A stretch of 64,000 bases of DNA from positions 1 through 64,000 of the forward strand of contig JAHZKX010000011.1 of NCBI GenBank assembly GCA_022600195.1, written 5' to 3'. The notes beneath the pieces were generated by a model, which worked only from the letters and a program-made list of their open reading frames with translations, had not been told where the DNA came from and did not search any database. Positions 1 to 64,000 of the stretch are shown one piece after another. Each line of letters opens with the position of its first letter. The stretch's first letter is position 1. The position numbers and the translations under genes were made by a program. Source of the DNA: Planctomycetota bacterium (lineage in GTDB: Bacteria; Planctomycetota; Planctomycetia; Planctomycetales; Planctomycetaceae).

Positions 1-87
1 AGGAAGTCAAACGAGACGAAGTAAGATAAGGACCAAATCTTCGTCCGAATCTCCAAGCCACACATCGGACGAATCTTTCCATAACCA

Positions 88-130
88 GCGCTACGTTTTT
101 CGACCGGCAGGCGCTACGTTTTCTGACCGG
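88..130. repeat. Pair of 20-bp imperfect direct repeats
   Basis: Two 20-bp copies at 88-107 and 111-130 differ at two adjacent bases. Each reads GCGCTACGTTTT..ACCGG. They lie just past the 3' end of the gene remnant on the minus strand. They are too short to call an element; a duplication or recombination scar is possible. Confidence 0.5.
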
Positions 131-424
131 TGTTTACACAAGGATTTCTACCATTGAAACAATGGATGCCGCTCTCCATCGCATCAGGTACTGCATCAAA
201 GTGCGGGAGGCCGGTACCCTTCAGAACTATGATGTTGTCCATCAATAAATCGACAGAGGGCTCCAACCCCACGATGGAAGCATGGCGACGCACTAGCTCG
301 TCTCCTAAGCCAATGAAAAAGGACTCATCAATTGGCTACTCTCTGAGCATCTCCAGCACGCGGGCCGACGAGTTAGACTCCGTATTAAGAAACCCAATTA
401 GATATGCGAATTGAGGAGGGGTTC
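114..424 (-). pseudogene. Remnant of an unrecognised protein gene
   Basis: On the minus strand a reading frame enters after a TGA near 424 and reads as ordinary globular protein, with segments such as FAYLIGFLNTE and ARVLEMLRE. It meets an in-frame TAG at 336-338 and continues as IGLGDELVRRHASIVGLEP and NIIVLKGTGLPHFDAVPDAM before a TAG at 114-116. There is no start codon and no complete domain. The composition looks coding, so this is probably the degraded end of a larger gene. I do not recognise the family. The complementary plus-strand frame at 130-414 is taken to be its shadow. Confidence 0.4.
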
Positions 425-465
425 AAGGATCGCAGGTTGAGATGTCATCGAATTTTGAGAACCTG

Positions 466-1941
466 CTAAAGAGGTTCGGTTGCTTGAAGCAGACCATCGA
501 AGTCCGCGTTGCCGAGCCACTCTGATACGATAGACATGGATGGTCTGTCCTGAGGAGCCTGGGCTAGCATGGGATCGAGTATCTTCACAAAACGTTCCGG
601 TACGGTGCGTAATGCCTTGTCGCGTGCGGCTCCCGAGGCGATGCTTTGGATAGTGCGTACGATATTGCGCTCAGTCAGCACCGGTTTGCCTGTGAGCAAT
701 TCGCACAAAATCAACCCAAAGGAGAAGACGTCCGACTCGGCCGAGACGGGAGCTCCCTGGGTCTGCTCTGGAGACATGAAAGCGGGAGTTCCTGTGATCT
801 TGCCGTTCGGGGCATTCGGCATGTGGATTGTCTCGAAGAGAAACGTTGCATCAGGGTCGTCATTATCCACACCAGAACTTGATGGAACTAATTTCTTGTC
901 AGACTCCATCACTCCTGCTGTTTTGGCGAGACCGAAATCCAACAGCTTCGTGTCTCCAGCCTTTGTCACCATGATGTTGGCGGGCTTCAAGTCGCCATGA
1001 ACAATATCGTTCTCATGCGCGACGACCAGACCTGCGGCGATACCTCGTGTGATATGCCCAAGCATTGCTGCATCGATCGAATTGATCTCGATCTCGTTTA
1101 AAGTTTGGCCTTCGACGTACTCCATCACAATCACAGGCAGTCCATTAATTATCTCAACCGCATAGACCGAACAAATATTGGGGTGCTGAAGTCGAGCGGC
1201 GGAACGCGCCTCGGCTAGCACCGCATCTTTTGCGGTTATCAGTTCGGCGTGGACGATTTTGACCGCAACCTTTCGATCCAATGTCAGATCATGTACGGCG
1301 AAAACTGTTCCGAAAGCTCCGCTTCCTAGTTTTTCCAAAATTCGATAATGGCCGAGCACGCGATCCACCTCAAGCTGACCCGCCACGTCAATCGTCCCAT
1401 CTGCCCTGGCCCAGCTTGCTGGGCACAGCCCACCCGATTGGCACGCATTAACAACTCGCAGTGTCTCCTCAACACTGCGCCCCACCTTGGTGTTATGAAC
1501 AACAGAGTACTGTAATATCCCTTCGGGGTCGATCAGGAACAACCCACGTGACGGACAATTCTTGTCGCTGGTCCACGCGCCGTAACGGCGGCAGACTTCA
1601 CCCGTTGGGTCTGAACCAAGTGGAAACTGCAGTGGGCCCACGCCTCCCTGGTCAAGGGGTGTATCCAGCCAGCGCCGATGGTCTTTCAGTGTATCGATGC
1701 TAATTGCCAGCAGTTCAACATTGCGCGTTTGGAACTCGTGAATCTGTGCGCTAAAAGCGGTCAGTTCCGTCGGGCAAACGAAGGAAAAATCTCGCGGATA
1801 GAACAACAGAAGTAACCAGTTTCCAGCATAGGAATCAAGCGATCGAGATTCGGCAGCGGGTCGGCCAAAGCGGACAACGTCCACTTGGAACTCGGGAGCC
1901 GGATTATCGATCATCGGTGGAGCGTTCATGTGAATTACCAC
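466..1941 (-). CDS. Peroxiredoxin-serine/threonine protein kinase fusion
   Basis: The first ~185 residues form an AhpC/Prx1-type 2-Cys peroxiredoxin. The peroxidatic Cys56 sits in FSFVCPTEL and the resolving Cys173 in GLCPASW. From ~198 to ~470 there is a Hanks-type protein kinase: glycine loop LGSGAFGTV, Lys228 in VAVKIV, catalytic HGDLKPAN (Asp317), DFG at 335-337 and a SPEQ activation-segment end. Both active sites look intact. Prx enzymes reduce peroxides through a Cys-sulfenate and a disulfide, so the architecture suggests a kinase whose activity follows peroxide through the attached Prx (inference). No membrane segment is seen, so it is probably cytosolic. The longest frame starts at GTG 1941; the ATG at 1929 (residue 5) is an equally good start. 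Neither has a clear ribosome site. Confidence 0.9.
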   Translation of the reverse strand: MVIHMNAPPMIDNPAPEFQVDVVRFGRPAAESRSLDSYAGNWLLLLFYPRDFSFVCPTELTAFSAQIHEFQTRNVELLAISIDTLKDHRRWLDTPLDQGGVGPLQFPLGSDPTGEVCRRYGAWTSDKNCPSRGLFLIDPEGILQYSVVHNTKVGRSVEETLRVVNACQSGGLCPASWARADGTIDVAGQLEVDRVLGHYRILEKLGSGAFGTVFAVHDLTLDRKVAVKIVHAELITAKDAVLAEARSAARLQHPNICSVYAVEIINGLPVIVMEYVEGQTLNEIEINSIDAAMLGHITRGIAAGLVVAHENDIVHGDLKPANIMVTKAGDTKLLDFGLAKTAGVMESDKKLVPSSSGVDNDDPDATFLFETIHMPNAPNGKITGTPAFMSPEQTQGAPVSAESDVFSFGLILCELLTGKPVLTERNIVRTIQSIASGAARDKALRTVPERFVKILDPMLAQAPQDRPSMSIVSEWLGNADFDGLLQATEPL

Positions 1942-1958
1942 TCATAGTACATGAAGTG

Positions 1959-2228
1959 TTAAACGACACTCTGTTTGCTGATGTACTTCAGTGGTTCCGC
2001 ATAGCACTTCAAGTGCTTCATCACGGCTTCCTGAACGAGCTGTCGCTGGTAGTACGATTGCATTTCTCCGAGCACTTTAACACGACCGGGCTTTGCCTGC
2101 AACGAATGCTCTTTCACATTTCTTCGCCGTAGCTCTGGATTTCCACTGATAATTTCCCGCTCAATGGACGCAAAAAAAAGTCTGGTCGTATTGGGTTCCG
2201 AATTGAAATAGACGAGTAACACGAACAA
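1959..2228 (-). CDS. Small BON-domain-like protein
   Basis: The frame reads SGNPELRRRNVKE, then GRVKVLGEMQSYYQRQLVQE, then a hydrophobic/basic end. This matches the BON fold pattern of a charged helix, a G-x-V-x-L-x-G strand, and SYYxKQLxQE followed by a second helix and a final strand. BON domains are thought to bind phospholipid or membranes. The frame opens with TTG at 2228 and the true start is uncertain; the first ~25 residues do not look conserved. It lies 17 bp upstream of the peroxiredoxin-kinase gene on the same strand and could be co-transcribed. At 89 residues it could also be a trimmed copy. Confidence 0.5.
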   Translation of the reverse strand: MFVLLVYFNSEPNTTRLFFASIEREIISGNPELRRRNVKEHSLQAKPGRVKVLGEMQSYYQRQLVQEAVMKHLKCYAEPLKYISKQSVV

Positions 2229-2628
2229 AGTCCTGCGACAGCCACGTGAGGCTGACTTCGGAAGGCTTGGACCTGAGTCATTGCCTGCTCAGACAGGGCC
2301 TCTGTCATAGACTTCGACAGGGAGTGCGTTTTATTAAAGACTCCACCTCATTATACTCTGTATATACCTCTCGACGAAGAGATTAAAATTGAGAGCATTT
2401 GGTGGTATAATCATTCCTTCAAGTGCGCGCTACACCTGGAAGCACGTAAGTGCTGGATTGATTCATATTAGTTCTGAGGGAGCTGCTTGATATTGGTTTC
2501 TTCTGGCTTCGTATGACCCATCAGTGATCAAATATAAAAACAGTGGACCAAAAAGAATAATGAATTCAGACAGTGATGATTCAACGAGCCTTAAGAGAAT
2601 TATTTCTGGTCATAATATAGAGAGTCAA

Positions 2629-5600
2629 ATGACGATGAAAAAGTTTGCCTTTTTTCTGTTGATCCTTTTTCCCGGACATCTGACATTCGCAGAAGACTGG
2701 AATACATGGAGACATGATAATCAACACTCGGGTATCTCCAATGAAGAGTTGCCTGAGAACCTAAAACTCATCTGGGCACGTCAGCTCCCCAAACCCTCTC
2801 CTGCATGGAATGACTCAAGATTACAATTTGATAAAAGTATTCACCTCGTTATTTCCGGTTCGACCACATACGTTAATACTCCCGATTTAGAGGGAGTTCG
2901 TGCTTACCATGCGGATTCCGGAAAAGAAATCTGGCGGTTCAACGCAAATGGACCAGTCCGCGTAGCTCCTTGTATTGCAGGAATTAATATTCTAATTGCC
3001 TGTGATGATGGATTCCTGTACTGCCTCGATAAAAAAACAGGCAACATCAAATGGAAATTCTTCGCGGGTCACAATGAAAAGAGAACATTAGGAAATGGAA
3101 AATTAATCTCAATCTGGCCCGTCAGGGGTGGCCCCGTTGTAGAAAACGGAGTGGTGTATTGTGCCGCCGGCGTTTGGCCATTTATGGGGACGATTATCTA
3201 TGCCATAGATCTCAATACCGGCCACGAAATTTGGAGAAACGAAGAAACAAGTCTCATGTATTTTGAACAAGATGGGGCGGGAGAAGGTTATGGTTTTGGA
3301 GGCCCCTCTCCTCAAGGCAGTATCGCAATCAACGGCGAAAACCTTGTCATTCCCGCTGGACGAGCCTGGCCCATGCAGATCAATAAAACGACGGGGAAAC
3401 TCCTGCCTTATTATCCCGGCGTAAAAGATCACGGCGGAGGCGGAAGTGTTCGCATCTCAGTTTACGATGATTATTTGACAATGGGCGGTTTTGTATTCAG
3501 TCTGAAGAATTTTCTTCCCCTGAGTTTTAATGATAAAGCGAAATTCCTGAAACCATTTTCCGCTTTATCGCTAATCGACCAGGAAGTTCTGTATTCAGTA
3601 AGCGAACAGCAATTCACTGCATTCAGTTTAAATCAGCCGGAACTCAAGCTTTACAGGGGTGGTTTTGGAGTTCAAGCGCTGCAAGCGACAGCACCGAAAT
3701 TATGGGAATTCACGCACGACAAACCATTGATGACTTTTATTAAATCTGGTTCTAAAATCTACGCAAGTACAGAAAGTGAAATTTTAGCGATCAAGGTCGA
3801 GTCAGAGTTGGACGAAAAACGCGTGGCCTGGAGTATCGATACACCTGACACGGTCCTTGAATTGGCAGCCGCCAATGGAAAACTGTATGCATCGACCAAA
3901 GGGGGATGGGTCTATTGTTATGGAACTGGCAACGGTGAACCAAAAGTCTATTCTCGACCTAAGCAAGAATTACCTCAAGCCGACATCTGGCAAGAAAAAG
4001 TATTAAGGCTTAAAGAGAAACTGAGTTTGAATGAAGGTTATTGTTTAGTAACAGGCCTCAAAGATGGGGAACTTTTACGTGCTTTAGTAAAAAACACCCA
4101 ACTAAAGATCATCGCCATTGATCAGCATTCCGAACTGGTAAATCGATTAAGAGTTGAATACGAAGAAGCAGGTCTCTTAGGCAACCGAGTCATACTTCAC
4201 CAGGGTTCTCCACTCGAATTCGAATATCCTCAATACTTAGCCAAGCTGATTATTTCTGAATATTCATATGAAAGTAACCATTCCTTTTTTGAGAATCTGA
4301 TTACGAAAACCTATTCCTCGCTGAGACCCTTCGGTGGAGCTTTGGCGATCAACGTGCCTGCCTCTAAACAGGACCGCTTCACCAGTATGATTCAACCGAT
4401 GACCTTGGAGAAAATGGATCTCTCTCGTCAAGATGATTGGACATTGCTGATTCGTTCGGGAGCGTTAGCAGGGAGCGATGATTGGACACACGAATCAGGA
4501 AATCCGGGAAATACCTGGAAAAATAATGACAAGCTCGTCAAAGCACCTTTGGGTGTTCTCTGGTACGGAGGCAGCGCAGGTGCTGATGAACTCTTCATGC
4601 ATAAAGATAAGGATCCTTCCACTCCACAGATTGTAGACGGAAGAATGTTTATTCATGGCGAGAGAGTGATGACTTCCATCGATATCTATACCGGTCAGAT
4701 TATCTGGAAGAAAAAGATACCTGCCGCGCGATTGTTTCGTAATGACAGAACGAACGTCACGGGGATCAAACCTTGGAACACAAGAGCAGGCACTCGCCCT
4801 GCCCGTTCAGATTTTGTTGCTGATAAACAAGGTTTGTTTTTAGTTTTGGGTCAGAAAATAGTACGCTGGGATTCCGCGACAGGAAAAGAAATTCAATCTT
4901 ATGTTGTGCCTCCAGAACTTCCAGGAGGCAGGTCTCCTCATATCGGCCAACTAAAAATAAAAGGCCATGTCATGATTGTCAGTGCCGGCTATGAAGCTCC
5001 AGAGCTCGGTGCTACTTTTGTCACCGATGACTTTGAAGCTCTCTCAAAAGAGGAACTCAAAACGACGTTGAGCCGTTTGAAAACATGGCTGCCCGAGAAC
5101 ATTGTCAATCGAAATAAAGACGAACAGGATTTAGAATATTTGACGCGTTACGCAAATCACCTTCTAAGCCAGAAAGAATTAGAGAAAAAAGTTTTACCTT
5201 CAGTACAAAGCCAGCCACTAGACACCACACAATTGGAAAAACTTTCAAACACAAAAAAATCGTTCGAACACTACTACCAAATACAAAAACAATACTTCGC
5301 TCCGTTTCTATCATTGAGAGACCTGAATCGTAAACTGATCGAAGCGGCGTTTCCTGATATCAAAACAATGCCACTAAAAACAAACTGGGACAATGAGCGT
5401 TATTGGAGAGGCGCTGCCACAAAACAGATCGTTGCCATCGATATCAACAGCGGAAAAGTACTCTGGAGAAAAATTTCGAACTATGGCTTCCCGCACAAAT
5501 CGGTTGCGATTGGAAACGGTCGCGTTTTCTGTTTAGACCGCATCGACATTGCCACCCTGGAACTCACCAAACGAAGAGGAGTTGCGGTTGAACATACCCC

Positions 5601-6801
5601 GCGCGTTCTGAGTTATGACCTGCAAACGGGACGAGAAGTGTGGACACAAACTGACAACGGATTGAGTTACCAAACCTTGTACTCAGATCAACATGACATT
5701 TTCTTACAGATATCACCATACGATTTAGATCCAGAAGCAATAAACAGGAAAAAACGTCGACAGGGATTACGCTTTGTAGCGCATCAGGGAACGAATGGTA
5801 AAGTCATCTGGCAACGGGACTTTGAAGTCAATCGAGCGGTCGGACGACATCGCGCGTGGTATAGCTGGTTTCTCTACAAAGACATGGTCGTCTGTGAAAC
5901 TTATAAAGATTACACAGATGAAAATAGCGACTTTCATGGTATCGATCTCAAGACGGGAAAATTTGTGAATCGAGTTGATCCGATCACCGGCGAAACGAAA
6001 GATTGGGTCATCGCCCGAACCAGAGGCTGTGGGAATAGTGTCTGTTCGGAAAACCTGATCTTTTTTAGATCGGGATCAGCAGGATACTTCAACATGGAAA
6101 ATGATGGTGGCACATCCAACCTCGGCGGGTTTAGATCGGGTTGTAAAAATAGCCTGATCCCTGCAGGAGGTATCTTAAATGCACCCAACATTGCCAGTGG
6201 TTGCTCGTGTAACTATCCCATTTTTACGTCGCTTGCTTTAGTAACAATGAAAGGGGTCGAAAATTGGACTTCGAATGAGATGGTTTATCAGGGAGAAAAA
6301 ATAAAGCGACTGGGAATCAATTTAGGAGCGCCTGGTGACTATAAGGCAAAAAAGGGAACGTTGTGGGTGGACTACCCAAGTAAAGGAGGACCCTCACCCA
6401 AAGTACCTGTGAAAGTCACTCCCGAAAACCCCGCCTGGTTTTATCACCATTCAGCCAGGGTTCAAGGTCCGCATGCCGGATTTGTCACAGGTTCAGGTGC
6501 ACTGGGGTTGGAGAAAATCAGTATCTTGCTGGGTGACAAAAATCGAAAGGGGGTCTACACGGTACGTCTATTTTTCTCTGAAAATAAGGGAGCTTCAACA
6601 GGGGATCGAATCCAGACCATTTCGATTCAGAACAAACCCGTTTTAAAAAATTATGATATTTTGAAAGAAGTAAGTCTCCCTGGTGTGGGAGTTGTGAAAG
6701 AGTTTAAAAACATCAAAATCACCAACGGCGAACTGCTGATCGGGTTGACTGCTGATGTTGGTAAAACATTACTTTGCGGGATAGAGGTAATAGAACAATA
6801 G
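2629..6801 (+). CDS. Secreted PQQ-type beta-propeller protein with methyltransferase-like insert
   Basis: This 1390-residue exported protein has the signal peptide MTMKKFAFFLLILFPGHLTFA. A frame is open from GTG 2524, but ATG 2629 directly precedes the signal peptide and follows AGAG, so it is the preferred start. Residues ~25-460 carry PQQ/BamB-like blades, with repeats such as ADSGKEIWRF and KKTGNIKWKF. Residues ~465-585 resemble a Rossmann methyltransferase (LVTGLKDGELL, IIAIDQHSELVNRL) with no clear SAM-binding glycine loop, so it is probably inactive. More blades follow (YTGQIIWKKK, INSGKVLWRK). The last ~115 residues look malectin-like (YTVRLFFSEN). A role in extracellular binding or redox is only inferred. 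It stands alone on the plus strand. Confidence 0.85.
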   Translation: MTMKKFAFFLLILFPGHLTFAEDWNTWRHDNQHSGISNEELPENLKLIWARQLPKPSPAWNDSRLQFDKSIHLVISGSTTYVNTPDLEGVRAYHADSGKEIWRFNANGPVRVAPCIAGINILIACDDGFLYCLDKKTGNIKWKFFAGHNEKRTLGNGKLISIWPVRGGPVVENGVVYCAAGVWPFMGTIIYAIDLNTGHEIWRNEETSLMYFEQDGAGEGYGFGGPSPQGSIAINGENLVIPAGRAWPMQINKTTGKLLPYYPGVKDHGGGGSVRISVYDDYLTMGGFVFSLKNFLPLSFNDKAKFLKPFSALSLIDQEVLYSVSEQQFTAFSLNQPELKLYRGGFGVQALQATAPKLWEFTHDKPLMTFIKSGSKIYASTESEILAIKVESELDEKRVAWSIDTPDTVLELAAANGKLYASTKGGWVYCYGTGNGEPKVYSRPKQELPQADIWQEKVLRLKEKLSLNEGYCLVTGLKDGELLRALVKNTQLKIIAIDQHSELVNRLRVEYEEAGLLGNRVILHQGSPLEFEYPQYLAKLIISEYSYESNHSFFENLITKTYSSLRPFGGALAINVPASKQDRFTSMIQPMTLEKMDLSRQDDWTLLIRSGALAGSDDWTHESGNPGNTWKNNDKLVKAPLGVLWYGGSAGADELFMHKDKDPSTPQIVDGRMFIHGERVMTSIDIYTGQIIWKKKIPAARLFRNDRTNVTGIKPWNTRAGTRPARSDFVADKQGLFLVLGQKIVRWDSATGKEIQSYVVPPELPGGRSPHIGQLKIKGHVMIVSAGYEAPELGATFVTDDFEALSKEELKTTLSRLKTWLPENIVNRNKDEQDLEYLTRYANHLLSQKELEKKVLPSVQSQPLDTTQLEKLSNTKKSFEHYYQIQKQYFAPFLSLRDLNRKLIEAAFPDIKTMPLKTNWDNERYWRGAATKQIVAIDINSGKVLWRKISNYGFPHKSVAIGNGRVFCLDRIDIATLELTKRRGVAVEHTPRVLSYDLQTGREVWTQTDNGLSYQTLYSDQHDIFLQISPYDLDPEAINRKKRRQGLRFVAHQGTNGKVIWQRDFEVNRAVGRHRAWYSWFLYKDMVVCETYKDYTDENSDFHGIDLKTGKFVNRVDPITGETKDWVIARTRGCGNSVCSENLIFFRSGSAGYFNMENDGGTSNLGGFRSGCKNSLIPAGGILNAPNIASGCSCNYPIFTSLALVTMKGVENWTSNEMVYQGEKIKRLGINLGAPGDYKAKKGTLWVDYPSKGGPSPKVPVKVTPENPAWFYHHSARVQGPHAGFVTGSGALGLEKISILLGDKNRKGVYTVRLFFSENKGASTGDRIQTISIQNKPVLKNYDILKEVSLPGVGVVKEFKNIKITNGELLIGLTADVGKTLLCGIEVIEQ

Positions 6802-7200
6802 CAGAGTGCTATCAACATCCAAGTCACTCTAACGTGGTTGGCTGCCCGTTTCAAAAGGGATTGTTCTTGACTTGTTGTAACAATCTCTCGGTATCTATCA
6901 TTCGAAGTCTGGAAGTGTTGTTCATTCTCGTAACAAAAAACTCGAATCATATTCAATTCCGTCAAAAAAAGATGAGTTCTTCTTGCGAGTCCCAAGTTTG
7001 TTTTATGGTTCGTTAAATCATGCATACAGAAGCCCTTCCAGACGGAATACATCTAGTCGAATTCAAATTCCGGAATTAGGTATGAGTTCCCCTGACGCGT
7101 GGGGTTTCCGCGTTTTGGGTCGTTTTTCGCGTCAATTCGGAAAAGGTATGATTTGATGAGACACCGGTGCGGACGGAACGCCAAGAACAGCAGCGCGCGT
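6802..7200. other. Intergenic stretch, nothing identified
   Basis: About 400 bp follow the propeller gene. Short frames exist on both strands, but none shows a recognisable domain, ribosome site or homology. It marks the left edge of the gene-decay region. Confidence 0.4.
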
Positions 7201-7400
7201 CTAGTCTGCGTCATTGTCACTCGGCCCAATCCAGAAATGCGGATTGTGCTCCACCTCCCACAAATGACCATCCAGATCTTTGAAGTAGCCGCCCCGGAAC
7301 GCCTTCTCAGGCTTTTTTCCAAGCGTGGCGACACTATGTAGCCCTCTTCTCGGCCAAAAAACTCTATAACCTCAGTGTCTCGCGCGGCCTTGGTTAGCGG
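7201..7400 (-). pseudogene. Frameshifted C-terminal fragment of a VOC/glyoxalase-family protein
   Basis: On the minus strand one frame gives TEVIEFFGREEGYIV. A second frame, joined at about 7330-7345, gives GKKPEKAFRGGYFKDLDGHL, then WEVEHNPHFW, and ends at a TAG at 7201-7203. GYFxDxDGHLWEVxxNP is the hallmark C-terminus of VOC (glyoxalase/bleomycin-resistance) proteins. The two halves are in different frames and the N-terminal half of the domain is missing. This is therefore a decayed gene, with the shift falling just before the last beta-alpha module. Confidence 0.7.
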
Positions 7401-7628
7401 ATGTTGGTTCCGCCTAACCGCTCAGAAACAAATGTTGAGCGCACCTATCCAAATTCGCGTCCCGTTAGTCCAAGGTCCGATTGCTGACACGGTCGCGATA
7501 TCCCCGGGAATCCCTCTCCCAAAAATTGTAATGACGGAACTGGCCACACCGCATCAGTTGGGTCTTGATCAGTTCCGGAAGCATGCATTCGGATTTTTTA
7601 GATCCACTCCAGAAACACGACTCCAACT

Positions 7629-7662
7629 ACACGACAATATATTGACGGATTTATTGTCGTGT
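7629..7662. repeat. 11-bp perfect inverted repeat
   Basis: The arms ACACGACAATA (7629-7639) and TATTGTCGTGT (7652-7662) enclose a 12-nt loop. No T-run follows, so it is not a standard terminator. It may be an operator or the stem of a small element. It lies ~200 bp upstream of the EIIA-SLC4 gene. Confidence 0.55.
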
Positions 7663-7864
7663 AATATACTTCTCATTATCGGCGTGAGGCTGAAGCATCG
7701 GCAACCTTAAAACAACTCGTGAGGACCACCGTGGAAAAGATCATTCGAGGTTCACACATTTCAGCGAGACGTGTTAGGGACGCAACAGCAGCTTTTCAGC
7801 AGTCTTTCCAAGGACAGCATCAGAATTAGCAACCGGGCCGAAAAACGGTCGCCTGAGGACTCCC

Positions 7865-9919
7865 ATGAAGAGGTTGAAAGACGCATTTAGTTCGGGTCAC
7901 GTCGTCCTTGATATAGCTGCTTCAGACATGGAGTCAGCAATCCGCGAGGCTATCCGCCAATCGGTCGCGGAGGGCATGTTGCCAGAGCAGGCAAAGGATC
8001 AGGTTGTATCAGCCCTGTTGCGACGCGAAACAGAAGCACCGACGACGATCGGTCATGCCTCAGCGATTCCCCATGCATATCTTGACGTGCTTACAGAGCC
8101 GCTCATCATCTTCGTGCGACTCGCTCACCCTGTCAACGCCGGTGCCCCTGACGGCATACCGGTTCAATTTCTATTCGTGCTCTTAGGGCCACCAGGTGCT
8201 GCTGCCGAACATCTTGACACTTTGGCGAGTATTGCTCGGCTCTTATCGAATGATGAGTTTCGCTACGACCTTGGTCGCGCAGGAAATCGGGCCGCCCTGC
8301 TCGAAGCATTGCAGCGGTTTGTCGATCAAACCGAATTGTCAATCCCACCAGTCGCGAAAAAGGGAATCGGGCTCGAATACACGGGTCGTTTGTTTGGCGG
8401 ATTCATTGACGACGTGCGTCGCCGCTCGATGTGTTACGCAAGTGATTTCCGTGACGGGCTGAATTCGAAGAGTCTCAGTTCGACACTGTTCCTGTTCTTT
8501 GCCTGCCTCGCTCCCGCCGTTACGTTTGGCGGCATCATGGGCGTCGAAACCGGTGGACAGATCGGTGTCGTGGAGATGCTGGTTGCGTCCGCATTCTGTG
8601 GCATCGTGTATGCGATTTGTTCCGGGCAGCCGCTGATTATTCTCGGTGGTGTTGGCCCGCTGTTGGTGTTCACAGGGATTCTTTATCGCTTGTCTGCAGA
8701 CATGCAATTGCCGTTTCTCTCGACGTATGCGTGGGTGGGGTTCTGGACGGCTCTCCTGCTGGTGATTCTGGCAGCAACCGACGCCAGTTGTCTCATGCGA
8801 TACTTCACACGGTTCACCGATGAGATATTCTCGGTGCTGATGGCGTTGATATTCATTTATGAGGCGGTTCGGGCGATCGTTGCAACGTTCCGAACGAGTT
8901 TTGCCGACGCGACACATCACGATGCCGCATTCCTGTCGCTCATGCTGGCACTTGGTACGTTCTACATTGGGATGACGCTATCCAGATTTCGACGCAGTAA
9001 TTACCTCGTGCACTGGATGAGAGAGTTTCTTGCGGACTTCGGCCCGATGCTGGCCCTTGCAGCGATGACGTTGCTCGCGTGGTGGCTGCGGACCGAGGTT
9101 TCCGTCAACACATTGGAAGTTCCTGGTAGCATTCAAACCAGCACCGGACGGACGTGGCTGGTCGATCCTTTCGAAACTCCGATCTGGGCACGCTGGGCAG
9201 CTCTTGGTCCTGCGATGTTGGCCGCCGTGCTTGTGTACCTCACACAGAACATTACGGGGCGTTTGGTCAACAGTCCGGATCACAAGCTGCAGAAAGCACC
9301 CGCGTACCATCTCGATCTTGCCGTTGTTGGCATCTTGATCGGCGTTTGCTCGCTGTTCGGCTTGCCGTGGCTGGTGGCTGCCACCGTTCGCTCTTTGGCT
9401 CATGTGCGAGGACTCGCAACGACAGAAGAGGTCATCATACCCGGTGGCGGCACACAGGAGCGCGTTATCCACGTCCAGGAGAACCGAGTCACCGGACTCG
9501 CCATTCACGTGCTGATCGCACTGTCGCTATTGGCACTGCCACTGCTGAAGGTCGTGCCGATGGCGGTGCTTTACGGCGTGTTCCTGTACATGGGCGTCGT
9601 CTCTCTGACCGGCAACCAGTTCTTCGAACGGTTGACGTTATGGCTGACTGATCCCGGCCTCTATCCACGAACTCACTATTTGCGGCAGGCACCGACAAAG
9701 ATCATTCATCACTTCACTCTGGTGCAACTGGTCTGCCTCGTCATCCTGTGCTGTGTCACGCTCAGCCCCAACGCATCGCTTCGCCTTTCTTTTCCGTTGT
9801 TCATTGCTCTACTGGTTCCGGTACGGCTACTGGTTGACCGGGTATTCGACGATAAACACCTCGCAGCCCTCGATGTTGATGAAACGCCACAAGAGGAGGA
9901 AACACATTGGTCGGCTTGA
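7865..9919 (+). CDS. EIIA(Fru/Mtl)-like domain fused to SLC4-type anion (bicarbonate) transporter
   Basis: Residues 1-~155 resemble a PTS EIIA type-2 domain, with the candidate phospho-histidine His70 in IGHASAIPHAYL. From ~190 to ~655 a multi-pass membrane domain matches the SLC4/HCO3- transporter family, with SSTLFLFFACLAPAVTFGG, a later GVGPLLVFTGILY segment and the C-terminal MAVLYGVFLYMGVVSLTGNQ. The family exchanges or co-transports bicarbonate and related anions in the inner membrane. An EIIA regulatory domain suggests control by phosphotransfer (inference). The start ATG follows GAGGA at 7855-7859. A universal stress gene lies 60 bp downstream, and a truncated second copy of this gene's 5' end starts at 10817. 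Confidence 0.88.
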   Translation: MKRLKDAFSSGHVVLDIAASDMESAIREAIRQSVAEGMLPEQAKDQVVSALLRRETEAPTTIGHASAIPHAYLDVLTEPLIIFVRLAHPVNAGAPDGIPVQFLFVLLGPPGAAAEHLDTLASIARLLSNDEFRYDLGRAGNRAALLEALQRFVDQTELSIPPVAKKGIGLEYTGRLFGGFIDDVRRRSMCYASDFRDGLNSKSLSSTLFLFFACLAPAVTFGGIMGVETGGQIGVVEMLVASAFCGIVYAICSGQPLIILGGVGPLLVFTGILYRLSADMQLPFLSTYAWVGFWTALLLVILAATDASCLMRYFTRFTDEIFSVLMALIFIYEAVRAIVATFRTSFADATHHDAAFLSLMLALGTFYIGMTLSRFRRSNYLVHWMREFLADFGPMLALAAMTLLAWWLRTEVSVNTLEVPGSIQTSTGRTWLVDPFETPIWARWAALGPAMLAAVLVYLTQNITGRLVNSPDHKLQKAPAYHLDLAVVGILIGVCSLFGLPWLVAATVRSLAHVRGLATTEEVIIPGGGTQERVIHVQENRVTGLAIHVLIALSLLALPLLKVVPMAVLYGVFLYMGVVSLTGNQFFERLTLWLTDPGLYPRTHYLRQAPTKIIHHFTLVQLVCLVILCCVTLSPNASLRLSFPLFIALLVPVRLLVDRVFDDKHLAALDVDETPQEEETHWSA

Positions 9920-9979
9920 CAGTCGACATACTGGTGCTGGTGTTCCGCGAGCAGTCACAATACCGGAAAAGGAGTCACC

Positions 9980-10796
9980 ATGATAAAACGCATCCTTGTC
10001 GGGCTGGGTGGGACACCGTTCACACCGACGGCCATCCGGTACGCAGTCGAACTGGCACAGGTCCATCAGACGGAAGTTCCTAGAATAACGGTCATAGATC
10101 GTCGTCGTCTGGGTGCGTTGATAAGAGCGTCCGGAACGGCTCATGACGCAATCCATGAACTGAAACGATTCGATTCAGAAGCAGGAGCAGTCCATCGCAG
10201 ACTTCGAGTCGGCGTGTGGAAATGCCGACATTTCCTACTCTGTTGCTCGCGAGACCGGCGACCCGTTTGAAAAGATGATCTCTCAGGCACGCTATTACGA
10301 CCTGATGATTTTCGGACTGCGAAGCCTGTTTGACTACGATGTTGCGGGAACCGCTCCCTCAGACGTTCTTTCGCGACTCGTATCTCAGGGCGTTCGACCT
10401 ATTCTGGCGGTGTCGCAGGAGTATCGCCCTATTCAACGTGTACTGCTGGCTTACAGCGGTTCGATGGAGTCGGCCAAAGCCATTAGACGTTTCATGCAAC
10501 TGCAACTGTGGCCGGACCTCTCTATCAAGGTTGTCACCTTTGAGCACGCACCGCAAGTTGCCAATGAACTTCTGACCGATGTTGCCGACTATTGCCGAGC
10601 CTACGGATGCGACACCGAAATCGAACACGTGGCGGGTTCCGCAAAGGAGCTATTGCTGCAGCATGCGACCGACTGGAACGCCGACATTATCATCGTCGGC
10701 AACAGCGTCAAACGCTTTTGGTTGAAGAAACTGCTCGGCGAAACCGCCATGCGCGTCATCCAACACGCAAGCGTTCCGTTGTTCTTAAGCCAATAA
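9980..10796 (+). pseudogene. Universal stress protein (UspA), broken by a frameshift
   Basis: The gene opens with an excellent AAGGAG and ATG at 9980 and reads MIKRILVGLGGTPFTPTAIR, a typical UspA start. Near 10170-10185 the reading shifts by one base into the frame giving KQEQSIADFE, then YSVARETGDPFEKMISQ, and the rest of a tandem Usp protein. That second half includes ILAVSQEYRPIQRVLLAYSG and the ATP-loop-like IIIVGNSVKRFWLKKL, and ends at 10796. Neither half alone is complete. It is either a real pseudogene or a single-base sequencing error. Its position after the EIIA-SLC4 gene suggests a stress or pH-linked pair that has since been damaged. Confidence 0.8.
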
Positions 10797-10816
10797 GCTG
10801 TTGCCGAAGGAAGACG

Positions 10817-10906
10817 ATGAAGCGGTTGAAACAGGCATTCACTCAGGGGCATATTCTCCTTGATCTTAACGCTTCTTATAACTGTAGAAATCTATTAGAG
10901 TCATGA
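10817..10906 (+). pseudogene. Truncated second copy of the EIIA-SLC4 gene 5' end
   Basis: ATG 10817 begins MKRLKQAFTQGHILLDLNAS, nearly identical in pattern to MKRLKDAFSSGHVVLDIAAS at the start of the EIIA-SLC4 fusion. After ~20 residues the similarity stops abruptly near 10876. The frame then runs through unrelated sequence to a TGA at 10904-10906. This shows a second transporter copy once followed the Usp gene and was removed, probably by deletion. Confidence 0.75.
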
Positions 10907-11204
10907 AGAAACGACCTGCACAAAAAAAAGCACACAACGACTTGTCCGCAAATTCAGGTGACCTGACTCGTGGCTGGACGTTCCTGACCAATCATGCACA
11001 CGTATTGGCGGTGCTCCATACAGACCCGCAAAAGGTGCTTCGCGAAGTCGCGATCGAAGTCGGCATTTCCGAGCGAGCTGTCCAACGGGTCATTCAGGAT
11101 TTGGACAAAACCGTTACCACATTCTCAAAGGGCAATCACTTCGGCATCCGATCGAGGCTCACCGGAAGATCGGTGATTCGCTCAAGCTGATCGCTGGTGA
11201 ATGA
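10903..11204 (+). pseudogene. Winged-helix regulator with internal deletion/frameshift
   Basis: ATG 10903 starts a small winged-helix protein. It has [19 protein letters not shown] and then the recognition region [20 protein letters not shown], ending at DLDK near 11109. The normal wing and C-terminus appear in another frame directly after: [20 protein letters not shown], then [11 protein letters not shown] and TGA at 11202-11204. The join lacks the usual wing turn (about ten codons), so a small deletion has both removed the wing and shifted the frame. Read without correction, it ends at 11190 as a 95-residue protein. Its start overlaps the end of the truncated EIIA frame. Confidence 0.7.
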
Positions 11205-11238
11205 GCAGGATGGAACGAGCGGCGAACCAGAGACTGAA

Positions 11239-11370
11239 ATGAACGAATCCACAAAGCCGCTTGTCGGCATCATCATGGGAAGCAAGTCCGATTGGCCAAC
11301 AATGAAACAGGCGTTGAGAACGCAAAAAGTTCGCCATTGCCTGCTACCCAGTCAGCAGGATAGTGCATAA
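11239..11370 (+). pseudogene. 5' stub of purE (AIR carboxylase)
   Basis: ATG 11239 begins MNESTKPLVGIIMGSKSDWP, the conserved PurE N-terminus carrying the GSKSDW nucleotide/phosphate loop. After ~26 residues the frame runs into unrelated sequence and stops at 11370, leaving 43 codons. The rest of PurE (~130 residues) is absent here. PurE acts in purine synthesis, so a functional copy must lie elsewhere if the cell makes purines. Confidence 0.75.
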
Positions 11371-11562
11371 CCTCATCTCTCGATGCATGCGCTGGAAATG
11401 GGTGATTTTAAGGTGTGTTTCAGAATACGTATGAGTTGATAGAATTACAAATGCCATAGAGATGGGAGAATCAGAACTGATTCAAGTGCCGGTCAGTTCT
11501 ATCACAATGGTCTGGCTGCTTTTTTTGGCCCTAAGGCCTTCAGTTCAGATTTCAATCCACTT

Positions 11563-14079
11563 TCAGTTCTCTTCAAACAGCGCCGGATCTTTCCGTGTGC
11601 GGTAGAGAAATGCATCAGAAGTGAGCAGTGAAACGAGCAGTGCTTTCATGCTGCCGCCGCTGTCCTTGTAAGCGTGATAGGCATCCTGAAGAACAGGTGC
11701 ATCATTGAGAGTTTCGTTGCGGCCCATCCAGAAACGGAAGGCATGTCGGACGAAGACCTGTTCGGTACGTTTGCTTTCCGCGAGCTTTCGGATCATTTCG
11801 ATGGCGTTGGCGACTTTTCCATCCAGTTTGGGATCGCCGGAATCGATGATCTCACCCGTGGTGTTGACCGGTTTGTTGAGTTCCAATTCCCGATACAGAC
11901 CCGCGTGGTTGTACATTTCAAACGGCAGGCCGAGCGGATCCATTTTCTGATGACACGTCCAGCAATAGGTTTTCCTGGTGACCCGCATGCGGTCACGTAA
12001 CGTATTGTGTGGTTCATCTGGTAACATCGCATCGACGGTAATCGGCACGTCGGGAATTCCGCCACCCAGCAATCGTTCACGAACCCATCTGCCACGCAGG
12101 ATGGCGTGGTTGTCCATCGCATCGGAGTGTGAAACGAGCCAGCTCGGATGAGACAGGATACCCAGGCGTTGATCTTCTGGCACTGTAGCCAGGATACGTT
12201 CTGGTTTCATGGATCCATTACCGAAGCTGCGTCGACTCACACGTGCATAGATCTTCGGTCCTTTCAGTTTTGCCTGGCTCACTTTATGGTTGACGTTTGG
12301 TTGTCTCCTCTTATTCTGTTTCTTTGACTTCGGTGGTTTCTTTCCCGGGTTGGCCTTTTTCCAGGCTTCCAGTTCGGCCGCCTTTTTCTTTGCTGCCTCG
12401 GCTGCTGCCTTCTTCGCACCCGCCACGGATGCTAAGATCTCTTTCTTCGATCGCTGCTTTCCGAAATAGACATTGTCAGATCTAGTGGCGATGACTTTGT
12501 CGGTCGTCAGCAACTGCTTCAATACGTCTCGGTCTTCCTGCAGGATCAGTTCGATCAGACGATCAGTGCTCGCGGTGGCGTCAAACATGGCGCGGTAGTG
12601 CGATGTTCCCCTGTTGCTCGCCCCCGTATCCGCCAGCGCTTTCGAGTCCTTGCAGATGTAACCACCACGGTCATAATCGAAGTATTCGCGGAAGAATCGC
12701 AGAATGCGTGGCTTTCGTATGCTGTCGTCGGCCAGCATACGCTCGATTTCGCGTTTGACATCGGCCTTGGACCGCATACGACCTTCAACGATTGCCTTTC
12801 TCAGTTCTTTGTCCGGCTTGATGTATCGCAGCGCGTGATTGACCGCCAGACCCAGTTCCCAGTCCTGGAGCATGACACGCCCCTGTTGGTCCGGCTTGCC
12901 CTTCTCAACCAGTTCCGGTCTGAAGAGAGCATCACGATCGAGGAAGATGGATGACAGACCAAGGACCGCACCATCTTTCTTGCCGAGTTTCTCAATGGAT
13001 TGTTTGACGACCGTTAGATATTCGTTCGATTCCTTTTGACTCGGGGGCCGGAACGTGAGCGCTTCAAAAAGGTAGTTCACCGCAGCCTGCAATCGTTCGT
13101 CGCTGTTACCCTCTTCATGCATGAGGTCGTAGACCGGCGTCAATGGACGCATAACCTTTGTGCTGTAGACCAGGCTTGTGGGCAGTCCGCGAATATCACC
13201 CTTCATCTTGTCCGCAATTGATCTGGGATCGTCTGTGATCTGATATGGCTTGGCAATGCTCAGCGGACCATTGGCCATGTAGCGAATGATGTCCGCGGCA
13301 GTCCCCAATATTTGTGTGGATTCCGCGCTGTTGACTGTGTAGAAGTCGGGATAATTTTCTAACCCATGATCGCGGGCCGACGACAGAACGACCGGTACGC
13401 TCTTTACCGCTGTGGCATAGGCAACCGTCCCGCCCTGCCAGCGGATGATACGATCCGTACCGAAGTAGAGCTTGAGTTCACCGCCGTGGTTGGTGGGAAC
13501 AGTATCGCCATGTGTTCGCAGGCCCGGCTTTGATGGATCGAAATCCGGTTCCCTGTTGATCAATTCGTTCAGGCGTGTAATGTGTTCCTGTGGTGTGACA
13601 CGCCAGATGCGTGCTGGAGATGATGTCGGTGCGAGTTTGATGTTGTCTGGCAGCTTGCCGAACAGCAGATCATGATCGACGAAGTTGCCCTTGTTCGGAT
13701 CGAGATGGGCATGAAACCCACCCTTGTCGCGCATGACTCGAGACAGTTCACCGACGATCCAGTCTGAAAACTGCAATCGCTCCACGACCTTGGGTTGGTC
13801 CTCATCTTTGGGTGGCATCTCTTTCAAGGTGACCTGTGCCCACACGGCTTGCCAAATGCCTACATTTACTTCATCAACCGGACCGAGGTTATGGAGCGAC
13901 AGATTGCCCTCAGGTTCTGTCTCGCCATGACAGTCTGCACAGTGGGTGGCAAGAAATGGCTTAGCAAGCTGAGAGAAATTTTTGTTGACCTTCTGGCCTG
14001 GTGTGTAAGTCTCGGCAATCGCAACAGGCAATACGCTCCACGAAAGCATTAGTGCCAGAAGGCTCGTGATCTTGTTCAT
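11563..14079 (-). CDS. DUF1592/DUF1588/DUF1585 planctomycete cytochrome-like protein
   Basis: This exported 838-residue protein has the signal peptide [20 protein letters not shown] and a haem-type CADCH at 47-51 (PSCyt-like segment). DUF1592-type central modules include [21 protein letters not shown] second haem motif CWTCH lies at 706-710, followed by [19 protein letters not shown] (DUF1588) and a C-terminal DUF1585 region. A Lys/Ala-rich, low-complexity insert lies at ~580-625. The family is expanded in planctomycetes and is thought to act in periplasmic electron transfer or oxidative carbohydrate attack, but its function is not established. Its start overlaps the DUF1552 stop by 4 bp, so it is the second gene of a translationally coupled pair. 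Confidence 0.88.
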
Positions 14080-15395
14080 GTCATTATTTCTTTCAGCGGG
14101 CCGGTAGCGGGATCGTATTTCCTGGCCAGTTTATCGTTCATGTTGAAACGATCCACGTTCTGGCCGGCGGCACGCAGGAGCGACGTGTACAACGCGTTGA
14201 TGGGCCGCTTGCGGTTCAGTTGGGTGAAGCAACCGGTCTTCAATGTGCCGTCGAAGTTTCCGAGCAACATGACCGGCCAGTTGGCACCGTTGGTGTGCTG
14301 TTTGTCCGCGTTGTTACTGGTGTAAACGATGACGGTATTGTCCATCATGGTGCCACTGCCTTCAGGCACGCTTTCGAGCGCTTCCATAATCCTCACCAGC
14401 ATACGACTGTTGTACTGACGAATCTTGATCCAGATCGGATTATCTGGCTGCTCCATGTGCCCAAGGTTATGTCCCTGCTGCTCAATACCCAGCCCCTTCC
14501 ATGCACCAAAGATTTCGCCACGACCTGATCCGATGGTGAGCGTATTGGTGATGCCTGAGGTGAGGGCTGAGATGCCGAGGTCCAGCAGAGCATCGTGCCA
14601 ATCGGTTTCGAACTCTGGTTTGGTGTATCGCTCGTCGACCTTCGGTGCAAACTTGCGAAGGTGATCGGAAACCGTGTCAAGCCGATCGCGCAGGCCGTTG
14701 ACATTCTCAAATCCCTGAACGTATTGGTTGTAGCGCTGTCGATCTGCACTCGGCAGCGATTGTCCCTTAGCGGCAGCCAGTTTTTCGATTTGATTCAACA
14801 AATTCGATCGTGCTTCGTGCTGGAGTCGTATATCGCCTGTTGAGATGCCACCAAAAAGCATCTGATAAAGGTGATTCGGATTTGAATGCATGAAGATCGG
14901 CTGCCCGGCGCCGCTGGCCGACAGCGTCGCAATCGTGGGCTTGGTCGTCATGTTTTCAATGGAGTCCATTCCGATACACAGATGGGGCAGAAGCGTCTTC
15001 GGCAGGACCTTGCTCAGTTCATAATCGATCGTCGATGCACTGGGGGGCACACCGTCACTGCCGCGATAGCCGCCAAGCGCGCCGAAGAAGGCGCTGTGCG
15101 AAGGACTGGTATGCATACCGTGCAGGCCACTGATAATGTGCAGTCGCTCTTTATAAGGTTCGAGAGCCTTGATGGGCTCGGGAAGTTTGGCTTTCGCCAG
15201 CGAGCTGCTGCTGCTCATCCCCTCCGGAATACAGGTCTTCGGGTCGAAGCCCTGGTTCTGCATGAAGAAGATCACGCGCTTTGGAGTGGTGTTACTTGTG
15301 GACGATGCCACGAGATGTTGAGGGAGAAGCGAAGAGGTACATGCGGCACCGACGCCAGCGGCCATTTTTTGGAGCATGTTTCTACGGTTGAGCAT
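14076..15395 (-). CDS. DUF1552 family exported protein
   Basis: It starts [20 protein letters not shown], a Tat-like twin-arginine signal. The body has the DUF1552 look: [14 protein letters not shown] near the start, [19 protein letters not shown], and [20 protein letters not shown] with [13 protein letters not shown] towards the end. It resembles alkaline-phosphatase-like/DUF1501 folds, and the activity is unknown. It is the first gene of the pair with the DUF1592 protein (ATGA overlap). This pairing recurs at 29-33 kb, which supports a joint function. Confidence 0.88.
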
Positions 15396-15803
15396 GATTG
15401 ACCTTTCAAAGAGATCGACGTTTTACGTCTGTGACTATGTGTATTTGTCACTCATTCCACCGCAGTCAGGAGCGAACGCAGTGGAAGGCGATTGTGAGGC
15501 AATATCAGGAACAGTGGGAAGAAGTTGCAGGCAGATGCCTGAACTTATGGAATCAATTTTATCTGTCTTTGGGATCTATTACAACTAAACTTTGACACTA
15601 ATTACGCTGTGGTCACTTCAGTTTCGCTTATTTGAGAGAGTCTTGATCACTAATTGCACTTCGTTCACGGCAGGCTGTAGCGGTTGGGTTCAGAATTCGG
15701 TTAACATGACCTGGAATGAATTCAGGGAGAAGTCGCTTAAGTGACTGTGGTTTCAACGCTTGTTGCTTTCAATTCAAACCAGCAATCGCCTCCTGAGAGC
15801 CTG
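15396..15803. other. Intergenic stretch, nothing identified
   Basis: About 400 bp separate the DUF1552 gene start from the 3' end of the sulfatase gene. I see no coding frame with a recognisable domain and no convincing terminator. The minus-strand promoter of the DUF1552/DUF1592 pair is expected here but cannot be pinned down. Confidence 0.35.
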
Positions 15804-17201
15804 TTACATTGGGGCAATCCGTTTGGAGCCAACATCCGTTGTTAAGACGACATGGCTATTAAAGCTCGCTAATATCAACTGCTGTTTGGCAGCCTGATGT
15901 GCCGGGTCGTCCCACAGGTTGTTGTGTTCCCAGGGGTCCGTTTGCAAATCGTAAAGCTCTCCCAAATCCTTGTCGTGATACAGAGATAATTTATACCGGT
16001 CGTCGCGATACATGGTCGCAAAACTTCCATCCCCACCCGTGAAAAACGGATCGAGTGCGTCAAAGTATTCACAGCGAACGCTCTCGCGAAGTTGTGCGCC
16101 TGTTTGTTCGCCTGTGAGTACCGGGAGCAGGCTCTGGCCCTGATGATAGTCAGGGATGGGAGTACCCGTTAAATCGAGTAATGTGGCAGAAAGATCAAGT
16201 AATTCCACAAGTCCGGTGGCACGCTGGTTGGCCACAAAGTGTCCCGGCCAGGAGAAAATCAACGGCACGCGTATCAATCCTTCATAAAACCGACATCCCT
16301 TTTGTACCAGCCCATGATCTCCTAACGTCTCGCCATGGTCTGAAGTGAAAATGATGACCGTATTGTCTTTCTGTCCTGTGGATTCCAATGTGTTGAGGAT
16401 GCGCGCAAACTGATCGTCTATTTGAGCAATCATGGCATAATAAAGTGCCTGAATTTTTTGCAGCTCACCTGGTTCCGTTGAGATCGTGACTGGCTGAAAA
16501 TCAACCTGGGAAAGCAGTTCTTGAAGCGCTTTATCCGACTCTTGAAAATGTGGACCGGGCATAGCGGCAGGGTCAAACATATTCGCATATTTTTCAGGAG
16601 GAATAAACGGGGGGTGCGGGTCATAGACATTGATGTTCAGCAACCAGGGTTGTTGATGATCCTGTCCGATAAATTCGATCGCCCGATCAGAGGCCCACTT
16701 TGTCTGATGGAATTCGGGGTCGACACGCTCTTTACTGTTTCGCATGTCATCAAGGCTTTTCCCTTGAGCGCGGACCCAGTCGGCATAATCGTGTGTTCCT
16801 TCAGGCCAATCATCGCGCGGAGCATGGCTGTGCTGCCAGAGTGTGAAGCCATCATCCAGTCGAGGTTCCGCGCGATGGCCGGCACTGACTAAATGAAATT
16901 TTCCAATTAACCCGCACAGGTAACCACTATCAGCGATTAACCGGCTGACCAGTGGTGGCCAATCGGGAAAGGTGTCGTTGCCATTTCTGGTATTGTGTAA
17001 GCGCGAAGGATACAACCCGCTCATAAAACTCGCCCGGCTGGGCGTACAGATGGGACTTTGGCAATACGCATGCGTAAAGGCCACGCCCTCTTTAACGAGC
17101 GAATCAACGACTGGTGTTTTTACATATGCGTTTCCCAACGCACCAATGGTGTCAAACCGTTGTTGATCTGTGCAATACCATAAAATATTTGGACGGGTCA
17201 T
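15804..17201 (-). CDS. Type I sulfatase (formylglycine-dependent)
   Basis: The start MTRPNILWYCTDQQRFDTIG contains the paired metal-binding aspartate region (CTDQQR). The formylglycine motif is CTPSR, with Cys52 to be oxidised to formylglycine. FTSDHGETLGDHGLVQKG supplies the second metal-binding Asp-His pair, and the length (465) is normal. Such enzymes hydrolyse sulfate esters, commonly on sulfated polysaccharides in marine planctomycetes. There is no signal peptide at the chosen start, so a cytoplasmic substrate or a different start is possible. It lies 108 bp downstream of the TctA-TctC-TctB gene on the same strand, so imported organosulfates may be its substrates (inference). Confidence 0.92.
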   Translation of the reverse strand: MTRPNILWYCTDQQRFDTIGALGNAYVKTPVVDSLVKEGVAFTHAYCQSPICTPSRASFMSGLYPSRLHNTRNGNDTFPDWPPLVSRLIADSGYLCGLIGKFHLVSAGHRAEPRLDDGFTLWQHSHAPRDDWPEGTHDYADWVRAQGKSLDDMRNSKERVDPEFHQTKWASDRAIEFIGQDHQQPWLLNINVYDPHPPFIPPEKYANMFDPAAMPGPHFQESDKALQELLSQVDFQPVTISTEPGELQKIQALYYAMIAQIDDQFARILNTLESTGQKDNTVIIFTSDHGETLGDHGLVQKGCRFYEGLIRVPLIFSWPGHFVANQRATGLVELLDLSATLLDLTGTPIPDYHQGQSLLPVLTGEQTGAQLRESVRCEYFDALDPFFTGGDGSFATMYRDDRYKLSLYHDKDLGELYDLQTDPWEHNNLWDDPAHQAAKQQLILASFNSHVVLTTDVGSKRIAPM

Positions 17202-17309
17202 AGAAGTTCTTTCGTCTCAGAGAGACTTTGTGATTGATAAACTTGGCAACCTTTGTGAAAGGTCTTTTATATTAAGCGTGCCATGTTTTTCTGCGCCGGG
17301 ATAAACCAG

Positions 17310-20228
17310 CTACGGCAGTACAACAGAAAACACTGATGTGAATACGATTTCTGTACCCAAACCAGTTAACAAAGAAAGCTCAATAAGAATTAACAAAGAC
17401 TTTGGTTGCCATTTTGCCATACAGCCCCCTGTGACTGCAACCATTAACGCCGTTGCCAGCCAGTAATAGAGCCAGCCCAGATCTAATACCAGCACATAAC
17501 CGCAAAGCAGTACAAAACAAAAAATGGCCAGCCAATTGTGCGGCTTGCTGCTTGTGATTAAATTTGCAGACGGTGTTTGCCTGGCACGTATTCCAAGTAC
17601 GACGACAATGCACATTAATAAGAGAGTTGCAACCAGAATATAGAACGGAAAATCAGGAATCTGGACCGTTGAGCTGGGGACCAGTTCGCTAAATATCTTC
17701 TCACTTTGGCTGATGTTCTCATTTAATTTCTCGCCCCGATAAAACACAGGTGCAATAGACAACGCGCGTAAACTCTTCTGTACAGAATCAGATTGCATCG
17801 CCTGTTCCAGTGCATCTGCTAGCAGATCAATTCGACCTTGAGTAGTGCCTTTGGGTGCCCACCAGTATAACGAGTTGCCAACCACTGCATCGATATCCTG
17901 TTCGCGAGCCGTCAATACGTCCGGCAGAGCGGAATGCCTCTGTTCGGACAATACCGCCAAAGCACGAATCTGACCATCTCCTCGATAGGCCAGATATTCT
18001 GCCAGCGAAAATATGGCGACATCAATATGACCACCAATGAGCTGCGTGTATCGCTTTTGCCCACCCCCCGTTTGCACATAATTAAAAAATTCACCACCAG
18101 AAACCTGTTCTATTTTTTTGGCAGCGAAATGGGCGAGTGCCCCCAGGTTGGTTCCAAATTGAACTTCACCCGGATGTTTCCTGGCATGATTCAACAGCTC
18201 AGCCAAATTTTTGTAAGGGGCATTATGATGCATGACAACCATCAGGTTTACGTTTCCTGTTTGGGCAATTGGCTCAAAAGCCTCCGGACCATAATTCACT
18301 TTGCCTGAGTATTTCGATGTAATAATCCCCTCATGCATGCAGAGGATTTTGTAACCATCAGCCCGCGCCTGTTTGACATTTCGGCTCCCAATCGTACCAC
18401 TGCCGCCCCCCTGATTAATGATGACGAGAGGTTGTTTTAACAGCTTGTTCTCGGTGATTGACTTTTGAATGATTCTGGCAAACAGGTCCGTTCCGCCTCC
18501 TGCAGAAAACGGCACGACCGCCTGAACGGGGTGTTGTGGAAATTGCGTCAGCTCATGTTTATTCGCGAAGAAACCGGAAAACTGAAAGACCATCATGCCA
18601 ATAATGGTCATTACAGCAACCGTATGCCATAACGACAGACCGTATCGACTCCAAAATGAGTGAGACCCATCTTCTGTGTGCTCACTCAATGTTTCTGAGG
18701 AATCAGGAGCAGTTGACTTATCAGCATTATCATGCATGGTCTCTTTTTTGCTATCCGCTTGTTTGCGGAACCGGCGTACAAGCGGCACAATCAGCAATAT
18801 TGCAGAGACGACGACAAACAGTAATGAAATTGGCCGGGTGATGATCGGTAACCAGCTACCATGCGATGACATCAGCCCGGAACATAAATTTTCTTCAGCA
18901 ATCGGACCTAAAACAAATCCGATTACGAAGGGCGCCAATGGGATTCGGTTTCGCTCTAAGACCAGTCCCAGCAGCCCGAAGCCGAGCATCACCCAGACAT
19001 CAAACATTCGGTTTGATAACGCAAATGCTCCTGCAATGCAGAAGGTGAGAATAATCGGTAACAAATAAGGGCGTGGAATCCGGACCAGTTTTGCCAGAAA
19101 ACTGACCGATGCAATCATTACTGCAAACATGACCAGATTTGACAGAAAATAGGTTCCCATAATGGTATGTACGAGTTCGGGATGATCGCTGAATAATCGC
19201 GGCCCCGGTTGTAAACCATGCAGAACTAATGCGCCGAGCAATATGGCATCAATCACACTGCCTGGGATGCCCATCGCTACGAGTGGGATTAAGGCACCTC
19301 CTACGGTCGCATTATTGGCCGCTTCAGAAGCAACAATTCCCTCAGCAGAGCCAGTACCAAATTTCTGTGGAGTTTTTGAATTGTTTTTGGCGGCTGAATA
19401 AGCAGCCATCGATCCTATGTTTGCACCAATGCCGGGAAGAACTCCGATCGCGGTTCCGATAAATGATGATCGTAACATATTAACCCATTGGTTTTTCCAA
19501 TCTGCAAACGTCAGCAATAACCCCTTGTGTGTTACCGAGACATGTGGGATTTTTTGGTCAATATTCGCAATATCGCGCAGCACCTGATTGATTGCAAACA
19601 AGCCAATTAAAACTGGCAGTAATTTGAAACCATCATTAAGAGGAGTGAATCCCATTGTGAGTCGTACTTCGCCGGTGGCTGCGGAAATTCCCGGCATGGC
19701 TGCCAAAATTCCCAATGATCCAGAAAAGAGGGATCGCGTCAGCGATTTGCCATCAATTGTTGCGATCAACACCAAAGCCATCAGTACCAGCGAAAAATAT
19801 TCAAAAGGTCCCAATTGTGTTGACCAACGGGCAATCGGAGCAGACAAGGTCACTAAGAACAGACAGGATATTAAACCACCCACCAGAGACGCACATATTC
19901 CCAACCCCAGCGCACGGCCGGGCTGACCTTTTTGAGACATGGGGTAACCATCGAGGGTTGTCATCACTGAGGCGGGTGTGCCGGGCATTCGTAAGAGTGT
20001 ACCGGTAATCAAGCCACCGCTGATTGATCCCACATACATGCTCACTAACAATGTCATCGCAAGTTGTGGATCGAGCGTAAACGTCAAAGGCAACGTGAGT
20101 GCGATCAACATGGCACCGGTTAACCCGGGAATGGCACCCACGAAAATGCCAAGCGATGTCCCCACAATAATCAGCGTCAGGCTGAGAGGTGTCGATAATT
20201 GAACAACTGTAGTTTGAATCGCATCCAT
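17310..20228 (-). CDS. Single-chain TctA-TctC-TctB tripartite tricarboxylate-type transporter
   Basis: Residues 1-~500 are a TctA-type large permease (LGIFVGAIPGLTGAMLIALT, then IGVLPGIGANIGSMAAYSAA). A charged linker and one membrane span at ~535-555 follow. Residues ~565-850 are a TctC-type solute-binding domain, with VQAVVPFSAGGGTDLFARII, then NQGGGSGTIGSRNVKQA. The last ~110 residues have four hydrophobic spans like the small permease TctB. In known TTT systems these are three separate proteins, with TctC free in the periplasm. Here the binding protein appears tethered between the two membrane subunits. The frame is open throughout with no gap. The substrate is unknown, probably an organic acid anion. 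No clear ribosome site precedes the ATG. Confidence 0.88.
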   Translation of the reverse strand: MDAIQTTVVQLSTPLSLTLIIVGTSLGIFVGAIPGLTGAMLIALTLPLTFTLDPQLAMTLLVSMYVGSISGGLITGTLLRMPGTPASVMTTLDGYPMSQKGQPGRALGLGICASLVGGLISCLFLVTLSAPIARWSTQLGPFEYFSLVLMALVLIATIDGKSLTRSLFSGSLGILAAMPGISAATGEVRLTMGFTPLNDGFKLLPVLIGLFAINQVLRDIANIDQKIPHVSVTHKGLLLTFADWKNQWVNMLRSSFIGTAIGVLPGIGANIGSMAAYSAAKNNSKTPQKFGTGSAEGIVASEAANNATVGGALIPLVAMGIPGSVIDAILLGALVLHGLQPGPRLFSDHPELVHTIMGTYFLSNLVMFAVMIASVSFLAKLVRIPRPYLLPIILTFCIAGAFALSNRMFDVWVMLGFGLLGLVLERNRIPLAPFVIGFVLGPIAEENLCSGLMSSHGSWLPIITRPISLLFVVVSAILLIVPLVRRFRKQADSKKETMHDNADKSTAPDSSETLSEHTEDGSHSFWSRYGLSLWHTVAVMTIIGMMVFQFSGFFANKHELTQFPQHPVQAVVPFSAGGGTDLFARIIQKSITENKLLKQPLVIINQGGGSGTIGSRNVKQARADGYKILCMHEGIITSKYSGKVNYGPEAFEPIAQTGNVNLMVVMHHNAPYKNLAELLNHARKHPGEVQFGTNLGALAHFAAKKIEQVSGGEFFNYVQTGGGQKRYTQLIGGHIDVAIFSLAEYLAYRGDGQIRALAVLSEQRHSALPDVLTAREQDIDAVVGNSLYWWAPKGTTQGRIDLLADALEQAMQSDSVQKSLRALSIAPVFYRGEKLNENISQSEKIFSELVPSSTVQIPDFPFYILVATLLLMCIVVVLGIRARQTPSANLITSSKPHNWLAIFCFVLLCGYVLVLDLGWLYYWLATALMVAVTGGCMAKWQPKSLLILIELSLLTGLGTEIVFTSVFSVVLP

Positions 20229-21097
20229 ATTTTGTACTGGCGCAGTTGACTGCTTGACCCCTTACTCAACCCAGACTGTTAGATTGTGAATGATTGAAGC
20301 ATTATTTTCACCACCAAGACTCCAGATCATCAAGGAGAGCTAAGATGATTTCGCGTTGGCTGATTTTCCCCTAAGGGTTCATCATAATTTTTTCGTGCCT
20401 TCCTGTTTGGGTGGTGCTATCTCATTATCCCGATACATTGTATCTCAAAGCAGATATTGAATATGACAGATGTGATTTGAGTTGTCTCATCATATCCAGA
20501 AGATTCAAGGTGATAAAGCCTGGTACTTGAAATTCATTCACCAGAGTTCAGCTATGACTCGCTCCATGTCCGAAACAGTCACAAAACTTAACCCTTCGTT
20601 ATATCAACTGACGTTCTGTTTCTCTGCTGAAGCGGAAATCGAGTCCAAAAAACGTTGGTTTTCGTTTGCGGTCCTGTAATTGACGAGTTTTGCGAACAAT
20701 ATTCGTTGATTGTCTCTTGTGATCTGCATTTGAATCTTTTCATTCTTTATCCCGCTCAATCGCATCGGATCAAAATGACGCGCAAGCGAAACAGTTACGT
20801 TTTCGCGGAAATACGTTGGATCACTCAGCACAGTTACTTAAAATCCCAAACGAATTCCCATATCGCTGTCATCGAAAACAAAATGGGGATAGCAGTGCGA
20901 GTGGATGTTTATGATACAACAGGCACACACCACACGATCGCAGTCTCCCAAAAGCGGTTCCCAAAAACCATCTGATTCCAGACCCTCGCTGAGCACTGTG
21001 CCTTCTGCTTTACTGAGAAAATTTATGAATGGAATGATCGGTCTTATGATTTCCTCTGCCATCTTGATCAGAAGTGATTGACAGTAATAAAGAAAAT
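20229..21097. other. Intergenic stretch between transporter and tRNA array
   Basis: About 870 bp. Overlapping frames exist on both strands (for example 20604-20831 minus and 20655-20975 plus), but none has a recognisable domain or ribosome site, and I cannot choose between them. The upstream region of the Tct fusion gene is at its left end, and the 3' exit of the minus-strand tRNA array is at its right end. No clear terminator was found for the array. Confidence 0.35.
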
Positions 21098-21170
21098 TGG
21101 ACCGGATGGGAATCGAACCCAACACACCGACTTTGCAAAAGTCAGTCGCCCCCAAGGTACATGCCAGCCC
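21098..21170 (-). tRNA. tRNA-Ala(TGC)-like, weak D-arm
   Basis: The acceptor GGGCTGG pairs with CCGGTCC (G-T pairs allowed). The anticodon loop TTTGCAA carries TGC and sits on a 5-bp stem, and the T-arm TTCGATT is normal. No 3-4-bp D-stem could be drawn between positions 8 and 26, so the gene is aberrant and may not give a working tRNA. CCA is not encoded. It is the last gene of the array. Confidence 0.6.
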
Positions 21171-21182
21171 CTAAATAATAAA

Positions 21183-21251
21183 TAGCAGAGCCCGGTATCG
21201 AGCCGGGCGGCCCAGCCTTATGAGAGCCGGTTGGGCACCTGCCCCTCTGCG
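21183..21251 (-). tRNA. tRNA-Met(CAT), aberrant
   Basis: The anticodon loop CTCATAA carries CAT. The T-arm CCCGG-CTCGATA-CCGGG is perfect. The acceptor is six pairs plus a C1-U72 mismatch. The D region GGGC-AGGT-GCCC leaves a loop of only four bases. It lacks the three G-C pairs of initiator anticodon stems. It could be elongator Met or a lysidine-modified Ile tRNA, and its function is doubtful. Confidence 0.65.
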
Positions 21252-21258
21252 TCATAAA

Positions 21259-21340
21259 TAGCCAAGGCGAGATTCGAACTCGCACTCCCGAAGGAACGAC
21301 TTTCTAAAAGTCGCGCGTCTCCCAGTTTCGCCACTTGGCC
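21259..21340 (-). tRNA. tRNA-Leu(TAG)
   Basis: The acceptor GGCCAAG pairs with CTTGGCT. The anticodon loop TTTAGAA sits on the CGACT/AGTCG stem. A long variable arm (TTCCTTCGGGAG) is typical of Leu, and the T-arm is GAG-TTCGAAT-CTC. No CCA is encoded. Confidence 0.88.
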
Positions 21341-21368
21341 GATTTATAATCGTGCTTGATTTAAAAAA

Positions 21369-21450
21369 TGCGTTGGGACGGAGTTGAACCGCCACAGCCC
21401 GAAGGCGGGTGGGTTACAGCCACTGGGGCTCGCCAATGCCCAGCCAACGC
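21369..21450 (-). tRNA. tRNA-Tyr(GTA)
   Basis: The acceptor is a perfect 7-bp GCGTTGG/CCAACGC. The anticodon loop CTGTAAC gives GTA. A long variable arm (CCGCCTTCGGGC) fits bacterial tRNA-Tyr. The T-arm is GGCGG-TTCAACT-CCGTC. Confidence 0.85.
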
Positions 21451-21478
21451 AGGTGTTTTTTGTCATTTTGTTTCATAG

Positions 21479-21556
21479 TGACACGAGCGGGAGTCGAACC
21501 CGCAAACAATCACGAAATTTTAAGTTTCGTCGCTTTTCCAGTTTGCGTACCGTGCC
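21479..21556 (-). tRNA. tRNA-Leu(TAA)
   Basis: The acceptor GGCACGG pairs with TCGTGTC. The anticodon loop CTTAAAA sits on the CGAAA/TTTCG stem. The T-arm GCGGG-TTCGACT-CCCGC is perfect. The variable arm is shorter than in the TAG isoacceptor. Confidence 0.82.
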
Positions 21557-21564
21557 GTCTTAAG

Positions 21565-21639
21565 CGTCCCCGATGGGATTTGAACCCACGATCTCCTACG
21601 TGACAGGCAGGCGAACACTCCAGACTGCTCCGCGAGGAC
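21565..21639 (-). tRNA. tRNA-Asp(GTC)
   Basis: The acceptor GTCCTCG pairs with CGGGGAC. The anticodon loop CTGTCAC sits on the CCTGC/GTAGG stem. The T-arm is GTGGG-TTCAAAT-CCCAT. The discriminator is G, as usual for Asp. Confidence 0.85.
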
Positions 21640-21652
21640 GTAATTAATTCAG

Positions 21653-21694
21653 TAACTCAAGTGGGATTCGAACCCACAGCATTTTTCTTCAAGC
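21653..21694 (-). pseudogene. 3'-half tRNA remnant
   Basis: A perfect T-arm (GTGGG-TTCGAAT-CCCAC) is followed by a 3' acceptor strand TTGAGTT. No matching 5' acceptor or D-arm exists, because the next tRNA (Trp) begins directly upstream. The sequence CTTGAAG before it could be an anticodon loop with GAA (Phe), but no stem forms. It is probably a deletion product of recombination between neighbouring tRNA genes. Confidence 0.6.
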
Positions 21695-21764
21695 ACGCCC
21701 CCAAGGATTCGAACCCTGATCCACTGGGTTGGAGCCAGTCATGCTACCGTTACACCAGAGGCGT
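21694..21764 (-). tRNA. tRNA-Trp(CCA)
   Basis: The acceptor ACGCCTC pairs with GGGGCGT. The anticodon loop CTCCAAC sits on the perfect ACTGG/CCAGT stem. The D-arm is GTGTAACGGTAGCA and the discriminator is G. Confidence 0.9.
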
Positions 21765-21781
21765 CTATCCTCTCAGCAAAG

Positions 21782-21856
21782 CTGCGGCGGCAGGAATCGA
21801 ACCTGCGTCAAAGCGATTAACAGTCGCCCACTCGTACCAACACGAGTACCACCGCA
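21782..21856 (-). tRNA. tRNA-Asn(GTT)
   Basis: The acceptor TGCGGTG pairs with CGCCGCA. The anticodon loop CTGTTAA gives GTT. The T-arm GCAGG-TTCGATT-CCTGC is perfect. Confidence 0.85.
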
Positions 21857-21883
21857 TTAATCTGATCGTTCTCCTTAACAAAG

Positions 21884-21958
21884 TCAGGGTGACTGGATTT
21901 GAACCAGCGGTCTCATGCTTCCAAAACACGCGGGTTAGCCAGACTACCCCACACCCTG
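21884..21958 (-). tRNA. tRNA-Pro(TGG)
   Basis: The acceptor CAGGGTG pairs perfectly with CACCCTG. The anticodon loop TTTGGAA gives TGG. The T-arm is CTGG-TTCAAAT-CCAG. Confidence 0.88.
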
Positions 21959-21965
21959 AAATCAA

Positions 21966-22038
21966 GAGCGCCCAGCGGGAGTCGAACCCGCACTTCCGCC
22001 ATGGCAAGACAGTAGGCTGCCGCTACATCATGGGCGCT
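21966..22038 (-). tRNA. tRNA-Gly(GCC)
   Basis: The acceptor AGCGCCC pairs perfectly with GGGCGCT. The anticodon loop TTGCCAT gives GCC on a stem with two G-U pairs. The T-arm is GCGGG-TTCGACT-CCCGC. Confidence 0.88.
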
Positions 22039-22068
22039 GAATATGTTTTATGAATGTCAAAGAACAAG

Positions 22069-22140
22069 AGCACCAGGAGGGAATCGAACCCTCATCGCCG
22101 CTTTACAAGAACGGAGTCTTACCAACTATACGACCGGTGC
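22069..22140 (-). tRNA. tRNA-Thr(TGT)
   Basis: The acceptor GCACCGG pairs with CTGGTGC. The anticodon loop CTTGTAA gives TGT. The T-arm is GAGGG-TTCGATT-CCCTC. Confidence 0.9.
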
Positions 22141-22217
22141 ATGATTGTTTTTTTTAAGTAAACGTTCCGGAAGACCAATTCTTACAACTTATGTTGAAAT
22201 CTCTCGATCTGCTGAAA

Positions 22218-22289
22218 TGAGGTCGGAGGGACTTGAACCCCCACCTGCCTGGTTAAAAGCCAGTAATGCTACCATTACACCACGACCCC
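22218..22289 (-). tRNA. tRNA-Lys(TTT)
   Basis: The acceptor GGGGTCG pairs with CGACCTC (one G-U). The anticodon loop CTTTTAA gives TTT on a stem with an A-G mismatch at its base. The T-arm is GGGGG-TTCAAGT-CCCTC, with one G-U pair at its outer end. Confidence 0.85.
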
Positions 22290-22374
22290 AAATGGGAGAG
22301 GGGTGTTTCCGTTTATAACGCTGACTGTGACACATCGTTTCTATTCCTCAATAAAATTTAACAGTAATAAAAGG

Positions 22375-22447
22375 TGACCCGTGTGGGATTCGAACCCGAC
22401 CTGACCGGCGTGAAAGACCAGTAACCTCACCAGAAGTTGAACGGGCC
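22375..22447 (-). tRNA. tRNA-Glu(TTC)
   Basis: The acceptor GGCCCGT pairs with ACGGGTC. The anticodon loop CTTTCAC gives TTC. The T-arm is TCGGG-TTCGAAT-CCCAC. It is the first gene of the minus-strand array, just below a predicted terminator. Confidence 0.88.
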
Positions 22448-22883
22448 AGTCTCAGTACGTACCTCGATCGCAGTGCGGCCGAAGTGGTACATTAATTTCA
22501 GTAATTTGATTTTGTAGATAACAAAAGACACGAAAAAACCCGCTGCCTCGCGACACCGGGTGATGTTGATTCAATGTGTAATCGACCGAGCATCACAGGT
22601 GCAAAGGCATTGCGAGCAGATTCGCAGCCGGGAGTCCAGCATACAAATCGCTTTTCAATGCGCCATTCAAATCGATTAACCACAAAGCAGAAAACATGAG
22701 TTGATTCCGTTGATAGAATTCCAAAGTTTAAAAACAGTCTGCCTACTTAGAGACGCAACCCTGGAATTGGTTCGCGTTTTTTTGAAAGTTTGCAGAATGA
22801 TAGATGCATTCACCTGTGAGTTTATTTCATCTATTTCTGTTTTTTCAATGAAATAACTTTAAAGATTGTAATGCACTCCAGGT
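22448..22883. other. Intergenic stretch upstream of tRNA array
   Basis: About 430 bp between the creatininase-family gene and tRNA-Glu. It contains one predicted minus-strand terminator (22533-22561). A small RNA ending at that terminator is possible, but no known RNA family was recognised. The promoter of the tRNA array should lie between the terminator and tRNA-Glu. Confidence 0.35.
22533..22561 (-). terminator. Rho-independent-type terminator
   Basis: Read on the minus strand: ACCCG, mismatch, two more pairs, loop, CGGGT, then TTTTT. The stem is short but G+C-rich and followed directly by a T-run. It separates the sigma/anti-sigma/creatininase transcript from the tRNA array. Confidence 0.55.
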
Positions 22884-23630
22884 TTAATACTTCTTGTAAA
22901 TCTTTGACAATTCCAATAGTTCCTGCAGATACGCGGCAGAGTGTTCAATCACCGCGTTTTTGAAGACCTCTCCTTTTTCTGCGGTCGCCTGAGTTGGGTG
23001 CCCTGCATGCCCTTCTCCGTCCGAAAGCGTGTGCATCGACCACATATCCTGCAAAGGTGCTTTGAAGTGTGGTGTGGGATTATCAATCCGTTCGTCGCGC
23101 ACGTGCTCCGCATTCAGAGCCAGCATCAATGACGTTTCCACATCACCACAATGGACTTCAAAGCCGTGCGCAAAGGTATCATAAATTTCTTGTGGGACTT
23201 GTTCCCAGGGATTGAGATAGAACAGTTGGCACTTCTTTTTCTCGCAATTCAATTCTCGAATGATAGGCTTCAGAATAAAATTCCCGCCGTGCCAGGGACA
23301 GACGACTAAATGTTGAATGCCTTCTGCCTCCAGAGAATTCCAGATGTCCCGAATGATGGCACGCATCGTCAGCGGTGTAAAACTGACCGTTCCTTTAAAT
23401 CCCGTGTTTTCTTCAGATGAAGAGATCGGCAATGTCGGCAAGAGATAAACATGCCCCGGCCAATCTAATTTTGATAACATTTCTGACGAGAGTGCGTCAG
23501 CCAATATTGTATCAGTCGCCAAAGGCAAGTGACGCGAATGCTGCTCGGTCGCACCAATGGGAAGAAAAGCCAGATTCGGTTTGAGCTCATCCAATTCAAA
23601 AGCAGTATTCTGATCGTTTAATATTTGCAT
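22884..23630 (-). CDS. Creatininase-family amidohydrolase
   Basis: It carries the family signature LPIGATEQHSRHLPLATDT with the metal ligands Glu-x-His and Asp. CPWHGGNF and VHCGDVETSLML follow in the expected order, and the length (248) is normal. Relatives include creatinine amidohydrolase and formamide hydrolases of flavin/peptide pathways, so the substrate is open. It starts 40 bp after the thioredoxin-like membrane protein on the same strand and may be part of the sigma factor operon. Confidence 0.88.
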   Translation of the reverse strand: MQILNDQNTAFELDELKPNLAFLPIGATEQHSRHLPLATDTILADALSSEMLSKLDWPGHVYLLPTLPISSSEENTGFKGTVSFTPLTMRAIIRDIWNSLEAEGIQHLVVCPWHGGNFILKPIIRELNCEKKKCQLFYLNPWEQVPQEIYDTFAHGFEVHCGDVETSLMLALNAEHVRDERIDNPTPHFKAPLQDMWSMHTLSDGEGHAGHPTQATAEKGEVFKNAVIEHSAAYLQELLELSKIYKKY

Positions 23631-23670
23631 CGTGATCCATTCTTATTTGATGTCAGTCGATCTACCTGTC

Positions 23671-24333
23671 TCAGCGATGGATCAACTTTCGAACTTGTTC
23701 GGCGATTTTTTTACTGCCCATAGAGGGCTTGAACTCTTGAATCGGTTTCCCGTTTAAATCTGTTAATGCAATGAATGCCGTTTCAGAGCGTCCCTCTACC
23801 AGAGGCTCAAGTTGTAACTGCCTGATACTTTGATCTGTTTTTTCGCGCAATTCATTATTGCTTAAATCGAATTCCATAAACGCCAAAGGTGTTTTATCCA
23901 GGGACTCTTCCAGTTCGTGATAAACGATGCCCGTCGCGCGACAATGAGGACACGCATCGCTGTGACTGCGAAAGGCAACCAGACGATACTGCGCGGGCAA
24001 TGTGGTCTGCTTTTTTTCTGTTGCCTGCTGATTCGTGTTCCTGCTTTGATCAATCACCGGTGCAGTTATTTTTCGTTCGGGTTTCGTTTTTGGCTCAACC
24101 GAATTCGTTGATTTCGCAATCGGTTGATTCTCTGACGATCCTCTAAATAACAACCCAATCGTGAGCACTATCATCGCCGCCAGGCCAATCGATGCAGCGA
24201 TGGCTATCTGCTTCCAACGCCGTGCCGATGCAGCAAACTGACCGGCATCGAGAATTTTATCAACCAGCTCTTCCTTCAGCTGGAAGTTCGCGTAGTGATC
24301 TTGAATTTCTGATTCGTATGACGGATGATTCAT
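23671..24333 (-). CDS. Putative anti-sigma-like membrane protein with thioredoxin-like CPHC domain
   Basis: Residues 1-~40 are a short charged cytoplasmic segment. A transmembrane helix at ~43-65 (IAIAASIGLAAMIVLTIGLL) is followed by a linker rich in Lys, Thr and Gln. Residues ~115-220 look like a thioredoxin fold with VAFRSHSDACPHCRATGIVY, which contains a CPHC active-site motif, and a later FIALTDLNGKPIQEFKPSMG. The gene overlaps the ECF sigma stop by 4 bp, the usual place for an anti-sigma factor. A redox-sensing or disulfide-handling anti-sigma role is inferred; no known anti-sigma motif (such as a zinc HxxxCxxC) is present. Confidence 0.7.
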   Translation of the reverse strand: MNHPSYESEIQDHYANFQLKEELVDKILDAGQFAASARRWKQIAIAASIGLAAMIVLTIGLLFRGSSENQPIAKSTNSVEPKTKPERKITAPVIDQSRNTNQQATEKKQTTLPAQYRLVAFRSHSDACPHCRATGIVYHELEESLDKTPLAFMEFDLSNNELREKTDQSIRQLQLEPLVEGRSETAFIALTDLNGKPIQEFKPSMGSKKIAEQVRKLIHR

Positions 24334-24842
24334 TTTGTCCTCATCATCTGATTCGGATCATATCGATTGTTGAGTCGTTTTTTAGCGCGAGACAACAGAC
24401 TTAAAACAGTCCCACGCGGCACCTCAGTCAAAGTGCCTATCTCATCAGCCGTGTAACCTTCGACACAATTCAGGAACAGGACTTCGCGTTCTTCGGGACG
24501 CAGGCAACCCAGTATTAATTCAATATCTATTTTTTGATCGACGGCATGAATGTGAGAAGCAGACTCATCCCTGATCGAATCTGCGTTAATTCCCGTCGTG
24601 GAATGCGAATGGTCCTTGCGTAAACCATCATAAAACAGATTTCGAACTGCTGTGAACAGATAGCTCTTGCCTACCAGCGAGCCCCGACTACGTAACACCT
24701 TAAGACATGCCTGTTGAATTAGATCTTCAGCGTCATGCCGATTGTGCGTGAGTGAAATGGCATAACGAAATCCCGAATGGATCAGCCGTCGATCATCGAT
24801 TCTTTGATTCGCAAGCCGGTTCAAACTTGAATTCCTTGCCAT
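24330..24842 (-). CDS. ECF-type RNA polymerase sigma factor
   Basis: Region 2 reads HDAEDLIQQACLKVLRS followed by YLFTAVRNLFYDGLRK. After a short linker, region 4 reads LRPEEREVLFLNCVEGYTAD and EVPRGTVLSLLSRAKKRL, the helix-turn-helix that binds the -35 element. The length (170) is typical of ECF factors. It starts the operon with the CPHC membrane protein and, further down, the creatininase-family gene. The divergent secreted-protein gene at 25078 may be a target (inference). Confidence 0.9.
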   Translation of the reverse strand: MARNSSLNRLANQRIDDRRLIHSGFRYAISLTHNRHDAEDLIQQACLKVLRSRGSLVGKSYLFTAVRNLFYDGLRKDHSHSTTGINADSIRDESASHIHAVDQKIDIELILGCLRPEEREVLFLNCVEGYTADEIGTLTEVPRGTVLSLLSRAKKRLNNRYDPNQMMRTK

Positions 24843-25077
24843 GGAGAATACGAATACACATTAATCGCTTATAATGTGTATTGAAATACCTCTGTGATAT
24901 CCCTTGGATATTTAGAACTGATTCATTCAGGTTACAAACGCGAACGCCTTTTGTCATGGAGGTTTTTCTTGAGGTTGGAATTTTTCTCAAGATTGTTGCA
25001 ATCAAAGACAGCAGACCATCGTTTAACGAGAGAGAGCGTAGTCAGAAAATGACGTCATCTATTATAGGGATTTTTCC

Positions 25078-26415
25078 ATGTCGACTCGATACTTGAAGTT
25101 AACCGTTGTTATTTGTTTTTTGCATCTATCGCAAGATCTCCTGTTTGCACAGACAGGTAATCAGAATCTGATTCCAACGCTTAATCTCAAGGCAGCAACC
25201 GTTTCCGGAAACTGGACCCGATCAGAAGGAGAACTGACGGCAACAGGAAAAAATGCGCGTTTGATGCTGCCGGGAAAGATCGCTGATAGCTATGCAATCA
25301 CCGTGGAATTCACACGCAACTCCGGAGAGGACTCGATCGGTGTTGTCCTGCCGATTGGCGCGCGGCAATGCCTGTTCAACCTGTCGGCTTTTCAGGGCGA
25401 AGCACACGGAATTGGTCTGATCGATGGAAAATTAGCCCGTGATAATGCCACAACAATCAAACCGGGAACTCTCAAAAACAAACATCCATATCGTTTGCTC
25501 ATCGAAGTCGATGTCAAAAAAGACACAGCTACGATTTCCTCACAACTCGACGGTCGCCCGTCGCTCAAATGGAGTGGCAATTCGAAATCACTCTCGATGT
25601 TTGCGGCCTGGAAACTTCCTAAAACTGATCAAGCGGGCCTCTACACCAATTCTGATGTCACATTTCATAGTATCACCATCAATAGTCTCGACCCCAAAAT
25701 GCGAATGACCGCTCCGCTTACAAAAAACAATCGCGAGACCACGCCCGATGGACCCATTTTGTATTACGACATCGCACATGGCGAAGCACCAGCTCGAAAT
25801 CTGAAGAAGTTAGGACAGGATCAACGTTTCACCGTGCTGTCCGCCTCCGATCCGATTCCTACAAAATCACTCCTAAAGATTCGACTCCTGTATTTAAGGG
25901 GCCCGACAAAATCATTCACACCCTCTGAGAAAAAAACGATTATTGATTTCGTTCGCGGCGGTGGCTCCCTGATGCTGGTTTTGGATGAAGAACGGCGGAT
26001 GCCTCTGCAAAAAACGGGCGTGAACGATTTGATTTCACCATTTGGAATGAAATTAACTGATGACACCGAATATCTGCATAACTGTGGTGCGATTGCAAAA
26101 GCAGGAAAAATCAACAAAGAAGATCGGGAATTGCCTTACAGTGGTGGACGCGCAGTAACAGGAGGCACACCATTCGGCTATCAACTCGATCAAGATGGAA
26201 AACCAGCACAAGTCTTTGCCGCTTATCAACAAATTGACGGCGGTGGAAAAATCGTTGTTCTGGCAGAAGGTATGTCTTCCGCATTCATGGGAACAAAAGA
26301 GGGAGTACGCCTCAGTGGAGTTCCACGCAACCCCGCCAAAACAACCTACTGGGGAAAAGACAGCGCACTATTCATGGGTGAGGTCATCGCATGGTTGATG
26401 GCTGGTAAAAAATAA
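25078..26415 (+). CDS. Secreted protein with jelly-roll-like N-terminus and GATase-like domain
   Basis: The signal peptide MSTRYLKLTVVICFLHLSQD is followed by the mature start (LFAQTGNQ). Residues ~30-210 resemble a DUF1080/LamG-like beta-sandwich (NWTRSEGELTATGKNARLML). From ~225 a Rossmann-like domain shows ILYYDIAHGEAPARNLKKLG and FVRGGGSLMLVLDEERRMPL, as in DUF4350/class I glutamine-amidotransferase-like proteins. No catalytic Cys is evident, so it may be a binding module. It is divergent from the ECF sigma factor, with 235 bp between the starts. It precedes the beta-helix gene by 34 bp, probably in an operon. Confidence 0.7.
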   Translation: MSTRYLKLTVVICFLHLSQDLLFAQTGNQNLIPTLNLKAATVSGNWTRSEGELTATGKNARLMLPGKIADSYAITVEFTRNSGEDSIGVVLPIGARQCLFNLSAFQGEAHGIGLIDGKLARDNATTIKPGTLKNKHPYRLLIEVDVKKDTATISSQLDGRPSLKWSGNSKSLSMFAAWKLPKTDQAGLYTNSDVTFHSITINSLDPKMRMTAPLTKNNRETTPDGPILYYDIAHGEAPARNLKKLGQDQRFTVLSASDPIPTKSLLKIRLLYLRGPTKSFTPSEKKTIIDFVRGGGSLMLVLDEERRMPLQKTGVNDLISPFGMKLTDDTEYLHNCGAIAKAGKINKEDRELPYSGGRAVTGGTPFGYQLDQDGKPAQVFAAYQQIDGGGKIVVLAEGMSSAFMGTKEGVRLSGVPRNPAKTTYWGKDSALFMGEVIAWLMAGKK

Positions 26416-26449
26416 TCTGTTCCTGATTTTTTCAAGTCTGAAACTAACA

Positions 26450-27859
26450 ATGGCAAATCAAAAGACCATTTCAAAACAGGTCAGAATGAGTTGTGGTTTG
26501 ACAGCATTGCTCGTTGTCTTGACAATCACCAATGCAGTATCAGCGACAGATTATTATGTTGCAACAATCGGAAGCGATAGCGATTCTGGTTCTCAATCTC
26601 AACCCTTTCAAACAATCGCACGTGCGTTAGCCGCGGCTCGTCTTCCCGGTGATAATGTCATTGTAAGAAAAGGCATCTACCCACAGTCACGCACACTGAA
26701 TCTGGTCAATGCAGGATCTCAGGAAAAATTCATCACTCTGCGTGCCTTCAAAAATGAACAGGTTATCATCGATGGAAGCAAAACACCAAAGGATGCAAAT
26801 CTGATTGCGATCGTAAATCATCACATCCGCATCCAGGGTTTGCAAATTCAAAACTCAAATGCCGTGGGGATCGTCGCGTGGGGGCCTGGCAGCCGAATCC
26901 ATCACGTTGAAGTGATAGGAAACACTGTCGAAAATTGCCAGCAGGGTGGAATTTACGCCGGCTTTAACAATCTTAACGATCCCGTGCGCGATATTCTCTT
27001 TGAAGGTAATGCGATTAAAAACTGTGTGTTACAAAATGAGCATCGGCCTCACACCCGCTGGAATTCTGGCCTGGGTGCGGGATTATCAAAAAATGTCACA
27101 ATCAGAAAAAACATCGTGTCTCACTGTTACGGCGAGGGAATCGCCCTGTATCTTTCCAACCAAGGCGTCATCGAGCAGAATACCATCTCTGACAATTTCT
27201 CTGTGAACCTGTATCTGGACAACACGACACACACACGCGTGGATAGAAACCTCGTGTATTCCACACACGACAAAAAGTTCTATCGATTCAACCACCCCGC
27301 TTCTGGCATTCAGATCGCCAACGAAAACTACAAGGGGCGCTCTAATCCGTCGTCTCATAATGTCATTACCAATAATATCCTCATCAATAATTTCGTTGCC
27401 TTTAATTATGGTAGTTACCAGCGAGGAGGTGGCTTGCGTCAAACTCTTTTCGCGAACAACACAGCCTACGGCTCAACAGGTCCCCTGCTCTCCATCAATG
27501 CTGACACAGGCCATCAGGACTCACGGATCATCAACAACATCTTCCAACAGGTTAATGGAACGAAAATAACTGACGTTCAAGGCCCCACCGATCAGATTGA
27601 GTTTCGGAACAATCTCTGGCATGGTGGTCTCCCTCAACAGGCCGTAAATGGCGTCGGCGATATTTACGCAGACCCACTCTTCATCAACGGTGGCAGCAAA
27701 AAAGCAGAAGACTACAAACTTCGCAAAAACTCACCAGCACGCAACGCAGGCATTAAAACCAAAGAAGTTAACCAAGATTTCAACGGAACCCAGCACCTCA
27801 ACAAAATCGATTTAGGTGCATGGCAGTTTGCCCCATTACTAAAAGGAACCAGTCGTTAG
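26450..27859 (+). CDS. Secreted right-handed parallel beta-helix protein
   Basis: An N-terminal signal (MSCGLTALLVVLTITNAVSA after ~12 residues) precedes TDYYVATIGSDSDSGSQSQP FQTIARAL, the DUF1565-type entry of pectate-lyase-like proteins. The body shows many short Asn-rich turns typical of a beta-helix (VIGNTVENC, ILFEGNAIKNC, GVIEQNTISDN, VITNNILINN). The fold is common in polysaccharide lyases and carbohydrate epimerases. No catalytic set could be assigned. At 469 residues the length is normal. It probably shares a transcript with the preceding secreted protein. Confidence 0.85.
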   Translation: MANQKTISKQVRMSCGLTALLVVLTITNAVSATDYYVATIGSDSDSGSQSQPFQTIARALAAARLPGDNVIVRKGIYPQSRTLNLVNAGSQEKFITLRAFKNEQVIIDGSKTPKDANLIAIVNHHIRIQGLQIQNSNAVGIVAWGPGSRIHHVEVIGNTVENCQQGGIYAGFNNLNDPVRDILFEGNAIKNCVLQNEHRPHTRWNSGLGAGLSKNVTIRKNIVSHCYGEGIALYLSNQGVIEQNTISDNFSVNLYLDNTTHTRVDRNLVYSTHDKKFYRFNHPASGIQIANENYKGRSNPSSHNVITNNILINNFVAFNYGSYQRGGGLRQTLFANNTAYGSTGPLLSINADTGHQDSRIINNIFQQVNGTKITDVQGPTDQIEFRNNLWHGGLPQQAVNGVGDIYADPLFINGGSKKAEDYKLRKNSPARNAGIKTKEVNQDFNGTQHLNKIDLGAWQFAPLLKGTSR

Positions 27860-28042
27860 AATCTGTATGATTTTTCAGTTTCACTTCGGGGAATAAGTCG
27901 CATGAGCGGCGATCAAAGACGATCCCCATTTTCGGTTAGATTCTGTCTGTTATTCTGCGAAATACGAGTTATGATGCATGAGATCAGATTGATCGTGGAG
28001 CCAGAATCTCACCTGGCCTGCTCCTCTCAAGGAATATCACTC

Positions 28043-28816
28043 ATGAAACCATTACTCATCATATTATTCATTCTGCCTGCATCCCTGTTCGCTGAGGAAT
28101 GGACACCCCCAGAAAACCCTGATCCGCAAACCATTCTGAATGAAGCACAGAGCGACGCACTAGCCAAACGTTACGAAATTGCGCTTGCAAAACATATCTG
28201 GTTTCATAAAAACGCGACCAAACTACAGCCAGCCATGATCGGCGTTCGCCTCTCTTTTGCGCTCAGCTATTGGCACGATCTGGGAAAAGTATATCCACCC
28301 GCAATAGAGCGTCTCAAAGAGACGCGCGATCAAGCATCCAAAAATGTCCTCAATGGAAAACAACTCACTGATTCATTTCACGATTTTGTTTCAATCAACC
28401 GCACACTGGGTGAAAACGCGCAGACAGTAGATACGTTTATTTTACTTGATATGCAGAACAAAAAATCCGCAAAAAAAGTCTATCACATGGCGAGACGGGC
28501 TTTAATCAAGGGCAAAGAATATAAACTCTGTGGCAAATATCTTGATCCCAAACAGTCATTCCCTTTGACCATAAAGCAATATACTGAAAACAAGAAAATG
28601 GCTAAGAATCCTCAATTAGGGAAAGATTTTATCAATATTGCCAATTTGATGTTCAAAAACGAAGTGACCACGCTCATCGCTTTGCTCGTCGTCAATGATC
28701 GAAAAAAGGAAGCAAATGAAATCGCAGTCAGTGCCAAAATGGAATGGGACAACCCCGACTTCCACGCCGCCATAGACAAAGCCCTCGAAGGCAACGTACC
28801 TACCCCCTGGCCATAA
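28043..28816 (+). CDS. Exported protein of unknown function, helical repeat-like
   Basis: ATG 28043, with AAGGA at 28029-28033, begins MKPLLIILFILPASLFAEEW, a clear signal peptide. An open frame extends upstream to 27902 but is not likely to be translated. The 257-residue product is rich in alternating hydrophobic/charged helices (ALAKRYEIALAKHIWFHKNA), reminiscent of TPR-like proteins, but no consensus repeat was established. It is probably periplasmic. It stands alone between the beta-helix gene and the S24-like gene. Confidence 0.75.
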   Translation: MKPLLIILFILPASLFAEEWTPPENPDPQTILNEAQSDALAKRYEIALAKHIWFHKNATKLQPAMIGVRLSFALSYWHDLGKVYPPAIERLKETRDQASKNVLNGKQLTDSFHDFVSINRTLGENAQTVDTFILLDMQNKKSAKKVYHMARRALIKGKEYKLCGKYLDPKQSFPLTIKQYTENKKMAKNPQLGKDFINIANLMFKNEVTTLIALLVVNDRKKEANEIAVSAKMEWDNPDFHAAIDKALEGNVPTPWP

Positions 28817-28882
28817 TCGTTTTGGCTGAGCAAGTGCAAACTGAATTCAACGACCCCCTTTTAACAAAAAGAGAAAACTCAC

Positions 28883-29185
28883 ATCGGCTGGGCAACCCAT
28901 TATATCGAAAAATTAAACGCAGGTGAAACGGTCTCTTTCCGCCCCCGAGGCAATTCCATGAAAGGGAAAATTGATTCAGGCCAGCTCTGCACTGTAGAAC
29001 CCGTTGAGGAAGACGACCTTGAAAAAGGGGATATAGTACTCTGCAAAGTGAATGGAAACGAATACCTGCATCTGATCAAAGCCATTCAGGGCAAACGTTA
29101 TCAGATCGGCAATAACAAAGGCGGCATTAATGGCTGGATCACATTCAACTCCATCTACGGAATACTCGTAAAAGTCGAAGCCTGA
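28883..29185 (+). CDS. S24/LexA-peptidase-like small protein without standard start codon
   Basis: The core SFRPRGNSMKGKIDSGQL, then VEPVEEDDLEKGDIVLCKVN, resembles the S24/S26 peptidase-like fold, with the GNSM serine in the place of the LexA catalytic serine and a possible lysine in YLHLIKAI. The first ATG in frame (28958) cuts inside this motif. Upstream, the frame stays conserved-looking (THIGWATHYIEKLNAGETVS) back to a TAA at 28862-28864, and has no ATG, GTG or TTG. A start at ATC 28883, preceded by AAAGAG, would give 100 residues. The alternatives are a 75-residue product from 28958 or a mutated start. Function unknown. Confidence 0.6.
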   Translation: MGWATHYIEKLNAGETVSFRPRGNSMKGKIDSGQLCTVEPVEEDDLEKGDIVLCKVNGNEYLHLIKAIQGKRYQIGNNKGGINGWITFNSIYGILVKVEA

Positions 29186-29197
29186 GAAAACTTCGCT

Positions 29198-30625
29198 TCA
29201 CGCGCGAATCGAATCTACAGCGTTCGTCTTTCGCTTCGCCGGGCCGAGCTGGCCTTTCACGTCCATCCCCTTGAGCATCGTGTTATAAACATCGATGCCT
29301 TCCGCACCGACATCCATAATCTGGCCCGTCTTGAAACGACCGTTGGCACCGGTGATGGCATGAAAAACGCCCGATAGTTCGCGTTTTACATTATTATGAC
29401 GACCATCGCCTGACTCAGTGGAAATGGTGATCAGTGAGTTTTCCAGAATCGTCTTGCCGTTTCCTTCTTTTGAATCAGAATCGTTAAGCCGTTGCAGGAA
29501 GTAGGCAACCTCGCGCATTTTCATATGTGCATGGGCACGCAACGCTTCGTTCTTTTTCTTTTCATTAAACTTGTGCCACCATTCGTGGCTGCAGCCTCTG
29601 TCGCCTGAAGCCTTTTGTTGCCCGGCGTCATCAAAGTGCCAGAGTTTCTTGCCATTATATTCATAGTCGCCTTTCAAACGAATGCGTTCACCTGCGGCTA
29701 GAAATGTCAGGGACCCGAATCGGACACGATCCATCTGAATCGCCAGCGCGTAAAGGTCGGCCATTAAACGCCACTCGGTTGTCAATTCCTCAAGCGTGAT
29801 ATCCACACCCATCCCTCCCGGATCAGCGGGTCCACCATGCAGAATTTTCGAGCGGGGTGGCAGCTGGGGTGCATTCGGGTCCTTTTGTTTTAACGCAAAG
29901 GCACGTTGTTCAAATTCACGAATTCGATCGAGATGATCCGCCACACGTGCTTTCGAAGCAGACCCTAACGGCGAATTCGCACCTGTATAAAACTTGTAAT
30001 CGTCTACGACCGAATCCAGAACACTGAGTTTGAGTCGTTTTCGGCGAACGTCTGTATTGTCGCCTGTCACAGAGATCGAACCAAACACTCGGTCAAAAAG
30101 AGCGCGTGGTTTTTCCTGCATTGTTGCAGCAACAGCTCCATCCTGGTTATAGCTGTGAACGTACCGACCAACGCGGCTACGGCGAAAGAAAGTACCTCCC
30201 ACCAGTGTAGACACCATCCCACTCGGCAAGCCTTTGGGGTAATGAGCTTTACGAACCATTTGATCAATCGAGGGTCCGCCCGATTTGGCTTCACCATCTG
30301 GGGGCTCCGCTGTGAACGCACCCGACGCACCATCGTAGTGTGCGTTGATCCCTTTTTCGTCGCAACGCACCTGATCGACGTTACGCATAATAAGCAACTT
30401 GTCACTTAAAGGTTTGAGCGGTTCCAGAACGCCGTCGAAGCCCTCGGTCTGCAGAGGAGCTGGAATCCCGAGACCAAAAAAAACATTGAATGCTCTGACG
30501 GGAACCGCTTGGGCGGGAGCCGCAGAAACCTGGGACGCAAGCATTTCCTCAAGGAGAGGTAGCCCAACGGTCGCTGTCCCCAGACTCTTGAGCATCGTAC
30601 GCCGAGGAATATTTCGTCTTGTCAT
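29198..30625 (-). CDS. DUF1552 family exported protein (second copy)
   Basis: Start ATG 30625 has GGAG about 10 bp upstream and begins MTRRNIPRRTMLKSLGTATV, a Tat-like signal. A longer frame to 30679 would overlap the upstream gene and is less likely. DUF1552 features include FNVFFGLGIPAPLQTEGFDG, FFRRSRVGRYVHSYNQDG and CSHEWWHKFNEKKKNEALRA. It lies 16 bp downstream of the DUF1592 gene. It is a diverged paralogue of the 14-15 kb copy; gene order is reversed, with DUF1592 first here and DUF1552 first there. Confidence 0.87.
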   Translation of the reverse strand: MTRRNIPRRTMLKSLGTATVGLPLLEEMLASQVSAAPAQAVPVRAFNVFFGLGIPAPLQTEGFDGVLEPLKPLSDKLLIMRNVDQVRCDEKGINAHYDGASGAFTAEPPDGEAKSGGPSIDQMVRKAHYPKGLPSGMVSTLVGGTFFRRSRVGRYVHSYNQDGAVAATMQEKPRALFDRVFGSISVTGDNTDVRRKRLKLSVLDSVVDDYKFYTGANSPLGSASKARVADHLDRIREFEQRAFALKQKDPNAPQLPPRSKILHGGPADPGGMGVDITLEELTTEWRLMADLYALAIQMDRVRFGSLTFLAAGERIRLKGDYEYNGKKLWHFDDAGQQKASGDRGCSHEWWHKFNEKKKNEALRAHAHMKMREVAYFLQRLNDSDSKEGNGKTILENSLITISTESGDGRHNNVKRELSGVFHAITGANGRFKTGQIMDVGAEGIDVYNTMLKGMDVKGQLGPAKRKTNAVDSIRA

Positions 30626-30641
30626 TAATGTGTCTCCAATA

Positions 30642-33290
30642 TTACTTCGCTTCTGTTCTCGTTTGCTGCACCAGATCACTTTTCACAATGGCAATCACCA
30701 GATCGGAATAAGTTCCGCCATTTTTACGTGCCGCTTCATGAATCTGGTCGATCACCCGAGCATCTGCTGCCACAAGCGGACGACCCAGCGCAAATTGTGT
30801 CACCTTCCAGGTGATTGATTTCTGAACTCGCGCACTGCCCGCCAGTAGATCCATGAGTTCGCTCGATGTCTTATAAGGAATTGCTTTCGCCGCACCCGGA
30901 AAGAGAATTTCTCCATCATCCCGCAATTCATTCCCATGTTCGTCTTTGTTGTGAAACGCCCCCAGGCCATCAAATTTTTCCAGACCAAAGGCCAATGGTT
31001 CAAACTTGACATGGCATCCCGCACAGGCAGCATTGGCGATCCGTTGCTCGGCAATGTGCCGTTGAGACAAGCCTGGCTTCGATGGTACAGGCGTTGTATC
31101 CAGACCCGGCGGTGGATCTTTGACCGCACCCCGTAAAATTCCTTGCAAAACAAATAAGCCACGTGTCACCATCGAGGCATCATCTCCCCCAACGGTGAGC
31201 ACACTCCCTTGAGTCAGTAGACCGCCCCGTGCGGGAACAGCCGATAAGTCATACCGCTGTAACCCGGATCCTTTCGGCTTGAGTCCATAGTGAACCGCCA
31301 GACGAGGCGTCGCGTAGGTCACCTGTGCGTTTAACAAATCTGCCAGTGGGCGTTTCTGCTGCCAGACAACCTCTTTGAAATAGGCACGCGTTTCTTCGCG
31401 CATGTCATCCGCAAGTGCGTCGTCCCATTTGGGAAATCGTTTGCGGTTGGGGCTGAGGTTATGCATCCGATCCAGATTCAACCATTCAGAAATAAAGAGC
31501 AAAGATCGCTCAACTGCACGTGGATCTTCAAGCATGCGCCGGAGTTGTTTCTCGAGTGCTTTTTCGTCATGCAGCTCTCCCGCATCGGCTGCACGATTTA
31601 ACTCCTGGTCGGGTGGTCCACCCCAGATGATGTAACTCATCCGCGAGGCAAGTTCAAAATCACCCACGGGCCACGCAGTTCCATCACCGCGTTGGTTTTC
31701 AATTCGATAAATAAATCGCGGTGACTGCAGCATTGCTTCAATCAGATAACGTACGGCTTCTTTATAATCACCACCGGTACTCGCAACTGTTGTGGCAATG
31801 CCGCTATAGATTGTAACTTCACGCTCATCCAGCGGACCGCGTAACAGCCATTTTCCCATGCTGGCGACGAACTGACGCATTGTAGCATCGGTCGAAAGTT
31901 TTTGGCTCTTGGAAAACCGGGACGCAAACTTCAGCACGTCCATTCGATCAACAATGATCTCTGCCAGACGGGCATAGATTTCCACATGCTTGAGGTCGAC
32001 ATTAAGATTATACGCAGTATTACTGAAACCATCCGCCCGCAGATCCGGGGGCAACAGATCACGTGCTTCTTTTGATATGTCGACACCAACGGCACTCTGT
32101 ACCGTTTCGATATATTCAGAAATCGTTAAACGCTGCACCCAGACATCGCCCGCGCGGCTGTCATGTTCATAAACCGCCGGGTCAATCACATCAATCGACC
32201 AGACAGCGCCATTGTCGATCCACTCCTTCAGAATCTTTTTCTGCTGTTTTGTCAGTGCTGCCCCCTTGGGGGGCATATCACCAGATTCGATCTGATCCCA
32301 CAACAGACTTTCGCCGGCCTTACCGGGAACGATCACTTTGCCGCTTTCTCCTCCCGCCAGTGCCGTCACTTTTCTTGATAAATCCAGACGCCCCTTCTTC
32401 GATGCGGAATCGTGACAGTCCAGACAGTTCTGTGCAATGATCGGGGCAACTTGTGTTTCAAACACATGCCGTGCACGCGAAGCAGCTAATGATTCTTTAG
32501 ACTCTAATTTACTTAATTTTGAGCTCGCTCCTGCCCGAAAATTCTGCGTGATCTCTTTCATAGTGAGAGAGCGACTATATACGGCAACTAAATGATATTC
32601 TCCCAGCCAGGGTCGGTCGCCGGTCATCTCATTCGCTAGAAGCAATCGAAAGTCCTTGCTCCAATTACTAAGTTTCCCAGATACTTTTTTACTCGACTGC
32701 TGCTTTCCGTTCACATAAATTCTCGCCGTTCCCGTGACATCACGCGTATAGACAATATGTGTCAAAACAGTGCTTGCCGAATTGTTTGGCGAAGTGATTG
32801 CGGGTATCCCGTTTGTGCTGGTGCCTGTAGTACGCAACCGCACTTCATATTTTTTACCATCTTGTCCAAGTGTGACATTGCGCTGGCTTGAATTGGCTGA
32901 AAGAGAAACAATTCGCGCCGGGCCTTTCTGGCGGTTATTAGCCGGCTTCACCCAGGCTTCCACCGTGATACTCCCCGAGCGTTTGACCGCGTTGATCAGT
33001 TTCTTCGCCGGTGTAGACGAACTGATCTTTGTGGAAGAACGAATGACAAGCAGACCCTTCTTCCATCGAACGGCCGTCGGCTTCTCAATCTTTAAATCCA
33101 ATGGTTGCCCAACACCAGAACGATCCTGAATTGTGTCCCCACGTGCTGCATCAAACGTGTACCACACCTGTAAATCGCGTGCGACACGGGGTGTCGCGGC
33201 CTGCAGGGGAACGATTGAAAAGACCAGGGTCAGCAGCAACCAGAAATAGCATTTGTTAATTCTGAAGATCCGACTCGATTTCCTGGTCAT
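30642..33290 (-). CDS. LamG-PSCyt-DUF1592/1588/1585 haem-motif protein
   Basis: Start ATG 33290, after AAGG, begins a signal-anchor segment (INKCYFWLLLTLVFSIVPLQ); a frame opens at 33347 but adds no signal. Residues ~35-260 form a LamG/concanavalin-like domain (SITVEAWVKPANNRQKGPAR). The first haem motif is CLDCH (IAQNCLDCHDSASKKGRLDL), then DUF1587/1592 modules (AIVIKSD-type ends, FRIENQ-like region). The second motif is CAGCH in ACAGCHVKFEPLAFGLEKFD, with a C-terminal DUF1585. It is exported. Compared with the 11.5 kb copy it has gained a sugar-binding-like LamG domain, which hints at polysaccharide as partner. Confidence 0.87.
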   Translation of the reverse strand: MTRKSSRIFRINKCYFWLLLTLVFSIVPLQAATPRVARDLQVWYTFDAARGDTIQDRSGVGQPLDLKIEKPTAVRWKKGLLVIRSSTKISSSTPAKKLINAVKRSGSITVEAWVKPANNRQKGPARIVSLSANSSQRNVTLGQDGKKYEVRLRTTGTSTNGIPAITSPNNSASTVLTHIVYTRDVTGTARIYVNGKQQSSKKVSGKLSNWSKDFRLLLANEMTGDRPWLGEYHLVAVYSRSLTMKEITQNFRAGASSKLSKLESKESLAASRARHVFETQVAPIIAQNCLDCHDSASKKGRLDLSRKVTALAGGESGKVIVPGKAGESLLWDQIESGDMPPKGAALTKQQKKILKEWIDNGAVWSIDVIDPAVYEHDSRAGDVWVQRLTISEYIETVQSAVGVDISKEARDLLPPDLRADGFSNTAYNLNVDLKHVEIYARLAEIIVDRMDVLKFASRFSKSQKLSTDATMRQFVASMGKWLLRGPLDEREVTIYSGIATTVASTGGDYKEAVRYLIEAMLQSPRFIYRIENQRGDGTAWPVGDFELASRMSYIIWGGPPDQELNRAADAGELHDEKALEKQLRRMLEDPRAVERSLLFISEWLNLDRMHNLSPNRKRFPKWDDALADDMREETRAYFKEVVWQQKRPLADLLNAQVTYATPRLAVHYGLKPKGSGLQRYDLSAVPARGGLLTQGSVLTVGGDDASMVTRGLFVLQGILRGAVKDPPPGLDTTPVPSKPGLSQRHIAEQRIANAACAGCHVKFEPLAFGLEKFDGLGAFHNKDEHGNELRDDGEILFPGAAKAIPYKTSSELMDLLAGSARVQKSITWKVTQFALGRPLVAADARVIDQIHEAARKNGGTYSDLVIAIVKSDLVQQTRTEAK

Positions 33291-33607
33291 CACTTGATCC
33301 TTACCAACTGATTCATGCCATGCTAAGTTACCAGAAATCCAGTTCAAGATGAGGCAACCCTGTTCGTTTGAAATGTGAGGGCTGCTGCAAGATCATGTAA
33401 CCAAGAGGAGATATCAGAGCTTAGTCAACGATAGACGTTAATCACTGTATCAAGTTAATCGTAAACGCATGTCAGGCACTTGTCAATCCCCGGCACTTGC
33501 GCTGCAACCATTGAGGCTTACACTCACCTCGCCGATCGTTGAGTGAATGATTTTTGAGGTTATCATTCGATTAAAATGCTCTGATAAAGTATTGACTCAT
33601 TGAGTAT

Positions 33608-34741
33608 TTATTCGAATTTTCCGATCGCATTCCTGGCGAGCCTGAGATCCATTTCTTTATGGAATTGATTGCTCTCTTGACTGGGTAGGGAACAGCGCTC
33701 CAGCAAATAATGTGAAACGTACCACTCTTCTCCATTCGCATAGCCAAATAATTCAGAGACAGCCAGGAAGAACAGTCGCCACCGCATGAGCCAGCGTTTT
33801 GCCTGCGACTCGCCATAGGTGGCAGCAAGAACCGGCATGAGTTCACTTCGACGTTGATCAAGGTTTTCCAGCCATGCTTCGGCAGTGCGCTGATAATGTG
33901 TTCCGTTCCAGCGCCACTGGTTTTCGACACGCATATGATCTTGAAAGTGCGCAAACAGGTCATCGCTGGGCATGATGCCACCCGAAAAAAAGTGTCGGGC
34001 CATCCAGTCATCGGCACTCTGGTCATTAAAAGGATATACATACTGCCGGTGACAGAAAATGTGGACGAACAATTTCCCATCCTCATTTAACCAGCTGGCA
34101 ATCCGGCTCAGCAGCATTTCATAATTCCGCATGTGCTCAAACATTTCTACTGAGACAACGCGATCAAAGGTCAGATTTGTAGTGAAGTCATTCATATCAG
34201 CCGTGATCACAGTTAAGCGATCTGAAACACCCTGCGCAACTGCCTGCTTTTCGATGAACGCCCGCTGCGAATGAGAATTCGAAACCGCCGTAAGTTCAGA
34301 GTGGGGATAATTCTCAAGAATCCAAAGAGATAAGGAACCCCATCCGCATCCCAGTTCAAGAATCTGCATACCATCTTTGAGCTCTGCGTGTTCGCAAGTC
34401 TCAAGTAATGCGGCCGCTTCCGCTTCATCAAGTGTGGACACACCTTCCGGCCAGTAACAACAACTGTATTTTCCGCGATGCCCCAGAACCTTTTCATAAA
34501 ATTCTGCAGGAACTTCATAATGCTGTTCGTTGGCTTTTTCTGGAACGAGCGCGATCGGCCCCTGTTTGGCAGATTCAATGAATGACTGCAACTGGTTCAC
34601 CAACTCTTGATCATTTCCCACATCGAGAGAATCCAGACGTTTGCTGCACAGGCGCCGGATGGCGCTGCGGGTAATCCAATCGGGTACCCAACTTCGTTCT
34701 ACCAGTTCGATCGCGAAATTGGTCAGCAATTCTTTTTTCAT
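33608..34741 (-). CDS. Cyclopropane-synthase-like SAM methyltransferase (UfaM-like candidate)
   Basis: The SAM-binding loop LELGCGWGSLSLWILENYPH lies at ~120-140, preceded by YEVPAEFYEKVLGHRGKYS as in CFA-family enzymes and followed by VVSVEMFEHMRNYEMLLS. At 377 residues it lacks part of the N-terminal domain of true CFA synthases. The family methylates unsaturated fatty acyl chains of phospholipids. In Rhodobacter sphaeroides a related enzyme (UfaM) acts in furan fatty acid synthesis; equivalence here is inferred. It is the last gene of the operon and overlaps the DUF1295 stop by 4 bp. Confidence 0.85.
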   Translation of the reverse strand: MKKELLTNFAIELVERSWVPDWITRSAIRRLCSKRLDSLDVGNDQELVNQLQSFIESAKQGPIALVPEKANEQHYEVPAEFYEKVLGHRGKYSCCYWPEGVSTLDEAEAAALLETCEHAELKDGMQILELGCGWGSLSLWILENYPHSELTAVSNSHSQRAFIEKQAVAQGVSDRLTVITADMNDFTTNLTFDRVVSVEMFEHMRNYEMLLSRIASWLNEDGKLFVHIFCHRQYVYPFNDQSADDWMARHFFSGGIMPSDDLFAHFQDHMRVENQWRWNGTHYQRTAEAWLENLDQRRSELMPVLAATYGESQAKRWLMRWRLFFLAVSELFGYANGEEWYVSHYLLERCSLPSQESNQFHKEMDLRLARNAIGKFE

Positions 34742-35532
34742 GTCGTCACCTGTTTCATTTTCGGAGGCCAGGGAAAAAACGCGCTCGTCGTTCTCTGATA
34801 GTCCCGATACTTGTCACCACGACTTTTGAGTGCCTGGGCTTCGGTTGGCGGAATACCCGTCACATTCAAGATGAAGTGCAGCATCAGCAAGGGCCCAATA
34901 ATCGTAAGCCAGCCCCAGGGGGCCGAGATCGCCAGACAGACATAAGCCCACCAGTGCAACCATTCAAAAAAATAATTGGGATGCCGTGAGTATTTCCAAA
35001 ATCCCTCGCGACAGACTTTACCTTGATGTTCAGGGTTCGCACGAAATCGAGCAAGTTGCCAGTCGGCGATGAGTTCACCCAGAATCGCAATCAACCAGAT
35101 GACGACACCAGCATAATCATACAGACCCAAAGGTGAAGTACCGCGTGCTGCAATCAACATCGGCAACGCAAACAGTAAACTGCCGATCGCCTGAAATTGA
35201 AAAAACCAGAATAATTTAAACTGTGCCGCACTGCCCCAGTCCTGCTTCAAAGTCTGGTAGCGACCATCTTCTGCCATGGTTAATACGCGCCAGAATATAT
35301 AGGCACTGAGTCGCAGAGACCAGACCAGGGCCAACGCTGCGATAACAATCCGCCGTGTCAAATCACCTTCATTGCTACCCCATACAAAAAACAGTGACAG
35401 CAGGCCCACACCCATGCCCCAGGCCACATCCACGATTCCCGCATCGCCTGTCCGACGCTGTATCAACCACAATAAACCCATCACTGTTGCCATCGAAGCC
35501 CAACCGAGGAATATCATTAACCAGGGATTCAT
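34738..35532 (-). CDS. DUF1295 (steroid 5-alpha-reductase-like) membrane protein
   Basis: It has about six or seven hydrophobic spans. The C-terminal signature GFWKYSRHPNYFFEWLHWWA matches DUF1295/ICMT-like membrane reductases and methyltransferases. The N-terminal IVDVAWGMGVGLLSLFF is also typical. The length (264) is normal. Genes of this type often accompany CFA synthase, DUF1365 and a flavin oxidoreductase, as here, suggesting modification of membrane lipids. It is translationally coupled on both sides by 4-bp overlaps. Confidence 0.88.
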   Translation of the reverse strand: MNPWLMIFLGWASMATVMGLLWLIQRRTGDAGIVDVAWGMGVGLLSLFFVWGSNEGDLTRRIVIAALALVWSLRLSAYIFWRVLTMAEDGRYQTLKQDWGSAAQFKLFWFFQFQAIGSLLFALPMLIAARGTSPLGLYDYAGVVIWLIAILGELIADWQLARFRANPEHQGKVCREGFWKYSRHPNYFFEWLHWWAYVCLAISAPWGWLTIIGPLLMLHFILNVTGIPPTEAQALKSRGDKYRDYQRTTSAFFPWPPKMKQVTT

Positions 35533-36857
35533 GCCAGAACCTCTTGTTCCGACTGCTCGGAAAAACTGAAGGTATCAATGAATTCATGTCGCACCGGGTC
35601 GAACCGACAATCCGGCTTGGCAAACAACATCTGAACCGTATTACACTGGCGTTCCTCAAACGCAGCTTCACAATAACTGAAATAATAATTCCACATGCGG
35701 ATAAAAGATTCAGAATATCCCAACTCCCGAACCTGATCGAGCCGATCATTGAACTGTTTCTGCCAGCAGCGAAGTGTCTGCGCATAATGTGGGGCAATGT
35801 CTTCCAATTGCAGCAGTCGCATGTCAGTGATGCTGGCCGTTGATTGCAGAACCGCAGCTACCGAGGGCAGACATCCACCCGGAAAAATATACTTGCGAAT
35901 GAAATCAACACTCTGGAGATACTCCTGAAAACGCTGATCCTTGATCACAATACTCTGTAGCAACATCATTCCATCAGGTTTTAAAAGATCACTGCATTTC
36001 CGAAAATAAGTATCGAAAAACTGAGAACCGACGGCCTCAATCATCTCAATGGAAACCAGTTTGTCATACTTGCCTTCCAAATCTCGGTAGTCAGAAAGCA
36101 ATACTGTCACACGATCCGCGAGCCCCGCCGACTGAACACGTTCAACAGCCAGATGATATTGCTCACGAGAGATGGTTGTAGTTGTGACCTGGCAACCGAA
36201 ATTCTTTGCTGCATAAATTGCCAAACCTCCCCAGCCCGTTCCGATCTCCAGTAAATGATCATCTGATTCGAGACTGAGGTGACGACAAACCCGTTCCAAC
36301 TTGGCAAGTGAGGCATCATGCATCGTCGATGAAGGCTGTTCGAAAACACCACACGAATAACTCATCGTCTCGTCAAGAAACAGCTGATAGAAATCGTTCC
36401 CCAAGTCGTAGTGCTCATGAATATTTCGAGCTGCCCCGACGCGCGTATTTCGCCGCAACCAATGCCCTGCTCTTGCCGTTCTCTGAAAGAACCAGGCAAC
36501 CCCCCTTTCAAATCGATCTGAAACTTCCAGGTTCCGAATAAAAATACGAACCAGTGACGTCAGATCATCGCATGACCAGTCACCGTCAATTAGTGATCTG
36601 GCTATACCCAACCCACCCCCCAGAACAGCGCGTCGATAAAACCTTGGGTGGTGGACTGTAACTTCTGCTTTCAAATCTGAATCTGCTGTTCCAAAGCGAA
36701 GGTAATCCTGTCCGTGATTTAACGAAACCTCTCCGCGAACCAGACGATTTAACTTCTTCACAAGAACCCTGCGACAGGTGGAATCGATCAAACCTGGTTG
36801 TAATGACTGATGCCGTCCCTGCCTGTTGCTGAATCTATCTATGCCAAGTGTTGTCAT
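35529..36857 (-). CDS. cfa: Cyclopropane-fatty-acyl-phospholipid synthase family protein
   Basis: It has a full-length CFA architecture. The N-terminal domain reaches ~140, then HYDLGNDFYQLFLDETMSYS, the SAM loop LLEIGTGWGGLAIYAAKNFG, VSIEMIEAVGSQFFDTYF, and FIRKYIFPGGCLPSVAAVLQ with conserved family residues. It transfers a methylene or methyl group from SAM to the double bond of membrane phospholipid acyl chains. Two CFA-family enzymes in one operon suggest successive or different modifications. It overlaps both neighbours by 4 bp. Symbol by family; the exact product is not proven. Confidence 0.88.
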   Translation of the reverse strand: MTTLGIDRFSNRQGRHQSLQPGLIDSTCRRVLVKKLNRLVRGEVSLNHGQDYLRFGTADSDLKAEVTVHHPRFYRRAVLGGGLGIARSLIDGDWSCDDLTSLVRIFIRNLEVSDRFERGVAWFFQRTARAGHWLRRNTRVGAARNIHEHYDLGNDFYQLFLDETMSYSCGVFEQPSSTMHDASLAKLERVCRHLSLESDDHLLEIGTGWGGLAIYAAKNFGCQVTTTTISREQYHLAVERVQSAGLADRVTVLLSDYRDLEGKYDKLVSIEMIEAVGSQFFDTYFRKCSDLLKPDGMMLLQSIVIKDQRFQEYLQSVDFIRKYIFPGGCLPSVAAVLQSTASITDMRLLQLEDIAPHYAQTLRCWQKQFNDRLDQVRELGYSESFIRMWNYYFSYCEAAFEERQCNTVQMLFAKPDCRFDPVRHEFIDTFSFSEQSEQEVLA

Positions 36858-37636
36858 GGAGTCTTCGCCCCCTTACTTTCTTCTGATGATTGAGAATGTT
36901 TTGGATGTGGATAATAGGGAACGCGTTTCATCCACAGACGTAAGGCCTGCCAGTAGATTGCTGCGAATACGTAACCCGTAATCAGTGGATAAAGAATTAA
37001 AGAACGTGTCAGATTTGCGGTTGTTATTTCCCGACGATTAAGCTGCATAATGACATCAAAGATTTTTTCGCTATTGCGTTGGTTATCAATATTGACCGTT
37101 AAACTGTCTTGGGGTTCCGTCATTCGCCAGAAATACTGAATGTCCATTGGCATGAATGGCGACACGTGAAATGTTTTGTCTGTGGGTTGTTTTTCGGCAC
37201 CCGGACGAAATTGATCTGCATCTATTATGTAGCAATGTTGCTCGCCCCAGGGCGTATTGTGTACTTCGGCAACCACTGTTTGAACCGCTTGTGAGTCTTT
37301 GTCGAAACAAAAATAAAATGAAACGGGATTCATGATAAATCCGAAGTATCGTAAATGTGTGAGCAGTCGTATGGGCCCATCAGGCCTGGGACGACCGCTT
37401 TTGGTGACGAAATCTCTGATCGAATCCGAAAGCGATTGATCTGCAGCACCCATATGATCCTCACGACAAAAACGCGCCAGCGCCGGCCTGCGCGCAGACC
37501 AGAACCATCGACCTTGAAATACAGTATGAATCTCATCGAGGTCCAGGTACATCAGGTAGATTCGGTTGCGAAACTGGTGTTCCACTGGTTTATAACGTTG
37601 ATGTCGAACCCAACCTGTGTAGATTCCGCTTTCCAT
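36854..37636 (-). CDS. DUF1365 family protein (UfaO-like candidate)
   Basis: The preferred start ATG 37636 gives MESGIYTGWVRHQRYKPVEH, the conserved DUF1365 N-terminus, and follows GGATGGAAC. The frame extends to 37726 but that part is not family-like. Conserved segments include FGFIMNPVSFYFCFDKDSQA and TPWGEQHCYIIDADQFRPGA. The family is cytosolic and of unknown biochemistry. In R. sphaeroides a DUF1365 protein next to a flavin oxidoreductase was linked to furan fatty acid formation. The start lies 85 bp inside the 3' end of the flavin oxidoreductase gene, an unusually long overlap. Confidence 0.87.
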   Translation of the reverse strand: MESGIYTGWVRHQRYKPVEHQFRNRIYLMYLDLDEIHTVFQGRWFWSARRPALARFCREDHMGAADQSLSDSIRDFVTKSGRPRPDGPIRLLTHLRYFGFIMNPVSFYFCFDKDSQAVQTVVAEVHNTPWGEQHCYIIDADQFRPGAEKQPTDKTFHVSPFMPMDIQYFWRMTEPQDSLTVNIDNQRNSEKIFDVIMQLNRREITTANLTRSLILYPLITGYVFAAIYWQALRLWMKRVPYYPHPKHSQSSEESKGAKTP

Positions 37637-38886
37637 GTTCCATCCGATCCCAATAACGACTGACAAACCGCCAACGCACTGTTGACCCCATCTTCGTGAA
37701 AACCATTTCCCCAATAAGCGCCACAAAAGGAGGTCCGCTGCTGATTGATCAACTCTGCGTGACGCTGCTGTGCCTGAGCACGACCTGCTGTAAAAATGGG
37801 ATGTGCGTAGTTGATGCGACGTATGACTTGCTTTGGATCGACTCGGTCCTCACCATTGAGCGTCACGCAAAACGTATTTTTCGAAGACAGATTTTGCAAC
37901 AGATTCATATTGTATGTCACGGTTGCTTTCTCATTACTCTCAGAGGGAGCAAAGTAGTTCCAACAGGCCCAGGCACGCCGACTATGCGGTAATACCGACA
38001 CATCAGTATGCAGTTGGGCAACATTCGACTCATAAGGAAATTCCGACAGCAATTCGAGTTCAGTCGAACTCGCACCACTGTCCAGAATTTTCAATGCCTG
38101 ATCACTGTGACAGGCGAAAATGACATGGTCAAATCGTTCAGGCAAACTTCCGGGAATACAGAGCTCAACGTATTGCTCTCCCCGGGTGATCGAAACCACG
38201 GGCGTGTTCACTCGAATCGATTCCTCAAAACTCGATGTCAGTGCTTTGACATATGTATTTGAACCACCGCAAATCACTCTCCATTGCGGACGATCACGAA
38301 TCGCGAGGATTCCATGATTCAGATAAAATTCCACAATAAACCGTACCGGAAATTTTTCAAAGGTCCCTAAGGGACAAGACCAGATGGCAGAACCCATCGG
38401 CAAAAAATACTGTTCGATAAATTCTTTCGAGAAACGTTCTTGCGCGAGATAATCACCGACTGTTTGTTCTTCATCATTCGATTGTAACAGTTCAACTGAC
38501 TGGCGATTGAATCGCAAGATATCTTTCATCAACCTGAAGAAACGAAAATTGAATAAATTCCGTCGCTGGGCGAACATGCCATTCAGGTCAGCACCTCGGT
38601 ATTCAAGCCCCGTGCTGGCGCACTTCATACTGAAGCTCATCTCAGTCGGTTGAGAGGCAACACCAAGTTGATTCAGCATTTTTGTAAAATTCGGATACGT
38701 CTTGTAATTAAAAACAATAAATCCGGTATCGACATCCTGATGCTCGCCATCCAGATCCAGATCAATTGTATTGGTATGCCCACCAACGTAATCGTTCGCT
38801 TCAAAAACGGTGATATCATGTTGTTTTTGTAAACAATAGGCTGCGGTAAGGCCAGAAATCCCACCGCCGATAATGGCGATTTTCAT
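37552..38886 (-). CDS. FAD/NAD(P)-binding amine-oxidase-like oxidoreductase (UfaD-like candidate)
   Basis: The dinucleotide-binding N-terminus is MKIAIIGGGISGLTAAYCLQ with the FAD-ribose acid in ITVFEANDYVGGH. The family block VDTGFIVFNYKTYPNFTKML and the later FCGAYWGNGFHEDGVNSALA give the FAD-contacting C-terminus. The length is 444. Members sit beside DUF1365 and CFA synthase in light- or singlet-oxygen-induced loci; in R. sphaeroides such a protein (UfaD) desaturates a methylated acyl chain. Here the last ~28 codons overlap the DUF1365 start, so a late frameshift extending the C-terminus is possible. It overlaps the DCC gene by 4 bp. Confidence 0.87.
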   Translation of the reverse strand: MKIAIIGGGISGLTAAYCLQKQHDITVFEANDYVGGHTNTIDLDLDGEHQDVDTGFIVFNYKTYPNFTKMLNQLGVASQPTEMSFSMKCASTGLEYRGADLNGMFAQRRNLFNFRFFRLMKDILRFNRQSVELLQSNDEEQTVGDYLAQERFSKEFIEQYFLPMGSAIWSCPLGTFEKFPVRFIVEFYLNHGILAIRDRPQWRVICGGSNTYVKALTSSFEESIRVNTPVVSITRGEQYVELCIPGSLPERFDHVIFACHSDQALKILDSGASSTELELLSEFPYESNVAQLHTDVSVLPHSRRAWACWNYFAPSESNEKATVTYNMNLLQNLSSKNTFCVTLNGEDRVDPKQVIRRINYAHPIFTAGRAQAQQRHAELINQQRTSFCGAYWGNGFHEDGVNSALAVCQSLLGSDGTWKAESTQVGFDINVINQWNTSFATEST

Positions 38887-39296
38887 AGCTGCACCTCGCT
38901 CGTCTCAGGTGGTACAGCACAACTTTTGTTTGCAGCATGGCAACGCCCGGTTAAACTCAACCTCTTGCTTGCAAAAATTCGATACAACAGGTCGAGAATT
39001 TGCGACACACCATACAATCGCGTCAATGATACAAGCCAACCAAAGCCCACAGCGGCATAGAGCCGGCGAAATACTTCTACACCGGTGATCCATCTTCCAT
39101 CAGAAAGCCGGGCATGCATCTCATTCATGAGTTGATCCTGCGTCCTGCCATATGCTGTGGCATCAAAGCTCAAGTCTGCTATATTTGTGAACAATATCTT
39201 CTGCTGACGATCCAGACGACGAATGAAATTGACTTCACTCCTGCAAAACGGACAGGCTTCATCATAAAATGCCTCGATCTCAAACTGGTTCTTCAT
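38883..39296 (-). CDS. DCC-family (DUF393) thiol-disulfide oxidoreductase-like protein
   Basis: The N-terminal motif FYDEACPFCRSEVNF is the DxxCPxC signature of the family, followed by RRLDRQQKILFTNIADLSFD and ITGVEVFRRLYAAVGFGWLV. The length (137) is normal. The predicted thioredoxin-like fold is cytosolic or membrane-associated; the function is unknown but possibly redox. Its stop overlaps the start of the flavin oxidoreductase by 4 bp, and it begins 40 bp after the sigma factor stop. Confidence 0.88.
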   Translation of the reverse strand: MKNQFEIEAFYDEACPFCRSEVNFIRRLDRQQKILFTNIADLSFDATAYGRTQDQLMNEMHARLSDGRWITGVEVFRRLYAAVGFGWLVSLTRLYGVSQILDLLYRIFASKRLSLTGRCHAANKSCAVPPETSEVQL

Positions 39297-39336
39297 CTAA
39301 TCTTCCTGCTTCCTGCCAGAGAGAAGTAATGGCAAC

Positions 39337-40293
39337 TCAATAGCCACCAAATTCGCACATCATTTCGAGATCGGTTTCCGCGGCCTCCAATCGCAACTTG
39401 GCAACAGCACGTTTTTCCAGTTGTCTGACTCTTTCCTTAGAGATTCCTAATTCATCGGCCAAACTCTGAAATGTCCGAACATTATGTTGATCGCCTAATG
39501 CAAATCGACCTTCAATAATCAATTGCTCTCGCTCATCTAAATGATTCATGGTCTTCGCAAGCAACTCAGACATCTCCTGCCAAATCCGCACGTCCATCAC
39601 AGGCTTACTTTGTTCACTGGCCTCATCAAGCATGCTGGAATGCGTTGCCGGCATGAAACGTACGTTGGTTTTTCTTTGATCGGCAATCTTCCGATAGGCA
39701 AAGTTGGAGATCGCATGATAAGCATAAGTACTGAATCGGAACCCCCGGGAGTAATCAAATTTGTCAGCCGCCTTAATCAACGACCAAATCCCATCACTAA
39801 GTAATTCATCAAACGAAACATGGGGTGTGACACATTTTTTGACAATGGACACAACCAATCGCATATTACTACGGATTAAATGAGCACGACTATTGAGCGC
39901 TTCACTCAGGTATTGATCTATTTTGTTGATTTTATATTCATCAGGTGCTGCAGGATCGAGTTGTGAACGAAGTACATTTGCCTTGAATTTAAAATAATTC
40001 ATTCGACGAAACAAATTTCGTTCTGCGTCTACTGTCAAAACCTCTGCCTGGCAAAGCCGGGACAGATGCGAAGATATGTTTTGAGAAGTATTCAGAGTCA
40101 GCAAATCACCTGAAATATGCAACTCATCCGGCATTGATTCAGCCAGAATTTCTTCTTCAAGGTCCGCTGAGTTGAAAGCCGCATTGGGTATGAAATTGAT
40201 TTCAGTCTCCAACAGTTCAAGTGTACGTTCAGTCACTTCAGAAGAAGATGTGCTCTTTGGTGCCGGTATGGATGTTTCAAGACATGCAATCAT
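39337..40293 (-). CDS. Sigma-70 family sigma factor, group 3-like
   Basis: Region 2 is YSRGFRFSTYAYHAISNFAY, preceded by FDELLSDGIWSLIKAADKFD. Region 4 is NVRTFQSLADELGISKERVR followed by QLEKRAVAKLRLEA. ATG 40293 has AAGGGGA seven bases upstream and is preferred. A longer frame from ATG 40332 would begin inside a 20-bp repeat that seems regulatory. Being first in the lipid operon and facing a MerR/CarH-like regulator, it resembles LitS-type sigma factors of light-response loci (inference). It could read its own operon's promoter. Confidence 0.88.
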   Translation of the reverse strand: MIACLETSIPAPKSTSSSEVTERTLELLETEINFIPNAAFNSADLEEEILAESMPDELHISGDLLTLNTSQNISSHLSRLCQAEVLTVDAERNLFRRMNYFKFKANVLRSQLDPAAPDEYKINKIDQYLSEALNSRAHLIRSNMRLVVSIVKKCVTPHVSFDELLSDGIWSLIKAADKFDYSRGFRFSTYAYHAISNFAYRKIADQRKTNVRFMPATHSSMLDEASEQSKPVMDVRIWQEMSELLAKTMNHLDEREQLIIEGRFALGDQHNVRTFQSLADELGISKERVRQLEKRAVAKLRLEAAETDLEMMCEFGGY

Positions 40294-40314
40294 TTTCGTT
40301 CCCCTTGAATAAAT

Positions 40315-40391
40315 TTCGTTCAAATCGTTCATTTAGTTATATCGACCCGGCATCACGTTGGCAGCCCTAAATTCGTTCAAATCGTTCATTT
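40315..40391. promoter_or_regulatory. Two identical 20-bp direct repeats, candidate operators
   Basis: TTCGTTCAAATCGTTCATTT occurs exactly at 40315-40334 and 40372-40391 (57 bp apart). Each copy contains two TCGTTCA half-sites spaced 9 bp. A third pair with one degenerate half-site (ACGATCA then TCGTTCA, also 9 bp apart) lies at 40502-40517 before the MerR gene. Direct-repeat operators are known for CarH-type regulators, so these are good candidates for binding by the divergent MerR protein. Confidence 0.65.
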
Positions 40392-40495
40392 TTAAAATAA
40401 AACGCTAGATACCTGTAAAAAGATGTTTATTGTTTTGTACTTGTCAAAATTAAAACATACCCTAAGATCAAACAGATTAAGTAGGTCACCAAACT

Positions 40496-40517
40496 TATAA
40501 TACGATCATATCGTTCA
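40496..40517 (+). promoter_or_regulatory. Candidate -10 box and overlapping operator for the MerR gene
   Basis: A perfect TATAAT lies at 40496-40501 with no good -35 box. Transcription would begin near 40508, inside the TCGTTCA-type pair at 40502-40517 and ~26 bases before the ATG. This layout fits autorepression by the MerR protein or use of an alternative sigma factor. Confidence 0.45.
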
Positions 40518-40533
40518 CACAGAGAATCAGAAT

Positions 40534-41403
40534 ATGCCCCAGTTTTTCACTCCCAAACAGGTTTCTCGCGCTATACAAGTGAGCGAATCCTCCGTGAAAC
40601 GCTGGTGCGATAAAGATATCATCCCCACTCAATACACAGCCGGGGGACACCGTCGTATCGTACTTTCTGAACTCATCGAGTTTCTCCGTTGCAGTAAGCA
40701 TGAGATTGTGCGACCAGAGGTACTTGGATTGCCCGCAACTTCCGGGCAATCGATCCGGGTCATTGATCGTTCAGCTGAACAGCTCGCAGAAGCGTTACTA
40801 CAGGGTGATGAAGAACAGTGTAGAAGAATCGTTCTCGACCTCTATCTGGCCGAACATAGTATCAGCACGATTTGCGATCTGGTGTTTGTAAAGGCGTTTT
40901 CCGTCATCGGAAACCGCTGGCAGTGCGGTGATGCTGAAGTCTACCAGGAGCGTCGTGGTTGCGAACTGGCAATGAGAGTCATCCACGAGTTACACAAATT
41001 GGTCCCTATTCCAAAGGAAGATGCACCTGTCGCCTTAGGTGGTGCTGCCGAAGGCGATCTCTACAACATGGCCACGACCATGATAGAACTTGTATTACGA
41101 GATAATCATTGGAATGCGGTTTCCCTGGGCTACAACCTGCCATTCCATACTATAGAAGCAGCGCTCAAACAAAAGAGTCCGAAGCTGTTCTGGCTGAGTG
41201 TAAACCATATCGCGAACGAATCGGATTTTATTCAGTCGTACAACCAGTTATATAGCCAGTTTGGGAATTCTATCGCATTCGTTGTCGGCGGTCGTGCGCT
41301 TCACGAAGACATCCGAAAGCAAATTCAGTATGCAACATACTGTGATAACATTCGACACGTGGAATCTTTTGCGCAGACTCTAATGAGTGCGGCAAAAACC
41401 TGA
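40534..41403 (+). CDS. CarH/LitR-like MerR regulator with degenerate B12 site
   Basis: Residues 1-~70 are a MerR winged helix (FTPKQVSRAIQVSESSVKRW, then AGGHRRIVLSEL). Residues ~75-285 follow the helical-bundle plus Rossmann B12-binding layout of CarH/LitR. In CarH photoreceptors a W-x9-E-H motif and an ExH-type lower-ligand histidine hold adenosylcobalamin. Here the first reads W-QCGDAEVYQ-ER (His replaced by Arg) and the second region is GGAAEGDLYNMATTM, without histidine. B12 and therefore classic light sensing are doubtful. It is divergent from the sigma factor/lipid operon, which it probably controls. Confidence 0.85.
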   Translation: MPQFFTPKQVSRAIQVSESSVKRWCDKDIIPTQYTAGGHRRIVLSELIEFLRCSKHEIVRPEVLGLPATSGQSIRVIDRSAEQLAEALLQGDEEQCRRIVLDLYLAEHSISTICDLVFVKAFSVIGNRWQCGDAEVYQERRGCELAMRVIHELHKLVPIPKEDAPVALGGAAEGDLYNMATTMIELVLRDNHWNAVSLGYNLPFHTIEAALKQKSPKLFWLSVNHIANESDFIQSYNQLYSQFGNSIAFVVGGRALHEDIRKQIQYATYCDNIRHVESFAQTLMSAAKT

Positions 41404-41464
41404 GAGGATGATATCATGATCGGGTGGAAGAGTTCCAAAAGCAGTCACAGTAATCCCGGTACCT

Positions 41465-41830
41465 TTAAGATTCATCATCGGTAACGGGAATGTAATTGTT
41501 ATACAGTTCAGCATAATCCTCGCGTACGGGACTGAACACGTCTAATACCACAGCGGGACCATCGACGGCGATCGCCTGATGTGGTGTATTCGGAGGTATA
41601 ATGAACATCGCGCCCGCTTCCACAACGCGCACTTCATCTCCCATCGTCAATTCCAGCCTGCCTTCCAGAAGCATACCACCCTGTTCATGTGGATGATGGT
41701 GCAGAGGCACGATCGCGCCCTCTTCCATTTCCAGATAAGACAACATCAGATTTTCCCCATACGGGGTTCGCAATTTGCAGCCGGGAAGCACTTCCAGGGG
41801 CTTGACCGTGTTGATATCGATAAAGGGCAT
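41465..41830 (-). CDS. Small cupin-domain protein
   Basis: ATG 41830 (with GGAG upstream) begins MPFIDINTVKPLEVLPGCKL; a TTG at 41851 would add seven residues. Cupin motif 1 appears as VPLHHHPHEQGGMLLEGRLE (His ligands and Glu), and motif 2 as FIIPPNTPHQAIAVDG. Single-domain cupins of this size are metal-binding sensors or dioxygenase-like proteins; no specific role can be given. It stands convergent to the MerR regulator. Confidence 0.87.
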   Translation of the reverse strand: MPFIDINTVKPLEVLPGCKLRTPYGENLMLSYLEMEEGAIVPLHHHPHEQGGMLLEGRLELTMGDEVRVVEAGAMFIIPPNTPHQAIAVDGPAVVLDVFSPVREDYAELYNNYIPVTDDES

Positions 41831-42059
41831 ATTGTAGAACTCCGTTACCAAAGTGACATTTTATTTACACGAAGATTACACTAACCTCAAGGTAAAGATA
41901 ATCTACCCAAATTGAAAGCCTGGTGAACCTGAATCGAAACCAGACTGTCTCACACACAAGTATTTCAGATCAACCGGCAGAGCATTCAAAGTATCATATA
42001 ATTCAATAACGACACAGAAAACCCACATTCTTCAATATCTCTGAAAGATCGGCCACTCA

Positions 42060-42683
42060 ATGTACGTGCCCTCCTCTTTTGCTGAAACCGACATCAATGT
42101 ACTTCATCATTTTATTGAACAGAACAGTTTTGCAACACTGGTAACACACAGGGACGACGAGCCTTTCGCAAGTCACATCCCTGTATTACTGGACCGCAAC
42201 CAGGGGGAATACGGGCAACTCATTGGCCATTTTGCGAAAGCCAATCCTCAAAGTAAAACGGAGACACTTCAGAATGTGCTCACAATATTTCATGGGCCAC
42301 ATGCCTACATTTCACCCACCTGGTATGAGGCACCTGATCTGGTTCCCACCTGGAATTATCAGGCGGTTCATGTTTATGGACGGTATTCTGTCATTGACGA
42401 TTCGGATCAATTAATAGAAATCCTCAAGCAATACGTCAGTTTTTATGAAGCTGATCAACCCACACCCTGGACAATGGAAAACGTGGATCCTGCATTCGTC
42501 GATCAGTTATTGCAGAGCATTGTCGGATTTACCATCAAAATCGAACGGATTGAAGGCAAATTCAAACTCAATCAGAACCATCCCGTTGAACGCCGGGAAA
42601 AAGTGATCCATGTTTTACAACAACAGGAGAGTGAAAACTCTCAGGCCATCGCAGCACAGATGCAAGCCCACCTGCGCGACTGA
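42060..42683 (+). CDS. PaiB/FMN-binding negative regulator family protein
   Basis: It starts MYVPSSFAETDINVLHHFIE and has FATLVTHRDDEPFASHIPVL, LIGHFAKANPQ, and the family-typical TWYEAPDLVPTWNYQAVHVY. This is the split-barrel FMN-binding fold of PaiB; the length (207) is normal. Family members affect sporulation and protease genes in Bacillus, but a role here is unknown. It is a single gene, followed by the convergent RNase Y gene. Confidence 0.9.
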   Translation: MYVPSSFAETDINVLHHFIEQNSFATLVTHRDDEPFASHIPVLLDRNQGEYGQLIGHFAKANPQSKTETLQNVLTIFHGPHAYISPTWYEAPDLVPTWNYQAVHVYGRYSVIDDSDQLIEILKQYVSFYEADQPTPWTMENVDPAFVDQLLQSIVGFTIKIERIEGKFKLNQNHPVERREKVIHVLQQQESENSQAIAAQMQAHLRD

Positions 42684-42712
42684 CTGACTAACAGATCAAC
42701 TCGTCTTCCCAT

Positions 42713-44260
42713 TTAACGGGCATACTCAATCGTACGCGATTCACGCATCACAGTCACCCGAATTTCACCCGGATAGGTCAACGAATCTTCGATGGCTTTG
42801 GCGATCTCTTTACACATTTTCGCCGCTTCTCGATCATTCACCTGGTTGGAATCGACAATCACGCGCACTTCGCGTCCTGCCTGAATGGCATAGGTATGGT
42901 CAACACCCGGAAAACCGCAAACCAGTGTTTCCAGCTCTTCCAGACGACGAACATATTTCTCCAGGGTATCGCGACGCGCTCCCGGACGCGATGCAGAACA
43001 GGCATCGGCGGCGGCAACCAGAACCGTATAGATATAATCAGGGCGAATATCATCGTGATGGCCGGCGGCAGCATGCACAACCTCTTGAGATTCTCCATAA
43101 CGCTTTAATAACTGTGCACCGACGGCAGGGTGTCCCCCTTCCATTTCATGATCGGCTGCTTTTCCCACATCGTGAAATAAACCACAACGACGGGCGACTG
43201 TTCCATCCAGACCGAGTTGCTCTGCCATGATACCCGTTAACGCGGAGACTTCGATCGAATGCCTTAACACATTTTGACTGTAACTTGTTCGAAAATGCAA
43301 ACGCCCCAGAAGATCAACAAGCTTGGGGTTCACTCCAGAAATATTCACTTCCTGGCAGGCATTTTGCCCCATGGTCTGTATATATTCTTCCAGCTCTTTC
43401 TGCGTCTCTTCGACAACCTCTTCAATTCGAGCCGGGTGAATGCGACCATCATTCACCAGTTTCTGCAACGACATCTTTCCGATCTGACGCCGCACGTTGT
43501 CAAAGGCAGACACAACAACGACACCAGGTGTATCATCCACAATCACATCCACACCAGTTGCTTTTTCAAACGCGCGAATATTCCGACCTTCGCGGCCAAT
43601 AATCCGGCCTTTCATTTCTTCTTCGGGCAGATCAACCGTGGAAACAGTCGTCTCCGCTACATGACCAGAAGCAAACCTCTGAACCGCCATGCCGATCGTC
43701 TCTCGGGCAATTTTATCGCAAGATTGCTTTAACTCAGCTTGATGCTTCAGAATCAGGGCTCCCGTTTCATTTTTTAGATCTTTATCCAAGCGATCCAGTA
43801 GCATCTTGGAAGCAGTTTCACGATCGAGCCCACTGATTTTAAATAACTCTTCCTGCTGATTCTTGAGGGCGCGTTCCAGCTCTTTTTCTCTTGCTTCGGC
43901 GGCTTTGGTGCGGGCAGCCAGTTTTGACTGCGTTGCTTGAATCATGGCCTCTTTCTTGAGGAAATCGGCCTGCTGATCTTCCAGCGTCGTTTCGCGTTTA
44001 CTTAGCTTCTTTTCAATCGACCAAAGCTCTTCGCGTTGCTTATTCACATCTTCTTCGAGCGATTCACGACGTTTTAACAACTCTTCTTTCGCTTCCAGCT
44101 TCTGGCTTTTGAGCAGATTCTCTGAATCTAATTCAGCTTGTTTCAGAATCTGAGCATAAGACTGGTAAGCAGACCCACGGCGGATGCGGTCGATGAAATA
44201 ACCAATAACAGCCCCGACAACGAATGCCAGACCCGCCCCGATTGCGACTTCAGTAGACAT
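42713..44260 (-). CDS. rny: Ribonuclease Y
   Basis: It has an N-terminal membrane anchor ([20 protein letters not shown]), a long coiled coil to ~190, and the KH domain [20 protein letters not shown]. An HD phosphohydrolase domain follows, with [20 protein letters not shown] and metal ligands in [20 protein letters not shown]. At 515 residues it is the standard RNase Y length. It is a membrane-bound endoribonuclease that starts mRNA decay. It appears monocistronic. Confidence 0.95.
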
Positions 44261-45334
44261 ATTCCAGGTGCTTCCTATGCGCCTATAGTGAAAGTTCCTT
44301 TCCTGTTACTCGCCATACGGCCTTAGCAAACAACAGAGACATAATTGAACCGATTTGACTTTTTCCTGATCACAGGGCTCAGTCAGAACAGTACAAATCA
44401 TGTTGTCAGGAATTTCTATAGAATGACAGGAGCGTCAGAGAGTTTAAAACTAAAGATGTCTGATGAGAAGAAAGGAATTTCAATGACATACTTTAATTTA
44501 ATACAGCCCAGAAAAATAATATCTCTACAACATAAACCGGCCCGTGCTTTGATCTGCTTATCGACGCTTAAAACGCCATCGGTTAGATCGTACCTTCACT
44601 GGTACACGAGACGGTAACTCGATTCCCAAACAAGACAACAATCGACGCACGATCTCATTTTTCTGTTCCTGCTGAGCCATGAACTCAACATGCGATGAAT
44701 GATCTCTTGAAAAAAGAGAACACTCTCGTGAACGAATCAGCGCCGGCAATACTCCCACCAATTTGGCTATTAGAGCATAAACTGCAAGAATCGTCTCATT
44801 GAGAATACCAAACATTGTTGATTTTCCAATTCCACTGAACCTGGGACTGCTTTAAAAACTCTTTAATCACAGAAACCGATTGAACTCAAATTCAATTCAG
44901 CCTCTGTAACGATGCTCCCCATCAAACCAAGAAATGCCGAAAGGAAACTTAAAAATAAAAAACGTTGAAACAATTGTAAAAAGTGAATTCACCCGCTCTT
45001 AATAATAGATTGCCACTCATCTCATACTCAAAGACCAAATATTCTCTGAGAGAAGAGAAACAAAACGTCTTACTTAATGACAGGCAAAACTTCTCTTATA
45101 AATTCTTTTTTTATGGTAACAAGACATTTCCTGTTTCGATAGTATATAGTTGGAAATATTGGCCGAAAGTCAAATCTCTAAAGAGAACGCGTCCAATTTA
45201 ACCCAAGCGGCTTTAACACTATGATAGTTAATCCAAATGGACCTGGAGACGCTACCTTAAACCGGAATACAGGCTAGAGTACCGTCTCTTTAACTTTGCA
45301 AATCACATCCCGCTTTTCAGAACTCTAAATTTCG
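44261..45334. other. Long intergenic stretch with one doubtful small ORF
   Basis: About 1.07 kb lies between RNase Y and tilS. Only the minus-strand 85-codon frame at 44558-44815 looks at all coding. The rest is A+T-rich with no recognised RNA or domain. A 6-bp inverted repeat (GAGACG at 45246, CGTCTC at 45283) lies ~50 bp before tilS and is too weak to interpret. Confidence 0.35.
44558..44815 (-). CDS. Possible small hydrophobic-basic protein
   Basis: The frame gives an amphipathic start (MFGILNETILAVYALIAKLV), a middle charged part and a very basic end (VPVKVRSNRWRFKRR). Composition is protein-like but no family is recognised and the ribosome site is weak (GGAA ~14 bp upstream). It could be a phylum-specific small protein or chance. 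Confidence 0.3.
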   Translation of the reverse strand: MFGILNETILAVYALIAKLVGVLPALIRSRECSLFSRDHSSHVEFMAQQEQKNEIVRRLLSCLGIELPSRVPVKVRSNRWRFKRR

Positions 45335-46438
45335 ATGAACCAGTTTGTTGCAGCAGTGAAAAGCGGTTTGCTCGAGTGCCAAAGGCGGATTGACTTGGCA
45401 CTGCCCCCCCAAGGCAACGTTAGTCCACCTGAAAACAGCTCCAAAAATCGGGTCCTGATTGCCGTCTCAGGCGGGGCAGACAGCATTGCTTTGATGCGAG
45501 CCTTAGACCAGTTAATGACATCAACCAAGGCTCAGCCCCCTGCCTCGCTGCCCTCTGACTCTCTCATCGTGGCTCATTTGAATCATGGGCTGCGGGGAGA
45601 ACAATCTGATGCAGATGCCACCTGGCTCAGAGCGGAATGTCAGCGTTTCGCACTGCCTTTTGTTACTGAAAAACAGGAACTCGCTCATTCTCAACCAGAA
45701 ACAGGCGAAGGCCTTGAAGAGCGCTGCCGAAAAGCGCGCTATGAATTTTTAACCCGCATCGCCCGTGAAAATCAATGCTCACAAATTGCAATTGCCCATA
45801 CACGCGATGATCAGGCGGAAACGGTGTTACACCATATCGTCAGGGGAACCGGAATTGCAGGCCTCAGAGGAATTCCACGTGTTCGTGCTATGCAGGCAGG
45901 AATTTTTTTGATCCGCCCGATGCTGGAAATCAGTCGTGAAGAAGTGATTCAATATCTAAAAGAAAATTCACAGCACTACCGCGAAGATGAATCAAACGTC
46001 GATACCAGCTTCACTCGAAACCGCATTCGGCATCAACTCATTCCTTTATTAAAAAAAGAGTTTAACCCGAATGTAGGCCAGGCAATCTATCGACTCTCTC
46101 AACAGGCGAATGAAGTAAGCACACTCATCTCAGAACAAGTGAAACAGGTTTTAATCGCCGCGACATTAGATCAAAATCAGGAACTATGGAGATTAGACTG
46201 CGACGTTTTCAAAAACGTACCAGACTATCTCATTAAGCAATGTTTTCTGTCAATCTGGCAGGAGATGGGCTGGTCGCGGAAACGAATGGGCTTTGATCAC
46301 TGGCAAAGGCTGCTGGAGTTATCCCGGTCCGGACAGAAACTGAGCCTGCCGGATCAAATCACTGCCGAGCGCCGTGAGCGATTGCTTATTTTACGCAAAA
46401 TGATAAGTGATCCATCTGATCAGATGGAACGAATCTGA
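45335..46438 (+). CDS. tilS: tRNA(Ile)-lysidine synthase
   Basis: The PP-loop motif AVSGGADSIALMRALDQLM lies at ~42-60. VAHLNHGLRGEQSDADATWL and IAIAHTRDDQAETVLHHIVR follow in the expected TilS order, with a C-terminal TilS substrate-binding part. The enzyme attaches lysine to C34 of the CAT-anticodon tRNA-Ile so that it reads AUA. The length (367) fits the shorter bacterial form. A CAT-anticodon tRNA in the 21 kb array is a possible but unproven substrate. Confidence 0.93.
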   Translation: MNQFVAAVKSGLLECQRRIDLALPPQGNVSPPENSSKNRVLIAVSGGADSIALMRALDQLMTSTKAQPPASLPSDSLIVAHLNHGLRGEQSDADATWLRAECQRFALPFVTEKQELAHSQPETGEGLEERCRKARYEFLTRIARENQCSQIAIAHTRDDQAETVLHHIVRGTGIAGLRGIPRVRAMQAGIFLIRPMLEISREEVIQYLKENSQHYREDESNVDTSFTRNRIRHQLIPLLKKEFNPNVGQAIYRLSQQANEVSTLISEQVKQVLIAATLDQNQELWRLDCDVFKNVPDYLIKQCFLSIWQEMGWSRKRMGFDHWQRLLELSRSGQKLSLPDQITAERRERLLILRKMISDPSDQMERI

Positions 46439-46702
46439 TAAACATTCGCATTCCTGCATATGTATCGTGGAAAATTTAATCGCCGTTGGTTAGAATCTGG
46501 CGTTGCTGATTTATGTATGACATCGTTTCCTCCTCAATTGGCAATGGAGAGGAAGTCCATTTGTGCGTTATTGTCGTGTAAACAAGACCATTCAAAGCAT
46601 CCATTCGTGATCATCATTCGATCTTTCCGCTTCTGAATTACCACCTCTTGTAAAACACATTGCACTTATATCTCGCCCTGTTCAATCAAAGAAGTTGCAA
46701 CT

Positions 46703-48256
46703 ATGAATAACAACAGATCGCTGTTTATTGCGAGCTTTATGACTCTCATCGCCGCCGGCGTGGGCTTCGCAATTCGAGGAGGTATCCTGGCTGACTGGGG
46801 TGCGCAATACGGTTTTACCAAACTGGAACTGGGTACCATTACGGGAGGGGGACTCGTCGGGTTCGGAATCGTGATTCTGCTGGCCAGTCTGATCACCGAT
46901 AACGTTGGCTACAAACCACTTCTGCTGTTGGCATTCATCCTGCATGTGCTTTCCGCTGTCATTACTTTAGCAGCAACTCCGATTTTTGAAGCGATGGGTA
47001 AAGACGCCACTTACTGGTGTCTCTATATCGGAATGTTTATGTTCGCCGTCGCCAATGGTCTCTGTGAAGCGGTAATTAACCCGCTCGTGGCCACACTTTA
47101 TCCCAAACAAAAAACTCACTACCTGAATATTCTGCATGCAGGCTGGCCCGGCGGTTTGATTATTGGTGGAATCATCGCTGCGTTCTATGCTGGAATGAAA
47201 GACAGCGTTCCCTGGCTTCGCTGGGAAATTCCCATGACAGTCTTCCTGGTTCCCACTCTGATTTATGGTCTCATTGTCATTAAAAACAAGTTCCCACAAT
47301 CAGAAGCCAAATCTGCCGGTGTCAGTTACGGACAGATGCTGTTGACCTTCGCCAGCCCCCTCTTGTTATTCTTACTCTTTCTGCATGCCTGTGTCGGATA
47401 CGTTGAACTGGGAACCGATAGCTGGATCGCCAGCATTACCGATTCGATTTTAACTGGTCAGGGACTGAAATTATTCATCTATGCGTCTGCGATCATGTTC
47501 ATCCTGCGTTTCTTTGCAGGTCCGATCGTCGAGCACATCAACCCTCTGGGACTGCTTTGTGTGAGTGCCTGCTTCGGCGCCATTGGCTTATACATGATCG
47601 GCTACTTTGAATCCGCTATTATGATCTGGATCGCCGTCACCGTATATGGTCTGGGTAAAACCTTCCTCTGGCCTACGATGCTGGGTGTCGTTGGCGAACG
47701 GTTCCCCAAAGGGGGCGCCATTACGATGGGAGCCATGGGTGGCATCGGCATGCTTTCCGCAGGTCTGCTGGGTGGACCAGGCATCGGCTATAACCAGGAT
47801 TATTTTGCCACGGAAAAACTGGAACAACTTTCCCCACCAGCTTATGAACGCTACTCAGTCGAAGACAAAAGTGGCTTTCTATTCTTCCCCGCAATTAAAG
47901 GACTGGATGGATCGAAAGTGGGTGTTCTGAATAACGATGGGAAAGATCTGGCGGAAACCGTCGCGATTCTGAAAAAGGAAGGCAAAACAGAAAAAAATAT
48001 TACCGCTCTCGATCAATGGTGGCAGGGTGCGAAAAAATTCGCTCCGGAAGATAAGAAGCCCGTTGATGAAGCCGGTATCTATGGAGGTCGCATGGCATTG
48101 AAGTGCACAGCTCTGGTACCTCTGGTCATGGCCTTCGGTTACTTAATACTTGTTCTGTACTTCCGATCTAAGGGTGGCTACCAGGTGGAAGTTCTCCATG
48201 GAGAAGCACCCGTCGGTGAACATTATACCGGTGGCGTAGAAGGCCCGATCGAATAG
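46703..48256 (+). CDS. MFS transporter
   Basis: About twelve membrane spans, starting MNNNRSLFIASFMTLIAAGV. It has the MFS-like layout of two six-helix halves. An unusual ~90-residue hydrophilic insertion (from LEQLSPPAYERYSVEDKSGF to KKPVDEAGIY) lies before the last span. The family moves small solutes across the inner membrane; the substrate is unknown. A strong terminator follows 29 bp after the stop, so it is probably monocistronic. Confidence 0.88.
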   Translation: MNNNRSLFIASFMTLIAAGVGFAIRGGILADWGAQYGFTKLELGTITGGGLVGFGIVILLASLITDNVGYKPLLLLAFILHVLSAVITLAATPIFEAMGKDATYWCLYIGMFMFAVANGLCEAVINPLVATLYPKQKTHYLNILHAGWPGGLIIGGIIAAFYAGMKDSVPWLRWEIPMTVFLVPTLIYGLIVIKNKFPQSEAKSAGVSYGQMLLTFASPLLLFLLFLHACVGYVELGTDSWIASITDSILTGQGLKLFIYASAIMFILRFFAGPIVEHINPLGLLCVSACFGAIGLYMIGYFESAIMIWIAVTVYGLGKTFLWPTMLGVVGERFPKGGAITMGAMGGIGMLSAGLLGGPGIGYNQDYFATEKLEQLSPPAYERYSVEDKSGFLFFPAIKGLDGSKVGVLNNDGKDLAETVAILKKEGKTEKNITALDQWWQGAKKFAPEDKKPVDEAGIYGGRMALKCTALVPLVMAFGYLILVLYFRSKGGYQVEVLHGEAPVGEHYTGGVEGPIE

Positions 48257-48284
48257 CAGGAAGAATTTGCTTCTGATACTATTT

Positions 48285-48317
48285 AACGGCCACCTGAATT
48301 CGGGTGGCCGTTTTTTT
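48285..48317 (+). terminator. Rho-independent terminator after the MFS gene
   Basis: A perfect 10-bp stem AACGGCCACC / GGTGGCCGTT encloses an 8-nt loop and runs directly into seven T residues. It ends the 46703-48256 transcript. Confidence 0.92.
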
Positions 48318-48512
48318 AATAAACCGTGTACCACTATCAACTCTGTAACGAAGAATTTGAGACCCCAAATTCAGTCAGTCACAATGTCAAAACACCCAGC
48401 TACGTCGATGGGTTGACATTTTGAATAATAGCTGGATAACAGAAATATATCTGCTCAGAGATTTTACAACATAATTGCCCTGGCTATTTTTATTAATCAC
48501 AGGTTCCCCCCC

Positions 48513-49742
48513 ATGCACGATTCTTTTCCGGAAACGCCCACCTTTGTCACCCATCTCGAATGCGGAATGGAACACGACCATTATCCAGCTGACCAATTGC
48601 ACGGTCTTTCCAAGGCAGGCAAGCCATTGCTGGTCAAATATGATTTGAACGCGATTGCTCAGTCCTTAACAAAGTCGGATTTAGCGACCCGCCCTGCCAC
48701 ACTCTGGCGTTACCGTGAGTTTCTTCCCGTTCGCAAGTCAGAAAATATTGTCAGCCTGGGAGAAATTCATACGCCTTTGATTCCTGCACCGCGACTTCAG
48801 GGAGGGAACGGCAAACTCTGGATTAAAGATGAAGGACGGCTCCCCACCGGTTCCTTCAAAGCCCGTGGTCTCTGCATGGCCGTTTCAATGGCGAAAGAAT
48901 TAGGTGTCACCAAAGTAGCGATGCCAACAAACGGGAATGCCGGTTCTGCGCTAGCCGCCTATGGAACAAGGGCCGGCATGAAGTCCTATATCTTCTGCCC
49001 CGATGATACACCCGAAATTAATGTTCGTGAAATCGCAGCGCAGGGCGCTCATGTCTGGCGGGTCAATGGTTTAATCAATGCCTGTGGCAAGATCGTCGGT
49101 GATGGAAAAGAATCGGTCGGCTGGTTTGATTTTTCAACATTGAAAGAGCCCTATCGCATTGAAGGAAAAAAAACGATGGGACTGGAATTGGCAGACCAGA
49201 TGGGCTGGCAGGTTCCCGACGTCATCTTTTACCCAACCGGTGGCGGAACAGGTTTGATTGGTATGTGGAAAGCCTTCAACGAACTCAAAGAGATCGGCTG
49301 GCTCAAAGGAAAACTTCCCCGCATGGTCGCCGTCCAGGCCACCGGATGTGCTCCCATCGTCAAAGCGTTTGAAGAAGGAAAAGAACACGCACCACTCTGG
49401 GAAAACGCACACACCGTTGCAGCCGGCATTCGTGTTCCTGTCGCTGTGGGAGATTTTCTGATCTTAAGAGCAGTCAGAGAAAGTCAGGGATTCGCAACCG
49501 CTGTAAATGATGACCAAATTACCGCAGCACTCGACGAATCCTCTCAAAAGGAAGGATTCCTGATGTGCCCGGAAGGGGCTGCCACCTATGCCGCCTATAA
49601 ACAGGAACTCGCGTCGGGACGAATCAGTCCCGATGAAAGCGCCGTCCTGTTTAACTGCGCATCGGGTTTGAAATATGAACTCCCTCCGGCTGATCAGTCC
49701 ATCGACATCAGTCAGCCTGTCGACTACTCTCTTTTTGTCTGA
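48513..49742 (+). CDS. thrC: Threonine synthase
   Basis: A short N-terminal extension with a Cys-His pattern (HLECGMEHDHYPADQ) precedes the PLP fold. The PLP lysine is in LPTGSFKARGLCMAVSMAKE, the glycine-rich phosphate site in FYPTGGGTGLIGMWKAFNEL, and TNGNAGSALAAYG is typical of thrC. It converts O-phosphohomoserine to threonine. At 409 residues the length is normal. It is followed by a 2-hydroxyacid dehydrogenase gene 42 bp away, with an MFS carrier after that, so a catabolic PLP lyase of the same family cannot be excluded. Confidence 0.88.
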   Translation: MHDSFPETPTFVTHLECGMEHDHYPADQLHGLSKAGKPLLVKYDLNAIAQSLTKSDLATRPATLWRYREFLPVRKSENIVSLGEIHTPLIPAPRLQGGNGKLWIKDEGRLPTGSFKARGLCMAVSMAKELGVTKVAMPTNGNAGSALAAYGTRAGMKSYIFCPDDTPEINVREIAAQGAHVWRVNGLINACGKIVGDGKESVGWFDFSTLKEPYRIEGKKTMGLELADQMGWQVPDVIFYPTGGGTGLIGMWKAFNELKEIGWLKGKLPRMVAVQATGCAPIVKAFEEGKEHAPLWENAHTVAAGIRVPVAVGDFLILRAVRESQGFATAVNDDQITAALDESSQKEGFLMCPEGAATYAAYKQELASGRISPDESAVLFNCASGLKYELPPADQSIDISQPVDYSLFV

Positions 49743-49784
49743 GAAAATTAATCATTACGAAATACAACAACGGGAAATCGTGAA

Positions 49785-50735
49785 ATGAGCGAGATTCTGG
49801 TAACCGAAAATATTCAGGGAGTATCCATGGTTCGACTCATGGATGATCTTGATGTCGAATTCGATGCCTATCTCTGGCAGAATGTGGACCAGCTGAAAGA
49901 GAAGATTAAAAACGCCAAAGCCTTAATCGTCCGCAATCAGACGCAAGTGAACCGTGAACTCATCGATGCAGCTCCTGATCTCAAAATCATTGCGAGAGCC
50001 GGCGCCGGCCTTGATAATGTTGACACGCAATATGCCCACGAAAAAGGAATTGTGGTCTGCTTTACTCCAGACGCCAATTCGCTCTCCGTAGCAGAACTGG
50101 CCATCGGCCTGATGCTTTCCTTGTTGAGAAAAGTTCCTGAAGCACGTCAGGACACTCTCACCGGAGGTTGGAATCGCATCAAATTCACAGGTGCCGAACT
50201 GCACGGAAAAACCTTGGGATTGATAGGCATGGGACGCATCGGCACTTTAACCGCGACCCGCGCCCGTGCGTTTGGGATGAATATTATCGCAGCAGACCCC
50301 TATCTCTCAGCAGATGCACCACATCTCAAACAAATGAATGGAAAACTCGTTTCACTGGATGAATTACTGGCACAGGCAGACGTTGTCTCCTGTCACAGCC
50401 CATTAACTCCCGATACCAGAAAAATGTTGACTTATCGGCATTTCTGCCTGATGAAACCGACTGCATTTTTTATTAATACATCGCGCGGCGAAGTCGTTGA
50501 TGAAAGTGGCCTGACTCAGGCACTCCTGGAACATAAACTCGCGGGAGCCGCGCTGGATGTCAGAGAAACAGAACCCCCTAATCAGTGCCCATTGAACCAG
50601 ATGGAAAATGTAATCTTAACGCCACACATCGCCGCCTTTACTCTAGAAGCGCAGGAACGCGTTGTCGATTCGGTATGTGAAGATGTGCGTTTGGTGCTGA
50701 GCGGAAAAAAAGCAATCCATGTTTTTGAACCTTAA
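49785..50735 (+). CDS. D-2-hydroxyacid dehydrogenase (SerA-like)
   Basis: The NAD-binding motif GKTLGLIGMGRIGTLTATRA lies in the centre. Active-site residues are visible as Arg in NTSRGEVVDESGL, Glu in DVRETEPP and His in LTPHIAAFT. It lacks the C-terminal ACT domain of full SerA (316 residues), so it is called SerA-like. It may make 3-phosphohydroxypyruvate or act on another 2-oxo acid. It lies between thrC and an MFS gene, 17 bp from the latter, probably an operon. Confidence 0.9.
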   Translation: MSEILVTENIQGVSMVRLMDDLDVEFDAYLWQNVDQLKEKIKNAKALIVRNQTQVNRELIDAAPDLKIIARAGAGLDNVDTQYAHEKGIVVCFTPDANSLSVAELAIGLMLSLLRKVPEARQDTLTGGWNRIKFTGAELHGKTLGLIGMGRIGTLTATRARAFGMNIIAADPYLSADAPHLKQMNGKLVSLDELLAQADVVSCHSPLTPDTRKMLTYRHFCLMKPTAFFINTSRGEVVDESGLTQALLEHKLAGAALDVRETEPPNQCPLNQMENVILTPHIAAFTLEAQERVVDSVCEDVRLVLSGKKAIHVFEP

Positions 50736-50752
50736 CTGAGAGTACCAGCTAG

Positions 50753-52150
50753 ATGCAGAATGAACTCAAAGAAGAAAAATGGTACGACGGCATTTCTCGT
50801 TATCAATGGCTCGTGCTGACGATTGCCTCCCTCGGTTGGGTGTTTGACGTCTTCGAAGGCCAGATCTTCGTTGCCAGCATGAATGAAGCTATGCCCTCTC
50901 TGGTCAGCCCCGATACGACAAAAGGCCAACAGGCTCTCTATAATAATATTGCACTAGGCGCCTTTCTGATTGGTGGAGCACTGGGTGGAATCGGGTTTGG
51001 GGCGCTCAGTGATCGAATTGGCCGCAAAAAAACAATGTCATTGACGATTCTGTTCTATTCATTGTTCACATGCCTCTCCGCTTTTTCGCAGGACTGGTGG
51101 CAGCTTGCCGGATTTCGGTTTCTCGTTGCGCTCGGCGTGGGTGGGGAATGGGCGGTCGCCAGTACGTTAGTTGCAGAGACATTTCCTCCGAAAGCACGCG
51201 CACGCGTTGGCAGTATTTTTCATGCTTCCAGTGTACTGGGAACCTACCTCGCGATCCTTGCTGGGGCATTTATTATTGGAAATGAAAGCATCCAGGAATA
51301 CGCGGCGAACGCTGGTCATCCCAGCCTGCCCTGGCGAATTGGATTTGCGTTAGGAGTACTCCCATCCTTCCTGATTATCTGGATCAGGCGATCCATGAAA
51401 GAACCTGAATCTTGGAAACATGCGCAGGAAACTGCACAACAGGACTCCAGTAAAAAAATGGGGACCATTACCGACCTTTTATTACCGCAATATCTCAAAA
51501 GCACTTTGATCGGAGTCACTCTGGCTGCGATCGGACTGGCGACATTCTGGGGTGTGCACATTTATGGAAAAAATGTGTTTTTAAAATCTGTCAAAAATGA
51601 TTATGTCATAGAACAGTTTGAAGACCAGACGAATATCCCTCAGGAACAAGTAGATGAATATCTGTCTTCGATAAAATCGACACTGAAAAAATGGGAAATG
51701 CTGGGAATGTTCCTGGCAACAACAGGAGGCGGATTGGGGTTATTGGCGTTTGGACCAATCTGTGAATGGTTAGGGCGAAGAGGCGCCTTTTGTCTGTTTC
51801 ATGTCGGCGGCTTGATCAGTACGTTGATTCTGTTTCAGGTACTCCATACTACCGTTGCCATTGGCTGTTTCCTGCCTGTATTCGGATTTCTGACTTTGGG
51901 AATGCATGCCGGCTACGCGATCTATTTTCCGGAACTCTATCCTACTCGGATGCGCGGGACCGGAACCGGTTTCTGTTTCAATGCAGGACGTATTCTGGCA
52001 GCGCCGATCCTGTTTATCGGAGGCTGGATGCAGAAGGACTGGGGATATACAATGGCACAAACGGCAACGATTCTCAGTATGCTCTATATCATTGGTGCCA
52101 TCCTGCCTTACTTTGCCAAAGAAACCAAAGGCAGCGCGTTGATGGAATAA
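50753..52150 (+). CDS. MFS transporter (sugar/organic-acid porter type)
   Basis: It starts with ISRYQWLVLTIASLGWVFDV and carries the signature GALSDRIGRKKTMSLTILFY between spans 2 and 3. The matching C-terminal PELYPTRMRGTGTGFCFNAG is typical of the sugar porter and AHS branches. Twelve spans with a central charged loop (465 residues). The substrate is probably an organic acid or sugar. It follows the hydroxyacid dehydrogenase gene by 17 bp, so it may supply that enzyme's substrate. Confidence 0.9.
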   Translation: MQNELKEEKWYDGISRYQWLVLTIASLGWVFDVFEGQIFVASMNEAMPSLVSPDTTKGQQALYNNIALGAFLIGGALGGIGFGALSDRIGRKKTMSLTILFYSLFTCLSAFSQDWWQLAGFRFLVALGVGGEWAVASTLVAETFPPKARARVGSIFHASSVLGTYLAILAGAFIIGNESIQEYAANAGHPSLPWRIGFALGVLPSFLIIWIRRSMKEPESWKHAQETAQQDSSKKMGTITDLLLPQYLKSTLIGVTLAAIGLATFWGVHIYGKNVFLKSVKNDYVIEQFEDQTNIPQEQVDEYLSSIKSTLKKWEMLGMFLATTGGGLGLLAFGPICEWLGRRGAFCLFHVGGLISTLILFQVLHTTVAIGCFLPVFGFLTLGMHAGYAIYFPELYPTRMRGTGTGFCFNAGRILAAPILFIGGWMQKDWGYTMAQTATILSMLYIIGAILPYFAKETKGSALME

Positions 52151-52228
52151 CTGCTCATCCCTGCCGCGTTCACTTCCGCTTATCAGAGTGCTGCAGCATG
52201 TAGCACTCATTTTGACTTGTAATCTCTC

Positions 52229-53059
52229 ATGATGTTTTCTGATCCACAATTGTGGTGTATTGTTCTTTCCATCGTTTTCATTTCTGCGTTGATTCAGGGA
52301 ATCATTGGATTTGGATATGCGCTGGTCGCAATGGCCACCCTGCCTCTGGTCATCAATTTTCGCGAAGCAAATCTGCTGGTCGCCTTTAGTATTGTGTTGC
52401 CTGTAATCTGGATCTTCTGGAATTATCGTCAACACTCAAACCTTCGCATTCTCTCAGGCGCGATCATCGGTTCCCTGATTGGCTTACCATTCGGCATGCT
52501 GATCTTTACAATGGTTAATATTGATTACCTAGTACGGGGCACCGGCCTGGTAATTCTATTGATTACGATTGATGGTTTTCTCCAACGCTCCTCCCCTGCT
52601 GCAGAAAGTGATCAACAAAGCCCCGCGACACTCTGGAGTGCCCTTGCCGGTTTCTGTAGTGGATTCCTGGCTGGTACAACGAGTATTGCTGGGCCTCCGA
52701 TTGTGATCTATGCGGTTCGTCAGCCCTGGACCCAGGATCAATATAAGGGGTTCATTTTTGGTTTCTTCATTTTGATATCAATCTCCCGGGCCGTCGGTTT
52801 GTCGTTGATGGGGCTGGCAACTTCCGAGGTGTTGTTAACCACTGCGGTCATTGTCCCGGTTGTGATATTGGGAATGAAACTGGGAACCATTCTTGGACCA
52901 CGTATTAATCCGGTGCTGTTCAAGCGATGTTTACTCTCGCTCTTGGCCGTCTTCTCGCTCTATATGCTCATTATGGGCAGCCCGACTCGTGCTGACTCCA
53001 CTGAATTAAAAGTCGAACTTACGAAAGTACCCAACCTCAACGATCAAATACGCCCTTAA
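52229..53059 (+). CDS. TauE/SafE-family anion permease
   Basis: About eight spans, with QGIIGFGYALVAMATLPLVI near the start and SGFLAGTTSIAGPPIVIYAV in the middle, both hallmarks of the TauE/SafE sulfite exporter family. The length (276) is normal. Some members export sulfite or sulfoacetate; the anion here is unknown. It overlaps the stop of the convergent TIGR04282-type gene by 4 bp and is next to the arsenosugar cluster, but a link is unproven. Confidence 0.88.
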   Translation: MMFSDPQLWCIVLSIVFISALIQGIIGFGYALVAMATLPLVINFREANLLVAFSIVLPVIWIFWNYRQHSNLRILSGAIIGSLIGLPFGMLIFTMVNIDYLVRGTGLVILLITIDGFLQRSSPAAESDQQSPATLWSALAGFCSGFLAGTTSIAGPPIVIYAVRQPWTQDQYKGFIFGFFILISISRAVGLSLMGLATSEVLLTTAVIVPVVILGMKLGTILGPRINPVLFKRCLLSLLAVFSLYMLIMGSPTRADSTELKVELTKVPNLNDQIRP

Positions 53060-53751
53060 GGATATTGAATGTCCAACTTTTGTATCCATTCGAAAACCTC
53101 AAGCTGTTCGGGCAGTAACGAATCCACAACATCCACTTGTCGTTGAATGGTTTCCAATTCGTGAACCGTGTCGACATCAGTTAAAACGGGGAGCTCAAGA
53201 ATCTCTCCGCGATCCTGAATCTGTTCCCGTAATTTTTCGACCGTATTCGAATCACTATAAGGGACATTGAGCCATGCTTCCCGAGTCAGACAGATTTGAC
53301 TGCCGAACAAATAAAAACCACCATCGCTGGCAGAACCAATCACAAACCGAGGACGATCTGTAATTTCAGAAAGGTGCTCAACAGCTTTCTCAAGAAATTT
53401 AACCGAAAGTTGAGGCGCATCTGCACCCAGAAAGATCACATAGTCGTACTTCGCGGATAAAGTCTGATTGACGTGAGACAGACGAGAGCCCAGATCTCCT
53501 GTTCCCTGAGAAATGGCGGGAAACTGTTTCCATAATGGATCGGAACGCGCTGCTTCTTCAGCAACTGCCCAAAAAGGAGCCACTGGCCCTTGTTCCGAGA
53601 CAACTCGAACCACAGCTTCCACAGCTTTGGCAGAGTGTTGATGGAACTGCTCTGCCTGAAATTGTCCAATCGATTCAGCCAATCTGGTCTTCAACGGTGA
53701 ATAGCCAGGTGTCTTTACAAAGATGGCGATTGCGCCTTGCCTTGGTACCAT
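53056..53751 (-). CDS. TIGR04282-type (DUF2064) glycosyltransferase-like protein
   Basis: The preferred start ATG 53751 begins MVPRQGAIAIFVKTPGYSPL, the typical opening of the family, and KTRLAESIGQ follows directly. The nucleotide-binding block is DYVIFLGADAPQLSVKFL, followed by VIGSASDGGFYLFG. The family belongs to the GT-A/nucleotidyltransferase fold and is typically paired with TIGR04283 proteins near arsS. A longer frame to 53841 would overlap the upstream gene more. The first 37 bp overlap the end of the TIGR04283-type gene, so the pair is translationally coupled. Confidence 0.85.
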   Translation of the reverse strand: MVPRQGAIAIFVKTPGYSPLKTRLAESIGQFQAEQFHQHSAKAVEAVVRVVSEQGPVAPFWAVAEEAARSDPLWKQFPAISQGTGDLGSRLSHVNQTLSAKYDYVIFLGADAPQLSVKFLEKAVEHLSEITDRPRFVIGSASDGGFYLFGSQICLTREAWLNVPYSDSNTVEKLREQIQDRGEILELPVLTDVDTVHELETIQRQVDVVDSLLPEQLEVFEWIQKLDIQYP

Positions 53752-54605
53752 GCAGCAATACGATCTTTTATCAAGAGAAATAATTGGGGAACAGCCTGAA
53801 ACAAAGTAAGGCAGACATGCTGTAGCGTAATTTTCAACCATCCTTGTTGTTGGTATTTTCTGGCACTCGTTTCAATCGACGCGCCAGTACATTTTAATCG
53901 AACCCCTCTTCGTCTGGCGCCCCAAACCAGAAGATGATCTTCTCCATAAGCAGCCGATTCATTATATCCACCAAGTTCCATAAATAGATCTCGATTTAAA
54001 CACAGCCCCTGATCTCCAAAGGGAATCCCCAAAATATGTGATCGAAAGTAAACTCCCCATTGATTCAGTTTCATCAGGAAAGAGCTCTGATCTGGAAATT
54101 TTAAATTGAAATAATGCAAAGCCCCGGGAGATGATTTTAACGACTGCATCAGCATCCCGATTCCGGTTTCACTCAGCCTTGAATCAGAATGCAAGAATAA
54201 GAGACTGGACCCACAGGCTTCGGAGGCGCCTCGATTCATCTGAATCGCCCTGCCGACAGAACTACGGTACCAATGACTTCGACTCTCAATTTGATTCTGA
54301 TGTGCTAATTCTGTAAACTCCTGTGGTTGGTTACCATTGGAGATAAATAAAAACTCAGCTGCATCTGAGAAATAAGTCAGATCAGCGATCAAGTCTTTCC
54401 AATAGCACTCACCATCCAGAACCGGAATGACTACTGAAATTTGAGGTTCTGAATCCATTTCGTGCCTTGAACTCATCTTTTTTTCAACTTGAACAGGTAA
54501 AATGTGATTTGGTTCACAGTTTTTGTTAGCATAATAGAGCATAATTCGATCATCAAAAAGTCGTCCCTCCTCTGGAACAACAATGTATCTCGAATTCTCC
54601 AACAT
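53715..54605 (-). CDS. TIGR04283-type family 2 glycosyltransferase
   Basis: The GT2 core ISVVIPVLDGECYWKDLIAD begins at ~55, after an N-terminal ~50-residue extension (LFDDRIMLYYANKNCEPNHI). The DxD region SSLLFLHSDSRLSETGIGML and GIPFGDQGLCLNRDLFMELG follow, as expected for TIGR04283. The chain ends with a long hydrophobic/basic tail. An earlier ATG near residue 44 could be the true start. It is divergent from arsM and is thought to act on arsenosugar precursors (inference from recurring neighbourhood). Confidence 0.85.
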   Translation of the reverse strand: MLENSRYIVVPEEGRLFDDRIMLYYANKNCEPNHILPVQVEKKMSSRHEMDSEPQISVVIPVLDGECYWKDLIADLTYFSDAAEFLFISNGNQPQEFTELAHQNQIESRSHWYRSSVGRAIQMNRGASEACGSSLLFLHSDSRLSETGIGMLMQSLKSSPGALHYFNLKFPDQSSFLMKLNQWGVYFRSHILGIPFGDQGLCLNRDLFMELGGYNESAAYGEDHLLVWGARRRGVRLKCTGASIETSARKYQQQGWLKITLQHVCLTLFQAVPQLFLLIKDRIAAWYQGKAQSPSL

Positions 54606-54701
54606 CTCTATACTAAGATGTCATTAAAATAATGAATGTAGACCAGGTTCTATCGGGAATTCAACTGACTGAAATTGGAATTGAAAGGAACTCGAATCAC
54701 C

Positions 54702-55883
54702 ATGAATTCAGTAAATGTAGACCAGAATTCTACTGAAGAAGAATCCGTTTATTCTCGATATGCCAACGCGGCGAACCAGAAAGAGCAATCGCTCTGCTGT
54801 CCTGTCACATACAATGCAGAATATCTTTCAATCATTCCACAGGAAATCCTGCAACGAGATTATGGTTGCGGCGATCCTACACCTTATTTGTCAGAAGGTG
54901 ACACTGTTGTTGATTTGGGATCAGGTGGGGGAAAAATCTGTTATATTGCCTCTCAGATTGTTGGCCCTGAAGGGAAAGTCATTGGCGTCGACTGCAATGC
55001 CGAGATGCTGGCATTGGCCAGAAAATATAAGCAAGAAATATCCGATCAACTGGGATACTCAAACGTGGATTTCCATTGCGGTTTGATTCAGGATTTAAAG
55101 CTGGATCTGGATCAGCTGAATCAGGAGCTGGCAGACAATCCGATTGACAGCCATTCGCGCTGGTTGGAACTACGTAATCTGGAAGAACGCCTGCGCAGTG
55201 AAACTCCCATGATCCAAGATGAAAGTGCTGATTGTGTCATTTCAAATTGCGTCTTAAATCTGGTTCGCGAAAGTGACCGCAGTCAGCTCCTGCAAGAAGT
55301 GTTTCGTGTTTTGAAACGCGGAGGCAAAGCAGTCATCAGTGATATCGTATGCGATGAGGATGTCCCTGGACATCTAAAGGAAGATCCCACGCTCTGGTCC
55401 GGTTGTCTCTCGGGTGCTTTCCGTGAAGATGCGTTTTTAAAAGCATTTGAAGACGCCGGATTCCATGGAATCGAAATCCTCAAACGCGAAGAAACTCCCT
55501 GGCAAACTATCGAAGGAATTGAGTTCCGCTCGATCACGGTTTCCGCTTTCAAAGGTAAACAAGGACCGTGCCTGGAAAGAAATCAGGCTATGATTTATCT
55601 CGGCCCGTATAAGAAAGTAGAAGACGACGATGGTCACATCTATTTTCGCGGACAACGAATTGCCGTTTGCGATAAAACATTTAAACTCCTGCAGGCACCT
55701 CCCTATCAGGGACAATTCGCTGCCATAAAACCTTTTCAGAACATTCCATTAGATCAGGCACAGGAAATGGATTGTCGACGAAATGCATTACGCCATCCCC
55801 AGGAAACCAAGGGTAAAAATTATGACCTGACCAGCCAGATCATGGACTCCTGCTGCAGTCCGGATAGTGATTGCTGTTCATGA
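54702..55883 (+). CDS. arsM: Arsenite methyltransferase
   Basis: ATG 54702 follows AAAGGA. The SAM motif is VVDLGSGGGKICYIASQIVG, and the arsenic-binding cysteines fit the family: EQSLCCPVTY near the start, ISNCVLNLV in the middle and LWSGCLSGAF after it. The C-terminal third carries further family features, and the tail is Cys-rich (SCCSPDSDCCS). It adds methyl groups to As(III) using SAM and a thiol. It is 50 bp from arsS on the same strand, and both lie beside glycosyltransferase genes, pointing to arsenosugar rather than only volatile arsenic. Confidence 0.93.
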   Translation: MNSVNVDQNSTEEESVYSRYANAANQKEQSLCCPVTYNAEYLSIIPQEILQRDYGCGDPTPYLSEGDTVVDLGSGGGKICYIASQIVGPEGKVIGVDCNAEMLALARKYKQEISDQLGYSNVDFHCGLIQDLKLDLDQLNQELADNPIDSHSRWLELRNLEERLRSETPMIQDESADCVISNCVLNLVRESDRSQLLQEVFRVLKRGGKAVISDIVCDEDVPGHLKEDPTLWSGCLSGAFREDAFLKAFEDAGFHGIEILKREETPWQTIEGIEFRSITVSAFKGKQGPCLERNQAMIYLGPYKKVEDDDGHIYFRGQRIAVCDKTFKLLQAPPYQGQFAAIKPFQNIPLDQAQEMDCRRNALRHPQETKGKNYDLTSQIMDSCCSPDSDCCS

Positions 55884-55932
55884 ATCGGTATGCTGATCTA
55901 TTCTAATTTGAATCAATGATTCAGGAAAATTT

Positions 55933-56973
55933 ATGGTTTCACTGACCCTGCTCCGACAACACAGCAAGCTTGCCGACCCCCGGGAACAATTGCGCATCTT
56001 AAATGACCAGAATCAGCAGCTTGCATTCGACCAGCAATTGGAACATCATCAGCTCCCACAACTTCAGGCCAATAAGATTACGACCATGCAGGTCAACCTG
56101 GGAAAGCTCTGCAATATGACCTGCGAACATTGTCATGTTGACGCCGGTCCTGACCGCAGAGAAATCATGACGGCCGATACCATTCAGGACTGCCTGAACG
56201 CACTCGCACATCCCGATTTTCAAATCTTGGATTTAACCGGAGGAGCCCCCGAGATGAATCCGCTCTTCCGCGAGATAGTAACGCAGGCAACAAATTTAAA
56301 TAAACAGGTCATAGACCGCTGTAATCTGACAATTTTATTAGCCCCCGGTTATAAAGACCTTCCTGAATTTTTAGCTGCGCATCAAGTCGAAATTGTGGCT
56401 TCGCTCCCCTGCTACCTTGAAGAAAATACGAATGCCCAAAGGGGCGATGGTGCTTTTCAAAAATCGATTCAGGCACTGAAAATATTGAACGACCTCGGTT
56501 ACGGGAAACCTGATTCCGAGTTGAAACTCACATTGGTTTTCAACCCGGTCGGATTCTCATTACCTCCTGATCAGTCTGAGTTGGAACTGGCTTACAGACG
56601 TGAACTTAAAAAACACTTCGATATCGATTTCACGAGCCTCATCACCATCACCAATATGCCCATCAGCCGCTTTCTGAGTGACTTGGTCGACCAGGGCAAA
56701 CTTGAAGAATATATGGAACGTCTGGTACAGGCATTCAATCCACAGACCGTTTCCGGGTTGATGTGCCGTTCCATCATTTCGGTAGACTGGCAGGGGAATC
56801 TCTATGACTGCGATTTTAATCAAATGCTGAATCTGCCCGTCGCTGTGCCTGCAAGGCGACATATTCGCGATTTTCACAATCAAGAGATGCAAAACAGAAA
56901 AATCATCACCAATCAACACTGCTATGGCTGCACAGCAGGAGCGGGTTCCAGTTGCGGTGGTGCTATTAATTAG
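55933..56973 (+). CDS. arsS: Arsenosugar biosynthesis radical SAM protein
   Basis: The radical SAM cluster motif is CNMTCEHCHVDAG (CxxxCxxC). DLTGGAPEMNPLFREIV, VIDRCNLTILLAPGYKDLPE and a C-terminal Cys-rich region (NQHCYGCTAGAGSSCGG) are typical of the radical SAM/Cys-rich ArsS family. The enzyme transfers the 5'-deoxyadenosyl group to dimethylarsenite, making the adenosyl-arsenic precursor of arsenosugars. The start ATG follows AGGA. It follows arsM closely, and a PNP gene ~1 kb downstream could remove the adenine. Confidence 0.93.
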   Translation: MVSLTLLRQHSKLADPREQLRILNDQNQQLAFDQQLEHHQLPQLQANKITTMQVNLGKLCNMTCEHCHVDAGPDRREIMTADTIQDCLNALAHPDFQILDLTGGAPEMNPLFREIVTQATNLNKQVIDRCNLTILLAPGYKDLPEFLAAHQVEIVASLPCYLEENTNAQRGDGAFQKSIQALKILNDLGYGKPDSELKLTLVFNPVGFSLPPDQSELELAYRRELKKHFDIDFTSLITITNMPISRFLSDLVDQGKLEEYMERLVQAFNPQTVSGLMCRSIISVDWQGNLYDCDFNQMLNLPVAVPARRHIRDFHNQEMQNRKIITNQHCYGCTAGAGSSCGGAIN

Positions 56974-57493
56974 CCTCTGAAATGCATGATTTCAGAAGGA
57001 ACTTGTCACTCTGCCTACTCATGGGTTCAATCCCCTGTGAATTCCATCATGGCTCTCTTGTTTTTCTTATTCTGACAAGACTTTTAAGATCCATTGAATT
57101 GAATTCATACGTAAAAATACGTTGATATTTAACACCGGCCTGGCCACTATTCATATTGCCACTAGCAGAATCCACACCCGATTCGATTCCTGCTAATTAT
57201 TGAGAATATTTTTCAATCTCACCCCAAATCCCTGATTTTTTGCTCATGGAATTCCACTACGAATGCAGAAATATTTCTATATATTTCCAGTTCAAAATTT
57301 TCGCACTTGACAAAGCAAAATAAATATAATAATGGAAAGATTATGAACTATATTTTTCCGTGCGAAAGCGGGAAAAGTTCTCCCTGATTGTAAATGTAAT
57401 CCCACGATTGAACATGAACTTCGGGTTTTAGAGTCTAATTAAAAATCGTTTAGAAATTTGGGAAATTGCACAATAATATACGAGGACCATACT
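56974..57493 (+). promoter_or_regulatory. Intergenic region with candidate promoter of the acidic-protein gene
   Basis: 520 bp without a gene. TTGACA at 57307-57312 is a good -35 box. TATAAT lies at 57325-57330 but the 12-bp spacing is too short, and TAATGG at 57330-57335 gives a 17-bp spacer. A leader of ~150 nt would precede the GTG at 57494. No RNA element was recognised. Confidence 0.4.
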
Positions 57494-57775
57494 GTGTTAT
57501 TAGCCGATTCCATTACTACCGAACCCCCTGAAAAATTTGAGCCATTTACCGATGCCCCATTCACCGTTTTCCTCTCGTTAGACGATGATGAAGAAAACAT
57601 TGGCTTCGATGAATTGGAAGACCTCGACAATGATGACCTCGACGACGATGATTTCGACGACGATGATGACTTCGAAGATGAAGAGGAAGAAGAAGAAGAG
57701 GATGATGAAGTTTTTGGTGATGAAGAAGATGACGACTTTAGCGATGAAGGGTTTGATGACGACGATGATTTTTAA
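57494..57775 (+). CDS. Highly acidic Asp/Glu-rich protein
   Basis: Best start is GTG 57494, with GAGGA at 57482-57486 seven bases upstream; a TTG at 57458 would add 12 residues. The 93-residue product begins MLLADSITTEPPEKFEPFTD and then turns into runs of Asp and Glu with spaced Phe (DDLDDDDFDDDDDF, EEEEEEEDDEVFGDEEDD). No fold can be predicted. Such proteins may bind metal cations or mimic nucleic acid. It lies between arsS and the PNP gene. Confidence 0.6.
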   Translation: MLLADSITTEPPEKFEPFTDAPFTVFLSLDDDEENIGFDELEDLDNDDLDDDDFDDDDDFEDEEEEEEEDDEVFGDEEDDDFSDEGFDDDDDF

Positions 57776-57788
57776 ATAAATCATCGTC
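57761..57788 (+). repeat. 11-bp hairpin across the stop codon of the acidic gene
   Basis: GACGATGATTT (57761-57771) and AAATCATCGTC (57778-57788) are perfect inverted arms around a 6-nt loop containing the TAA. There is no T-run afterwards. It could protect the mRNA 3' end or act as an atypical terminator. Confidence 0.6.
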
Positions 57789-58002
57789 CGAAATGCGAGC
57801 CACTCACTTTAGATCATTCCCGTCAGATTCATCTCACCTGCTCTCCATTCAACCATCGTGAACGTTTTCCAACAAACGCAGCTACCTCTGATCTATGATT
57901 CAATTTCAATAGCTCAGTAATGCACCAATCAGCCCGAATTCAGGCGAAGCATTTGTATTTTCAACCAGCATCCTGATTTCTACAATAGAAAAGCAATCTC
58001 GC

Positions 58003-58827
58003 ATGCAGGCACTGGTCGAAAAAATCAGCGAGGCGATTGATTTTCTGAAGCCCCAAATTCAGCAGACTCCCAGAATCGGTTTGATTCTGGGAACGGGTCT
58101 GGGTGACTTCAGCCAACAGATCCAACAACAAGCTTCAATCGCTTACGAAGAAATTCCACACTTCCCTCACTCGACCGTTGAGTCACACGCCGGGAAGCTG
58201 GTGTTCGGAACTCTCAATGAGACTCCCATTGTCGCGATGGAAGGCCGCTTTCATTTCTATGAAGGCTACTCGATGAAAGAAGTCACTTTCCCTGTCAGAG
58301 TCATGAAGGCACTGGGAGTTGAAATACTGATCATTACGAATGCAGCAGGGGGAATGAATCCACAATATCAACTGGCTGACATCATGATCATTGAAGACCA
58401 GATCAACTTAATGGGCGACAATCCGCTGCGAGGGATTAACGATGATCGGCTGGGACTTCGATTTCCCGACATGAGTGCCCCGTATGACCGAGGTTTGATC
58501 AATCTGGCAGAGCAACAAGCGTTGGCACTTCAGATTCGAACACAAACAGGCGTCTTTGTAGCAGTCACCGGACCGAATCTCGAAACCCGGGCAGAATACC
58601 GTATGCTCCGACAGATGGGTGCCGACTGTGTAGGCATGTCGACCGTACCAGAATGCATTGTTGCCAACCATGCTTCAATGAAAGTGCTGGGACTGTCAGT
58701 CGTGACAGATATCTGTTTACCCGATGCATTGGAACCGGTCGATATCAGCAATATCTTGAAAATCGCAGCTGACGGTGGAAAGAAACTGGCACGTCTCATA
58801 CCCGAAATCATCGCAAATCTGGATTAG
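58003..58827 (+). CDS. punA: Purine nucleoside phosphorylase
   Basis: PNP type I signatures in order: [65 protein letters not shown] and the base-pocket [20 protein letters not shown]. The length (274) is standard. It splits purine nucleosides with phosphate. In this context it may act on the adenosyl-arsenic product of ArsS, although ordinary purine salvage is equally possible. It is convergent with the epimerase gene on the minus strand. Confidence 0.92.
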
Positions 58828-58868
58828 TTGCTGAGTTGATTCTACCCATAACCCCATCAGCCACACCG

Positions 58869-59897
58869 CTACGATTGATGCGAATTGTCATAGTATGCAA
58901 GATACCATTCCACAAATTGATCAATGCCTTGTTCGATTGAAGTGGAAGGTGAAAAATGAATCGCCTGCTGCAGTTCAGAGATGTCTGCATATGTTTCCAT
59001 CACATCACCGGGTTGCATGGGATAGTTTTCATGGACCGCGGGCTTACCAAGCCGTTGCTCTATTACATCAATCAGTTGAGAGATACCGACGGGTTGATGG
59101 TTTCCAATATTAAAAAGCCGGTACGGTGCTTCTGTGGAATTCTCTTCGTTTCCTGTACTTGCAGCGGATGCCATGTCGAGTCGTGAGGGTATATCATCCA
59201 GCACACCCAAAACTCCGGTCACTATATCATCGACATAAGTAAAATCACGTTTTAAATTACCATGATTAAACACTTTGATAGGCGTCCCTTCAAGGATCGC
59301 CCTGGTAAAGAGAAATACAGCCATATCAGGTCGTCCCCACGGACCGTAAACGGTAAAAAAACGCAGCCCCGTGGTTGGTAAATCGTACAGATGACTATAA
59401 CTGTGAGCAATTAATTCATCTGCCCGTTTAGTCGCTGCATAGAGACTAATCGGGTGATCTACGCGATCTCCGGTGGAATAGGGGATTTTGCGATTCGCTC
59501 CATAGACAGAACTAGATGAGGCGTAGACGACGTGAGCAATCTTGTTGATTCGGCTTTGCTCCAGGATATTGACAAACCCCAGAACATTACTCTGCACATA
59601 CTCCAGTGGTTTCTGCAAAGAATTGCGCACACCCACTTCTGCAGCCAGATGCACTACTTTATCAAATGAAGACTGGCTGAAAAGTCGTGACATCGCTTCG
59701 ACATCAGTGATATCTGCCTCATGAAACTGAAATAAAGATTCATGCTGCAATTGCCCAAGACGGTCTCGCTTTAACTGTACTTCATAATGACTGTTGAGAT
59801 TATCAACTCCCGTTACCTGATGCCCTTGAGACAACAACCCAGAGGCCACGTGAAACCCGACAAAACCCGCAGCACCGGTCACCAATATACGGCTCAT
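58869..59897 (-). CDS. UDP-glucuronate 4-epimerase-like SDR
   Basis: The NAD-binding start is [39 protein letters not shown] is typical of UDP-glucuronate epimerases, and the catalytic block is [18 protein letters not shown] with a later Tyr-x3-Lys in [11 protein letters not shown]. The length (342) is normal. It interconverts UDP-glucuronate and UDP-galacturonate (predicted). Its start overlaps the upstream decarboxylase stop by 4 bp, which fits a shared UDP-glucuronate branch. Confidence 0.9.
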
Positions 59898-60838
59898 GAT
59901 GTTTCCTGCTTCATAAGGTCCTGGTAATAAGCAACCGTCTTAGCTAGCCCTTCTTGTAAAGAGACTTTGGGTTCCCAGTTCAGAATAGACCGGGCTTTCG
60001 TGATATCAGGACAGCGCTGCTTAGGATCATCCGTGGGCAGATCGCAATACTCTAACTTTGATTTAGATTTGACTTCCTCAAGAACAGCTTCCGCCAGTTC
60101 CAGCATACTGTTTTCAACAGGATTTCCCAGGTTGACCGGTCCCGTAGTCTCATCCTGTGCCATCATTTTCAGAAATCCTTCGATCAGGTCATCGACAAAA
60201 CAGAAGGAACGGGTCTGTGTGCCTTCGCCGTAAATTGTCAAAGGCTCCCCACGCAATGCCTGATTGATAAAATTAGAGATCACGCGCCCATCATTGGGGT
60301 CCATGCGCGGACCATAAGTATTGAAGATTCTAACAATGCGAATGGGTACCTGATGTGCCTGATGATAATTCATGCACAATGACTCTGCAATTCGTTTGCC
60401 TTCGTCATAACAGCTTCGCGGACCAATCGGATTAACGTGCCCCCAATATTCTTCAACCTGAGGATGCACTTCAGGATCACCATAAACTTCTGATGTAGAA
60501 GCGTGCAATACTTTGGCACGACAGCGCTTTGCTAACCCGAGCAGGTTTACCATACCGACTGTGGATGTTTTGATCGTTTTGATCGGATTATACTGATAGG
60601 CTACAGGGGAAGCAGGACAAGCCAGATTATAAATCTCATTCACTTCCAGATGAATCGGATGCACAATATCGTGCCTCATTAATTCAAATCGAGGGTGACC
60701 TATCAAATGAGCGATATTTTGCTTACTGCCTGTGAAAAAATTATCCAGGCAGATTACGTTTTTTCCCTGCTCAACCAGCCGATCACAAAGGTGGCTTCCT
60801 AGAAACCCGGCTCCACCTGTCACTAAAACAGAATCCAT
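59894..60838 (-). CDS. UDP-glucuronate decarboxylase-like SDR (UXS)
   Basis: [20 protein letters not shown], then [20 protein letters not shown] and [20 protein letters not shown] are hallmark UXS segments. The catalytic block is [15 protein letters not shown] with [11 protein letters not shown] (Tyr-x3-Lys). [20 protein letters not shown] is also typical. It decarboxylates UDP-glucuronate to UDP-xylose for surface polysaccharide. At 314 residues it is full length. It is translationally coupled with the epimerase gene. Confidence 0.93.
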
Positions 60839-61040
60839 TAGTTGTTCTTTTTCCTTCGATTTTCTGTATATTTATTATGAATCGTTGAATTAGACATTCG
60901 CTATCAAAGAGTGTCCCACTCTTGCTAGTCTACCTCAAAACAATACAAATAGCGAGAAAAAGAGGACAGTCTGCGGTCTCTATTTTCGTTGAAACTACAT
61001 TTAGAATTGAGATTAGAGAAAGGGACTTGTCCCGTCGTAT

Positions 61041-61874
61041 TCAGGAAGCATTTCTTTCAGTTCGGAGATTGCTTGAGACGTCGTTGATTGTCTGATAGAG
61101 CAACTGCTTGTCCTGTTCGATTTCGAATTTCGACCTGTTTAACAGCTTAGAAAAAACATGGTTGGTCTTCTGAATTTCCAACGGTAGTTTAATCTTAGAT
61201 TTCAATTCTGTTAAATTGGTCGCAAGTTGGTGAAATGAACGCGATAGAATAACCCACTCGGAACCGAGTCTGGCGTGCTCGCTTAACACAAGATTGCCTG
61301 TTACCAACCCTTGATCCATAGTCGAAATTCCGCCTACCCCAAAAGGCATGTTGGCACTTCGACAAATACCAGCCATTTCCTCAACCATACCATTAGACAT
61401 CAGTTCAAACATGAAATTGAGTTCTAAATCAAGATGCAAATCATTTAAACCAATATGAATCTGTGTCACGCCGGGAACCCGGACTATTTGGGACAGATTC
61501 ATCATTGCCTCAACCGTCTCAACTAATAAAACGACTTTGGCACGATGATTCACACGCTGACAAAACCACTCCACATCCCCTACGGACTTAAACATCGGTA
61601 GCATTAAACAATCTGCGCCCTGATCTAGCACCGCTTCAATTTCATTAGATGACTCAGGATTGAGTGGATTCAAACGCACCAGGACTTCCGCATGCTGTAC
61701 TGCTTCTTTAACTCTAGAAATATTCCCCACCTGATGATGAGAGATCACCGTGTCTCTGCCCCCTTGTCGTTCGACTTTACCGAGCAATTCGAGGTCAATA
61801 AAAATCCGATCGACACCACATTGATCTACGTATCTGGCGATATCAGGTGAATCGGTTATATATAAATACTTCAT
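61041..61874 (-). CDS. HpcH/HpaI aldolase/citrate lyase-family protein
   Basis: It has a TIM-barrel aldolase pattern: DRIFIDLELLGKVERQGGRD with a family acidic residue, VLVRLNPLNPESSNEIEAVL, GADCLMLPMFKSVGDVEWF, and LLVETVEAMMNLSQIVRVPG, with IGLNDLHLDL as the metal/substrate site. The length (277) is normal. The family catalyses reversible aldol cleavage of 2-oxo acids. Its ATG overlaps the MurJ-family stop by 1 bp, so it belongs to the polysaccharide gene set, perhaps making a sugar acid. Confidence 0.85.
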   Translation of the reverse strand: MKYLYITDSPDIARYVDQCGVDRIFIDLELLGKVERQGGRDTVISHHQVGNISRVKEAVQHAEVLVRLNPLNPESSNEIEAVLDQGADCLMLPMFKSVGDVEWFCQRVNHRAKVVLLVETVEAMMNLSQIVRVPGVTQIHIGLNDLHLDLELNFMFELMSNGMVEEMAGICRSANMPFGVGGISTMDQGLVTGNLVLSEHARLGSEWVILSRSFHQLATNLTELKSKIKLPLEIQKTNHVFSKLLNRSKFEIEQDKQLLYQTINDVSSNLRTERNAS

Positions 61875-63391
61875 TATAATGACAGCTTCCTGTTGAAACG
61901 CGGTAAGTGATTCTTCAGGATCAATAAGACGGACCCAAAACAGAATAGTCCCAATAAGACAGAAAAAATAATTAAGTGGATTGGCTCCGAAATCAGTCTG
62001 ATCATCATCGCAGAAAACAAAATCCCCAGCAAAGTCAGCAGGGTTAAAGCAGCAAAATGTTTAATCTTGACCCCTTCAATAACCGAGACTTTTAGTTTTA
62101 ATTGTAATGCCATTGTTAAACTCATAAAGTGAAACCAGCTGGAAATGACAAATGCCAACATCACACCCGATATGCCCATCGAGTTTCTTAACATGATTGA
62201 AAGCACTACGAGAACCAGCAACGAAACCAGACTCAGTTTAAATGGAATAATCGTTTCGTGTTTCGCATAAAATACATTCATTGTGAGTATCGAAAGAATC
62301 AATGCCGGCATTGAAAGAATAGCAATTTGTAACAGCTGAGCAGTATTAGCCGCATCTGTTGCCGAAAACTTGCCCCGTTCAAAAAGCAGTGAAACAACAG
62401 GTTCCGCACAACCGTAGACAGCGACTGTCACAGGGATCGAGATTAATAATATTAATCCTGCCGACTGACTGATTAAGTTAGTTCCTTCCGTCATGTTCCC
62501 TTCAGAAAAATCGCGGCTTAATCTCGGAAAAATCACCATTGCCAGAACTGCCCCAAATAACCCACGTGGTAATTCAACCAACTTTTGTGCATATTCAAAC
62601 AGACTGATTCCCCCTTCAAATGCTGAGGCAAAAGACCTTGATACAACTGGAAACGCGACAACAACTCCGATCGCAGCCAGAGCTTGAAAATATTTTACTA
62701 ACAATTCCCGATTCAAAGTATTAAACCGAGCTAATGATTGAAATCCACCCACAAAAGCTCCTGTAGCATAGCAGCTGACCAACTGTGTGAACAACCGAAA
62801 TGACACAGCAGCAACGACTGCCCAGGCAACGACCTCGATACTTTCAGGTGTCACCCAGAAAAAAATGGCGCAAAGTAGAATCAAGTTAAAAAACAAATTT
62901 CCATACGCTGGGATGTTTGGTTTGTGATGCCCTTGTAAAGCCGCTGCCGTAACGGCAGTCACAGCACTAATCGGAAATGCCAGTAAAACGATCATGATCA
63001 ATCGACTGGCTTCATTAATTTGCAAAGATGTAAACCCTGATGCTAATAACTGAGTAAACCAAGACGAACATACAGCTAAGATGATAGCAATGACAGTCGA
63101 AATGACTCCTACCACAACAAATGTTTGCACAATCAGTTGATTCGCATTTTCTTCAGAAACATCCTGGCTTCTGCGGTGCATTTCAGGGACTAACACTGCC
63201 GCCAGAGCTCCTCCAATTAACATCGCATTCAAAAAATCGGGAACAGAAATCACTAAAATAGCCAGGTCGTTCGCATACGAAACGCCCAATACCAGGGCAA
63301 GTCCCAGAACACGTAGCAATCCTGTGAATCGTCCCAACAGCATTGCGATGGCTACCAGCATTGCCGCCAGTGAAACGGATCGTTTCAACAT
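61874..63391 (-). CDS. MurJ/MviN-family lipid-linked oligosaccharide flippase
   Basis: About 14 spans, starting MLKRSVSLAAMLVAIAMLLG. ALAAVLVPEMHRRSQDVSEE, FPVVSRSFASAFEGGISLFE and QKLVELPRGLFGAVLAMVIF match the MurJ/MviN branch of the MOP superfamily. The length (505) is normal. It moves undecaprenyl-linked precursors across the inner membrane. Surrounding sugar genes suggest surface polysaccharide rather than peptidoglycan, which is an inference. Confidence 0.88.
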   Translation of the reverse strand: MLKRSVSLAAMLVAIAMLLGRFTGLLRVLGLALVLGVSYANDLAILVISVPDFLNAMLIGGALAAVLVPEMHRRSQDVSEENANQLIVQTFVVVGVISTVIAIILAVCSSWFTQLLASGFTSLQINEASRLIMIVLLAFPISAVTAVTAAALQGHHKPNIPAYGNLFFNLILLCAIFFWVTPESIEVVAWAVVAAVSFRLFTQLVSCYATGAFVGGFQSLARFNTLNRELLVKYFQALAAIGVVVAFPVVSRSFASAFEGGISLFEYAQKLVELPRGLFGAVLAMVIFPRLSRDFSEGNMTEGTNLISQSAGLILLISIPVTVAVYGCAEPVVSLLFERGKFSATDAANTAQLLQIAILSMPALILSILTMNVFYAKHETIIPFKLSLVSLLVLVVLSIMLRNSMGISGVMLAFVISSWFHFMSLTMALQLKLKVSVIEGVKIKHFAALTLLTLLGILFSAMMIRLISEPIHLIIFSVLLGLFCFGSVLLILKNHLPRFNRKLSL

Positions 63392-63508
63392 TTAATCGAT
63401 AACCCTTCTGATACTTCAAAAGGTTTCTCTACCAATGCATTGCCCCGTACAATCAGTTGCATCATCTACTTACAATCCCTTGAAAAATTTTCCCTCTGAC
63501 ATGAGTGA

Positions 63509-64000
63509 TTAAATGGTATAACGCTCTGCGTTAAAGTGGTGAATATTTTTATCGATCCACTCCGCGGTCTTCGTCAGACCCTCTTTAAATGAAACCTGAC
63601 TTTTCCAACCGGTTAAGCGGTGTATTTTCGTCGTATCAGCCAGAAGTCGATTGACTTCACTTTTCTCAGGACGAATACGATCCTCATCGCAACGAATAGG
63701 AACTTCGCGTCCACTTACTTCCATCAGCAGCTTTGCAGTTTCTTCGATCGACCACTCTTCGCCACTTCCAATGTTGACAACTTCCCCTTCGGCCTCTTTA
63801 CATAATGCCAAAGCAATCATCCCAGCTGCCGTATCAGTTGCATAATTAAAATCGCGAGTTGGCGTTAAGGCACCTAATTTCAACTCGGAACAACCTGACT
63901 GTAATTGACTGGCGATTGTCGGAATGACTGCCCGAGCGGTCTGCCTTGGTCCAAATGTATTAAAGGGCCTGGCAGTGACAACTGGTAACTCAAAAGAGAG
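63509..64000 (-). CDS. NAD-dependent sugar epimerase/dehydratase (partial, 5' end outside window)
   Basis: The C-terminal ~163 residues of an SDR-type sugar-nucleotide enzyme: ARPFNTFGPRQTARAVIPTI, LTPTRDFNYATDTAAGMIAL, VVNIGSGEEWSIEETAKLLM and the C-terminal RIRPEKSEVNRLLADTTKIH motif. The last resembles LegB-like UDP-GlcNAc 4,6-dehydratases of nonulosonic-acid pathways. The frame is open to the window edge at 64000. The TTG at 63883 is not its true start. It opens or continues the surface sugar cluster, 117 bp upstream of the MurJ-family gene. Confidence 0.85.
   Translation of the reverse strand, partial: LSFELPVVTARPFNTFGPRQTARAVIPTIASQLQSGCSELKLGALTPTRDFNYATDTAAGMIALALCKEAEGEVVNIGSGEEWSIEETAKLLMEVSGREVPIRCDEDRIRPEKSEVNRLLADTTKIHRLTGWKSQVSFKEGLTKTAEWIDKNIHHFNAERYTI

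Follow-up and report, generated by a model that had tools for sequence, protein, structure and literature searches.

A predicted single-chain TctA-TctC-TctB transporter conserved in one planctomycete genus

One open reading frame encoding all three component families of a TTT transporter was found in the window, which is the whole 64,000-nucleotide stretch of planctomycete DNA analysed here, from a genome of 6.58 Mb in 84 contigs. Judged from the sequence, it is a real and conserved single-chain TTT gene, so far found in one genus only, in which the same parts are put together in a new architecture. We consider it probable that this one membrane protein is a complete working TTT importer with a doubly anchored binding domain per channel, likely importing a small sulfated anion. 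The frame runs from 20228 to 17310 on the minus strand and encodes 972 amino acids from ATG to TAG. An earlier sequence-only reading had noticed an uninterrupted frame at 17310-20228; its 972 codons were indeed open, and its strand was corrected to minus. A plus-strand frame was rejected because of the many stops there. The features of the locus were as follows.

17310..20228, minus strand: gene for the TctA-TctC-TctB single chain, 972 aa followed by the stop, assigned by Pfam and present at full length in 12 of the 17 genus members
18744..20228, minus strand: TctA domain, residues 1-495, with PF01970 at 17-436 (profile 1-423 of 423) and fair to good model confidence
18633..18743, minus strand: hydrophilic linker, residues 496-532, probably cytoplasmic; variable, frame open, one 1-residue gap column in 12 rows
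18579..18632, minus strand: connecting helix, residues 533-550, at the site of the relatives' signal sequence; strict lipobox in 0 of 12
17664..18548, minus strand: TctC solute-binding domain, residues 561-855, from PF03401, the structure model and its match to solved TctC-type structures
17313..17651, minus strand: TctB domain lacking the first helix, residues 860-972, with PF07331 profile 32-137 of 137 and four predicted helices
15804..17201, minus strand: sulfatase of 465 aa (PF00884), next gene downstream, signal peptide not evident by eye

Upstream of the transporter gene, 11 tRNA genes were clustered on the minus strand at 21259-22447 of the window, and a creatininase-family gene (PF02633 by Pfam) was located at 22884-23630. 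Within 1.5-kb flanks, tRNAs were found upstream of the single-chain gene in three of 12 loci, with a different tRNA in two of the three; upstream tRNA genes are no constant of these loci.

Pfam identified all three TTT component families in the chain. TctA matched PF01970 over the full profile (E 8.7e-142, residues 17-436), and TctC matched PF03401 (E 5.4e-32, residues 585-839). TctB was missed when the whole chain was scanned, and this apparent absence was overturned by a PF07331 match of 31.6 bits, against a cut-off of 29.1, when the C-terminal half was scanned alone. Among 41 TctC-TctB sequences scanned, six of them from single chains, the TctC match was obtained in all 41 and the TctB match in 40. 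The order TctA-TctC-TctB in one polypeptide, as the sequence-only reading had it, was borne out by these three families. TctC lies between TctA and TctB, so the chain is not a TctA-TctB join without TctC; the usual though not obligatory layout of three subunits with a free binding protein gave way to a single uninterrupted frame in 12 of the 17 genomes. As for the glycine-proline motif of TctA, inspected by eye, the second copy (G258-G262-P265-G266-G268) fitted the last part of the wording in the excerpted text of PMC5812351, and the first copy (G23-G27-G31-P34-G35-G38) had one extra residue ahead of the last glycine.

The 12 genomes of the genus with the full-length chain were that of the window and 11 others at 82-88% identity; they were assembled separately, and nine of them were one-contig assemblies. 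Of the remaining five, one had a frame interrupted at residue 411, where its contig ended; the other four, one of them 100% complete, contained no match to the chain and only a second, different TTT system. A second TTT system was also present in the genome of the window (L002, G000:C70:353558-357868), as a TctC-TctB chain whose start resembles that of a lipoprotein, followed by a separate TctA gene. In the family, 63 of 170 genomes gave any match, and among the matches listed, with up to five candidates scored per genome, the full-length chain was confined to the 12 of the genus and absent from the other 153. No single chain was found in 80 named loci of another collection, several of which end at contig edges and one of which (L033) was a contig-cut fragment with 93% identity. 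When 392 genomes of the phylum were searched with up to four candidates scored in each, the strong TctA frames longer than 780 aa numbered nine, all of the genus, and one more long frame (872 aa) gave a weak match of 67.5 bits. No stop-free single chain was obtained from 288 genomes of the phylum to which G403 belongs (the Lentisphaera marina genome with locus L068) or, among the matches listed, from 299 genomes of the phylum that includes G405 (a Rubrivivax MAG with locus L111), searches which, at no more than two candidates per genome, could miss independent fusions. At least six matches in the latter set were long read-through frames (875-1066 aa) interrupted by one to three stops, and for three of those six (L164, L165 and L167) TctA and TctC were separate frames. 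Among the candidates scored, the proposed check on single-chain relatives and their phylogeny gave 12 chains, all of one genus and sister to a clade in which tctA precedes tctCB.

Other long TctA frames were also recorded. Those of 738, 686, 686 and 758 aa at L115 (1306-3519), L123 and L124 (both 1318-3375) and L159 (652-2925) may be TctAB or other fusions, and TctA frames of 640-708 aa were present in G400 and G402. Three genomes of one planctomycete genus, G286, G330 and G260, had 19, 14 and 12 TctA matches in drafts of 3.4, 3.0 and 2.7 Mb, a few of the matches being contig-cut, whereas the other matching genomes of the phylum sample had one or two each.

The TctA tree comprised 78 rows, namely the 12 single chains and 66 of 136 TctA frames after weaker, distant and contig-cut frames were left out, and the TctCB tree comprised 59 rows (12 plus 47 of 125 TctC frames). 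The joint tree was built under a plain LG+G4 model from 47 of 58 rows, 11 near-duplicates having been dropped. For the close relatives among the 66 rows, tctCB followed by tctA was the order in 40, tctA came first in seven, the two were on opposite strands in one, and TctA was alone in view in 11. Where proteobacterial or myxobacterial rows contained a TctC (seven rows), it was a separate protein, as it was in planctomycete TTT systems at a greater distance. In 48 of 48 close planctomycete, verrucomicrobial and lentisphaeral rows with a TctC gene beside a separate tctA, TctC was already fused to TctB. The sequence-only reading had described a normally free binding protein tethered between two membrane parts; the tethering was supported by the sequence, the profiles, the relatives and the model of the C-terminal half, and "normally free" did not apply to this lineage. 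Judging from these rows, what is new is the joining of the TctC-TctB unit to TctA.

The seven loci with tctA first belonged to Mariniblastus and other Pirellulaceae, with one Planctomycetaceae record and one verrucomicrobial bin. In all seven the tctA stop overlapped the tctCB start, as ATGA in six and as either GTGA or TGATG in L039. An eighth such locus, L154 (1447-4322), with an overlapping tctCB frame and a TctA of 67% identity, came from the phylum sample around Lentisphaera marina and was in none of the trees. The 12 single chains (SH-aLRT 100) were sister to the seven tctA-first rows (95) in the TctA tree; the two groups were united at 100 in the TctCB tree and at 100/100 in the joint tree, with one change of gene order. 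Long-branch warnings were raised on all three trees, concerning among others the verrucomicrobial row L047 in the TctCB and joint trees, and in the TctA tree the outgroup did not fall cleanly on one side of a branch and one row was misplaced.

An origin of the chain by mere stop-codon loss, with the genes in their usual order, was rejected. The usual order is tctCB and then tctA, and therefore the gene order had to change before the join. In the simplest story, whose direction of steps is read from the relatives, TctC would have joined TctB, tctA would then have moved in front and become coupled by the stop-start overlap, and a small change would have turned that overlap into an in-frame join.

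The TctB part was shorter than its free-standing counterparts. The PF07331 match started at position 2-5 in five of five free TctBs (four Pseudomonadota records and one deltaproteobacterial bin), and at 31-32 in three of three TctC-TctB proteins and in the C-terminal half of an additional single chain. It follows that TctC was fused to TctB at a point past the first helix of the latter. The start of free TctB is predicted to be cytoplasmic (PMC5812351, in part) and TctC must be periplasmic, so losing one helix would keep the remainder of TctB in its usual orientation. Two separate structure models were made. That of the C-terminal half (mean pLDDT 84) contained one helix ahead of the binding domain and four behind it, and its best matches among solved structures were TctC-type proteins, with TM-scores by target of 0.78-0.88. 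The full-length model was fair to good for TctA and below pLDDT 50 past residue 495, so the arrangement of the domains is not readable from it; a search of the PDB with it found nothing at E ≤ 0.001, and the single-sequence PDB search with the chain gave binding proteins only (11 of 11 matches).

In the layout that we favor, the TctA channel domain would end in the cytoplasm, and a linker of about 37 residues would lead to helix 533-550, crossing outwards. The TctC flytrap domain (561-855) would lie in the periplasm, and TctB without its first helix would lead the chain back through the membrane by helices at about 860-884, 898-917, 922-937 and 942-966. Each TctA would have one binding domain, anchored at both ends, and substrate transfer would be intramolecular instead of relying on a pool of free binding protein. 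It is reasonable to expect such tethering to alter substrate capture. Ion coupling of the chain would be presumed; it is experimentally unsettled even in ordinary TTT systems (excerpt of PMC5812351).

The sulfatase was the constant neighbor of the single chain. The statement that the transporter lies upstream of a sulfatase held when the genes were read as transcribed, with the sulfatase on the same strand 108 bases past the transporter stop. It was found downstream in 12 of 12 single-chain loci, with 91-100% identity (window included). A homologue of at least 66% identity was detected in 23 of the 66 loci L034-L099, on a varying side of the transporter and with contig-cut loci counted as misses. 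Five of the seven tctA-first loci had a less similar sulfatase (32-33%) directly downstream; of the other two, the contig of L038 ended too soon to show one and L047 had none adjoining. When the neighbors of 55 loci were clustered, sulfatases were present in 26 and, the transporter aside, no other gene in more than nine. A gene resembling that of a threonine dehydratase-type enzyme, judged from its sequence, was near the transporter in L038, L039, L043, L050, L052, L054, L056, L057 and L099. In L040 (5986-10712), TctA and TctC-TctB were on opposite strands with a sulfatase between them. L081 (1-11138, Acuticoccus kalidii) carried two TTT sets, each with TctC apart from TctB, along with two sulfatase homologues of 29-30% identity, and the link between TTT and sulfatase may extend beyond planctomycetes.

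The sulfatase was assigned to its family by PF00884, a family with many substrates; every NCBIfam model stayed below its cut-off, and arylsulfatase and choline-sulfatase came closest. It is probably cytosolic, since a signal peptide was not evident by eye. The pairing together with this probable location suggests that a sulfated small molecule is imported and then hydrolyzed inside, where the adjoining sulfatase would remove the sulfate from the imported anion. The substrate is therefore likely to be a small sulfated organic anion, to go by the gene neighborhood. In the papers found to mention both TTT and sulfatase, no such link appeared in a title or abstract opening.

The junction was compared among the 12 single chains (66 of 66 pairs). 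The median dN/dS was 0.083 for TctA, 0.41 for the linker (491-533), 0.27 for the helix stretch (534-560), 0.17 for TctC and 0.29 for TctB; TctA was the most constrained part and the linker and helix were among the least constrained stretches. The sole gap column of the 12-row alignment was a single residue in the linker. Since 12 of the 17 genus members share the uninterrupted frame and coding constraint runs through the junction, chance and assembly error are excluded as its source. Nothing was found in favor of an assembly or frameshift artefact, and the same join in 12 separately assembled genomes, nine of them one-contig, leaves the assembly error that the sequence-only reading had named as its possible undoing with a negligible probability. 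That the fusion is decaying or functionless might be argued from the four of 17 genus genomes without a match, one of them 100% complete; with 12 intact copies and a dN/dS well below 1 in every measured stretch, we regard this as highly improbable.

Separate translation, also raised by that reading, would leave TctA and a separate TctCB at work, with TctCB made additionally from an internal start; a cut of the one-piece chain near the connecting helix would have the same outcome. Close relatives do use two chains, the linker and helix change fast, and the codons at V481 (GTG in 11 of 12), V484 (GTG in 9 of 12) and M545 (ATG in 12 of 12) could in principle serve as internal starts. However, V481 and V484 are inside the last helix of TctA, where valine is expected anyway, and M545 is inside the connecting helix, so that a start there would strip most of the anchor. 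Between V484 and M545 the candidates were at best partial, in 6 to 8 of 12 species (residue 498, ATG in four and TTG in four; 514, TTG in six; 539, GTG in seven), and in the stretch from TctA to the anchoring helix no candidate start was common to all 12 species. Nor were cleavage signals apparent: a strict lipobox ahead of TctC was found in 0 of 12 single chains and 0 of seven tctA-first relatives, compared with 10 of 39 ordinary relatives (several others with near-forms; L084 was cut and offered nothing to test), and no signal peptidase I site was seen by eye. These results suggested that separate chains are unlikely. A receptor or regulator built on a TTT-like frame was considered very improbable: importer binding proteins can act in signaling (PMC11113362, in part) and the same genome has a second, two-gene TTT, but constraint on the chain is strongest in TctA, the Pfam scan revealed no signaling domain, and the constant neighbor is a sulfatase and not a sensor.

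An intact chain working as an importer is thus the reading we prefer. Its fuller form, in which a doubly anchored binding domain in fixed 1:1 ratio feeds its own channel with no excess of free binding protein needed, and the imported small sulfated anion is cleaved by the cytosolic sulfatase, is put forward tentatively, as a little short of an even chance. If it is true, substrate capture would be independent of excess free binding protein. TTT transporters are common yet little studied. In a natural single chain the stoichiometry is fixed, and the complete complex could become easier to study structurally; the series of separate genes, TctC-TctB fusion, overlapping tctA-tctCB and single chain makes gain or loss from tethering testable between relatives.

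A literature search, with most subscription journals outside its scope, gave no single-chain TTT and no TctC-TctB fusion among the matches listed, which is weak evidence of novelty. TTT systems are described as three proteins from separate tctC, tctB and tctA genes (PMC5812351, in part), and the usual three components are given likewise in the excerpts of PMC5898192 and PMC13390454. TctABC of the Salmonella type (TC 2.A.80) has the same three component families by Pfam, whereas the planctomycete chain is one polypeptide with TctB lacking its first helix and the binding domain doubly anchored. The TctC-TctB fusions found here in planctomycetes, verrucomicrobia and lentisphaerae share the C-terminal half and truncated TctB of the single chain; unlike in the single chain, their TctA is a separate gene, usually downstream. 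In ABC importer OpuA, the binding domain is linked to the translocator. OpuA and GlnPQ are ATP-driven and their translocator is unrelated to TTT; GlnPQ resembles the present chain in having its binding domain linked to the translocator (PMC8025302, in part). The TctAB fusion of Paraburkholderia caribensis, presented in the excerpted PMC5812351 as the first found of a kind called rare, has its membrane parts joined as here, with its binding protein outside the chain. TRAP systems, with fused QM and rare Q-P fusions, have arrived at the same solution of fusing a small membrane part to the channel or the binding protein (PMC8276074, in part); they have no sequence similarity to TTT (PMC5812351, in part), and the part of PMC8276074 available mentions no three-part chain such as the one described here.
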